Shown: positions 1 through 45,034, counted from the first letter of the stretch. The stretch is 45,034 bases of DNA from Bacteriovoracaceae bacterium (GCA_016786485.1 JAEUWD010000028.1:1-45034); one strand, 5' to 3'. The notes: generated by a model from the sequence alone, not told the origin. Numbers and translations: made by a program.

Positions 1-15
1 CATTCGTATTCCTTA

Positions 16-1547
<1,532 letters not shown>

Positions 1548-1656
1548 AATATCTAAAATAAATTTTAAATGATTTCTTTTGAATAAATTATGATTGCTCA
1601 TTACTTGTTCATTAGTCTAAATCTTACCACCAAAAGCTAATATCACTTTCGATGAA

Positions 1657-1696
1657 TCCGACACTGGATTTAACTCCAGGACTTAGTTCCGTCGGA
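1657..1696 (-). other. nested inverted repeat in the rRNA leader
   Basis: An outer stem TCCGAC (1657-1662) / GTCGGA (1691-1696) encloses an inner stem CTGGA (1664-1668) / TCCAG (1675-1679) with a six-base loop. A second perfect hairpin, GTTCC (1686-1690) / GGAAC (1694-1698), would compete with the outer stem. Likely a processing or folding element of the pre-16S leader; the function is inferred. Confidence 0.45.
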
Positions 1697-1762
1697 ACCT
1701 TTGTTTCCAGTCATAAGACCTTCAACTCTTAGGTTTCTTTTACGGGTCCTTTCTCGTCTTCT

Positions 1763-1786
1763 TTTTGAACCATTTAAGGTTCAAAA
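1763..1786 (-). other. nine-base-pair hairpin in the rRNA leader
   Basis: Perfect inverted repeat TTTTGAACC (1763-1771) / GGTTCAAAA (1778-1786) with a six-base loop, just downstream of boxA in the leader transcript. No T-run follows in the transcribed direction, so it is not a terminator; it is probably a leader structure. Confidence 0.45.
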
Positions 1787-1807
1787 CTTGTTTTCTTTAT
1801 TTGAATG

Positions 1808-1817
1808 TCAAAGAGCA
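1808..1817 (-). promoter_or_regulatory. boxA antitermination motif
   Basis: The minus strand reads TGCTCTTTGA, one base from the E. coli rRNA boxA consensus TGCTCTTTAA. It lies about 40-50 nt downstream of the predicted start, where NusB/NusE-dependent antitermination motifs normally sit in rRNA leaders. I did not identify convincing boxB or boxC partners. Confidence 0.65.
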
Positions 1818-1862
1818 GCCCAAGTTTCAAAAATGAAAATCCAGAAAAATGGGCAGGAGGCG

Positions 1863-1891
1863 AGAATAGTGTTTTTGGTTTTGAAGGTCAA
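1863..1891 (-). promoter_or_regulatory. rRNA operon promoter (sigma70-type)
   Basis: On the minus strand TTGACC (1886-1891) is followed by a 17-nt spacer and TATTCT (1863-1868). Expected transcription start is about 1856. The bases just after the -10 are GC-rich (CGCCTC), the type of discriminator known from stringently controlled rRNA promoters, and the stretch upstream of the -35 is almost pure A/T, as in UP elements. The position upstream of 16S on the same strand supports the call. Stringent and growth-rate control is inferred from these features only. Confidence 0.75.
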
Positions 1892-1963
1892 GTATTTTTT
1901 AAATATAATTTTAAGATATTTATAATGAAATTTTTATAGGTTTATTTCAACAAAAAAAGTTTA

Positions 1964-4393
1964 TTAAACGTTCTGTTTTAGAGGAAAACCACCCTGAGCA
2001 AGGGTTTGAACCACTAAAACTTCCGCCTGTTTCACAATTTCCGGCGAAAGAGTCTGAGTTGAATCTTCAAATGTGGAACGAATGGTAACTGATTTTTGAG
2101 AATCACTCATCGGATAGACATCTATTATCTTCGCTTGCTTGAATTCTTTCATCTTTATCTGACGAAGCGGTTTTAAAGCATCAGCTGCAAAAGCATCAGC
2201 GTTCATAACAACTGAACAATCAAAGACGACAGACGGAAAACGAGAGATAGGAAGATATTTTGTTTTGTCTTTTAAAGATAATTTTTCAATTTCAGATAAA
2301 TCAATAATTGCCACACTGACATTGCCCTTAATTTTAAACTCACGAAGAACAATCGGATGAATCGAAGTCAGCGCGCCTAGAAACTTACCCATGATTTTTA
2401 CGTTGAGATATTCTCTTGGATGAACCCCACTCCAACTATTCGGGATAATTGAATTATTAAATTTAGGATTAGCGGGAGCTAATTCAAACGAAAGAGATAA
2501 AAAGTTGAGCAACTTCTCAACCGAGTTAATCAAACTAGTAAAATTATTTTCATCCTTTGAAAAATGCACCAAAGCAACCTGATTCGATTCTTGGTTAAAA
2601 TTTTTATCATCTGGTAGATACACTCGCCCCAGCTCAAATAAACGGAAATTCGCAAAGTTTTTTTGATTAACGGCAATCGCTTCTAATAATGAGGGAATTA
2701 ACGAAGGACGCATGCGATCGTTTTCAATCGACAGAGCGTTAATAAGCTTCAACTCATCATTCTTCTGTAACCACGAAGCTTTCTTTAATAATTTCTCACC
2801 TACTAAAGGGTAAGTCATGATTTCAAGCGCCTGACCTGCCAAAGAGAAAAAATCTTGAATTTTACGATGTAGCTGCTTTGAAGTCGTTAAGCGCACAGGC
2901 TTAATCACACCTGAAGGCGTTTGCTCTATTATATTGTCATATCCAATAACTCGACCGATCTCTTCAATTAGGTCCGCCTCACAGCTAATATCTTTCGTCG
3001 TTCGATAAGTGGGAATAGTCACAGTTAATTTATTTGAAGCGTTTGTAACCTTGAAATCCAGTGACTCAAAAATATCTTGAATTTGCTTGGCCGCTAGTTC
3101 TTTACCTAAAGTATTGCAAATTTTGGCGACAGATGTTTCCAGGACTAATGGCTGCGCCTTAAGTTCTTCTCCTATATATGTCGGCTTTCCGACAAACTTG
3201 GCTTGCGGGAATTCTTTTAAAACGAGCTCCGCCAAGCGTAGTAGTGTCCGGTAACAAAGATGACTATCAAGGGACTTCTCATAGCGCTGAGAAGAATCCG
3301 TACGTAAACCTAGGCGAGTCGAAGTACGACGAACTTCGGCTGCTTTCCAATTGGCGACTTCGATAAAGATATTTTTTGTTTTATCGCTTACACCACTCTC
3401 AAGGCCACCCATGATACCTGCGATAACTAAGGGGCGAGACGAATCCGCAATCACAGTATCAGTTATTACTAAACTTCTATCGACTTCATCTAAAGTCTTA
3501 AGTTTCTCTTCAGCTGTGGCCCTGCGAATATTAATTTGACCACCTTGGATTTCATTGCGATCAAAAATATGGTTTGGCATACCCAGTTCGATCATAACGT
3601 AATTACTGATATCAACGATGTTATTAATCGAGCGCAAGCCAACTGATTCTAATTTTTCTTTGAGTTCCGCTGATGATGGTCCGACTTTCACTCCATCGAT
3701 GCTTAAACCCCAATAAGCTTTCAAGGCCGAGTCTTTATCGTAAGATAACTTTATTGGTGCCGAGCTCGAATTGAATTGAGCTTCAATCTTTTTTTGCCAG
3801 TCAGAATTAAAAGGATTTGAAAGTGGCATTTTAAATATCGCCGCTAACTCTCGAGCAAATCCATAATGTCCCCATAAGTCTGGTCTGTGAGTTAATGATT
3901 TATTATCAATTTCTAAAATAACGTCATCAGCTTTCTTTAAATAATCTTTAAGCGTTTGACCGATTGGCGTTGAATTAGACAATACCAATAAACCCTCAGG
4001 GCTTTCGCCAAGACTTAATTCAGGTGCCGAACACAGCATCCCATCTGAAAGAACGCCTCGAATTTTTTTAGGTTCCAGTGTCATACCATTTGGCAGAGTT
4101 GTGCCAATTGGGGCGTAGAAAATACGAATACCATTTTTTACGTTCGGCGCTCCACAAACTACTTCTTTGGTTTCTTTAGCACCGTAATCAAAAGTCACAA
4201 GATTTAATTTGTCAGCTTCAGGATGGGGACGGAAAGATTTAATTTCGGCGACTTTCACTTGGTTAAAATAAGCCGCAGTTGAAATAACATCTTCAACCTC
4301 AGCTACCGACATCGTTACCACATTGGCCAACTCATCAGCTGGCATCTCTGGTAATTTCACGAAATTTTTAATCCAATTTATTGATAATAACAC
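1964..4393 (-). CDS. pheT: Phenylalanyl-tRNA synthetase beta subunit
   Basis: Beta chain of the alpha2-beta2 enzyme that charges tRNA-Phe. The 809-aa length is typical for the bacterial long form (E. coli 795 aa). Domains in order: N-terminal part and EMAP-like tRNA-binding OB domain (about 40-150, with the HPEADKLNL segment near 57), B3/B4 editing region (about 210-380), B5 (about 400-470), the inactive synthetase core, and an FDX-ACB anticodon-binding domain over the last 95 residues (starting near FPSVVFDCSV). It lies 12 nt after pheS on the same strand, the usual pheST order. The product is complete. The 3' end faces the rRNA promoter about 70 bp downstream. Confidence 0.97.
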   Translation of the reverse strand: MLLSINWIKNFVKLPEMPADELANVVTMSVAEVEDVISTAAYFNQVKVAEIKSFRPHPEADKLNLVTFDYGAKETKEVVCGAPNVKNGIRIFYAPIGTTLPNGMTLEPKKIRGVLSDGMLCSAPELSLGESPEGLLVLSNSTPIGQTLKDYLKKADDVILEIDNKSLTHRPDLWGHYGFARELAAIFKMPLSNPFNSDWQKKIEAQFNSSSAPIKLSYDKDSALKAYWGLSIDGVKVGPSSAELKEKLESVGLRSINNIVDISNYVMIELGMPNHIFDRNEIQGGQINIRRATAEEKLKTLDEVDRSLVITDTVIADSSRPLVIAGIMGGLESGVSDKTKNIFIEVANWKAAEVRRTSTRLGLRTDSSQRYEKSLDSHLCYRTLLRLAELVLKEFPQAKFVGKPTYIGEELKAQPLVLETSVAKICNTLGKELAAKQIQDIFESLDFKVTNASNKLTVTIPTYRTTKDISCEADLIEEIGRVIGYDNIIEQTPSGVIKPVRLTTSKQLHRKIQDFFSLAGQALEIMTYPLVGEKLLKKASWLQKNDELKLINALSIENDRMRPSLIPSLLEAIAVNQKNFANFRLFELGRVYLPDDKNFNQESNQVALVHFSKDENNFTSLINSVEKLLNFLSLSFELAPANPKFNNSIIPNSWSGVHPREYLNVKIMGKFLGALTSIHPIVLREFKIKGNVSVAIIDLSEIEKLSLKDKTKYLPISRFPSVVFDCSVVMNADAFAADALKPLRQIKMKEFKQAKIIDVYPMSDSQKSVTIRSTFEDSTQTLSPEIVKQAEVLVVQTLAQGGFPLKQNV

Positions 4394-4405
4394 CGAGTAA
4401 CCCCG

Positions 4406-5440
4406 TTAAAATGATTTAAATTGAGAGACAAATTTTAAGTCTCCACTGTGGAAATGGCGTAAATCTTCAATGCCGTAACGAACCATCACTAGGCGATCAA
4501 GGCCTAAACCAAAGGCGAAGCCATTATATTCATTCGGATCGATTCCACTCATTTTTAAAACGTTCGGGTGAACCATACCGCAAGGTAATAACTCTAACCA
4601 ACCACCGTGAGGTGATTCACCCTTGCCTGGTTTTTTCCAGCGAATATCGAGTTCAAAACCTGGCTCTACGAACGGAAAGAACCCTGGACGTAAACGTATT
4701 TCAAAATCCTTCTTAAAAATTTCCTTTAATAAGGTTTTCATAAAATAAATCAGATTTGCGACCGTAATATTTTTTCCCACCATCATGCCTTCTAGTTGGT
4801 GAAAGCACATTTCGTGAGTGGCATCGGTTCTTTCATTTCGAAATACTTTGCCTGGGCCCACAAATTGAAATGGTGGCTTGCGCTGACTCATACCTCGTAC
4901 TTGAATCGTACTGGTGTGAGTTCTCAGCAAATGCTTCATATCTTGAAACCAGAAAGTATCTTGCATATCGCGTGCGGGATGGTCAGACGGAATATTAAGC
5001 GCTTCAAAATTATGAAATTCATCTTCAATATGAGGTCCATCTAAAACCTCAAAACCCATGGATAGGAAAATATCTTCGATTTCACGTTGAATGAGTGAAA
5101 CTGGATGTAAACCTGAACTTTTAAGTCCTTGTTCGAGCACGCTGTCAGTTAAGGAAAAATCAACTTTAGAATTCTCTAAAGTTGAATTGATTTCTGCTAA
5201 TTCAATCTCGGCCAGTTTCTTTTGAACTAATTCTTCGATTTCGTTTTTATATTGATTCGATTTGCTGCCTAAAACTTTACGTTCTTCAGGGGTCGCATCC
5301 TTCAGTGATTTCAAAATCTCCGAAAGTGTGCCGGTTTTACCCAAAATTTGTGATTTTAAGTTCAAGACATCATTGGTTTTGTTCAATTTGTTTAATTGAT
5401 TTTTAAAATCAGTATATAAAGTTTCTAAACGACTAAGCAT
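4406..5440 (-). CDS. pheS: Phenylalanyl-tRNA synthetase alpha subunit
   Basis: Catalytic alpha chain of PheRS, 344 aa. An N-terminal coiled-coil arm (about 1-90) is followed by the class II core: motif 1 region with HPARDMQDTFW, motif 2 with VFRNERTDATHEMCFHQLEG, and motif 3 near 310-320 (FGLGLDRLVM). All three class II motifs are present and the length is normal. It directly precedes pheT. The ATG is followed by a normal arm, so the start is plausible. Upstream lies the DUF4416 gene 18 nt away on the same strand, so co-transcription with the LPS genes is possible. Confidence 0.97.
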   Translation of the reverse strand: MLSRLETLYTDFKNQLNKLNKTNDVLNLKSQILGKTGTLSEILKSLKDATPEERKVLGSKSNQYKNEIEELVQKKLAEIELAEINSTLENSKVDFSLTDSVLEQGLKSSGLHPVSLIQREIEDIFLSMGFEVLDGPHIEDEFHNFEALNIPSDHPARDMQDTFWFQDMKHLLRTHTSTIQVRGMSQRKPPFQFVGPGKVFRNERTDATHEMCFHQLEGMMVGKNITVANLIYFMKTLLKEIFKKDFEIRLRPGFFPFVEPGFELDIRWKKPGKGESPHGGWLELLPCGMVHPNVLKMSGIDPNEYNGFAFGLGLDRLVMVRYGIEDLRHFHSGDLKFVSQFKSF

Positions 5441-5458
5441 GTGAAAGTTGTAGCACTA

Positions 5459-5983
5459 TTATATCGAATTTAGAAGCTTGGCACGCCATTGATTGAAGAT
5501 TTTTATCTTTTCCGGGTCAGCGTAATCCGGATAAGTCCAAGGAAAGGTCGAAAAAGTTTTATTTTGAAACATGTAAGTCAAATCAGCGTAAATCCCTTGG
5601 CCGAGATAGACTCGATGAACATAGGGCTTGCCCGTGGCCAGAATAAAATTCTCTAAACTTAATAAACCGATATCTAAATTAATGGTTCTTTTTTTATCAT
5701 GGGCATATTCATCTTCAAGATTTTGGGCCCAAATTTTTGCCGCGAGCATGACTTCACGTGGTTGAGGCCTAAAATCGATGATAAAAAAACGCTCGAGCTC
5801 TGATTTTTCGCCCATTTCTTTTGAATAGTAATCAAAGAGTGGATTATTAACGGGTATATATTCCTCGCCAACTTGATACTTGTTGGTCCAAAGCTTAAGG
5901 CATTCAGCCTTTGAAATTTTTTTCGAATTAAAAAGGAAGCTTCCAAACAGAAAGGATGGAGTTGGTGTTGAAAGGGAACTCAT
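5459..5983 (-). CDS. DUF4416 family protein
   Basis: A 174-aa soluble protein that I recognise as DUF4416, a small family of unknown function seen in deltaproteobacteria-like lineages. Family-like signatures are FDYYSKEMG near 50, NLDIGLLSLENFILATGK in the middle, HRVYLGQGIYADLTYMF, and WTYPDYAD near 150. No signal peptide or membrane segment. Its start codon overlaps the stop of the heptose-7-phosphate kinase gene by one base (TAATG), which suggests translational coupling and one operon with the LPS-core genes. No function can be assigned from sequence; the family call is from memory of the motif pattern. Confidence 0.75.
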   Translation of the reverse strand: MSSLSTPTPSFLFGSFLFNSKKISKAECLKLWTNKYQVGEEYIPVNNPLFDYYSKEMGEKSELERFFIIDFRPQPREVMLAAKIWAQNLEDEYAHDKKRTINLDIGLLSLENFILATGKPYVHRVYLGQGIYADLTYMFQNKTFSTFPWTYPDYADPEKIKIFNQWRAKLLNSI

Positions 5984-7002
5984 TATTTTATCTGTGCGGC
6001 CAAACGATCGTAATAAGCCAGTAACTCTTTTTGAGTAACATTAGCAGTTCCTTTCTTGCCGACGACAACACCAGAAGCACAGTTACCAATCCAAGCCGCC
6101 TCTTCTAAAGTTGCCCCTGCATTAAGCGCAGCAGAAATAGCACTAATTGCCGTATCACCAGCACCGGAAACATCGAAGACTTCAGTTGCAGCGGTTGGTA
6201 TAATTTTTAGTTTCCCATTCGCACTTCGATCCATAAGTGCCATCCCGTCACCACCAAGAGTGATAACGATTTTTGAAAGTTCGAGTTTATCGACTAAAAT
6301 ATTGGCGAGTTCATTAACGTCTTTTACGTTTCTAAAACCTAAAGTTTCAGCGATGATTTGAGATTCTAAATAGTTTGGTTTTAATAAATCAGCTCCACGA
6401 TAATATTTAGGTGGAGTCGTGCGAGATGGATCGATGGCGACCATTTTACCTTGCTCTTTGAATTTATTGATCAAAGTTTTACACAACTCTTCAGTGATAA
6501 GCCCTTTACCGTAATCTTCGATAATTAACATCGAATGTTCTTTATAAAAATCTTCCAGACGGTTCATGACTTTGTTATAAACGTCTTTATTTATTTCACT
6601 TTTTGTTTCGTAATCAACGCGACAAATTTGCTGAACGTTGGTGGTAACTCTTTCTTTGAAAGTCGTCATACGTTCTGAAGAACGAACAACGCCCCAAGTT
6701 TTAAGTCCCTGCTCTTCTAATAAGTCTTCCAACAAACTGGCATTTTTATCTTCACCGGCAACACCACAAATGGTTGATTGAACCCCAAGACTTTGAAGGT
6801 TATCCGTCACGTTAGCGGCCAAACCTAATTTCATCCATTCTTTGCTCACCTCAAGAACTGGAACCGGTGCTTCCGGCGAAATACGTTTAACTTCACCAAA
6901 AGTATATTTATCCAAACCAATATCACCTACAACCAGGATGGGTTTTAGTTTCGAAAAACCCGCGAGGATTTGTTGGAATCTACCTTTTTCAATTAAACTC
7001 AT
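5983..7002 (-). CDS. rfaE1: D-glycero-beta-D-manno-heptose-7-phosphate kinase (HldA/RfaE domain I)
   Basis: PfkB/ribokinase-family kinase that phosphorylates heptose-7-phosphate at C1 in ADP-heptose synthesis for the LPS inner core. The 339-aa protein starts with the RfaE-like KPILVVGDIGLDKYTFG segment followed by VKRISPEAPVPVLEV, and has the anion-hole/catalytic GAGDT at about 280-284. E. coli HldE is bifunctional; here only the kinase half is encoded, so an RfaE2/HldC nucleotidyltransferase must be elsewhere. The next gene upstream is a heptosyltransferase-family protein three bases away, which fits the LPS role. Cytoplasmic. Confidence 0.92.
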   Translation of the reverse strand: MSLIEKGRFQQILAGFSKLKPILVVGDIGLDKYTFGEVKRISPEAPVPVLEVSKEWMKLGLAANVTDNLQSLGVQSTICGVAGEDKNASLLEDLLEEQGLKTWGVVRSSERMTTFKERVTTNVQQICRVDYETKSEINKDVYNKVMNRLEDFYKEHSMLIIEDYGKGLITEELCKTLINKFKEQGKMVAIDPSRTTPPKYYRGADLLKPNYLESQIIAETLGFRNVKDVNELANILVDKLELSKIVITLGGDGMALMDRSANGKLKIIPTAATEVFDVSGAGDTAISAISAALNAGATLEEAAWIGNCASGVVVGKKGTANVTQKELLAYYDRLAAQIK

Positions 7003-7005
7003 TTT

Positions 7006-8109
7006 TTAGCCTTTTTTACTTTTTATATGCTCATTAACTTCTAAAAATATTGAATCAACTTCGATTCTGGCCATACATTCGTAATACGGACACTTATCAC
7101 CGACGCAAATTTCAACTTCACCACAGACAACTTCGGGCACCACTACTTTAGAACGAGACGAATCAAAATGGAAGGGCGCCCAGCGAAAAGCTGAAAGTGA
7201 CTTAATCGGAAGGTACAACCCGAGTGTTTTTAAACCTAAGGCATTTGCCATATAGTAAGCACCTGTGTTGTGACCTACGAAAAGATCAGCTTGGCTCAAA
7301 ACTTCAATAAAGTATCGCAAACCATAGGTCAAAGCATCGAAGTAAAAAACTTTTTCTGATAGGGTTTTGTATTTCTTCTTATTGATTTCATTTTTAAAGG
7401 CCAATAAAGAATCCTGATCTTCTGTTCGGTAAGAAACCACATAGTGATAGTTATTGGGGCACTTCTGCTCAATTTTATCAATCAACTTAATCATGTTTCG
7501 CATCGGCCAAGTTGGGTGCATGTATCGTGCAAATGGGTGAAGAAAAATAATCTTCTTATTTTTGTTTTCATCTGTTTTTAAAATCTGCTGATAAAATCTT
7601 TCTAAACTTCGCTTAGCACTTTCAGGATCGATATAAAGCTTAGTTTCTAAGATCTTTTTTTCCGAAGCATGATACTGGAAACCTAAACTTGATAGAACGT
7701 TGAGGTTGTATTCCGTTTCGTGCATTTCAGTGAACTCACGTTCCTGACGTACCAAATGATTAAAAAAGAGATAGCTAAAAAGTCCTGTATAGAGACCAGT
7801 TCTATTAGGAACTCGCTTTAAACAAGCCCAAACACTCGCTAAGTGTCCACCGCCAAAATAAAAATAATGATCAACCTTTACGTCTTTCCACTTACGGTTA
7901 AGGTACCAAAAGAATTTCCAACGTGATCCCATTTTATCAATCGCCCAAATTTCATTGATATGTGGATCATGTAAAAAAATATCTCGACCATACTTACTGG
8001 TGATCGCAATGATGTATGCGTCTTTATACTTATCTTTGATGTATTTAAGTACAGGCGAAAAAAGCACCATTTCGCTTAATGATTCAGGAAGTTTTAAAAC
8101 AATTTTCAT
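7006..8109 (-). CDS. Glycosyltransferase family 9 (heptosyltransferase-like)
   Basis: GT9-type enzyme, probably adding heptose to lipid A core sugars, 367 aa. The N-terminus (KIVLKLPESLSEMVLFSPVL) is the usual GT9 acceptor-domain start, and the C-terminal half has the donor-binding pattern with LFVGHNTGAYYMANALGLKTLGLY. The tail holds a Cys cluster (CGEVEICVGDKCPYYEC) like that seen in some ADP-heptose transferases. It sits between cmk and the heptose-7-P kinase in one minus-strand run. Sequence alone does not tell heptosyltransferase I, II or another LPS sugar transferase apart. Confidence 0.88.
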   Translation of the reverse strand: MKIVLKLPESLSEMVLFSPVLKYIKDKYKDAYIIAITSKYGRDIFLHDPHINEIWAIDKMGSRWKFFWYLNRKWKDVKVDHYFYFGGGHLASVWACLKRVPNRTGLYTGLFSYLFFNHLVRQEREFTEMHETEYNLNVLSSLGFQYHASEKKILETKLYIDPESAKRSLERFYQQILKTDENKNKKIIFLHPFARYMHPTWPMRNMIKLIDKIEQKCPNNYHYVVSYRTEDQDSLLAFKNEINKKKYKTLSEKVFYFDALTYGLRYFIEVLSQADLFVGHNTGAYYMANALGLKTLGLYLPIKSLSAFRWAPFHFDSSRSKVVVPEVVCGEVEICVGDKCPYYECMARIEVDSIFLEVNEHIKSKKG

Positions 8110-8126
8110 GCTGAGAAATTCCGTCC

Positions 8127-8819
8127 TTAAGAGGAGAGATAAATTTGTCTAATTTTATCGACCACTTCATCGATTGTCATCTTGGAAGTATCGATTTCAA
8201 AAGCGTCATCGGCTTTTTTTAAAGGTGCAATTGAGCGGTTAATATCGCGCTCATCACGAATTTTTATATCTTTTAGTATTTGTTCAAAATCAATCTCTTC
8301 TTCGCCACGTCCTTGTAACTCTTCAAAGCGTCGCTGGGCGCGTTCGTTAGGATCGGCCGTCAGGAAAATCTTGCATCGGGCCTGAGGAAAAATAACCGTT
8401 CCAATATCTCGTCCATCGAGTACACAAGCGGCTTTGCCGGCCAATTTTCTTTGTTCTAGCGCTAGATAGTTTCTCACGACTGGAATCTTAGAAACTAGCG
8501 AAGCTAATTCTGAAACACGGTGCTCACGAATAATGTCGGTTAAATCCACATTATCAACTTTAATGCAAAGATTGTTTTGTGGAATATATTCAAACTTAAT
8601 GGAATCGAGAGTCTTGGTGATTTTCTTTTCATCGGCTGGGCTTAGTTCATTTTTTTTTAAATCAATTCCATGCTGGTCAAGCGTATAACCGATAGCACGA
8701 AACATTGCGCCGGTGTCGATATAAACCAGATTTAAATCATGTGATAATTGTTTTGCTACGGTCGATTTCCCGCTGCCTGAAGGGCCATCAATTGCCAATA
8801 CATTTTGCTTAGCTTTCAA
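8127..8819 (-). CDS. cmk: Cytidylate kinase
   Basis: (d)CMP kinase, 230 aa, the normal length. P-loop GPSGSGKST at residues 12-20, then the substrate-binding YIDTGAMFRAIGY segment, the LDGRDIGTVIFP motif and the LID region with ERAQRRFEEL. All family signatures are intact. Its ATG abuts the stop of the upstream chorismate-mutase-like gene, and the heptosyltransferase-like gene follows after 17 nt. Cytoplasmic nucleotide metabolism. Confidence 0.96.
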   Translation of the reverse strand: MKAKQNVLAIDGPSGSGKSTVAKQLSHDLNLVYIDTGAMFRAIGYTLDQHGIDLKKNELSPADEKKITKTLDSIKFEYIPQNNLCIKVDNVDLTDIIREHRVSELASLVSKIPVVRNYLALEQRKLAGKAACVLDGRDIGTVIFPQARCKIFLTADPNERAQRRFEELQGRGEEEIDFEQILKDIKIRDERDINRSIAPLKKADDAFEIDTSKMTIDEVVDKIRQIYLSS

Positions 8820-9227
8820 TTATGAAATCTCCATCTTGCTCAAATAATGAAATTTTTCTGAGAATTCTAATTTCATATAATACTCATTTTTTACCACTTT
8901 GAGCAAGATGGGATTGATTTTATAAATAAGATCATCTTTAGGTTGTTTTAAGTGTTCACCACGACTCCACTGGGGGTAACCTTTTCCAGACTGTGATTCC
9001 ATTAAAAAAGAAAAAAGGAAAAGTTCCGACTGATCGCAAGAATTTAATAATGGCTTAAATTTCTGGAAAATTTTTATTTCTTGTTGTGGGTCAAAAACAT
9101 TAAGCGAATGAGCTTGTTTTAAGGCCTGAATTTGGATCACTAATTCTTTACGCGAAAGCATTTGATTCAAAATTGAACGACTGACTTCAAATAATTCTGT
9201 CCTGAGAGTTTCGAGTTTAGTCGACAT
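8820..9227 (-). CDS. Chorismate-mutase-like (AroQ-type) small helical protein
   Basis: A 135-aa protein if started at the internal ATG at 9227; a longer reading from 9281 would overlap the transglycosylase gene by 65 bases and adds an unlikely N-terminus. The first 60 residues match the AroQ pattern: LETLRTEL...ILNQMLSRKELVIQIQALK...FDPQQEI, with counterparts of the first Arg, second Arg, Lys, Asp and Glu of the E. coli site, but Gln where the third Arg (Arg51) is expected. The C-terminal half does not obviously fit. So it could be a divergent chorismate mutase, a regulatory homologue, or a chance helical match. It is directly followed by cmk. Confidence 0.5.
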   Translation of the reverse strand: MSTKLETLRTELFEVSRSILNQMLSRKELVIQIQALKQAHSLNVFDPQQEIKIFQKFKPLLNSCDQSELFLFSFLMESQSGKGYPQWSRGEHLKQPKDDLIYKINPILLKVVKNEYYMKLEFSEKFHYLSKMEIS

Positions 9228-10023
9228 AAGAAGCAGCGACTTGCAGCTGTAGACTTTGCACAAGAGTGTTGAATGCAGCACTCACTTTATTTAAATAACG
9301 ATTCTTAACGGCAATAGGCAGACCTTCACGTAATCTCATTCGGGCCCAACCTGGTCCCATATTGTAAGCGACGGTTGCAATTCGAACATTTTCAAATTCG
9401 TTCTTGAGTAACTTGAGGTAGAAAATACCAAACTCCATGTTCAAAAAGATGGGCTTAAACTCATTAAGTTCCTTTTGATTTTTAACTCCAAAATTTTGAC
9501 GGAAAAATTTCAAGTTATTATTAGCACTTAATTCTAAATTCTGACGTTTCACTTCATTAACTAAAAAACGATGAGTCGATGGCATAATTTGCATCATCCC
9601 TCTCGCTCCTACTGGGCTTACGGCCTGTGGATGGAAATGACTTTCAACCCACATGACGGATAAAACCCAAATCGGATTTACATCATGCTTACGAGATAGA
9701 AATAAAATCGAATCGAGATATTTTGAAACATGTTTTTGTGTTCTACTTGGAAATGAATTTAAAAGTTTTGCTGATAATTCTTCAGCATCTAATCGATGCA
9801 AATTACTGCCCGGATTGTATTCAAAAAGTTCGTAATTATACTTATTGTCGGAGTATTTTATCTCAAATTCATCCAGTACTGTAGAAGAACGAATCTGGTA
9901 AGTATCAGATGCAGAGTTGAGTCTGTAGACAATCAGGAAGCTTGCAGCTAGTACCCAAGCAAGTCTAACTTTGTTCTGACTAAGTTCAGCTAACCAATAA
10001 CGTAACGTGCTACTTAAATCCAT
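9217..10023 (-). CDS. Lytic transglycosylase (SLT domain)
   Basis: Membrane-anchored peptidoglycan lyase, 268 aa. A hydrophobic segment at about 20-35 (LAWVLAASFLIVYRL) would be a signal anchor. The SLT domain starts near 105; the catalytic Glu is in SVMWVESHF (E127), followed by GARGMMQIMPS (about 140) and the AYNMGPG motif (about 219-225). It would cleave MurNAc-GlcNAc bonds to 1,6-anhydro products in the periplasm. It is first in the minus-strand run toward cmk, with an 11-bp overlap into the next gene if that gene starts at 9227. Divergent from the DUF255 gene. Confidence 0.92.
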   Translation of the reverse strand: MDLSSTLRYWLAELSQNKVRLAWVLAASFLIVYRLNSASDTYQIRSSTVLDEFEIKYSDNKYNYELFEYNPGSNLHRLDAEELSAKLLNSFPSRTQKHVSKYLDSILFLSRKHDVNPIWVLSVMWVESHFHPQAVSPVGARGMMQIMPSTHRFLVNEVKRQNLELSANNNLKFFRQNFGVKNQKELNEFKPIFLNMEFGIFYLKLLKNEFENVRIATVAYNMGPGWARMRLREGLPIAVKNRYLNKVSAAFNTLVQSLQLQVAASYVD

Positions 10024-10121
10024 AGTTCAAAACTTTTAACTTAGAAAATTCGACTATGTAAACTTGCATGTGGTAAAAATTAAGATGTTTTTTTGATTAT
10101 TGCCTAAAATTATGAGGTTAC

Positions 10122-12143
10122 ATGAATAAATTATCTAGTGAAAAATCTCTCTATTTGCTCGAACACAAAGATAATCCTGTCGAATGGTGGCCGTTTGGCG
10201 CAGATGCCATAAAAGAAGCGCAGAATAAAAATCTGCCTATTTTTTTATCCGTCGGATATTCTGCGTGCCATTGGTGTCATGTTATGGCGCATGAATCATT
10301 CTCTTCTCCAGAGGTGGCTGAATTTTTAAATAAAAATTTTATTAATATAAAAGTTGATAGAGAGGAACATCCTGATCTTGATCAATATTATCAAAATGCT
10401 TGCCAAATATATACAGGACGCGGTGGCTGGCCACTTAGTGTTTTTCTCACGACAGAGATGAAACCTTTTTTCGTCGGGACATACTTCCCTCTCACCTCCA
10501 GACAAGGTATGCCGAGCTTTCTCGAAGTTATTCAGAAGCTAAGTGATAGTTATGTGAACGATCAAAAACAAGTGCAAGACAATGCGCAAAGATTCACACA
10601 AGCGATTGCTGAAAAAGTTCAACCTAAATCAGTTCCATATTCAGGGCATTTTCCACATCCCATGGGTCTATTAAAGGCTCTCGATAATTATGCTGATAAA
10701 GAATATGGAAGTTATGGTGGGGCACCTAAATTTCCTCACTTTGCTTTTTATGAGTGGGCAACAGAACAAATTTTAGAAGGCGTTATTGAAGCCGAACAAG
10801 CTCAACATATTACAAACAGTATCGAAAAAATGTTGTTAGGGGGAATTTACGATCACGCGCGCGGTGGAATTCATCGTTATTCAGTCGATGCTGAATGGTT
10901 AGTGCCGCATTTTGAAAAAATGCTTTATGATCAAGCAGGACTTCTGACCGTTCTTGCAAAATTTTCTTTATTTAGAACATCTCCACTCATCCAAGCGGCA
11001 TTGGCGAATACACTCGATTATCTCGAAAAAGAAATGTTATCAGAAGAAAATTATTTCTTTTCAGCCCAAGACGCGGATAGTGAAGGTCATGAAGGGTTAT
11101 ATTTTACCTATTCTTATGATGAATTCTTAGAAATTCTGAAAGATTCAAATTTAGAATCGAAGAAAGAACTTATTTTAAAACTGATTCCTATTGATAAAGA
11201 AGGTAATTTTGAAAATGGATTGAACATTATCCATTTTAATCCTGAATTTACCAATGAGCTTTATCAAGCAGAAAACTGGAAAACTATCCATGAGCTTAAA
11301 CAAGCTCTACTTAAAGTAAGAAGACAACGTATTCCACCAAAAACGGATACCAAAGGTCTGGCGAGTTGGAATTTCATGTTGATTAAGGCACTGATTGATG
11401 TGGTTCAATATGCCCAAGGAGATGAGATAAAAACCAACGCACTTAATCTTATCAAGAAAGCGCTACCTGGGATTGAGAAGAAATTTCTACTTCCATTAAA
11501 AGATGGCCGTTACACCATTTCTCAAAGTACGACACGAGAAGATCAATTGAGTCTTTTTGAAAACTTTGTTTTCTTCGCAGAAATGAATTTACGACTTTAT
11601 GAAATGACGGGACTAGAGACATATAAAAAGAACGGTAAGCAGACGATGGAATTTATTTTTAATGAATTCAGTAAAGAGAACCGTTTTTATACACGCAGCC
11701 TAAGCCATGAAAATGCAAGGCCTTATCCGAATCAAGAACAATTAAATTTTGATAGTTCGTATAAATCACCATTGCCGACACTTATTTTCTTAATGCGAAA
11801 ATGGCATAGTGTTTTTGATTTTTCAAAACAACTTGAACAATATCACGATTTAATTAAAGAACTTAAAGATCTGACTTTAATGAATCCTTTTGGATGTGGC
11901 GAAAGTTTACGAGCACTCACCTACCCTGATTTGGCCTTCAAGAAAATTGAAGTTCCTCTGAGTTGGTTACAAGAAGATAAGTTTCTTAAGTTTTTACCTT
12001 ATTTCTCAAGTCGTTTTGCCCTTCACTACACACAAGAAAATAATCTGTGGCAATTTTGTACTTCACAATCTTGTGAATTAACCGGTAAAAGCCTAGATGA
12101 GTTTGTAAAAGCTTTCGGTCAGACTCAGGAGCAAAATGGATAA
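10122..12143 (+). CDS. DUF255 / thioredoxin-domain protein (YyaL/SSP411-like)
   Basis: A 673-aa protein of the YyaL/SPATA20 family: an N-terminal thioredoxin-fold DUF255 domain plus a C-terminal alpha/alpha six-barrel related to sugar epimerases. The N-terminus has the family hallmarks LLEHKDNPVEWWPFG, a CHWC redox-type site at residues 49-52, HVMAHESF, VDREEHPDLD and TGRGGWPLSVFL. The central DARGGIHRYSVDAEWLVPHFEKMLYDQ region (about residues 244-270; DQ ends the family motif) is also well kept. Function in bacteria is not established. The stop overlaps the next gene's start by 8 bp, so the two are probably coupled. Confidence 0.92.
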   Translation: MNKLSSEKSLYLLEHKDNPVEWWPFGADAIKEAQNKNLPIFLSVGYSACHWCHVMAHESFSSPEVAEFLNKNFINIKVDREEHPDLDQYYQNACQIYTGRGGWPLSVFLTTEMKPFFVGTYFPLTSRQGMPSFLEVIQKLSDSYVNDQKQVQDNAQRFTQAIAEKVQPKSVPYSGHFPHPMGLLKALDNYADKEYGSYGGAPKFPHFAFYEWATEQILEGVIEAEQAQHITNSIEKMLLGGIYDHARGGIHRYSVDAEWLVPHFEKMLYDQAGLLTVLAKFSLFRTSPLIQAALANTLDYLEKEMLSEENYFFSAQDADSEGHEGLYFTYSYDEFLEILKDSNLESKKELILKLIPIDKEGNFENGLNIIHFNPEFTNELYQAENWKTIHELKQALLKVRRQRIPPKTDTKGLASWNFMLIKALIDVVQYAQGDEIKTNALNLIKKALPGIEKKFLLPLKDGRYTISQSTTREDQLSLFENFVFFAEMNLRLYEMTGLETYKKNGKQTMEFIFNEFSKENRFYTRSLSHENARPYPNQEQLNFDSSYKSPLPTLIFLMRKWHSVFDFSKQLEQYHDLIKELKDLTLMNPFGCGESLRALTYPDLAFKKIEVPLSWLQEDKFLKFLPYFSSRFALHYTQENNLWQFCTSQSCELTGKSLDEFVKAFGQTQEQNG

Positions 12144-13068
12144 TTTATTAAAAGGCATCACCGTTCTAGATTTTTCTCATCGTCTCCCTGGTCCTTTGGG
12201 AATGAATATTTTAGGAAAAATGGGCGCAAAAGTTATCAAGATTGAGGATGCTAAATTTGGAGACGCTTTTGTCACCGGCTTATTCAGCTCTTTTGATCCC
12301 AGTTTTGAAGATTGGTATAAAGGTTTAAATGAGTTTAAGGAAATTATCAAATTAGATTTTAAAGCTGAAGCAACGATCGCAAAATTACACACCATGATCA
12401 AAAATGCAGATGCCATTTTGATGACATTACCAGACAAAATTAAAACTTCATTAAAGCTCACAGATGACGACTTAAAGAAAATCAAAAAAAATATCGTCGT
12501 CGTTGAAATGGGTTCATCGACTCAACATCAAGAATCAATGCATGATCTCAACGCCATGGCCTTAACTGGTATGATGTCACTGCATGTGGCCCAAACTGAT
12601 GAAGCGATTGTTGCGCCACCTTTCTTACCCATTTCAGGAATTTTCTTTGGACAACAATTAGCGACCCAGCTTTTAGCAGGAGTCTTAAAGGCCCAAAGAG
12701 AAATGACTTTCGTTAAAACGACAGCTTATTTATATGATACGGCCGATTTTTTATGTAAACCGCTTTGGTCACAAAATTTGCGTGATAAAAAGATGGTAAA
12801 ATTCCTTCATAACGGGGCGTTTCCATGCTACTGTATCTACCGAACAAATGACCATCATTACGTCGGTGTCGCAGCCGTTGAAGAAAAGTTTTGGAATGAA
12901 TTTTCTCAAACTTTCGAAATCTCACTGCCGGCAAATCAACGTTTTGATCAAGATAAAGCGGCTTTCCTTTCAATTGCGAAATCGATAGGAAAACTTAATC
13001 TCGCTGATATAGAAAAAATGTTAAAGAACAAAGATATGTGTGTATCAATTATAAAAAAAGTAAACTAA
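12136..13068 (+). CDS. CaiB/BaiF family CoA-transferase-like protein (short)
   Basis: Class III CoA-transferase fold, 310 aa. The N-terminus LLKGITVLDFSHRLPGPLG followed by LGKMGAKVIKIED is the family signature, and D137 in MHDLNAMALTG corresponds to the catalytic Asp that forms the acyl anhydride. The length is well below the usual 380-430 aa of formyl-CoA-transferase relatives but near the shorter alpha-methylacyl-CoA racemase group (about 360). The acyl substrate cannot be told. It overlaps the DUF255 gene by 8 bp and is followed by slyD after 10 bp, so the three may form an operon. Confidence 0.85.
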   Translation: MDNLLKGITVLDFSHRLPGPLGMNILGKMGAKVIKIEDAKFGDAFVTGLFSSFDPSFEDWYKGLNEFKEIIKLDFKAEATIAKLHTMIKNADAILMTLPDKIKTSLKLTDDDLKKIKKNIVVVEMGSSTQHQESMHDLNAMALTGMMSLHVAQTDEAIVAPPFLPISGIFFGQQLATQLLAGVLKAQREMTFVKTTAYLYDTADFLCKPLWSQNLRDKKMVKFLHNGAFPCYCIYRTNDHHYVGVAAVEEKFWNEFSQTFEISLPANQRFDQDKAAFLSIAKSIGKLNLADIEKMLKNKDMCVSIIKKVN

Positions 13069-13078
13069 AGGAAAAATT

Positions 13079-13561
13079 ATGAGTCGCGTATTTGCATTTC
13101 ACTACATCTTAAAAGACAACTCAGGAACAACCATTGATAATTCTTATGAAAGAGGTGAACCACTTGTTTTCCTAGAAGGCAGTGGTCAAATTATCCCTGG
13201 TCTTGAAACTGAACTCATTAAAATGATCATCGGTGCCAAGAAAAGTGTTGAAGTAAAAAGTGCTGATGCTTACGGTGATATTCATGCTGATATGGTCATC
13301 GAAGTTGAAAAGAAACAATTTCCAAACAACGGCGAAGGCTTAAATGTTGGAGATATGTTCCAAATTTCAAACGATCCACATGCTCCACTTTTTAAAGTGA
13401 TTAAACTAGCAAATGATAAAGTTACCCTTGATGGAAATCATCCAATGGCAGGAAAAGACTTATTTTTTGAAGTTGAAATTACTCAAATCCGTAAAGCAAC
13501 TCCAGATGAGCTAGCTCATGGTCATGCTCACGGTGCTGATGGACACGGTCACCACCACTAA
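13079..13561 (+). CDS. slyD: SlyD-type FKBP peptidyl-prolyl isomerase
   Basis: Cytoplasmic folding factor and metallochaperone-like protein, 160 aa. The FKBP half shows the split SlyD layout: LKDNSGTTIDNSYERGEPLVFLEGSG at the start and MVIEVEKKQFP leading into the insert-in-flap chaperone domain. The tail is His-rich (HGHAHGADGHGHHH), as in SlyD proteins that bind nickel, shorter than the E. coli tail. SD sequence AAGGAAAAAT lies just before the ATG. It ends 3 bp from the convergent epimerase gene, with no clear terminator between them. Confidence 0.93.
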   Translation: MSRVFAFHYILKDNSGTTIDNSYERGEPLVFLEGSGQIIPGLETELIKMIIGAKKSVEVKSADAYGDIHADMVIEVEKKQFPNNGEGLNVGDMFQISNDPHAPLFKVIKLANDKVTLDGNHPMAGKDLFFEVEITQIRKATPDELAHGHAHGADGHGHHH

Positions 13562-13564
13562 AAT

Positions 13565-14572
13565 TTAGGTAAACTTCGTTTTAGATAAAAACAGCTGACC
13601 ATGCTTTTCAGTCACCAGCTTATAAGGATCTTCTTGCAAGTGAAGAAACCCATCGAGGTCGAGATAATCGGCCAGAGATGATATTTCGATCGCTGAAGAA
13701 ATGCCTAAAGTTGTTTCGATCATACAACCTAACATCGTTTTCATTTTATATTTTTTGGCCTGCTTCAAAAGATAAATAGCATTGATGTAACCACCAGCTT
13801 TCATTAGTTTCACATTGATGCCATGAAATTGATTGGCGAGTTTATCAAAGTCAGCTTCATCCGTGACTGACTCATCAGCGATGATGGGATAAGGTGATTT
13901 TTTCTTCAGCTCTTCATATTCCATTTCACAATTGGCCGGAAATGGTTGTTCGATAAATTCCACATTCATTTCTTTTAGCTCAAAAAGAAATTTCATGAAA
14001 TTGTCAAAATCGGTCCATGCTTCGTTCGCATCAATTCTTAGTGGCTGATTAGTAAGTTCGCTGACCAGCTTTAGGGTTTCGAGACCCGTTTTAGCATCGA
14101 CTTTAATTTTTAAACTTTTATATCGAGAATATTTCGGAACAAATTCTTTAAGTTTTTCAAGTTCCATAATTGGAATAGAAAAAGAAGTTTTTATACTCTT
14201 GGGTACATCTAGATTAAATGCCGTATGCACCGGAATTTTCTTTTTACGCAAACGAGTGTGGATGTAAGTTGATTCCAAACCAAAACGCAAAGAGCGAGCA
14301 ATTTCTAGCGTATTTAAAAATCCAGAAAACTCTTCGAAATCCAATTCCTCTTGGTTATAAACACTTAGAAAATAATCAAAGTCTTTTAAGATTTGTTCGT
14401 GAGTTTCACCATAACGCGTGCTTGGGGCAACCTCCCCCATGCCTTGAATTTTATCGAGCTGCCACTTCACAATAAAATTTTCCTTCACCAATGTCTCACC
14501 ACGGGCAATTTTCCAAGGGTAGAGCAAAGGGAGTTTTTTTCGTTCTATAGTAAAGGCGTTTTTATCTGTCAT
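13565..14572 (-). CDS. Dipeptide epimerase (L-Ala-D/L-Glu type), enolase superfamily
   Basis: Muconate-lactonizing subgroup of the enolase superfamily, 335 aa. Catalytic layout: K155-x-K157 (KIK), metal ligands D181, E208 (IEQP) and D233 (ADES), second base K255 or K258 (VKLMKAGG), and a C-terminal D305-L-D307-G motif that is the dipeptide-epimerase hallmark. The likely substrate is L-Ala-D-Glu released from murein peptides; specificity within the group varies, so the substrate is inferred. E. coli YcjG works with MpaA; an MpaA-like M14 peptidase occurs at 40477-41163 in this window. Cytoplasmic. Confidence 0.9.
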   Translation of the reverse strand: MTDKNAFTIERKKLPLLYPWKIARGETLVKENFIVKWQLDKIQGMGEVAPSTRYGETHEQILKDFDYFLSVYNQEELDFEEFSGFLNTLEIARSLRFGLESTYIHTRLRKKKIPVHTAFNLDVPKSIKTSFSIPIMELEKLKEFVPKYSRYKSLKIKVDAKTGLETLKLVSELTNQPLRIDANEAWTDFDNFMKFLFELKEMNVEFIEQPFPANCEMEYEELKKKSPYPIIADESVTDEADFDKLANQFHGINVKLMKAGGYINAIYLLKQAKKYKMKTMLGCMIETTLGISSAIEISSLADYLDLDGFLHLQEDPYKLVTEKHGQLFLSKTKFT

Positions 14573-14782
14573 ATTTACCTGGGCCTGATTGCCATGTTTT
14601 ATTGCTAGTCAAAGCCCTGAAAAATTTGAGGCTTAAAATTATTATCCTCAAAAAACTTAATAAAATCAAATGGTTATATGTGAAAATACTAGAGTGGTTT
14701 TCTCAAATTTTGCTCCTTCTGATTTTGCCTTAAAATAGAATTAGGGCTTTAGAAAAAGTCGAATAATTACGAGAAGTTGAAT

Positions 14783-17281
14783 ATGAAATACAAAATCCTT
14801 TCGTTGATGATCATAACTGACTTACTTCTTGCGCCTGTGATGGTCTCGGCCCAAACTCCTTGCCCAGAAGGACATCAATATACGCCTTCGACAAATACTT
14901 GTAATTTGATTCCAGGGTATAAGCCGCCAACTTCAGCGACAACAACACTTCCTGGGGCTGATGAAATTGTTGATTGCTCAAAAATTGAAAATCAAGGTGA
15001 GCAGACAAAGTGCTACAAAGAAGATGCGGATAAAAAACTCTCTGAGTCAGGACTTGAATCATCAAATCCTCTTAGCGGCAGCAAGCTAACTGCCATATCT
15101 GCAGGAATAAGCGTTGGTTTAGGCACATTAGCTTTTGTTGGGGCTGATACAAAGAGCTGCAAAATCAATTCTGTTAGGTTCATCAAAATAGCTGCGGTTA
15201 CAAACGCCGTAAGTGAATTATCAACATTAGTAATTTATTCTTCCAAGCTAAGCTCACTTGATAGGAAATATAGAGAGATTATTAATACTTCAAACACTGA
15301 AGATGAAACTGATGAGACGAAAAACAAGGAAGGTGTAAATGCTCAAGATAAAGCTTACGAGTTCGTTATCGAGCAAGAAAAAACATACAAAACAATCGGA
15401 ACTACAAAAGGGATTGTTTATGCTGTAACTGGCGCACTATATGCAACAGCAGCTGTATTTTCAGTTATCGAGCAAATTGAAAATACCACTGAGTACACCA
15501 AAGAAGGTACCGCGCAACTCCAGCTCACAGCGGCGGAAGCATCTTTATCAAGTTGCATATTACCTCCAGCATGTGCAGCAGCGTCGAGTGCTGTTGCTAC
15601 CGCTTCTGCTAATTACGTTCAAGCCAAAGCCAGTCGTATAAAAACTGTTAACACAAATACCTGTCGAGCGGGAGAAACCGAGAAGGAAATCAAACAGGCA
15701 GAAGATGAGGCTGCAAAACATTTAGACGAAGTAAATAAGGCAGCTGCGAAAAGAGCAGCTGAGCAAGCAGGTGAAAAAGTAGCTGACGAAGCCACGCAAA
15801 CAGTCACACAAGAAGCGACCAAAGAGGTTACCAAAGAAGCTGGTAAAGCATTGGGGAAAGACATCGCTGCTCAAAATAAAGATAAAATGGTCTCACAGAC
15901 AAATACTGGAATGAAACTACCCGTTATCTCACTAGTTGCGGCCGTCGGACTTTATTTTCTTGTTGATACACTTTTAAAACCAGAAAAAAATAATACGCCT
16001 GCTCCGGCACCTACATCTACTTTTTATAAGAAGCCTTTTAGCATTGATCCTTTTGATTTGTTCTTCAGTCAAAAATTTGGAATGGTAAATCATTTTTGGT
16101 CCAAGATTATTTATGAAAGTGTAAACTATGTTCACGCCATGGCGCTCTTGGGTGGATTAGAAAAAAACATTAAGCAATTAAACTCACTCCTTAAAAACCC
16201 GATTTCGAGAGCTGTTGTAGCTGGTAGTATGGCAGCTGTTAGTGGTACGCTTTCATCACACTCATTTAAAGAAGCAGGCAAAGCTGAAAAAAGAATAAAA
16301 CACCTACAAAGCGTTAGAGATAATGAGTTTGCTTCAACTGCTGCACCAGCAATCGCTCCATGTACGGAAGCAGACAGGGGAAATTCATTAAAGCCTGAAT
16401 GCTACTGCTATAATCCTAGCGGTGATAATAATACAAATTCAGAAAGTAATATTTGTAAAAAAGTTTGGGAAGAAAACAAACAAAAAAATAGAAAAAAAGT
16501 AATTAACAAAATAGCTGAAACTGAAAATATCAAACCAGAGTTTTGTATTAGTGAAGGTAACACTGCGGACTTTTCATGCAAATGTAAAGATACGGGCAAA
16601 TGCCAGTCAATTCCACCGAATATAAATTTAGGTAATATTGGGTCTAGCTATCTAACGAATGCTATCAACGATGCCAATGCGCTCATGTCTGGTCGTTATA
16701 GTGGCGGTGAACTAGCTGCACAGAAAAGTACACAAAATGCGATGGCATTGCTGAAGGGAGCAAGTAAACTTGCAAAAAGTAAAGGCATCGACAAAGAAAT
16801 GGCACCACTTAAAGCGCAAGTCGACAACATGATGAACAACTATCCTCCGGCCGTGCTTGATGCTTATAAAAATGCCAATGGTATGGGTGGTGGTGCTTCG
16901 AGTGCTGGCTCATTAGCAAGTCTCAGTCCAGAGCTCAAAAAAGATATTGAAAAGAAATTAGGAGAGGAATTTAAATCCATCGATGTTGATACTTCAGGTA
17001 CAAGCAGTGCAACCTCAGGAATGGATGATAGTATTGATTTCGGATTTGATGACGAGCCTGTTACGATTGAAGATGCCACCGCTGCCCTCGACACAACTGA
17101 TGCCATGAATGCTGAATATGAAATGAATGTTGATAGTGATATTAGTCCCGCAGGTTCCGACACAAATATTTTTGACATCGTATCACTTCGATACAAACGA
17201 AGCGGCTACCGCAGAATTTTTGGAACAAAAGATGAACAGCAGAGTCTTGATACAGCGGAGAAAACAGACATTAGTCAATAA
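14783..17281 (+). CDS. Exported Cys-rich multi-segment protein, paralogue A (unknown)
   Basis: Unknown 832-aa exported protein. I start it at the ATG at 14783 (SD-like GAGAAG 6 nt upstream) rather than the TTG at 14777. A signal peptide (about 1-23, cleavage after VSA) is followed by a Cys module C27-C40, hydrophobic segments at about 102-120, 209-229, 378-398 and 475-490, an Ala/Glu/Lys-rich coiled-coil stretch (about 300-360), a Cys-rich region (about 527-607, with CYCY and CKC), an acidic Ser/Asp stretch, and IFDIVSLRY at 796-804 before a charged tail. It is a tandem duplicate of the next gene, 19 bp away. Predicted periplasmic or membrane-associated; no known family recognised. Confidence 0.85.
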   Translation: MKYKILSLMIITDLLLAPVMVSAQTPCPEGHQYTPSTNTCNLIPGYKPPTSATTTLPGADEIVDCSKIENQGEQTKCYKEDADKKLSESGLESSNPLSGSKLTAISAGISVGLGTLAFVGADTKSCKINSVRFIKIAAVTNAVSELSTLVIYSSKLSSLDRKYREIINTSNTEDETDETKNKEGVNAQDKAYEFVIEQEKTYKTIGTTKGIVYAVTGALYATAAVFSVIEQIENTTEYTKEGTAQLQLTAAEASLSSCILPPACAAASSAVATASANYVQAKASRIKTVNTNTCRAGETEKEIKQAEDEAAKHLDEVNKAAAKRAAEQAGEKVADEATQTVTQEATKEVTKEAGKALGKDIAAQNKDKMVSQTNTGMKLPVISLVAAVGLYFLVDTLLKPEKNNTPAPAPTSTFYKKPFSIDPFDLFFSQKFGMVNHFWSKIIYESVNYVHAMALLGGLEKNIKQLNSLLKNPISRAVVAGSMAAVSGTLSSHSFKEAGKAEKRIKHLQSVRDNEFASTAAPAIAPCTEADRGNSLKPECYCYNPSGDNNTNSESNICKKVWEENKQKNRKKVINKIAETENIKPEFCISEGNTADFSCKCKDTGKCQSIPPNINLGNIGSSYLTNAINDANALMSGRYSGGELAAQKSTQNAMALLKGASKLAKSKGIDKEMAPLKAQVDNMMNNYPPAVLDAYKNANGMGGGASSAGSLASLSPELKKDIEKKLGEEFKSIDVDTSGTSSATSGMDDSIDFGFDDEPVTIEDATAALDTTDAMNAEYEMNVDSDISPAGSDTNIFDIVSLRYKRSGYRRIFGTKDEQQSLDTAEKTDISQ

Positions 17282-17300
17282 TAGCTATTAGGAAAATATT

Positions 17301-19691
17301 ATGAAAAACCTCATGCTTGTTTTTATTCTTGTTGGCCAACTGGTTCTTTCGCCTGTGGCTTGGTCCTTAACTCAAGCTGACTGTAAAGCAGGGAAAATTT
17401 TTAATTCTAAGACTGGTGCATGTGAAGATTGCGCTCAGGGAACTATCTATAATTCGACAACTAATACGTGCGATGTTCGACAAGATGTTTCTGAGCTGCA
17501 AGGTGAAACGCAAGAGTGTATGAAACTTGAGTCTACTGAAAAACAGAAAGAATGTATGGAAGCAGCTGCCAAAACTCAACTCGATGATTCGGGTCTCGAA
17601 GCTTCAGATGTCAATGGAAGTAAAATATCAGCAATCGCAGCTGGTATTAGTGTTGGTTTAGGCACACTCGCTTTTGTTGGTTCAGATACGAGAAAATGTG
17701 CTGTTCGTTCTGTGCAGTGGATAAAAGCCGCAGCTATCACCAATGCTGCCAGCGAACTTTTGACACTTTGGTATTATACCAACCGCTTAAATAGCCTTAA
17801 TGAAGAATTCGATGAACTGACCATGAAACCTAAAACTGAAGACGAAAAAATTGATGACAAAAATAAACGTGGCGTGAATCTGCAAGATAAAGCTTTTGAA
17901 TACTTAATCGAACAAGAAAAACATTTTAAAGCCGTTGGTAATATCAAGGGAAGCGTTTACGCTGCGACTGGTGCCATGTATGCGACAGCTGGAGTTTATG
18001 CGCTTACTGAGCAAACACAAATTGTAACAGCGGCAGCAACAGCGAAGGCAACTTGTGCGGCAGCAGATGCAGCTTCCGTGGCCACTGCTGGTAGCGCAAG
18101 AGCAGCTTGTGATTCAGCTAAGCTTGCATACCAAAATACGCTAAAGATCAATACATGTAATAGTCCAGAAAGTAACAATGAGCAAAAAAAACTGGAAGAA
18201 AATGCAGAAGAAAAATTTAAAGAACCGACTAAGCAAGATATTAGAGCGGCTAAAAATCAAGATTTAAGAGATGAAGTTAATAAGAACATTCAAGAAGTTA
18301 CGGATAAAAATCCAACCGGCTTCACTCAGAAAAACACAGGAATGATATCACTAGCAAGTGCCGTAGGTTTTGGTTTTCTGATGAAAACACTGAAAAACAA
18401 TGCACCAAAACAAAGCGCTTTACCTTTTGAAAATGAATTAATGGTTTTAGAAACGATGGTTTATCAAAAATATAGCTTTGTGAATTATTTTTGGTCAAAA
18501 ATTATTACCAGAGGAATTCACCTAGCATTAGCTGAGACTGATGCTGCGAAGAATGGGATTTTAGCTGAAATGCAAAAAGAAATTGGAAAACTACGTAATT
18601 TATTATTAAAACCTCTAAGTCGTGCGGCCGTGGCCGGTGCCATGACTGCAGCTTCAACTGCACTTTCCATACACGCTTTTAAAGAAGCTAAAAAGGCTGA
18701 CAAGCGTATGGATTATTTAGAAGGCGTGAGAAAAGATTTTGCCAAGACTGCTGCACCAGCAATTGCTCCGTGTACTACTGAAGATCGTGGTAATCCGCTA
18801 AAACCGATGTGTTATTGTTACGCACCTGAAGGCGGCAAAAACGGCGAACGTCAAAAAAGTCAGGTTTGTAAGAAGCAATGGAACGAAAATCCGAGCTTGG
18901 CCGAACGTGGTGAATATGAAGAAAAAACTGTAAACGCACCAGTTCCAAAACTTTGTATCAGTGTTAACAACACTGCTGACTTTGGATGTCGTTGCAAAGA
19001 TGAAAAGACTGGAAAAAATAAATGTAAATTTATTTCGCCATCATCTGCCATGAGTGGAATACGTTCGAATGCTTTAAAAAATTCTATCACCGATGCCAAT
19101 TCGCTTTTTTCAGGTGACTATGGTGGTGGTGAATTGAGTGCTCAAAAGAGCCGTGAAGCAGCTATCGGTCTTTTAAAAGCATCAAAGAAATTAGCAAAAG
19201 ATAATGGCTTAGAAAAAGAACTCGCGCCACTTCAAAAACAAGTCGATAGTATGTTTGCGAACCCATCACCGACTCTCTCTGGTGCTTTTGAGGGTGCTTT
19301 TGCAGGAAGTAGTACGAATTCACTCGCCAGCTTAAATCCAGAACTCAAAAAAGATATTGAAAAGAAATTAGGTGATGAATTCAAAGCCATTGGTGTTGAA
19401 TACATGAGCCCAACTGGAAAGACAGCCGCGGCCGCAGATGATGGTTTCAGTTTTAATTTGGATGACTCAGGTGGTGGTACGAGTATCGAAACAACTTCTA
19501 TCGAAGAGGTTGATACGATGAATGCGAAATATGATATCATTCAAAATAGTGATATCGATCAGCGCTCAGATAGTAATTTATTTGATATACTTTCCTTGCG
19601 TTATCAAAAAAGTGGATTACGTCATATTTTTGGAAAAAAAGAAGAACAAGAACGACTTGATGACGCTGCAAATACAGACATTAATCAATAG
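17301..19691 (+). CDS. Exported Cys-rich multi-segment protein, paralogue B (unknown)
   Basis: 796-aa paralogue of the preceding protein, colinear over nearly the full length: signal peptide (about 1-22), two consecutive Cys modules (C28-C41 and C44-C57) where A has one, conserved AGISVGLGTLAFVG near 113-127, GVNLQDKAFEYLIEQEK, the TAAPAIAPC/CYCY/ADFGCRCKD Cys region, and LFDILSLRY at 760-768 followed by a 28-residue tail of the same length as in A. It has fewer residues in the central coiled-coil region. The VanY-type gene starts 8 bp downstream, so A-B-VanY probably form one operon. No known domain recognised. Confidence 0.85.
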   Translation: MKNLMLVFILVGQLVLSPVAWSLTQADCKAGKIFNSKTGACEDCAQGTIYNSTTNTCDVRQDVSELQGETQECMKLESTEKQKECMEAAAKTQLDDSGLEASDVNGSKISAIAAGISVGLGTLAFVGSDTRKCAVRSVQWIKAAAITNAASELLTLWYYTNRLNSLNEEFDELTMKPKTEDEKIDDKNKRGVNLQDKAFEYLIEQEKHFKAVGNIKGSVYAATGAMYATAGVYALTEQTQIVTAAATAKATCAAADAASVATAGSARAACDSAKLAYQNTLKINTCNSPESNNEQKKLEENAEEKFKEPTKQDIRAAKNQDLRDEVNKNIQEVTDKNPTGFTQKNTGMISLASAVGFGFLMKTLKNNAPKQSALPFENELMVLETMVYQKYSFVNYFWSKIITRGIHLALAETDAAKNGILAEMQKEIGKLRNLLLKPLSRAAVAGAMTAASTALSIHAFKEAKKADKRMDYLEGVRKDFAKTAAPAIAPCTTEDRGNPLKPMCYCYAPEGGKNGERQKSQVCKKQWNENPSLAERGEYEEKTVNAPVPKLCISVNNTADFGCRCKDEKTGKNKCKFISPSSAMSGIRSNALKNSITDANSLFSGDYGGGELSAQKSREAAIGLLKASKKLAKDNGLEKELAPLQKQVDSMFANPSPTLSGAFEGAFAGSSTNSLASLNPELKKDIEKKLGDEFKAIGVEYMSPTGKTAAAADDGFSFNLDDSGGGTSIETTSIEEVDTMNAKYDIIQNSDIDQRSDSNLFDILSLRYQKSGLRHIFGKKEEQERLDDAANTDINQ

Positions 19692-19699
19692 GAATTCTC

Positions 19700-20386
19700 A
19701 TGAAATTTGACATCCTCACCGGACGAAGTACAAGTCATCTCATGGAGCTTTTGCCTCATCAAAAATTAGTCCATAAAGATATGCGTGATGATTTCGAACG
19801 CCTTTATCTCGCGGGTAAAGCGGCAGGCTTTGATATTCAAATCACAAGCTGCTTTCGCGGCTTTGAGCAACAACTGAATATTTGGAATGCTAAAGCACTC
19901 GGACAACGTGTGCTACTTGATTCACATGGTGAGCCGATTGATTACAACACTCTTTCACCTGAAGAAATTGTATTGGCCATTATGCGATGGTCAGCGATTC
20001 CGGGAGCTTCTCGTCATCACTGGGGAACCGATGTGGATGTCTTTGATGGTAATACGATGAAGCGTGAAGATGTTCAGCTAACTCCACAAGAAGTAGCACC
20101 AGATGGGCCAAGTGGTAAACTTCACCTTTGGTTAAATGAACAAATTAAAAAAAATAAAAGTTTCGGTTTCTTTCGTCCCTACTCAGCTGATCTAGGAGGA
20201 GTCGCTCCAGAAAAATGGCACTTGAGTTATGCCCCCATTTCAAATGAATTTTTTCAGGAATATACGTTAGATGTTTTTAAGAAAAATCTTGAACAATCTA
20301 ATCTGGAATTAGCTCATGTGCTATTAGAAAATCCTGAATTTTACTTTAAACAATACGTCACAAATATCACAAAAGCCCCTTTTTAA
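19700..20386 (+). CDS. VanY-type D-alanyl-D-alanine carboxypeptidase (peptidase M15B-like)
   Basis: Zinc carboxypeptidase-like protein of 228 aa. The SxHxxGxAxD-type motif is S104-R105-H106...G109...D113 (SRHHWGTDVDV, H106 and D113 as zinc ligands), with the second motif EKWH at 171-174 giving the catalytic Glu and third zinc ligand. An upstream SCFRGFEQQLNIWN segment also fits the family. Typical substrates are peptidoglycan stem peptides ending in D-Ala. No signal peptide is visible, which is odd for an enzyme sitting directly behind two exported proteins: either it acts in the cytoplasm on recycled peptides or leaves by another route. SD AGGA precedes the ATG. Confidence 0.87.
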   Translation: MKFDILTGRSTSHLMELLPHQKLVHKDMRDDFERLYLAGKAAGFDIQITSCFRGFEQQLNIWNAKALGQRVLLDSHGEPIDYNTLSPEEIVLAIMRWSAIPGASRHHWGTDVDVFDGNTMKREDVQLTPQEVAPDGPSGKLHLWLNEQIKKNKSFGFFRPYSADLGGVAPEKWHLSYAPISNEFFQEYTLDVFKKNLEQSNLELAHVLLENPEFYFKQYVTNITKAPF

Positions 20387-20484
20387 CGGAAAGAATTACC
20401 ATTGACGCTATTCCTTAATGAAACGCTTATCCGAATACGATAAAATAAAAAGCTACGACTCAATAAGGATATCGGATTTTATTA

Positions 20485-21258
20485 ATGAAGCGATTGTTTC
20501 TATCAGTTATTTTTCTCACCATTGGTTTAACTCAAACAACTTACTCATTTGAGAATTTTACCATTGATGAACAAAGTGAAATTGATGGCATTAAGTTGTC
20601 ATCAGGTAAGCTCGATTCGACTCGAATGTATTCAGCTACTGTCTCACGAGAAATTGATGTGGAAATTGAAAATCTTCGTAAGGCCATTACTGAATTTGAA
20701 AGTCGATGTAATAATCAATATCGCGACAAGAGAAAATACACAGAAGAAAATTTCACTTGTACACAAAAGAATGCCAATCTGATTGAATCGATTCGTATCA
20801 ATGATATCAAATCACCTAAATCAGAGCCAAACAAAATCAATGAATTTCTATTGGCCCGCTACGTTTATAATCGTGGACTGTATCATTTCTATGACCACAT
20901 TATCGAAAAATCTCTAATGGAAGATCATAAGCGTGTTTATATTATCCAACAAACTATGCTGACTGATGATGAGGCCATGAGTATGTTAGGAAGTAATATT
21001 AATAAGCGCGATACAGTCTTTTTACAGGCGCGTGGTATATTCACCTTAAAAGAAATCTCAGCTACAAAAACTTCTCTGACTTATGAATACAGTGCCACAA
21101 CTGAGCATTGGCTCTTAAATAAAAATATTTCGGTTGGAAACTTCTTTTCATCTACCGCGGAAAGTTTATCTGAATTAATGGAACAACTAACTTTGAGCGC
21201 ACTTAAGCATTCCGCTGAAAAGCAAAAAACCATTTCAACTGTTTCAAAAAACCCGTAA
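20485..21258 (+). CDS. Exported protein of unknown function (257 aa)
   Basis: Not recognised. A clear signal peptide (about 1-21, KRLFLSVIFLTIGL...) is followed by a mainly alpha-helical, charged region with a Glu/Lys-rich helix (about 50-75), two Cys (in FESRCNNQ and FTCTQK) that could form a disulfide, and a C-terminal half rich in beta-type residues (FLQARGIFTLKEI, TSLTYEYSATTEHW). It lies 98 bp after the VanY-type gene on the same strand and ends 4 bp from the convergent Gly-rich protein gene. It belongs by position to the exported-protein block. Confidence 0.75.
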   Translation: MKRLFLSVIFLTIGLTQTTYSFENFTIDEQSEIDGIKLSSGKLDSTRMYSATVSREIDVEIENLRKAITEFESRCNNQYRDKRKYTEENFTCTQKNANLIESIRINDIKSPKSEPNKINEFLLARYVYNRGLYHFYDHIIEKSLMEDHKRVYIIQQTMLTDDEAMSMLGSNINKRDTVFLQARGIFTLKEISATKTSLTYEYSATTEHWLLNKNISVGNFFSSTAESLSELMEQLTLSALKHSAEKQKTISTVSKNP

Positions 21259-21262
21259 TTTT

Positions 21263-22870
21263 TTATTTTTCCACTTCGACTTCGACTAATCTTTTTTCAT
21301 CGATGACTTTACCGTAACGCTTAGATATTTTTTCAAAGAGTAAACTATTTCCAGCATCGATATCGGAAGCTAAGTTTCGATCAACCACAACTCCCCCAGT
21401 TTTCTTTTTATCACTATCAAATAAACCACCAAATGGATCTTTATACTCACGGTTTGATGACTTGGAATTGGCTAGACCCTTTCCTGAGCTGTAGGCCATA
21501 CTTGTTTTTCCAACTTTAATTTCGCTCGCATCTTTAGCTTGATTATCTAACTCTCCTGGAGTGTCGCTAAGCGGAGCAGCTCCACTGCCACCACCACCTG
21601 AACCACCAGCACGACCACCGCCGCCTCCTCCACCTGCTGCCGCTTCATAGTAGCCAGCACCTGGTGCTACATCTTTAGCAGTCGCTGAAGGGTTTCCACC
21701 AAGATTGGCCAAGCCACTCGCGAGAGCTTCTTGTTGGGCCGCCGATAATTTATCTGGATTATTACCACCTGATGCATCCAAGACATCAGAATTAAAGCCT
21801 GTTGTATTAGCGTCGCCAGTAATAGCAAAGTTACCTTGCCCTACGGGGCCATAACTTGTTCGATTTGAATTTGCACAACCTGGTAAGGTTGGATTGCTTG
21901 AGCATGCATCCATTGTTGGCATTTCTTGAAGATCATCTTGAAAGTCTTTAAGGTCTTCTTGTACCCCATCAATTAAATTCTTTTGCTTAGCATACTGACC
22001 GGCCAACACTCCACTCATCGCAGACTGACCAGCATAGCGGGTAATCTCAGATGTGAAAAAACCTTTGATTCTTTGATTGGCAAAATATTGAGATTTTTCA
22101 GAAGGATGTTCGTTCAAATATTTATAAAGAAATTTACAATTTGCAGTACTACCAAGTGCTTCTTCACACTTACTTTTATTCTCTCCATCGCCTTCATTTA
22201 ATAACCATTTTTGCGTTTTCCATCCAGCCATGAGGGAACCTAACATAATAGCATTCGCGCCATAAAAACTAGCTTTAATCGTTTCATTTGTTTGTTGATT
22301 TTGAACCACACCCTCCACTGCATTTAATCCTGCCGTTGGGTTTAATGGGTTTTGGGCCACTTGTTGTGTCGCTTGAGTTTGAGCTGATATTTGGCTCACT
22401 TGAATTCCTGGATTTAAAACTGCATTTTCTGAAATAAAAGCAGCATTGTAGGCGTTAATAGCATCTGCACAGTCATTAAAATCCAAAGTTAAATCACTTG
22501 GTTTATTACAGTAGATGCTTGGATTATTAAACAATCGAATATCTTTATCACCATCAGATGGAGCAACCTTTGCGACATAATCCACAACTAACTTTTTAAT
22601 ATCCTCAATATTTGGTTCCCCTGATTCACTGGTATTTGCTGTCGATTTTTCTGGACCCGCTTCATTGCTTGGTTCGTTGGCACATTCCTTATTGTATCGC
22701 TCATTAAGATAACCCACAGTCTGTGTCTTATTTGAATCCGAATCATGATATGATTCTGCCTTTTCTGCCTTTAGCATATTGAGCGCTTCAAGCATTTCAT
22801 CGCAATTAGCGAAACCTGAAGCAATTATTAAATGGGATAAAATAAATGTCGTAAATATTAATTTATTCAT
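21263..22870 (-). CDS. Exported Gly-rich protein with C-terminal LFEKIS-type motif (unknown)
   Basis: Unknown 535-aa exported protein on the strand opposite to its neighbours. Signal peptide about 1-21 (cleavage near FANCDEM). The middle holds Gln/Asn-rich sequence, a pair of Cys (about 330-340, in DACSSNPTLPGCANS), and a low-complexity Gly region (about 412-435) with seven consecutive Gly. Near the C-terminus LFEKISKRY lies at 511-519, matching the motif of both paralogues and of the 984-aa protein. The rest shows no similarity that I can see to those proteins. Surface or periplasmic location is inferred. Confidence 0.8.
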   Translation of the reverse strand: MNKLIFTTFILSHLIIASGFANCDEMLEALNMLKAEKAESYHDSDSNKTQTVGYLNERYNKECANEPSNEAGPEKSTANTSESGEPNIEDIKKLVVDYVAKVAPSDGDKDIRLFNNPSIYCNKPSDLTLDFNDCADAINAYNAAFISENAVLNPGIQVSQISAQTQATQQVAQNPLNPTAGLNAVEGVVQNQQTNETIKASFYGANAIMLGSLMAGWKTQKWLLNEGDGENKSKCEEALGSTANCKFLYKYLNEHPSEKSQYFANQRIKGFFTSEITRYAGQSAMSGVLAGQYAKQKNLIDGVQEDLKDFQDDLQEMPTMDACSSNPTLPGCANSNRTSYGPVGQGNFAITGDANTTGFNSDVLDASGGNNPDKLSAAQQEALASGLANLGGNPSATAKDVAPGAGYYEAAAGGGGGGGRAGGSGGGGSGAAPLSDTPGELDNQAKDASEIKVGKTSMAYSSGKGLANSKSSNREYKDPFGGLFDSDKKKTGGVVVDRNLASDIDAGNSLLFEKISKRYGKVIDEKRLVEVEVEK

Positions 22871-23165
22871 ATAACTCCATCGTAAGGCTTTATCGGTCTT
22901 TTTCTAAAAAACTTTAGCATTTCAGATGGTTATTCTTATTAAATCAGCAACTTAAACAAATATGCTGTCGTTTTTTAGGAGATGGCCAATGACCAGAATT
23001 TTGGGCGGCCAAAGGTGTTAAGAAAATTAGCTTAAAAAGTTATTAATTCTAAATTCCTTATTATTATCAATAAGTTAGCAGGCTCCACTGCTAACTACCT
23101 GAAACCTCAAGATGGACTCAATATATAATTAAACTATAAAAGAGTTTTTAACGAAAAGAGGACAC
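22871..23165. other. Divergent intergenic region with a hairpin
   Basis: This 295-bp AT-rich gap separates two divergent exported-protein genes, so promoters for both should lie here. On plus, TATAAT (23124-23129) and TATAAA (23135-23140) are possible -10 boxes for the 984-aa gene, but no good -35 is spaced for either. A perfect hairpin lies at 23073-23096. The reader should treat promoter calls here as tentative. No open reading frame of note. Confidence 0.5.
23073..23096. repeat. Perfect 9-bp inverted repeat upstream of the 984-aa gene
   Basis: AGTTAGCAG (23073-23081) and CTGCTAACT (23088-23096) flank a six-base loop GCTCCA. There is no T-run on either side, so it is not a typical terminator. 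Its place about 30 bp before the candidate -10 boxes would suit an operator; an RNA structure is the alternative. Confidence 0.5.
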
Positions 23166-26120
23166 ATGAGATATTTTACTTTATTACTTTTATTTTTGTC
23201 ATTTGACCTCTACGCGCAAACTCCGCCGCCTGGTGCGACCGCTCCCGTTGGTGTACTAAAAGAAAAGGCACGTTGTACTCCTTATGTTGATGCTAGTGCA
23301 ACCTCTCCACTTCAAACTCACTATCAACTTCTACAAGGAGCTTCTTGCCCTACAAATACTGGTTGTTTTGAATCAACTGCTGACGAACTTATTACTCCTG
23401 GAAATTCTGAAACACTAACGACAGCACAAGAAGATGAGCTAGATGATGTGAATGATAAATTATCTGATACGGCTGGCATGAAAATCGGTGATACATGTGG
23501 CTGGCCTGCCAGGACATTTCAGCATAGTAGTCACTATTATGCTAATCCACCTTACAACGATGTTAGGTCTAAACTTGATACTGCATTCCCAAATCGTTCA
23601 ATCATTGATCGTCCTGAAGACGTTTTCTGTATGTCACTTGATTGCAGTGCAACTACGAATAAGTGTGTTGAATCGAAAATCTGCCGTTGTGCCAAGAACG
23701 ATGAGGCGGCTCCGACTGGTGACTATTGCTGCCCAGGTCACTTATTTGATGATGCTAACAAAGTTTGTAAAGACTTTGGTAGTATTTTTAGATCCGCAGT
23801 ATTTATTCCACCACCGCCACCAACTCAAGCTAACGGATGTAATATTAATTTCCCTTCGAACAATCCTTCACGAGAAATTTATGTAGTTTCATCAGCGATC
23901 ATGAGATCATTTGAAATCCTAACTTCATTTGATCGCGATGGAGGGGACCGTCAATTTAGATTATTTAATTTTTTAGAAAATTATGGTCATGATGGTGGAT
24001 CTAATGATGACCTCTTTATGATGTATCAAGGCTATAACAATGGGTATGAGGGAGCGACTCAATACCTTACAAAAACTCGAAAAGAAATTATTCGAGAATA
24101 CAAGAGTTTAAAAGATTTTCTTGAGCAGAAAAAAGAACAACTTCTTAATGATACATCAAAAAAAGCCAAGGCCCAGCTAGCAGCAGGAACAGTTATCTTT
24201 GATGTCATGACGGCTGAACAAGAAATTGTGAGACAGTATGAATTAGCATTAAGAGATATGCTGGATAATTGGTATGCCGCAGGCTTAAATTCTAATCAAA
24301 TTGCAGCACTTGCGACAGAAAATCACAATGACCCATCTTACGGCCCAGCAATGGAGAAATGTTATCGAGGTGATTTACCATTACGCGGAAATACATCTGG
24401 TGCTAGTTTAAAAAGAATGAATCACCTGTGCTTTCTTCAGACCTGGAGACATCACGCACATAAAGATGATGGCCACGAACGTGAATGTAATAAAGAAAAT
24501 ATTTGGGTTATTCTAAGCTGGGCAGGAGTTAATCCTCACAAGTGGAATAATCGCTGTTTCAAACGAATGCTTAAAGTTCGCAATGGCGGTCACTATAATC
24601 CTGGTTTGGCCGACTACTTAATGATTCACCCACTCAATCACCTTAATGAATGGCGTAATTATCGATTATATGATCTTTGGATTCCTAATCTTAAAAAAGT
24701 TAGTTCAAGTTTGGATAATAGAGTAGTTTGGGATGATCATAACCCAGTTATGTGGGGCAATAAGAAAATCGCAGAGAATTTAGCTGGTGATAGAAAAAAA
24801 GCAATGGAAGGAAATCAAGGCTCCAACTTTTATGAACTAACGAAAGCAACAGTTATACAGTACTTAAAAAATATGCATGGTCTTGACAATGAATATGTCG
24901 ATTTCGAGCTAGGCATTTTAAAATCGTGCCTCGACGATCCCGTCAAAATGGATCAGGAGTCCTGCAATGGAACAAGGCTTTGGATCAAAAATATTTCGGA
25001 AATAGTTTTCTCGATGAATCACGCATGGGCCTTCGGTATGACCCAGAGCGATCAGGACCGTGTTCTTGAAAAAGGCTCACGTCGCCAGGCACTTCTTGAA
25101 TTAGTTCAACAAGCTTATGTTTATTCTTCATCATACCTCGATGGCGTAGCTCAATTACGCAGAGACAGAATTTCATGCTTACTCGATATGAAAGATGCAC
25201 GTATCGCTGAGTTCAGTGGAGGCCTCGATCTGGAAGCTGGTAATTACCAAGATCAGGGTACTGGTACGGTTCAAGCTAGCCAACAAGCACGAAATAATAA
25301 TTATCGTTATAAACAATATAACGCCTTCTTACCTGGCGTTCCAGGTTCCATCAATATGGGCCTTAATTCAGAAGGTAATAGTAGCACCATCTCATCTCGC
25401 CTCTTTGGCTCTGCAGGCGTCGATGGTTTTGGAAGTTCACATGCAGCTATCTTAAATAAATCTGCCTCTGAAAAAGCGATGAAGAACCCGGCCTTAAAAG
25501 CTGCGTTTGATAAACTAAATCCAGGTGCTGAAATAGCATCGGTTGTTACAAAAAATAAAGACGCCATTTCAACTCTCATGTCAGGTAGCATGAGTGGCGG
25601 TAGTTTAAACGGCTCTGGTAGCGGACAAAACGCTCTCGCAGCTTTATCACCAAGTGCTATTGCCGGTGGGGCGGGTAAATTAAGTGATGACAAAAAAGAT
25701 GAAAAAAATAAATTAGGTAACGGTGTGGATGCCGCCGGATATCAGAATGGCGCTGGCGGTGCCAACTCAGGACTTGGAAACCTCTGGGGTGAAAGCAGCT
25801 CTGGAAATTCACAATACGGTAATAACGGCGACGGTAGCGGCAGCAACGGCTCAGGTAATGATTTATCAGTCAGCGGCAGTATGTTAAACGACACTGAAAA
25901 AGAATCAATCTTAGCTAATTTGAAAAAGTCACAATACCAAGACAAAGAGGGCGATACCCTTTTTGATAAGATCTCAAAAAATTATGTGCTCTATGCGTAT
26001 CCAAGACTGTTAAGTCGTAAGCAACTTCCGACGCAAAATCTGGATAAGAAGAATGCGCCTGAAATGAAAGACGACAAAAAAGCGAATCTCTTGGATGGTT
26101 TAAAAAATTTCGGTAATTAA
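23166..26120 (+). CDS. Large exported Cys/His-rich protein with C-terminal LFDKIS-type motif (unknown)
   Basis: Unknown 984-aa exported protein. Signal peptide about 1-17 (cleavage after LYA). A Cys-rich N-terminal part (about 37-205) includes a C189-C201 module resembling those of paralogues A and B and a KICRCAKND segment. The middle (about 215-690) is a globular region unusually rich in Trp, His and Asn with further Cys (for example HLCFLQTWRHH, CFKRML), with no domain I recognise. The last third is Gly/Ser/Asn-rich and low complexity, and LFDKISKNY lies at 932-940, 44 residues before the end. SD AAGAGG precedes the ATG. Its stop overlaps the convergent gene's stop within TTAA. Confidence 0.83.
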   Translation: MRYFTLLLLFLSFDLYAQTPPPGATAPVGVLKEKARCTPYVDASATSPLQTHYQLLQGASCPTNTGCFESTADELITPGNSETLTTAQEDELDDVNDKLSDTAGMKIGDTCGWPARTFQHSSHYYANPPYNDVRSKLDTAFPNRSIIDRPEDVFCMSLDCSATTNKCVESKICRCAKNDEAAPTGDYCCPGHLFDDANKVCKDFGSIFRSAVFIPPPPPTQANGCNINFPSNNPSREIYVVSSAIMRSFEILTSFDRDGGDRQFRLFNFLENYGHDGGSNDDLFMMYQGYNNGYEGATQYLTKTRKEIIREYKSLKDFLEQKKEQLLNDTSKKAKAQLAAGTVIFDVMTAEQEIVRQYELALRDMLDNWYAAGLNSNQIAALATENHNDPSYGPAMEKCYRGDLPLRGNTSGASLKRMNHLCFLQTWRHHAHKDDGHERECNKENIWVILSWAGVNPHKWNNRCFKRMLKVRNGGHYNPGLADYLMIHPLNHLNEWRNYRLYDLWIPNLKKVSSSLDNRVVWDDHNPVMWGNKKIAENLAGDRKKAMEGNQGSNFYELTKATVIQYLKNMHGLDNEYVDFELGILKSCLDDPVKMDQESCNGTRLWIKNISEIVFSMNHAWAFGMTQSDQDRVLEKGSRRQALLELVQQAYVYSSSYLDGVAQLRRDRISCLLDMKDARIAEFSGGLDLEAGNYQDQGTGTVQASQQARNNNYRYKQYNAFLPGVPGSINMGLNSEGNSSTISSRLFGSAGVDGFGSSHAAILNKSASEKAMKNPALKAAFDKLNPGAEIASVVTKNKDAISTLMSGSMSGGSLNGSGSGQNALAALSPSAIAGGAGKLSDDKKDEKNKLGNGVDAAGYQNGAGGANSGLGNLWGESSSGNSQYGNNGDGSGSNGSGNDLSVSGSMLNDTEKESILANLKKSQYQDKEGDTLFDKISKNYVLYAYPRLLSRKQLPTQNLDKKNAPEMKDDKKANLLDGLKNFGN

Positions 26121-26824
26121 GATTTTTTCTTTTTCTTTAAGATAATAAAACCAATCGCAGCAGCACCTAATAGTAGGTACATCATTGAATCATCACCTGT
26201 GCCTGAAGAAGCACGCTTCTGCGTCGTTGCCTGTGCAGCTAAATCAACTCGTTGTTCTGGAATGAAAGTCGTGTCCTCAAGACCTCCACCCGCTTTAGCT
26301 GTACGTAAATCGTTTAGGCCCTTATTACTTTGTCTAAAGACTTTCATCGAAGTCACAACTTTATCAAAAATCGGCTGGTAACTTTCGTAACTCGTTTTTG
26401 CGACTGAGAAAGTAATCGCCACGCCAAGGTCTTCTTTTACTGTGGCCAAATAGCGTGTATAAAAGCCCGGAACTTCACTCGCCATATGAAGAGCATCAAC
26501 CCATTGTTGACCATTCACGTTCGTGATCTTAGCACTGGTTTTCGCTTCAGAAACCTGTGTTTTACCACCTGGAAGCGTATATGTTTTCGGCTGGTTCAAA
26601 TAAGCTTGATATTGATCCAATGAGTCTTTCTCACCACGAACTTTTGCTGCAAGAATGATGATTGCTTCACGCTTTCTCTCACTCACGTCACTCTGACAAA
26701 CGTATTCTGAGCCTTCAAGAGCACAATCCCAACCACTTGGAAGTTCAAACTCGATATATTGATTCGAGAAAGACTTTGCCCAAATATTAGTCGTTATAAG
26801 GGAGAGAAAAAGCGCCAATTTCAT
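26117..26824 (-). CDS. Exported protein with C-terminal membrane anchor and Lys tail (unknown)
   Basis: Unknown 235-aa protein. Signal peptide about 1-16 (cleavage after IWA), a compact domain with one Cys pair (WDCALEGSEYVCQ, about 34-44) and a mixed alpha/beta pattern to about 165, a linker with Thr/Gln/Gly, then a tripartite end: GTGDDSMM, a hydrophobic stretch (about 212-228) and KKKKKS as the very last residues. This layout (short polar motif, membrane helix, basic cluster) resembles C-terminal sorting signals handled by sortase-like or rhombosortase-like systems, but matches no known motif exactly. It overlaps the 984-aa gene by 4 bp tail to tail. Confidence 0.8.
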   Translation of the reverse strand: MKLALFLSLITTNIWAKSFSNQYIEFELPSGWDCALEGSEYVCQSDVSERKREAIIILAAKVRGEKDSLDQYQAYLNQPKTYTLPGGKTQVSEAKTSAKITNVNGQQWVDALHMASEVPGFYTRYLATVKEDLGVAITFSVAKTSYESYQPIFDKVVTSMKVFRQSNKGLNDLRTAKAGGGLEDTTFIPEQRVDLAAQATTQKRASSGTGDDSMMYLLLGAAAIGFIILKKKKKS

Positions 26825-26939
26825 TTTTTAATCCTTGGAACTAAAAAAATTACACAATAAGACCCATTCTAGCCTATTTTCTATGAGTTACAAGCCCTGA
26901 ATCATTCCCTATTCTCAACAAATGTGCTATGTGTTATAA

Positions 26940-27770
26940 ATGTCATTCGATTTAAATACTAAAGAATTCGTCATTATTGGACCTTGCTCGCTTGAAAGTT
27001 GGGAGCAAATGGCGCCCATCGCGCAATTAGCTGATAAATATCAGGTACCTTATCTCAGAACTCCTTTATTTAAACCTCGAACTCATCCTGACTCTTTTCA
27101 AGGACTCGGGGCAGAAGGTTTAAATATTTTAAAACAAATTCGCACCAACTATCCGGATTTAAAATTTGTGGCAGAAGTGGGATCGCTCGAGCAACTGCTA
27201 ATCGTGAGAGAATCAGTAGAGATGATTCAAATTGGTGCACGCAATATGCAGAACTTCGAATTGCTAAAAAGTATCGGACAAAATTATCAGAACCAATTCG
27301 TGATGTTAAAACGTGGCTGGGGAAATAATCTTAAAGAATGGTTGGCCTCGGCCCAGTATCTGGTTAACTATGGTGTTGATGCTAAGAAAATTATTTTGTG
27401 CGAACGTGGAACGCGTAATGCTTGTGCTCCAGCACAAGTCACTTTAGATTTTGCCTTGGCCTTAAAGGCTAAGCAGATGTCACACTTTCATGTCATTATC
27501 GATCCTAGTCACGGAACTAGTGACCGTTCCATGGTTTTACCAATGGCAGAAGTTGCTACCGCGCTTAATTTCGATGGACTCATGATTGAGTGTCACCCCT
27601 ATCCAAATGAATCATATAGTGATGCTCATCAAGCTTTAGGATTAGAAGAATTAGAAATATTTTTGGGCCAGAATTTAATGCTCAGACAAACCGCCGCGTA
27701 CGATGAGACCGCTCCCCAACTTAAAATCATCAATAAAAACTTTGATGATTTTGATAATCGTCATGCGTGA
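26940..27770 (+). CDS. aroF: 3-deoxy-7-phosphoheptulonate synthase (DAHP synthase, type I-beta)
   Basis: First enzyme of the shikimate pathway, joining PEP and erythrose-4-phosphate. The 276-aa protein has the KDSA/DAHPS fold signatures IGPCSLES near 13-20, MIQIGARNMQNFELL, VMLKRGWGNNLKEWL, ILCERGTRNAC and IIDPSHGTSDRS, then DGLMIECHPYP. It has no N-terminal ferredoxin-like regulatory domain and no fused chorismate mutase, so feedback control would need another protein (inference). KDO-8-P synthase is the main alternative, but the ERGTR and SDRS pattern favours DAHPS. Its last about 32 codons overlap the end of the opposite gene. Confidence 0.88.
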   Translation: MSFDLNTKEFVIIGPCSLESWEQMAPIAQLADKYQVPYLRTPLFKPRTHPDSFQGLGAEGLNILKQIRTNYPDLKFVAEVGSLEQLLIVRESVEMIQIGARNMQNFELLKSIGQNYQNQFVMLKRGWGNNLKEWLASAQYLVNYGVDAKKIILCERGTRNACAPAQVTLDFALALKAKQMSHFHVIIDPSHGTSDRSMVLPMAEVATALNFDGLMIECHPYPNESYSDAHQALGLEELEIFLGQNLMLRQTAAYDETAPQLKIINKNFDDFDNRHA

Positions 27771-28862
27771 TTTCACTTCGTAAGCTGCACCTCTCGCGAC
27801 TAATCGGTCAGTACGACTATCAGTCTTTTGGTAAATATCAAATTGCATTCCTTTATGTACACCTTCCATCGTTCCCACATTAGCAATGGCAAAAAGTTGT
27901 GTTGGAGAAACTTTGGTTAACTCTCCTTCAACAGAATACTCTTTAAACTCAGCATTTATTTTTTGTTCAACCTTCGTTTCAGTCTGACGATAAACTAAAT
28001 TCATGGCATAAATGCTGGCATTATCTGTCGATTGACCTTGCAATGTTTGATGTGCACGCAAATCAAGACGCCAGTTTGATGTCAGGGCGAGGTTCATACC
28101 TCCACCCATTCTTAACCATTTACGATTAGAACTATTATACAACTCCGAAGGCGAATTATCGATCGGTGTACGCACATCGATCGGATCGTCATTCATCGAC
28201 ATAATACCGTTGATATTCGCGACCAGTGCCACTTTATTAAAGTCCAGTGCACCTTCTAACTCATAAACCATTTCACCCGCCAGTGAATCACCGGGATTAC
28301 GATAACCTAATTTAAAACTCATGGAGTTTTTATAAAGTGGTTCATAGTAGTTAATAATCCCACCGAAATACATTTCTGTTTCCGCATCGCCGAGTACGAT
28401 GAAGGCGTTGGGCGCTCCTCCATTAAATTCGGGATTTGTATAAAGCGAACTACGATAAGAAGCTTCGACCGCGAGATAAGTATGTTCCCAATTCCAAAAA
28501 CTATAGAGACCGTGCGCGTACCATGATTCAAGGCCGTATTCATTAATACTTACATCAGGTGAACCATTTTCAACCGTTACCGAATTGTAGCGACCTCTTA
28601 AGCCGAAACTCATTTGCAATTCATTGGTCAAACCGTAACTGACTAAAAATTCAGATTGGAAACTTTGAAAAGCTTCATCGCCCACGAAGTCTTGTGAATT
28701 TGCCTGGTCATCATAAACACCATTGGCAATAAACAAATCATTATTAATCGCAAATTGTAATTTGGCAGCTTCGAGGGTTTGAGCGGGAGGAATGTAGGAG
28801 GTAGAATGCGCATTTGCAGAAAAAAGAGTTATCAATAACAGCCAAGATAACCCGCGACGCAT
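27675..28862 (-). CDS. Outer-membrane beta-barrel-like protein (unknown)
   Basis: Exported 395-aa protein: signal peptide about 1-20 (cleavage near ANAHS), then a long series of alternating aromatic and polar strands (for example QSEFLVSYGLTNELQMSFGL, YLAVEASYRSSLY) typical of outer-membrane barrels, to about residue 300. The C-terminal about 85 residues (from FKEYSVEGELTKVSPTQ) look like a soluble beta domain with GVHKGMQFDIYQK and SGLIVRG, similar in style to FlgT-C or SH3-like domains of lipoprotein partners. It follows the 2H-like gene directly (TAA then ATG). It ends inside the convergent aroF gene, sharing 96 bp. Confidence 0.75.
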   Translation of the reverse strand: MRRGLSWLLLITLFSANAHSTSYIPPAQTLEAAKLQFAINNDLFIANGVYDDQANSQDFVGDEAFQSFQSEFLVSYGLTNELQMSFGLRGRYNSVTVENGSPDVSINEYGLESWYAHGLYSFWNWEHTYLAVEASYRSSLYTNPEFNGGAPNAFIVLGDAETEMYFGGIINYYEPLYKNSMSFKLGYRNPGDSLAGEMVYELEGALDFNKVALVANINGIMSMNDDPIDVRTPIDNSPSELYNSSNRKWLRMGGGMNLALTSNWRLDLRAHQTLQGQSTDNASIYAMNLVYRQTETKVEQKINAEFKEYSVEGELTKVSPTQLFAIANVGTMEGVHKGMQFDIYQKTDSRTDRLVARGAAYEVKSRMTIIKIIKVFIDDFKLGSGLIVRGGLSEH

Positions 28863-29456
28863 TTACATATCCATCTGTAAAAAAGTGTTTGAATCATCTA
28901 AAAATGAAACTAGTTTATGTTCTTCTGACCAAGCATTATTCATTTTTTTAAAAATTGAAATATGCGCCAGCGGCATCTCCAGCGGAAAAGTAATTTCTTT
29001 CTGTGCTTGATTGACAGCATTTTGTAATGATTCCGAATCTTGGAAACGTCCAATCGGCATAAACATTTTTTTACTTTCTAGTTTTTGGCGTACTTCACGA
29101 TTAGGAATAAAATCTTTGCAAACTTCAGAAATTTTCTCTTGCGTGAACTCGAGATCACTTCCAAACAGAGGGTTTAAATAAAGAATTTTATTTTTACCTG
29201 AAACAAAAATATCCATGCCCATAAATGTCAGCATACGGTTTGTCTCATGGCCGTAAAAGTATGATTCCAATTCCTCTTCTAGTTCTTCAGCTAAGTATTT
29301 AATTTTGACGTCCTCGATTTCAAAAGGCGCTACCAATGACATGACTGATTCTTTTTGATTGAAGTATTTTGAATCAAATCTTTGTCGAAATCCGTTGATT
29401 TTTTTTTGCTGTGAGCCCGGGTAGAATGAGATACCGATGAATATTTTTGACTGCAT
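28863..29456 (-). CDS. 2H phosphoesterase / 2'-5' RNA ligase-like protein with a lost first motif
   Basis: 197-aa cytoplasmic protein with the 2H layout: KIFIGISFYPGSQQKKINGF at the start, VMSLVAPFEIED at the place of the first H-x-[ST] motif, a GMDIFV...ILYLNP strand pair, and HISIFK (H165) as the second motif. The first catalytic His is replaced: V38-M39-S40-L41 stands where H-x-[ST]-[LV] is expected. Classic 2H cyclic phosphodiesterase or ligase chemistry uses both His, so activity is doubtful. A strong SD (AGGAGGGG) precedes the ATG. It directly precedes the barrel-protein gene. Confidence 0.65.
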   Translation of the reverse strand: MQSKIFIGISFYPGSQQKKINGFRQRFDSKYFNQKESVMSLVAPFEIEDVKIKYLAEELEEELESYFYGHETNRMLTFMGMDIFVSGKNKILYLNPLFGSDLEFTQEKISEVCKDFIPNREVRQKLESKKMFMPIGRFQDSESLQNAVNQAQKEITFPLEMPLAHISIFKKMNNAWSEEHKLVSFLDDSNTFLQMDM

Positions 29457-29513
29457 CTAACCCCTCCTGGGTAACACATACAAAACACACCATTTAAGTT
29501 TAAGAGAAAGCCT

Positions 29514-30800
29514 TTATTTAATCAAGTTATACTCGGCCTTAGCTCCCAACTCTTCCTCGATTCTTAATAATTGATTATATTTCTCGATTCGGTCCGAACG
29601 GCTCGCTGAACCGGTCTTAATGTGACCCGCAGCTGAGGCCACCGCTAAATCTGCGATGAATGAATCTGCCGTTTCACCAGAACGGTGAGAGATAATTGTT
29701 TTAAAATTATTTTGGAAAGCCAAAGCTAATGTATCAAAAGTTTCAGTCAAGGTTCCAATTTGATTTACTTTAATTAAAATCGCATTAGCTTGCTTCTCTT
29801 CGATCCCACGTTTGAAAATTTTCGGATTAGTTACGAAAAGATCATCACCAACTAAAACTGTTTTTTCTCCCATTTTCTTCGTTAAATCAATCCACCCCTG
29901 GAAGTCGGCTTCAGCCAAACCATCTTCGATTGAGTAAATAGGATATTTCTTGGCCAAATCAGAATAATAACTGATCATATCACTGCTACTAAACGTCTTA
30001 CCTTGCATCTCATAAACTTTTTTCTCTTCATTGAAAAATTCACTGGCGGCTGCATCGAGCGAAATAGAAATATCTTCACCTACACGATAGCCTGCTTTTT
30101 CAACCGCTTCTAGAATGCACTCAAGAGCTTCTTCATGAGAGGCCAAATCAGGAGCGAACCCACCTTCATCCCCTACGTTAGTTGAATAATTTTTATCGTG
30201 GAGAACTTTTTTAAGTGTATGGAAAATTTCAACACCAGCACGTAAATTTTCTGAAAAAGATTTTTTTAAGTGAGGCACAATCATGAATTCTTGAATATCT
30301 AAATTATTTGAAGCGTGTGCCCCACCATTAATAATATTCATTAACGGGGCCGGGAAACGGAATTTCTTGGTCATATTTGGAATTTTAGCAATTTCTAAAA
30401 GATATCGATAAAGTGGTAGATTTGTATCTAAAGCCCCCGCTCTTGCTGCTGCCATACTAACACCTAAAAGCGCGTTCGCTCCTAAGTTTTTCTTAAACTC
30501 AGTGCCATCAAGCTCAAGCATTTTGCTATCGATTTGTTTTTGTTCAGTCACTTCTTGACCGACTAAAGCTGGTGCAATTTTTTTTGTAATATTATCGACC
30601 GCCTTTAGAACACCTTTGCCTAAATAAACTTTTTTATCGCCATCACGTAGTTCTAAAGCCTCGCGTGAACCAGTTGAAGCACCGGATGGAACCGAAGCTC
30701 GGCCAAATGAACCATCTTGCGTTGTAACCTCGACCTCAACGGTTGGATTACCTCTAGAATCTAAAATTTGACGTGCACGAATTGATTTTATTTTTGACAT
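29514..30800 (-). CDS. eno: Enolase
   Basis: Glycolytic 2-phosphoglycerate dehydratase, 428 aa from the ATG at 30800; that start gives the standard N-terminus [20 protein letters not shown] and has AAGGAG 6-7 nt upstream, while a longer reading adds five extra residues. Signatures: [31 protein letters not shown], the metal-site Asp/Glu ([26 protein letters not shown]), catalytic Lys in [13 protein letters not shown] and SHRSGET. Intact. A promoter is visible just upstream (30827-30855), so it can be expressed independently of cpaF. Confidence 0.98.
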
Positions 30801-30826
30801 GTCAGGCTCCTTCAACTTTTTTCAGT

Positions 30827-30855
30827 AGTCTATAAAGGAGTTTGTCTTAGGTCAA
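30827..30855 (-). promoter_or_regulatory. Promoter of eno
   Basis: On the minus strand TTGACC (30850-30855), 17-nt spacer, TAGACT (30827-30832). Predicted start about 30820 leaves a leader of about 20 nt that carries the AAGGAG ribosome-binding site. The -35 is the same hexamer as in the rRNA promoter here. It lies in the short gap after the cpaF stop. Confidence 0.6.
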
Positions 30856-30858
30856 ACT

Positions 30859-31992
30859 TTAAGCGGCTTTTTTGATTAAAGGTATGGCCCACTCTGGTGG
30901 CATAAATTTAGACTTAGGAAACGGCAATTTATTGACAACAATTTCTTCAAAGAATGTTGGAACATAACCACAAGGGACCATTTCACCGATAAATTTACCA
31001 GTGTCAGGATCTTTACCTCGCTGAACCCAGCGAAAAATATCCTTCACAATATAACGACCGTCGGTATCAACACCTAAAACTTCCGAAATACTCGACGTTC
31101 GACGACCACCATCAGAATAACGATTACATTGAACAATTAAACTTAGCGCACTTCCCACCATCTCACGAATTGCATCAGGTGGTATTTTCGTTTCACCCAT
31201 TAAACAGAGGGTCTCTAAACGTGTACAAGCTTCGGCTGGGCCGTTGGCGTGCACTGTCCCCATAGAACCATCGTGTCCGGTTCCCATGGCTTGTAATAAG
31301 TCTAAAGCTTCTTCACCACGAACCTCACCGACAATAATACGATCAGGTCTCATTCTTAAAGCTGAACGCATGAGATCACGAATCGAAACTGGTTTTATTC
31401 CGCGTTCTTCGCTACCCATTCTGGCCTCAAACGAAACTACGTGTTCGGCCTTGATTTGTAATTCGCTTGAATCTTCAATAACTAAAAGTCTTTGTGTTTT
31501 TGGAATTCTCGAACCAAGAATATTTAGCATCGTCGTTTTACCTGAACCGGTACCGCCAGACACGAGAGTATTTTTTCCTAAAAACATCATACAATCTAAA
31601 AATCTAGCACCGTCAGCTGAAACTGAGCCAAAATTTATTAAATCTTTTAGGCCTAATTTTTCTTCAGAAAATTTTCTAATCGCAACCGAGGTTCCGGCTT
31701 TGGCCATCGGAGGTAACACGACTGCGATACGAGAGCCATCGGGCAAACGCGCATCAAGCTGTGGGTTATTACTATCTATAATACGACCAACCGATTGTGC
31801 AATCGCTCGCATCGCCGCTTGCAATGCTTCTTCATCACTAAATTTATGTTGAACCTTAATGACTAAACCTTTTCGTTCCACGAAAATTTCATGCGGACCA
31901 TTGATCATGATTTCTGATACACCAGGATCCGCCAATAAATCTTTTATCGGTGCGAGATAATTGGCAATCGCATCCTTAAAAACTGAACTCAT
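30859..31992 (-). CDS. CpaF/TadA-family secretion ATPase (orphan)
   Basis: Type II/IV secretion superfamily ATPase closest to CpaF of Tad/Flp pili, 377 aa. N-terminal EIMINGPHEIFVERKG, GRIIDSNNPQLDARLPDGSRIAVVLPP, Walker A GGTGSGKTT (146-154), Asp box (LVIEDSSELQI), Walker B-like RPDRIIVGEVRGEEALDLLQAM and the His box (GTVHANGP). Complete and probably active. No other Tad, pilin or secretion genes lie nearby, so it is an orphan here. It overlaps the cupredoxin-like gene by 4 bp (ATGA), suggesting coupling with that exported protein. Confidence 0.9.
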   Translation of the reverse strand: MSSVFKDAIANYLAPIKDLLADPGVSEIMINGPHEIFVERKGLVIKVQHKFSDEEALQAAMRAIAQSVGRIIDSNNPQLDARLPDGSRIAVVLPPMAKAGTSVAIRKFSEEKLGLKDLINFGSVSADGARFLDCMMFLGKNTLVSGGTGSGKTTMLNILGSRIPKTQRLLVIEDSSELQIKAEHVVSFEARMGSEERGIKPVSIRDLMRSALRMRPDRIIVGEVRGEEALDLLQAMGTGHDGSMGTVHANGPAEACTRLETLCLMGETKIPPDAIREMVGSALSLIVQCNRYSDGGRRTSSISEVLGVDTDGRYIVKDIFRWVQRGKDPDTGKFIGEMVPCGYVPTFFEEIVVNKLPFPKSKFMPPEWAIPLIKKAA

Positions 31993-32420
31993 AGGTCGTA
32001 CTCTTTAGGTGTCCATTCTTTCTTTTTATTTTTTTCTTCTTCTGAAGCAATTCCGCGTTCTGACTGATGAGTTTTCTTCATCACGGTAATCACACCTTTA
32101 AATCCAGTTGAAGGACAGTAATATTCATAATGCCCTGGATCTTTAAAAAGAATCTCTTTTTCGGTTAGCTCACCTTTGTGAGCAGACAAATAAAAATCAT
32201 GACTCGATACAATCATGCATGAAGGAGTTGAAGTTGTGGTGGTTAAAAAGAATTTTATTTTTTCATTTTGAAAAACAGAAATCTTCTCAGGATAAAAACC
32301 TTCAGCCGTGACAATAACCGAAACATCGCGACGTGGATTTTCATACATCTTCACTTTCATCTGATCTTCATCCGCCATCACGTTAAGATTTATAAAAAGC
32401 CAAATGATTTTCATCATCAC
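31989..32420 (-). CDS. Exported cupredoxin-like protein
   Basis: 143 aa with a short signal peptide (about 1-16, cleavage near VMA). The beta-sandwich pattern VIVTAEGFYPEKISVFQNEKIKFFL, CMIVSSHDF, and FKDPGHYEYYCPSTGFKGVITV follows the cupredoxin fold. It keeps Cys in YYCP but has no His or Met after it where type 1 copper ligands would sit; the second Cys in PSCM might pair with it as a disulfide. So it may be a copper-free scaffold. The tail is Lys/Glu-rich. Its stop overlaps the CpaF start, which links the two. Periplasmic, inferred. Confidence 0.65.
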   Translation of the reverse strand: MMMKIIWLFINLNVMADEDQMKVKMYENPRRDVSVIVTAEGFYPEKISVFQNEKIKFFLTTTTSTPSCMIVSSHDFYLSAHKGELTEKEILFKDPGHYEYYCPSTGFKGVITVMKKTHQSERGIASEEEKNKKKEWTPKEYDL

Positions 32421-32434
32421 AAAAACCTCTTGAA

Positions 32435-32453
32435 ATAAGGCACTTTGCCTTAT
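32435..32453 (-). terminator. Weak hairpin after the YqfO-like gene
   Basis: ATAAGGC (32435-32441) / GCCTTAT (32447-32453), five-base loop, between the YqfO-like and cupredoxin-like genes. In the minus direction it is followed by only a short, broken T-run, so termination would be weak. Confidence 0.35.
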
Positions 32454-32483
32454 AGTTCTTGTCGGCTTTTTTGAGAAAAAAAT

Positions 32484-32792
32484 TTAGAGAATTTTATAAA
32501 CTTCAAAAGCAGGTGTTTCGTACGGGTGAGCAGCCTTTAAGGCCTTAATAACACGGTCTATTTTGTCTTCTTCGCAAACCATTTCCACTTTAAATTCCGG
32601 GACTAATTCCACTTCATTTTCTGTCCCCATGAAGGGCCGACTACCTTTTAACGGACGATATTGTCCTTGGCCTAATGTTTCCCAAGAGCATGAATCATAG
32701 TTTCCAATTTTACCGGCGCCCGCATCAAACATACTTTTTTTTACTGCTTCTAAATATTCGGTAGGAACATAAAAGTTGACCTTAAACATCAA
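32484..32792 (-). CDS. YqfO/NIF3-insert-like protein (PII-like fold)
   Basis: 102-aa stand-alone version of the small domain inserted in NIF3/YqfO proteins (COG3323-like). Signatures: KVNFYVPTEYLEAVKKSMFDAGAGKIGNYDSCSW at the start, FMGTENEVE in the middle and AHPYETPAFEVY at the end, the usual pattern. No signal peptide. The family is thought to bind metals or small ligands, but no function is established. Convincing as a gene by length, conserved motifs and SD. Confidence 0.85.
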   Translation of the reverse strand: MMFKVNFYVPTEYLEAVKKSMFDAGAGKIGNYDSCSWETLGQGQYRPLKGSRPFMGTENEVELVPEFKVEMVCEEDKIDRVIKALKAAHPYETPAFEVYKIL

Positions 32793-32908
32793 GTACTCCG
32801 GTTATGACTTTAAGATATTCTTGTCCAAACAAATACTTACAGTCAACTTTAGTAAGAAATAGTTTATGGACAAAGGCAGTCGGATATTAAGACAATAATA
32901 ACACTAAT

Positions 32909-32940
32909 AAGTGAATTGGATTTATCACTTTTGTTTTTTT
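32909..32940 (+). promoter_or_regulatory. Hairpin and T-run in the leader of the metalloprotease gene (possible attenuator)
   Basis: AAGTGA (32909-32914) and TCACTT (32925-32930) form a six-pair stem with a ten-base loop, followed by TTTTGTTTTTTT, ending about 7 bases before the GGGAGGG ribosome-binding site of the secreted metalloprotease gene. It has the form of a weak intrinsic terminator placed inside a 5' leader. Stem is short, so confidence is low. Confidence 0.35.
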
Positions 32941-32956
32941 CATTCAGGGAGGGATT

Positions 32957-33952
32957 ATGAAGTTACTTAGTACGCTACTAGTTTTATCAGCTGTTTTTGC
33001 CTCAAGCAATCAAGCAACAAATGTTCACGAAATTCCAGGACATAATCATGATGAGTTGTGCCAAGGATTTTTACCACAAAACACTTTGTGGATTGAAGCC
33101 GATCAAAAATCTCGTTTCACGGGAATTGATGAAGCGCAATTTAATGCTGTTATTTCAGAAATCGAAGCTGTTTATGCACCGATTATTGCTTCACGCGGTG
33201 GAACACTCCAAATCAATCGTAAATGGACTGATGGTACGGTTAACGCTAATGCCAGTCGCTCAGGCTCAACTTACGTCGTTAATATGTACGGTGGTTTAGC
33301 TCGTCATAAAGCCATCACTGCTGACGGTTTTGCACTCGTTCTTTGTCACGAAATTGGTCACCACATTGGTGGAGCACCTACTTATAGTAGCGGCGCTGGC
33401 GGTGGCTGGGGTGGCGGTAGCAACTCTGACAGAAACATTGTTGGTAACGCGTGGGCAAGTAATGAAGGTCAATCAGACTACTTCGCAACTGCTAAGTGTT
33501 TCAGAAACGTTTATGGCTCACAAGACAACAGTGCCTATGTTAATGCTGAAACTCCAGAGTATGTCGCTAAAACCTGTAAGGCTTCATTCCCGAATTCAGA
33601 TGATTACAAACTATGTGTAAGAAGCTCAGCAGGTGGGCAATCACTTGCGAACTTATTCAAAGACTTAAGAAATCTGCAAGTACCAGTGACTTTCCAAACT
33701 CCTGATACAAAAGTTGTAACAAAAACTTATGATGGTCACCCACAACCACAATGTCGTCTCGACACTTACTTCAGAGGAACAATTTGTACTGCTGATGAAC
33801 GTGTAGACCTTGGTTATGATGACCACTCTGTTGGTGCTTGTACTGCAGATCGCGGCGAAGAAAAAGGTGCTCGCCCACTTTGTTGGTACAAAGTTCAAGA
33901 GATTAAAGAACAACAACCAGAAACAAAAAATCCTATCGCCTACAGAAGATAG
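32957..33952 (+). CDS. Secreted HExxH zinc metalloprotease
   Basis: 331-aa exported protein: signal peptide about 1-19, then a gluzincin-like site H131-E132-I-G-H135 in a helix, with a Glu in NEGQSDYFAT (E170) as likely third zinc ligand. Between the two is a Gly/Ser-rich stretch (GGAPTYSSGAGGGWGGGS). Cys are at least eight and probably form disulfides, as expected for an extracytoplasmic enzyme. The C-terminal part (CTADRGEEKGARPLCWYKV) is of unknown type. Strong SD (GGGAGGG) and the terminator at 33976-34003 make it a single-gene unit. In a predatory bacterium it could attack prey proteins (inference). Confidence 0.85.
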   Translation: MKLLSTLLVLSAVFASSNQATNVHEIPGHNHDELCQGFLPQNTLWIEADQKSRFTGIDEAQFNAVISEIEAVYAPIIASRGGTLQINRKWTDGTVNANASRSGSTYVVNMYGGLARHKAITADGFALVLCHEIGHHIGGAPTYSSGAGGGWGGGSNSDRNIVGNAWASNEGQSDYFATAKCFRNVYGSQDNSAYVNAETPEYVAKTCKASFPNSDDYKLCVRSSAGGQSLANLFKDLRNLQVPVTFQTPDTKVVTKTYDGHPQPQCRLDTYFRGTICTADERVDLGYDDHSVGACTADRGEEKGARPLCWYKVQEIKEQQPETKNPIAYRR

Positions 33953-33975
33953 TTCGTACGCGCTAGAAGAAAATA

Positions 33976-34003
33976 AAAAGCCCACTTTAAAAGTGGGCTT
34001 TTT
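33976..34003. terminator. Bidirectional intrinsic terminator
   Basis: AAAAGCCCACTT (33976-33987) / AAGTGGGCTTTT (33991-34002), three-base loop and T/A runs on both sides. It ends the metalloprotease transcript and, in the other direction, the SGNH-hydrolase transcript, whose stop codon starts at 34004-34006. Confidence 0.9.
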
Positions 34004-34744
34004 TTATTCATAATGTTTAATTAATTTTGAATTGATGACTTCGATCACACCGTTGGCCCAATTGGTAGCGGCTTGGATAGTCTCAATATTTTTTTGCCAC
34101 GGCCAATGATAATGGATTCCATCACCACCCACCTTGGGATAAGTTGAAATCAAACGACTATCAATGAGCTGACAAGTTTGAGCAATGCCCTTAGTACGCA
34201 AGTCACGTAGTGCACGTTTAATGATACTGTAACGATGCTCAACGGCCTTAACATCAAAGTCTGGTGCACGAGTCATGTTAGGCGGACCCACCCAAAAACA
34301 CTTATTACTCATTTTATAGGCGACTTCCATGAGTCCCACGGTTTCTTTCACATGTTCTTCAAAACGACTCGGCTTAGTTGAAAAATTTGTTCCCAGAACA
34401 ATAATCGTCACTCGCTGCGAGCTTTCTTGAATATCTTGCTCGGCCCAAACATTTTTCAAACTTGGCGTGAAGAGCTTATAACAGGCCCGTGCCTTAGCTG
34501 CTGCCTGCGAGCTTTCACGATAGCCACACGTGGTAGTAAAGAGGTTGTTTTGCCATTGCAAAGGTGCAGATGCGCCGCTGGCGATAAAATCATAGCCGCT
34601 TAATGGCCCAGCACTTTTGATATGACGAGTGAGCTCTTCCCCAAACTTTCCCACACCGTGAGAATCAGTAATGACCACCCAATGGCGAGTAACTTCATTC
34701 GCGAAGCTTAGATTAGTCATAACGAGGAAGAAAAAACTTAACAT
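34004..34744 (-). CDS. SGNH-family hydrolase (exported)
   Basis: 246 aa from the ATG at 34744, which has AAGGA just upstream; a longer reading from 34759 would run into the stem of the fkpA terminator. A signal peptide (MLSFFFLVMTNLSFA) is followed by the SGNH blocks: block I ITDSHG (Ser28, GDS changed to TDS), block III-type GTNFS, and block V DGIHYH near the end (Asp and His of the triad). Two Cys pairs are likely. Substrate is unknown: lipase, esterase or glycan O-deacetylase activity is possible. It lies downstream of the FKBP lipoprotein gene but behind its terminator. Confidence 0.8.
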   Translation of the reverse strand: MLSFFFLVMTNLSFANEVTRHWVVITDSHGVGKFGEELTRHIKSAGPLSGYDFIASGASAPLQWQNNLFTTTCGYRESSQAAAKARACYKLFTPSLKNVWAEQDIQESSQRVTIIVLGTNFSTKPSRFEEHVKETVGLMEVAYKMSNKCFWVGPPNMTRAPDFDVKAVEHRYSIIKRALRDLRTKGIAQTCQLIDSRLISTYPKVGGDGIHYHWPWQKNIETIQAATNWANGVIEVINSKLIKHYE

Positions 34745-34761
34745 GTAATCCTTAGGCAAAA

Positions 34762-34790
34762 AAAAGGCCCCGCAAAGCAGGGCCTTCTTT
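34762..34790 (-). terminator. Intrinsic terminator of the FKBP lipoprotein gene
   Basis: On the minus strand AAGGCCCTGC, loop TTT, GCGGGGCCTT (one T-G pair), then a run of about eight T. It is 20 bp after the FKBP gene stop and directly before the SGNH start. Confidence 0.88.
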
Positions 34791-34807
34791 AAAAAATGAT
34801 AATTTAA

Positions 34808-35542
34808 TTATTTCTTTTTAGCTTTTACTGCAGGAGCTGTTGGTGCCGCTTCACCTTTAGTAACTTTGAAAAGCTCAACATCGAAAACGAGAGTTGCGCC
34901 ACCTGGAATTTTAGGAGGAGCACCAGCTTCGCCGTAAGCTAAGTCAGCAGGAATAACAAAACGGTACTTACCGCCTTCTTTCATAAGTTGAAGACCTTCA
35001 GTCCAACCCTTGATAACTCGGTTAAGTGGGAATGAAATAGTTTTATTTCTTTCAACTGAAGAATCAAATACTGTTCCATCAGTTAGAGTACCATGGTAGT
35101 GAACTTCAACAGTTTCTTCTTCTTTTGGAGCTTTACCAGTACCTTCTTTGATTGGCTTATAGGCAAGACCAGATGCTGTTTTCTTAGCGCCTTCTTCTTT
35201 TAAGAACTTCGCCATGAATTCATCACCTTTTTTCTTTTCTACTTCAACCACTTTTTGCATTCTGTCTCTGAAAAGATCCTGAATTTTTGGTTGGTACATT
35301 GCCATTTCAACTTCTGGTTGCTTACCAGTTGAAGCATGCTTAAGACCTTTGAAAAGTGCATTGAGCTCTTTATCGTTTAGCTCTAAACGCTGAAGATTTG
35401 AACCTAACATTACGCCCATCGCGTACAATGTTTTATCATTTTCATCTTCGACTTTTACTTTCTCAACATCAACACCACAGCTGAAGAGAATGCTCATTAC
35501 TGAAGCTAAAACTAACAATGAAGTTACTTGCTTTATTTTCAC
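34808..35542 (-). CDS. fkpA: FKBP-type peptidyl-prolyl isomerase lipoprotein (FkpA/Mip-like)
   Basis: 244-aa envelope folding factor. Lipoprotein signal with lipobox L19-F-S-C22, then a Mip/FkpA-like N-terminal dimerisation helix region (LYAMGVMLGSNLQRL, about 40-130), and a C-terminal FKBP domain (about 135-230) with EEETVEVHYHGTLTDGTVFDSS, the hydrophobic FPLNRVIKGWTEGLQLM segment and the RFVIPADLAYGEAGAPPKIP segment. A Lys-rich tail ends the protein. It has its own terminator. The lipid anchor suggests an outer- or inner-membrane-tethered periplasmic role; no +2 Asp is present after Cys22. Confidence 0.93.
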   Translation of the reverse strand: MKIKQVTSLLVLASVMSILFSCGVDVEKVKVEDENDKTLYAMGVMLGSNLQRLELNDKELNALFKGLKHASTGKQPEVEMAMYQPKIQDLFRDRMQKVVEVEKKKGDEFMAKFLKEEGAKKTASGLAYKPIKEGTGKAPKEEETVEVHYHGTLTDGTVFDSSVERNKTISFPLNRVIKGWTEGLQLMKEGGKYRFVIPADLAYGEAGAPPKIPGGATLVFDVELFKVTKGEAAPTAPAVKAKKK

Positions 35543-35589
35543 AGAAATTCCTTTGAAAAAAGTTACTAAGTTTATATTACTTGAAAAGC

Positions 35590-36483
35590 TTAATGGTTTT
35601 TCGGAGCTTTAGCAACATTTTCACTCTGCTTTTGCACAGCAATAATCAGGATCATAAGCAGTGGCCCAAGGAAAGTACTAAGTATTCCGACCGGGATTTC
35701 TGCACCATAGAAGGTTAAGTGAAAGACTGCGTTGTCTAAAAAGGCCAAGAAAAATCCACAAACAAGACTGCCAACATAGAATTGGCGACCTAAATCTCCA
35801 CGGAAGTATGGCAAGGAGCGAATGAAAAAAGGAAACAATAAACCAAGAAATGAAAAAACACCAAAGAAACAATAACTCACACCACTCAGAAGAAAGGCTG
35901 CCAATAAGGCCCGGCGAATAACTGGTACCGGATTAATTCCCATGTTCCATGAGAAGTCGTTTCCATAATTGAGTGCTGATAACTTTTTAAGATGAGTTTT
36001 TAAATAGATAAGTCCAGCTACAAAAACTAAAGCCAAAAAACAAAGGTAAAAAAAATTCACGAACTTAAAATTGCCAAACCAAAGCTGTGATGGAAATTCT
36101 AAACCTTTGGCCAAAAAGAAAAAATAAAAAAGTGAAAATACGCCACCCACAAAAAGATTAAAGCAAACACCCATAATAAGAATGTCTGAAAGATAAACAG
36201 CGAAATCTTGCTTGTTATTATTTTTCACTTTCAAACCCAGGACTAACAGAGCAAATACGATGAGGAACACAGCTGACGAAACAAATTCTAATGAATGAGA
36301 AATACCTAATGAAGTAATCAGTAAATGACAGATAAGAATAATCAATGCCACTACACCATCGAAACCAAGAGTCGAAGGAGAGGATAATTGGTTTTGTGTC
36401 ACAGTCTGAGTTAAATTACCAGCGGTGAATAAAAAACATCCCACAAAAAAAGCGCAAACAAATCTCATGATTTCATAATTCAT
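35590..36483 (-). CDS. FecCD/BtuC-family ABC transporter permease
   Basis: Polytopic inner-membrane protein, 297 aa, about eight or nine hydrophobic segments. Family features: SPSTLGFDGVVALIIL near 35 (the P-x-x-LG pattern), FLGLLFPFFIRS, and EIPVGILSTFLGPLLMILII at the end. Shorter than typical 330-aa BtuC/FhuB relatives. It overlaps the ATPase gene by 11 bp and forms a compact cassette with it and the substrate-binding lipoprotein. Expected substrate is an iron-siderophore, heme or cobalamin; the sequence does not say which. Confidence 0.85.
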   Translation of the reverse strand: MNYEIMRFVCAFFVGCFLFTAGNLTQTVTQNQLSSPSTLGFDGVVALIILICHLLITSLGISHSLEFVSSAVFLIVFALLVLGLKVKNNNKQDFAVYLSDILIMGVCFNLFVGGVFSLFYFFFLAKGLEFPSQLWFGNFKFVNFFYLCFLALVFVAGLIYLKTHLKKLSALNYGNDFSWNMGINPVPVIRRALLAAFLLSGVSYCFFGVFSFLGLLFPFFIRSLPYFRGDLGRQFYVGSLVCGFFLAFLDNAVFHLTFYGAEIPVGILSTFLGPLLMILIIAVQKQSENVAKAPKNH

Positions 36484-37066
36484 AAATTTCCGTTTGAAAT
36501 TCCGTTTGGCTTTTCAAAATATAAGTTTTGTCGAAAAAGTCTGAAGGCCAATGTGTTTTGTGTTCAATAATAAAAAGTTTTTTATGCGATTTTAATTTTA
36601 TCAAATAATTCATTAAAGCTGTCGACTTACTTTCATCCAGAAACTGAAAAGGTTCATCTAGAAAATAAAAATCCGCATTCAGACATAAGGTCGTGATGAG
36701 TTTTAGTAATTGATTTTCTCCACCAGACAGCTGGCGAATTTCAGTCTTCAACTTGTCTTTAAACTCGAACATATGGATGAGATCATTTTGTAGATTTTGA
36801 GTTACATTTTTGTCTCGAGAAAATTCTAAACTCAAATTCAAAAGATGCTGAACCGTAAAACCAGGCAACGCCGGTTGCGGTGATTGTGAGCAATAAGCCA
36901 CGGTGGTTTTTTCAAAAATGTTTAAAGTATTTTGTTTGATATAATCCAAACACGTGCTTTTACCGGTTCCATTATTTCCTTTTAGCAAAAGCGTTCGAGC
37001 ATTGCCAAAATCTATAACCCCTTGGATTTGTTTATATTTTCTTTGTATATCTAATTTTATCTTCAT
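36473..37066 (-). CDS. ABC transporter ATP-binding protein (short)
   Basis: 197-aa ATPase: Walker A GNNGTGKST (30-38), a Q-loop-like AYCSQSPQP, signature LSGGE (113-117), Walker B FYFLDEP (133-139) and an H-loop at IIEHKTHW. About 50-60 residues shorter than BtuD/FhuC, lacking most of the usual C-terminal part and trimmed near the N-terminus, yet all catalytic motifs are in place. It overlaps the permease start by 11 bp, and the substrate-binding gene lies 130 bp upstream on the same strand. It is presumably the energy unit of the importer. Confidence 0.88.
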   Translation of the reverse strand: MKIKLDIQRKYKQIQGVIDFGNARTLLLKGNNGTGKSTCLDYIKQNTLNIFEKTTVAYCSQSPQPALPGFTVQHLLNLSLEFSRDKNVTQNLQNDLIHMFEFKDKLKTEIRQLSGGENQLLKLITTLCLNADFYFLDEPFQFLDESKSTALMNYLIKLKSHKKLFIIEHKTHWPSDFFDKTYILKSQTEFQTEIYEL

Positions 37067-37195
37067 AATTCTAAAGTTATTTACTCAAGTATTCGATAAG
37101 CTACGTATTGGAGCTTATATGTTGACCCATTTGGATACATTAGTAAAAAAAACTCTCTCACTTGCTTCGTTATTTTTTCTTTTCCTGATTTTCCC

Positions 37196-38047
37196 TTATT
37201 TTTTTTCATAAACAAATTTTTGTGTAAAATCCCGCATAAAATAAATCTGGCTCAAGCCTGGGATGAGAGCACCTTTGGCCCCCACGTTCCAACGAGACTT
37301 GGTTACTGAATTCAAAACAAATTCATCGGCCTCGTGAACACCTACAAACTGGGTCCCGGCAGGCATAGCATCTAAAATCTTTTTAGACCAAACCACATAT
37401 TCGAGTTCAGATGGATAAGTTTTTAACTTTTTTTGTTCTATCCAAAATTTTACAAAAAGATCGTTGAGAATAATGAGATTTGGAAAACGTTCTGTTTTAA
37501 TATGTCCGAGAAAAAAAATAATTTGTTCTGACCAGCCTGGGTGTTTGAAAAGCTTTTCTTTAATCTCACTCACTTGTTTCTGCAGTTTTAAGATTCGTTC
37601 TTCGCAGCCAACCAGGTAAGGTCTTAGTTCCGTCAGAGATTGCTCAAATACCTGAAAAGGATTAATTCCTCGAGTCGTTATTAATTTCTTTTCTCCAGGA
37701 TAACGGCTGAGAACTTTTTTTAGCTCAGCACTTTGGTCGAAATAAAGGACTAGATTTTGATAATCCTTAAAAGCTTTCTGAGAGAGTAAAACACCTCCTG
37801 CAATTTTCTTTTCTTCAATCCCTTTGAACGAAATAGGATGAAAGGTTGAAATGCCTTTGAGTTGTTTATCTTGAAGCAAATCAAATTCCACCAACAAGGA
37901 AGTCACAGGGCCAGACAACGAAATAAAATCGTGCTTTTTATCAAGCTCACAAGCCAATAGATGAGAAGTCGTCAAAAAAAAGAAGAAAAAAAAGTTAGAA
38001 ACCGTCATTATCAAGAGCTTCGTTGGCCAATTGATCACAGTATTCAT
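37196..38047 (-). CDS. FecB/BtuF-like periplasmic substrate-binding lipoprotein
   Basis: Binding protein of the importer, 283 aa from the ATG at 38047; starts at 38065 and 38008 are also possible and no start has a good SD. The leader contains six consecutive Phe and ends in the lipobox L-L-A-C, so a lipid anchor is likely. The mature part opens with ISLSGPVTSLLVEFDLLQDKQLKGIS, the usual opening of class III binding proteins, and has a long central helix (about residues 130-150). The N-terminus overlaps the end of rnhA by 53 bp with this start. Confidence 0.72.
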   Translation of the reverse strand: MNTVINWPTKLLIMTVSNFFFFFFLTTSHLLACELDKKHDFISLSGPVTSLLVEFDLLQDKQLKGISTFHPISFKGIEEKKIAGGVLLSQKAFKDYQNLVLYFDQSAELKKVLSRYPGEKKLITTRGINPFQVFEQSLTELRPYLVGCEERILKLQKQVSEIKEKLFKHPGWSEQIIFFLGHIKTERFPNLIILNDLFVKFWIEQKKLKTYPSELEYVVWSKKILDAMPAGTQFVGVHEADEFVLNSVTKSRWNVGAKGALIPGLSQIYFMRDFTQKFVYEKK

Positions 38048-38633
38048 TTTGCGGATGGCCCGCATGACCTTTAACCCATCTGAAATTCACCGAAACCTTT
38101 CGATAGGCTTCATCCAACTGTTGCCAAAGATCGATATTTTCCGGGGCCTTATTATCCGCTTTTTTCCAACCACGCTCTTTCCATTGCGGCACCCATTTAC
38201 TGATACCATCAACCACATAACGAGAATCGGTAAAAAGCCAAGCTCGACCATTGTTTTTATTTTTTTGAGAATAATCGTAAAAGTATTCAAGACACTTAAT
38301 CGCGCCAGTAAGTTCCATGCGGTTGTTCGTTGTTTGCTCTTCGACCGCTGCCTCCGCCACCAACACTTCTCCGCTCGAAGCCTGCATCATCATCGCCCAT
38401 GAACCAGGACCAGGATTTCCGCGACAAGCGCCATCTGAAAAAAGGGCAAATTCACCTAAGGCCAATTCACTTGGAACCGGAAAAGATTTTTCGTCAGAAC
38501 TATTTGTTTCATTTTCTTCGAGGAGCGAAATTTGTTCCTCAATAAAAGCTAGAACTTCCGCCATTTTCCCATCGGATGGTAAATGTTTTTTGAGGTCTGA
38601 GACGGCTTTTGAAAGTTTCTTTTTTATTTTCAT
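37995..38633 (-). CDS. rnhA: Ribonuclease HI with N-terminal extension
   Basis: 212 aa; the RNase HI domain begins near 60. Catalytic carboxylates are D67 (FSDGACRGNPGPGSW), E107 (NNRMELTGAI), D136 (LFTDSRYVVDGI) and D200 (NEYCDQLAN), with the GHAGHP loop at 189-194. It degrades RNA in RNA/DNA hybrids. The first about 58 residues are a Lys/Glu/Leu-rich helix plus a Ser/Glu linker with no similarity to the eukaryotic HBD that I can see. It starts one base after the tyrS stop; its end overlaps the binding-protein gene. Confidence 0.95.
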   Translation of the reverse strand: MKIKKKLSKAVSDLKKHLPSDGKMAEVLAFIEEQISLLEENETNSSDEKSFPVPSELALGEFALFSDGACRGNPGPGSWAMMMQASSGEVLVAEAAVEEQTTNNRMELTGAIKCLEYFYDYSQKNKNNGRAWLFTDSRYVVDGISKWVPQWKERGWKKADNKAPENIDLWQQLDEAYRKVSVNFRWVKGHAGHPQNEYCDQLANEALDNDGF

Positions 38634-38634
38634 T

Positions 38635-39879
38635 TTAAACTAATTTGATAAATTTTCTCTTCCCGATTTTTAAAACTTTGCCTTTTAAATCTTCCGTAAA
38701 AAGAAATTTCTCATCAGTTAATTTATCACCATCAACGACGCTAACAGCATTTTGCTTAATCATTCTACGCGCTTCACTATTTGACGGTAAGGCCCCGCAA
38801 GCGACTAGCAATGCCACCAATCCCATACCACGTTCAAACTTGAACTCTTCTACTTCATCGGGAATTTTGCCTTTGGCAAAAACACGCTCAAATTGTTCAC
38901 GCATTTCGTGGCCTTTTTCAGCACCATGAAACAACGCTACCACTCGCTCGGCGATTAATTTTTTTGCAATATTCGGATGAATGCTATTTGACTCTAAGTC
39001 TTTCGCAAATTTCTCGTACTCATCTTTATTCATATTGGCCGCGTACTTCGCGTAATCCAACATCAACTTATCTGGGATACTCATGACCTTTCCGAATTTA
39101 TCAAAAGGCTCATCGAGAACTCCAATATAGTTTCCTAGCGACTTACTCATTTTCTGGGTGCCACATAAACCGGTTAAGATCGGAGTTAAGAGTGCCACTT
39201 GCTGACGAAGATTTTTATTTTTCTGATAATCACGCCCCATCAGAACGTTAAACTTCTGATCACTACCACCAAGCTCAACATCAGCTGAAATAAAAACTGA
39301 ATCGATTCCTTGGAGTACTGGATAGAAAAGTTCATGCAAACTGAGTGATTGATTTTCTTCTAAACGATTTTTAAAAGTATCATGGGCCAAAAGTTTTGCC
39401 ACGGTCGTTTGACCGGCCCACCCCATGACATCGATAAGATTTTTATCACCAAACCATTCTGATTGGTAACGAACCTCAGTCTGTTTTTGCTCAATCACCG
39501 TAAAAATTTGTTCCATATATCTTTCAGCATTAGCACGGGCCTGAGCTAATGTGAGTGGTGGACGTGACTCCGTCTTACCAGTTGGATCACCAATTTGAGC
39601 GGTGTAATCTCCAATGATCACCACGCCAGTATGACCCATCTCTTGAAAAACTCGCATTTTTCTTAAGGGTACCAAGTGACCAATATGCACATCAAAACCG
39701 GTTGGGTCGATACCGTATTTAACTCTCAATGGCTTAGCGTTTTCAATTGAGTGACGAAGCATCTTTTTAAAGTCCTCAATCGGCGTGATTTCCACGGCCC
39801 CAAACTCTAAAATAGCGAGTTGGCGATTGAGTTCTGCTTCGACTTCTTTTTCACTTAAATTTTTCTTTAAATTTCCCAT
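38635..39879 (-). CDS. tyrS: Tyrosyl-tRNA synthetase
   Basis: Class I synthetase, 414 aa. HIGH motif at 66-69 (DVHIGHLVPLRKMR), GDYTAQIGDPTGK near 90-102, KMSKS at 243-247 (TQKMSKSLGNYIGV), and an S4-type RNA-binding domain at the C-terminus (SNSEARRMIKQNAVSVVDGDKL). Layout fits the TyrZ-like group. rnhA follows by one base, so the two are probably co-transcribed. The 5' end lies near the divergent PTPS/QueD gene. Confidence 0.96.
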   Translation of the reverse strand: MGNLKKNLSEKEVEAELNRQLAILEFGAVEITPIEDFKKMLRHSIENAKPLRVKYGIDPTGFDVHIGHLVPLRKMRVFQEMGHTGVVIIGDYTAQIGDPTGKTESRPPLTLAQARANAERYMEQIFTVIEQKQTEVRYQSEWFGDKNLIDVMGWAGQTTVAKLLAHDTFKNRLEENQSLSLHELFYPVLQGIDSVFISADVELGGSDQKFNVLMGRDYQKNKNLRQQVALLTPILTGLCGTQKMSKSLGNYIGVLDEPFDKFGKVMSIPDKLMLDYAKYAANMNKDEYEKFAKDLESNSIHPNIAKKLIAERVVALFHGAEKGHEMREQFERVFAKGKIPDEVEEFKFERGMGLVALLVACGALPSNSEARRMIKQNAVSVVDGDKLTDEKFLFTEDLKGKVLKIGKRKFIKLV

Positions 39880-39966
39880 AATTCCCAGCTTTTATTCGAG
39901 TATTTTCTTATACTTGTTACTATATGAAAAGCAAATGGCTTATGATATATTGCCCCCTACCCATAC

Positions 39967-39982
39967 GAGGAGATGCTTTGTG
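39967..39982 (+). promoter_or_regulatory. Shine-Dalgarno and GTG start of the PTPS/QueD-family gene
   Basis: GAGGAG (39967-39972) is spaced 7 nt from the GTG at 39980-39982. This is the best start: the upstream in-frame ATGs at 39785 and 39935 have no SD, the first lies inside tyrS on the opposite strand, and the protein from the GTG begins right where PTPS-family sequences do. Confidence 0.75.
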
Positions 39983-40474
39983 GAGAACAATTATTCCATA
40001 AAGGTTTATAAACAATATTTTAATTTCGCTTCCAGTCATTTTATGTTGTTTGAAAATGGCACGCGAGAGCCTCTCCATGGCCATAATTATCGAGTTATGG
40101 TGAAGGGTGATTGCCCTCAATTAGTGGGCGATATGGTGTTTGATTTTTTAGATATTAAGCCCATCGTACGGGAAATTTGCGATAGCTTGGACCACAAACT
40201 CATCATTCCAAAAGACAATACTCATTTGAAGATTTTTGAAGTTGAAAATAACTACAATATCAATACCGCTGATGGTGCCTTTTTCAGCATTCCAAAAACA
40301 GATGTTTTATTACTGCCGATTCAAAATTCAAGTGCTGAACGAATCGCAACTTATATTTCTGAAGAAGTTCGCAGACTAGTTAAAGAACGTTATCAATTTC
40401 AATTTAAGCAGCTGGAAGTGGAAGTCGAGGAAACCCCAGGACAATCTGCGACTTTTGTTTCCTACGAGGATTAA
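39980..40474 (+). CDS. 6-pyruvoyl-tetrahydropterin synthase / QueD family enzyme
   Basis: 164 aa from the GTG at 39980. Zinc ligands H20 (FNFASSH), H33 and H35 (LHGHNYRV); the LDHKL segment (D71-H72) and EVEETPG near the end complete the family pattern. E. coli QueD has a catalytic Cys four residues before the first His of HGH; here that position is Arg (R29) and Glu (E30) stands at -3, in REPLHGH. This resembles the PTPS-III type, known for a folate-pathway role, more than QueD, so I leave the symbol empty. Followed by the M14 peptidase after 2 bp, probably one transcript. Confidence 0.85.
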   Translation: MENNYSIKVYKQYFNFASSHFMLFENGTREPLHGHNYRVMVKGDCPQLVGDMVFDFLDIKPIVREICDSLDHKLIIPKDNTHLKIFEVENNYNINTADGAFFSIPKTDVLLLPIQNSSAERIATYISEEVRRLVKERYQFQFKQLEVEVEETPGQSATFVSYED

Positions 40475-40476
40475 TA

Positions 40477-41163
40477 ATGAATTTCGTTGAACTAAAACCA
40501 GGCCTAAGTGTTGAGGGAGTGGAAATTCCCGCTTATAAAACAGAAACTAAAGCTAAAAAATATATCTATCTAGTTGGTGGAACGCATGGAGATGAAGTCG
40601 AAGGCGTTTATGTACTAAAAAAATACTACGAGTGGCTTCAAAGCAATACTGAATTAGAAGAATTACCTATCGTGGTGATTCCTATTCTGAATGTTGATGG
40701 CTACAAAAATGGGACACGTGTTAATGCACGCGCGGTTGATTTAAATCGTAACTATCCATCAAAAGATTGGAGTCCTGAATTTAAAAAAGACCGCTACTTC
40801 CCGGGTGAAGCTGCTTTAAGCGAACCTGAGAATCAATTCTTGGTAAAACTTTTTGATAAATATAAACCGGCAATCGTTTTAAGTTTCCATACATGGAAAC
40901 CTGTTATTAATTATAATGGAGACTGTGGTGATATTGCCCGCGTTCTATCAGAAGAAAATGAATATCCTGTCGCAGATTATATCGGTTACCCAACCCCAGG
41001 TTCTCTCGGTTCTTTTGTCCCAGAAAAATACAATGCGGGTGTTATAACTTTTGAATGTCCAAACTTTGATGAAAATAAAAATCTTCAGCAAATCTGGGAA
41101 GAAAATGAAGTGGGATTGAAGAAACTCTTCACCGACGGTCTCTTACAGAAAAAACTGCAATAA
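40477..41163 (+). CDS. M14 zinc carboxypeptidase (MpaA-like murein peptide amidase)
   Basis: 228-aa cytoplasmic (no signal peptide) metallo-carboxypeptidase. Zinc site H37-x-x-E40 (GGTHGDEVEG) and H138 (SFHTW), substrate-binding Arg in VDLNRNYP (R91), catalytic Glu in ITFECP (E193). Short version close to E. coli MpaA, which cuts gamma-D-Glu-mDap in recycled murein tripeptides. With the epimerase at 13565-14572 it would complete a murein-peptide recycling route; alternatively it is a general peptidase. It ends 3 bp from the convergent ferredoxin gene. Confidence 0.87.
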   Translation: MNFVELKPGLSVEGVEIPAYKTETKAKKYIYLVGGTHGDEVEGVYVLKKYYEWLQSNTELEELPIVVIPILNVDGYKNGTRVNARAVDLNRNYPSKDWSPEFKKDRYFPGEAALSEPENQFLVKLFDKYKPAIVLSFHTWKPVINYNGDCGDIARVLSEENEYPVADYIGYPTPGSLGSFVPEKYNAGVITFECPNFDENKNLQQIWEENEVGLKKLFTDGLLQKKLQ

Positions 41164-41166
41164 GAA

Positions 41167-42030
41167 TTAACCAGCTTTCGTGTATTTGATAACTTCAACA
41201 GGACAAGCTTCTGCTGCTTCTTGAATACGTAAACCATCATCTAATGGTGGATTTGGTCTAACGATACATGTATCAGCTAAAACTTCGAAAACTTCAGGAT
41301 AAATATCTTCACAAGCGTTACAAACGATACAACCTGGCTCGATCCAAACTTTCGCCATTTTGTAATTTTCTGCTGAAACTGCAGGCTTAGCAGTATCAGC
41401 CGTGCCCGCGCCGCTACCTTGGAAATAAGCTGCAAAAATTGGATTCGTGGGAATCGCAATCTGAGCACCTTTTCCCGGAACGACATCAGCAATAAAACTT
41501 CTATCAGGAATTTGAATGGGTGACTTACTATCAACTGTCTCAACGGTGTATTTCTTTTTGAATTCTTCTACTGTTTGCTCAGCTGCAATGCACTCCGCTT
41601 TGAACTTTGGTGATTTATAATCAAACTGGAAAGTCACTCCGTCTTTATCAGAAAGAAGTTCAACTGCCATTGTTGATTTTTCAAAACCTTGAGCATTCAT
41701 TAAATTAGCAAAAGCATCACCAAAATCGACTTCCATCACAAATGAATCATCTTTTGGTTCAAACTCTTTCGACAATTCAATCTGACTTGGTTTACCAAAC
41801 GGATTAAAGAGTTTCACTCTTAAGCGATGAATTCCTGCTGGTTCTTTAGCAGCATTCCAACGTAAACAGAACGCGAATGAATTTTTATTAGTAGCTTTTA
41901 AAATAATTAATTTAGGTTTTCCAAGATATGTTTCAACACCACCGATGACTAAATTTAAAATGGCGAGCGTGACTAAAAAGCCACCAACTAAAATCCCTGA
42001 AACTCCCATTGCGATCATACTGGAACTCAT
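41167..42030 (-). CDS. Membrane-anchored ferredoxin-domain protein
   Basis: 287 aa in three parts: an N-terminal transmembrane helix (about 9-33), a globular region (about 40-190) that I do not recognise, and a C-terminal ferredoxin-type module with C234-x2-C237-x2-C240 and C276-P, enough for a single 4Fe-4S (or 3Fe-4S) cluster. Between them is an Ala/Gly/Thr linker. No similar fusion comes to mind. It lies downstream of truB with a 59-bp gap holding the 12-bp palindrome at 42042-42053. The cluster probably faces the cytoplasm, as the N-terminal helix lacks a clear signal peptidase site (inference). Confidence 0.8.
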   Translation of the reverse strand: MSSSMIAMGVSGILVGGFLVTLAILNLVIGGVETYLGKPKLIILKATNKNSFAFCLRWNAAKEPAGIHRLRVKLFNPFGKPSQIELSKEFEPKDDSFVMEVDFGDAFANLMNAQGFEKSTMAVELLSDKDGVTFQFDYKSPKFKAECIAAEQTVEEFKKKYTVETVDSKSPIQIPDRSFIADVVPGKGAQIAIPTNPIFAAYFQGSGAGTADTAKPAVSAENYKMAKVWIEPGCIVCNACEDIYPEVFEVLADTCIVRPNPPLDDGLRIQEAAEACPVEVIKYTKAG

Positions 42031-42041
42031 AGCAAAACCTC

Positions 42042-42053
42042 ATAACATGTTAT
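42042..42053. repeat. 12-bp perfect palindrome before the ferredoxin gene
   Basis: ATAACATGTTAT, a perfect palindrome centred 18 bp upstream of the start codon at 42030. Its place suits a repressor or activator site. It is not an FNR or Fur consensus that I know. Confidence 0.4.
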
Positions 42054-42089
42054 CTGATATAATTATTATAACTACTTAGCATTGTAAAT

Positions 42090-43103
42090 CTAAGTTGCCG
42101 ATGAACCAACTGTTTTCAAGCTGTCGGCCAATTTTCTCTGCAAGGCAGAATGCTGAATCGAGTCAATTGCGTATGGGAAATTAAATAATGGTCTAAGTTC
42201 TGAATTTTCAAGTTGTGCCAATCCAATAACCTCACCTAAAGAATCTGTGACCCAAACACGTTGTTTTTCGTGTTGAGTTGATTCCTTGACTAGAACAGTT
42301 CGTCCTTGGCCATAATTAACGGTATCAGCTGCGTCCAATTGGATTCTGCTCAATGGTAAAACACTCAAAGGATCGAGAGCCTTTTCATCCAAAAGTTGAA
42401 ATTCAGGGGTTTCAATTAATTTTGAATCAATCGTACTATCCAGATTAATTTGACCGATATTTTCTCGTACTAATTCTTGAAGATATCCTAGGGTTCCTAA
42501 ATGTTGCGCGCAATCTTCAAAAAGGGTTCGAATATAGGTACCTGAACTGACTTGAAAACGAATTTCCAAATTTGGAAAATCGTATTTAACGACTTCAACT
42601 TTATAAATCTGACGCAATTTTTTTTCTTTTTGAATAATAACCCCATCGCGGGCCCATTCATGTAAGCGTTTACCTTCATACTTAGCGGCGGAATAAGCCG
42701 GCGGTGCTTGCCAATATTCACCTTCAAACTTGGCCTTAAATTGAGCATTTAGAAATTCCACATCGAATTTAGCAATCACAGTATTCAGATAATCCGTGGT
42801 ATCAGTTCCAGTGACTTGACCGGTCCAATCTCCTGTATCCATTTTAGTCCCAAGCTTGCCACGAGCTAAATAGGTTTTGGGAAGATATTCATGAACGTAT
42901 TCATTCATGCGACTGGCCCCATTGATACCTATTAATAAAATACCTTCGGCAAATGAATCAAGGGTGCCAAAATGACCGATACGTAATTTTTTATTTCCGA
43001 TTTTATTTTTTAATTGCTTAACCACATGAAGCGAAGATACGCCTTTAGGCTTATAAATATTTAGGACACAAGGTTTTTTGAAATCTTTATCAATGAGAAT
43101 CAT
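42090..43103 (-). CDS. truB: tRNA pseudouridine-55 synthase
   Basis: 337 aa. Conserved NIYKPKGVSS start, the catalytic motif GHFGTLDSFAEGILLIGI with D49, the KTYLARGKLGTKMDTGD segment, and the SGTYIRTLFEDCAQHLG motif in the second half; a C-terminal PUA-like tail follows. The usual GTLDP has Ser in place of Pro. It makes the universal T-loop pseudouridine. It overlaps rbfA by 14 bp and continues the infB-rbfA-truB order known from nusA-infB operons. Confidence 0.96.
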   Translation of the reverse strand: MILIDKDFKKPCVLNIYKPKGVSSLHVVKQLKNKIGNKKLRIGHFGTLDSFAEGILLIGINGASRMNEYVHEYLPKTYLARGKLGTKMDTGDWTGQVTGTDTTDYLNTVIAKFDVEFLNAQFKAKFEGEYWQAPPAYSAAKYEGKRLHEWARDGVIIQKEKKLRQIYKVEVVKYDFPNLEIRFQVSSGTYIRTLFEDCAQHLGTLGYLQELVRENIGQINLDSTIDSKLIETPEFQLLDEKALDPLSVLPLSRIQLDAADTVNYGQGRTVLVKESTQHEKQRVWVTDSLGEVIGLAQLENSELRPLFNFPYAIDSIQHSALQRKLADSLKTVGSSAT

Positions 43104-43449
43104 CAGATGAACTCTTTAACAAATTTTCAATTTTTAATTCATCTTCGTATTGGGAATTATAAAGAAAATGAAGTTCAGGAGTGTGTTTTACTTTTAATAC
43201 TTTCGACAGTTGCTGCCGTAACTTACCACTATATTTTTCCAGCGCAGCTTTACAGTCGCCTCTTTTGGTAGAATCAAAAGTGTCCCAAAAAATTTTAGCA
43301 TGTGAATACTCAGGGCTTAATTCCACTTTAACCACAGTAACAAAAGTTAACTCTGAACCTTTGAATTCAGTTCTTAGAAATGAATTCAAAGTATTTAAAA
43401 CTTGTTCTTGGTATTTTTCGTGTGAAAAAGAATTCTTACGATTATTCAC
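43090..43449 (-). CDS. rbfA: Ribosome-binding factor A
   Basis: 119-aa 30S maturation factor. It has the KH-type pattern EKYQEQVLNTLNSFLRTEF...LTFVTVVKVELSPEYSHAKIFWDTF and a C-terminal LSKVLKVKHTPELHFLYNS before ENLLKSS. Length normal. Encoded between infB and truB as in many bacteria, 12 nt after the infB stop. Confidence 0.93.
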   Translation of the reverse strand: MNNRKNSFSHEKYQEQVLNTLNSFLRTEFKGSELTFVTVVKVELSPEYSHAKIFWDTFDSTKRGDCKAALEKYSGKLRQQLSKVLKVKHTPELHFLYNSQYEDELKIENLLKSSSDDSH

Positions 43450-43461
43450 AAATACGACCTA

Positions 43462-45034
43462 TTATAAACTCGTTGCTGAGTCTAATTTACGCTCTTTCTT
43501 TTCTAAGATGTATGCTTCAAATAAATCATCCACTTTTACATCATTAAAATTTTCTAAGCCAATACCACATTCATAACCATTTTTAACTTCACGAACGTCA
43601 TCTTTAAATCGCTTAAGTGATGAAAGTTTTCCATCGAAAACAATCTTACCATCACGGAGAAGACGAATATTGCAACCACGTTCAATTTTCCCATCAATAA
43701 CTGATGAACCGGCAATCGTACCAGCTTTTGGAATAGTGAATGTTTCTTTAACTTGAGCACGACCGATAAATTTCTCCTCAAACTCAGGAGTTAACATACC
43801 TTCAAGGGCCAAAGTAATTTGGTTAATCAATTCGTAAATAATAGAATAGGTTTTAACATCAACACCTTTCATTTCAGACAACTTACGAGCTGAAGTTACT
43901 GGACGCATGTTAAATCCGATAACATAACCTTTTGAAGAAGCGGCCAATTCAATATCGCTATCAGTAATCGCGCCAACGCCACCACCGATAACTTGAACTC
44001 CAACTTCACTGTTACCTAAACTTTCTACCGCAGATTTAATCGCTTCAAATGATCCAAGAACGTCAGTTCTTACGATCAACTTAAGCATTTTCTTGCTACC
44101 ATCTTCTTCAGCTGCTGAAGCAAAGAAATCTTCCAAAGACTGGATTTTCTTACGGCCTGCTTGATCAAGTGCTTTTCTTTCGTCTACACGGTTTTCAACA
44201 ACACGCTTTGCTTCTTTATCGTTCTTAACAACATTTAAAATGTCACCCGGAGATGGAGCTTGGTCCAATCCTAAAATTTGAATTGGCGTTGAAGGTCCAG
44301 CTTCGTCAACAAGCTTACCTGTATAATCCATTAAGCTACGGGCACGTCCCCAACACTCTCCAACCACGATCGAATCACCCTTATTAAGTGTTCCTTTCCT
44401 AATTAAAATCGTTGCGACAGGACCCCGACCTACTTCAATTTTAGATTCGATAACGACACCTTGAGCGGCACCTTTATTTGATTCTCTTAAATCGAGAACT
44501 TCAGCTTGAATTAAAATCGATTCAAGTAAACTGTCGACGCCATTTCCAGTAAGTGCTGATAAAGGAACATACTGAGTATCACCACCCCATTCTTCTGGAG
44601 TAAGTTCAAATTCCATTAAGTCTTGTTTAATTTTTTCAGGACTCGCGCCTGGTTTATCCATTTTATTAACCGCAACGATAATTGGAACACCTGCATTTTT
44701 ACAGTAACGAATTGATTCTTTCGTTTGCGGCATAACACCGTCATCCGCTGCAACTACCAGAACAACAATATCAGTAATGTTTGCGCCTCTTTGTCTCATC
44801 TGAGCAAATGCCGCGTGACCTGGAGTATCTAGGAAAGTTATAGATTTATCCTTAACACTAACTGTATATGCACCGATATGCTGAGTAATACCACCCGCTT
44901 CACCGGCAGCTACCTTAGCTTTTCGAATATAATCTAATAAACTAGTTTTACCATGGTCAACGTGACCCATAATTGCAATAACTGGGTTTCTTGCTGGTAA
45001 TTTTTCACGATCAACTTGTTCCTGAGTTTTAATA
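43462..45034 (-). CDS. infB: Translation initiation factor IF-2 (N-terminus outside window)
   Basis: Partial: the frame stays open to the right edge, and the residues before the first Met (RNPVIAI then MGHVDHGKT) are the canonical G1 approach, so the gene starts beyond 45034. About 520 residues are visible: G domain with G1 GHVDHGKT, G3 DTPGHAAF, G4 NKMDKPGA and G5 SAL, then domains II-IV with the C-terminal FKDDVREVKNGYECGIGLENFNDV segment. It is upstream of rbfA and truB. Confidence 0.98.
   Translation of the reverse strand, partial: IKTQEQVDREKLPARNPVIAIMGHVDHGKTSLLDYIRKAKVAAGEAGGITQHIGAYTVSVKDKSITFLDTPGHAAFAQMRQRGANITDIVVLVVAADDGVMPQTKESIRYCKNAGVPIIVAVNKMDKPGASPEKIKQDLMEFELTPEEWGGDTQYVPLSALTGNGVDSLLESILIQAEVLDLRESNKGAAQGVVIESKIEVGRGPVATILIRKGTLNKGDSIVVGECWGRARSLMDYTGKLVDEAGPSTPIQILGLDQAPSPGDILNVVKNDKEAKRVVENRVDERKALDQAGRKKIQSLEDFFASAAEEDGSKKMLKLIVRTDVLGSFEAIKSAVESLGNSEVGVQVIGGGVGAITDSDIELAASSKGYVIGFNMRPVTSARKLSEMKGVDVKTYSIIYELINQITLALEGMLTPEFEEKFIGRAQVKETFTIPKAGTIAGSSVIDGKIERGCNIRLLRDGKIVFDGKLSSLKRFKDDVREVKNGYECGIGLENFNDVKVDDLFEAYILEKKERKLDSATSL

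Follow-up and report, generated by a model that had tools for sequence, protein, structure and literature searches.

A conserved Bacteriovoracaceae locus encoding exported proteins with a common C-terminal motif

Gene content of the locus

Seven open reading frames occupy positions 14783-26824 of the window (the whole 45,034-nucleotide stretch of DNA analysed here, contig C67 of a 2.98-Mb genome), lie on both strands and have the coordinates given in the initial annotation. The first two, orf1 (832 amino acids; 14783..17281, + strand) and orf2 (796 amino acids; 17301..19691, + strand), are tandem paralogues with 46% identity, consistent with the duplication reported earlier, and have the same architecture: a signal peptide, a Cys-bearing N-terminus, moderately hydrophobic helices, a domain with eight cysteines, a linker and a C-terminal motif. 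These are followed by orf3 (228 amino acids; 19700..20386, + strand), a VanY-type (M15B) carboxypeptidase without a signal peptide, and orf4 (257 amino acids; 20485..21258, + strand), an exported protein. The product of orf5 (535 amino acids; 21263..22870, − strand) combines a signal peptide, a helical core (residues 113-318), a Gly-rich linker and the C-terminal motif, and orf6 (984 amino acids; 23166..26120, + strand) encodes a Cys-rich exported protein that also carries the motif. The block closes with orf7 (235 amino acids; 26117..26824, − strand), whose product has an N-terminal hydrophobic signal, a C-terminal transmembrane segment and a Lys tail. The many cysteines and the Gly-rich and acidic low-complexity tails noted previously are present in the block products, and hydrophobic signal-like N-termini occur, as claimed, on six of the seven (all except orf3), on the basis of simple hydropathy rather than a trained predictor. 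A complete bacterial 16S rRNA gene (positions 17-1546, − strand; RF00177, 1567 bits) accounts for the jump in GC content at the window's left end.

The products of orf1, orf2, orf5 and orf6 matched no family in Pfam, NCBIfam, PHROG or the PDB. Sequence searches of the PDB with orf2, orf5 and orf6 returned only low-complexity or otherwise weak matches, and the sole match below E = 0.1 for an orf2 profile was a weak one to a colicin (E = 0.005). Profile and structure searches had been proposed for the products; their novelty was upheld by the lack of a convincing PDB sequence match for orf2, orf5 and orf6 and of a significant Foldseek match for orf2 and orf5 (no E below 0.001 against the PDB), and failed for orf3, which is VanY. 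A CBM_14-like match at the N-terminus of orf2 was rejected, being under the Pfam cut-off and reached by only one family member at E = 0.001. Also rejected were a mobile-element or phage origin, given the synteny with the flanks and a lone weak, chance-level PHROG match (orf4, function unknown), and a defence system, given that PADLOC produced a single weak match in the block, again at chance level. A genome scan with orf2 as a single sequence found no relatives; an alignment of the orf2 family used as the query retrieved relatives where the single sequence had not, at loci named Bacteriovoracaceae, Bacteriovorax and Halobacteriovorax, among others, which places the host in Bacteriovoracaceae (Bdellovibrionota).

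Conservation of the block and its flanks

Families of the block genes were widespread among 116 sampled genomes of the class: that of orf2 was found in 92, that of orf3 in 88, that of orf5 in 73 and that of orf6 in 19, and homologues of orf4 in 51. The widest distribution in the block was that of orf7, with family members in 109 of these genomes (43-66% identity in nearly all near-full-length matches) that are often unlinked to the block.

About 70 mapped loci, not all from separate genomes, revealed a recurring order: genes for a DsbH-like protein, a CoA-transferase, an FKBP-type protein, an epimerase, a C92 peptidase, orf1/2 and orf3, then a Tyr/Pro-rich exported protein, a thioesterase, orf5, O6L and orf7, and finally an outer-membrane-like protein, a 2'-5' RNA ligase-like protein and enolase (the FKBP-type and outer-membrane-like assignments are our own reading of the sequences; the other neighbours carry the names and functions of their annotations). 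The check on neighbourhood conservation called for earlier came out positive: the order of orf1/2 and orf5 is kept over dozens of genera, and some genera retain only parts of the full arrangement. In 44 of the 46 genomes with both genes on one contig, orf2 and orf5 are at most 12 kb apart, the exceptions being two g2 genomes (G001 and G014) in which they lie far apart on the same contig. Of 36 orf1/2 loci sampled, 34 had orf5, 33 the thioesterase and 31 the C92 peptidase. The C92 (YiiX-like) peptidase gene is on the strand opposite orf1/2 in all 31 adjoining loci (L054-L068, L072 and others), and the 4HBT thioesterase gene sits between orf3 and orf5 in the loci of relatives. Neither gene was found in the window block, where orf4 is present instead; among relatives, orf4 was seen inside the block in the closest one only (G016).

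The initial annotation had the block interrupting housekeeping genes. Judged by gene order, the flanks and the block form a single ancestral syntenic neighbourhood, and the block is no insertion, its gene order being conserved, flanks included, across Bacteriovoracaceae. By its distribution, orf4 is a passenger and no conserved member of the block. The earlier description of the seven genes as linked genes for exported proteins of no known family is therefore upheld in part: the common motif and the gene order support the linkage, and all seven as one unit was rejected, given that orf4 is a passenger and that membership of orf3 is unlikely.

A tree placed orf1 and orf2 as sisters (support 100/99), so their duplication is lineage-specific; another tandem pair of the same family arose separately in G046. 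The domain of eight cysteines spans C527-C607 in orf1 (16361..16603, + strand) and C491-C575 in orf2 (18771..19025, + strand), with all eight positions invariant or nearly invariant in 22 homologues, and part of its pattern (C-x10-C-x-C-x-C) was found again in other motif proteins. Family-averaged hydropathy of orf1/2 gave three moderately hydrophobic segments of marginal strength (family mean KD 1.4-1.6), which could be either membrane-spanning or buried helices. O6L, whose position in many relatives is held by orf6 in the window, is homologous to the orf2 family over most of its length (E = 1e-25).

The VanY-type enzyme

By its domain and motifs, orf3 is a VanY-type M15B carboxypeptidase with predicted activity (PF02557 in Pfam, residues 22-179, E = 2e-24; NCBIfam agrees), and it is the sole recognised enzyme of the block, as had been stated; neither database recognised a family in any of the other six products. 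The zinc-ligand motifs SxHxxGxxxD and ExWH are present in the window copy and in 42 of 47 copies counted. PF02557 and these motifs are shared with VanY/LdcB M15B carboxypeptidases, in contrast to which none of the 47 orf3 copies, the window copy included, has a hydrophobic N-terminus, and the enzyme is probably cytoplasmic. Its neighbours include a gene for an L-Ala-D/L-Glu epimerase-like protein and often also the C92 peptidase gene. Given the lack of a signal peptide, the zinc motifs and these neighbours, orf3 fits murein-peptide recycling, and its product is more likely to be a cytoplasmic murein-peptide carboxypeptidase, encoded next to the epimerase gene, than a member of an assembly with the exported proteins.

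A common C-terminal motif

The products of orf1, orf2, orf5 and orf6 end in a motif, [IL]F-x-x-[IV]-S-x-R-Y (SKNY in orf6), that is preceded by a low-complexity linker and trailed by a basic/aromatic stretch. A profile of 35 positions located it in orf1 (NIFDIVSLRYKRSGYRRIF; 17144..17239, + strand; profile A2, E = 6.6e-13), orf2 (NLFDILSLRYQKSGLRHIF; 19548..19649, + strand; E = 1.4e-12), orf5 (LLFEKISKRY; 21266..21367, − strand; E = 3.1e-10) and orf6 (TLFDKISKNYVLYAYPRLL; 25929..26027, + strand; E = 1.8e-11). The earlier observation that four products share such a motif was thus confirmed well beyond the window: across the syntenic loci, a regular expression recovered it in 158 of 167 tails of these families and in none of 674 other open reading frames, with no matches outside the tails of family proteins and 0.3 matches expected from shuffled tails over all open reading frames. 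The distance from the motif to the protein end is about 11-44 amino acids in the block families, and the Phe, Ser, Arg and Tyr positions of the motif are nearly invariant. Profile-profile comparison of the orf2 and orf5 families yielded a match confined to the last 36 columns (E = 2.8e-5), which indicates that the tag is modular and common to unrelated bodies. No hydrophobic segment was found in the C-terminal part of orf1, orf2, orf5 or orf6, no NCBIfam sorting model matched these four up to E = 1, and the literature searched nowhere described the motif.

The profile retrieved six motif proteins from the genome of the window: the four of the block, one of 516 amino acids on contig C41 and one of 1,805 amino acids on contig C4. 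The latter (L133:4991-10408, G000:C4, − strand) has 53 cysteines, N-terminal repeats and the C-terminal motif, and matched nothing in Pfam. A motif protein of about 520-540 amino acids (L046:6187-7737, G000:C41; L151:7058-8671) occurs in at least two genera in a neighbourhood that is similar to, yet distinct from, that of the block. Each of nine relatives searched gave about 5-20 profile matches, the weakest of them noise, and almost all motif proteins found by the profile had signal-like N-termini by inspection. G055 (L145, L146, L147, L148, L149, L150 and L152) had about 17-20 matches as against the usual 5-10, mostly large exported proteins. Among the neighbours inspected of solitary motif genes, no partner or exporter gene recurred.

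Related tails across Bdellovibrionota

Outside the family, the motif profile gave weak matches (E = 1e-5 to 1e-2), with the motif clearly at the C-terminus in 14 of 16 loci, mostly in proteins with a signal-like start. An extended profile matched in 47 of 144 genomes of the class of G280 at E = 0.02 or better, and in all 28 resolvable loci of that class the motif was 10-30 amino acids from the C-terminus. This placement is independent support, as the profile search imposes no such position. The orf5 family and a family of neighbouring genes in Bdellovibrionia have their last approximately 66 columns in common (E = 1.2e-11).

Of 15 wider loci, which had been picked by the motif, 6 (from four families) have a TadE/G-like (PF13400) gene immediately upstream in the same orientation; two of its copies matched PF13400 (E = 8e-7 and 4e-8), and the remaining copies are close homologues of them. 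At L201, L203, L204, L205, L207 and L208, two or three exported proteins are encoded downstream of the TadE/G-like gene, at least one with the tail motif. The Bacteriovoracaceae loci that were retrieved showed no Tad gene, and none of the seven window proteins matched PF13400.

Possible roles of the tagged proteins

We give a probability of about 0.5 to the block being a conserved core locus of Sec-exported envelope proteins with a common tag that docks into a shared assembly. The tagged proteins would be exported by Sec and then retained in the inner membrane or periplasm, given the moderately hydrophobic helices of orf1/2 and O6L and the disulphide-type Cys domain of orf1/2. The flexible linker would let the tail helix reach one common envelope partner and dock there, and docking would gather the differing bodies into one assembly.

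An alternative raised by the predicted structures, and in our view very unlikely, is that orf1/2, O6L and orf5 breach the envelope of prey as ClyA-like alpha-helical pore formers, in the manner of multi-component alpha-pore-forming toxins. The AlphaFold2 model of orf2 is largely helical (mean pLDDT 62), that of orf5 has a confident helical core at residues 113-318 (mean pLDDT 58), and in both the motif was modelled, at low confidence, as an isolated helix (residues 760-777 in orf2, pLDDT about 60; pLDDT about 41-52 in orf5). The genes of several homologous helical proteins cluster, and the models resemble, in a weak match, the long-helix bundle of the ClyA family (ClyA, AhlB/C, SmhB, YaxAB and MakB): when the Foldseek matches were re-examined with VIA-align, the first nine places for orf2 (Z = 7.1-9.3) and the majority of the first ten for orf5 (Z up to 9.5) went to ClyA-family members, though Z below about 13 is common among helical bundles, and TolC, BAR domains and designed bundles ranked only slightly lower. 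Foldseek likewise ranked AhlC first for orf5, at an E of just 0.26, with the ClyA family otherwise no better. The modest confidence of the orf2 model, the lack of any Pfam match to such a family and the colicin hit as the only PDB match of the orf2 profile below E = 0.1 also weigh against pores, and the likeness of these models to alpha-pore-forming toxins is weak, a lead at most. Unlike ClyA-family toxins, orf1/2 carry the domain of eight cysteines and orf1, orf2, orf5 and orf6 the C-terminal motif; to our knowledge, no motif of this kind has been described for that family.

The locus might instead serve mainly murein recycling or the cell wall, with the large exported proteins structural and their tails binding peptidoglycan or an envelope lipid. 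This would accommodate the epimerase-like gene, the VanY-type enzyme and the C92 peptidase of relatives nearby, but other motif proteins sit in unrelated neighbourhoods, and the near-invariant Phe, Ser, Arg and Tyr better suit a specific contact with a protein (lipid binding is possible), which makes such a role distinctly unlikely. An export signal has somewhat better prospects and is still unlikely: after Sec transport to the periplasm, an undescribed outer-membrane exporter would read the tail helix and deliver the protein to the surface or to prey. That many diverse proteins with signal peptides carry the motif at their C-termini throughout the phylum, with a low-complexity linker ahead of it, would suit such a signal; against it, the hydrophobic helices of orf1/2 and O6L would, if real, anchor the proteins in the inner membrane, the block-family motif is not terminal, and the solitary motif genes inspected have no exporter gene as a recurrent neighbour.

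Docking of tagged envelope proteins into a shared assembly can be set beside what is described for predatory bacteria. According to passages of two papers (PMC12075869, PMC8460266), Myxococcus uses Tad-type pili with TadG-like tips in contact killing, and such pili and Tip complexes are predicted in Bdellovibrio; the tail motif is not mentioned in these passages. The Kil/Tad Tip complexes (KilLMN, TadE/F/G) resemble the tagged proteins in that both are large accessory proteins exported by predators. Some Bdellovibrionia tail-motif genes come after a TadE/G-like gene; unlike the Kil/Tad minor pilins, the window proteins have no TadE/G-like domain, and the Bacteriovoracaceae loci retrieved showed no Tad gene. 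The TadE/G-like gene upstream of related tail-motif genes in other Bdellovibrionota gives a further, fainter hint of a connection with Tad-type pili or an apparatus for prey contact, and, together with the lineage, makes a prey-contact role plausible. Related tags on exported proteins throughout the phylum suggest an undescribed way to place proteins in the cell envelope. Only tentatively, and with considerable doubt, can this be extended to an undescribed phylum-wide helix tag that singles out Sec-exported proteins for a single, dedicated export route or envelope assembly in prey contact, possibly Tad-connected, with the block as its conserved core in Bacteriovoracaceae. Little is known of how Bdellovibrio-like predators build their apparatus for prey contact and entry, and many proteins that they export lack annotation; the tail picks out about 5-20 exported proteins per genome, with relatives phylum-wide, and so predicts which belong together and provides a direct handle for finding their common partner.

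Comparison with sorting signals

PEP-CTERM, the MYXO-CTERM and LPXTG anchors and the T9SS CTD likewise place a short C-terminal signature on many unrelated Sec-exported proteins of one lineage. In contrast to the T9SS CTD, the motif is modelled as a single helix of about 20 amino acids with no beta-sandwich and has no NCBIfam sorting-domain match, and in contrast to known sorting signals it often stops 11-44 amino acids short of the end in the block. A C-terminal transmembrane helix with a basic tail, as in PEP-CTERM, MYXO-CTERM and LPXTG proteins, is absent from orf1, orf2, orf5 and orf6; among the block products it occurs in orf7 only, which has no C-terminal motif of the orf1/2/5/6 kind. 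The C-terminus of orf7 (hydrophobic helix and Lys tail) resembles C-terminal anchor signals, and it gave weak NCBIfam matches to Loki-CTERM/LPXTG models, under the cut-off.
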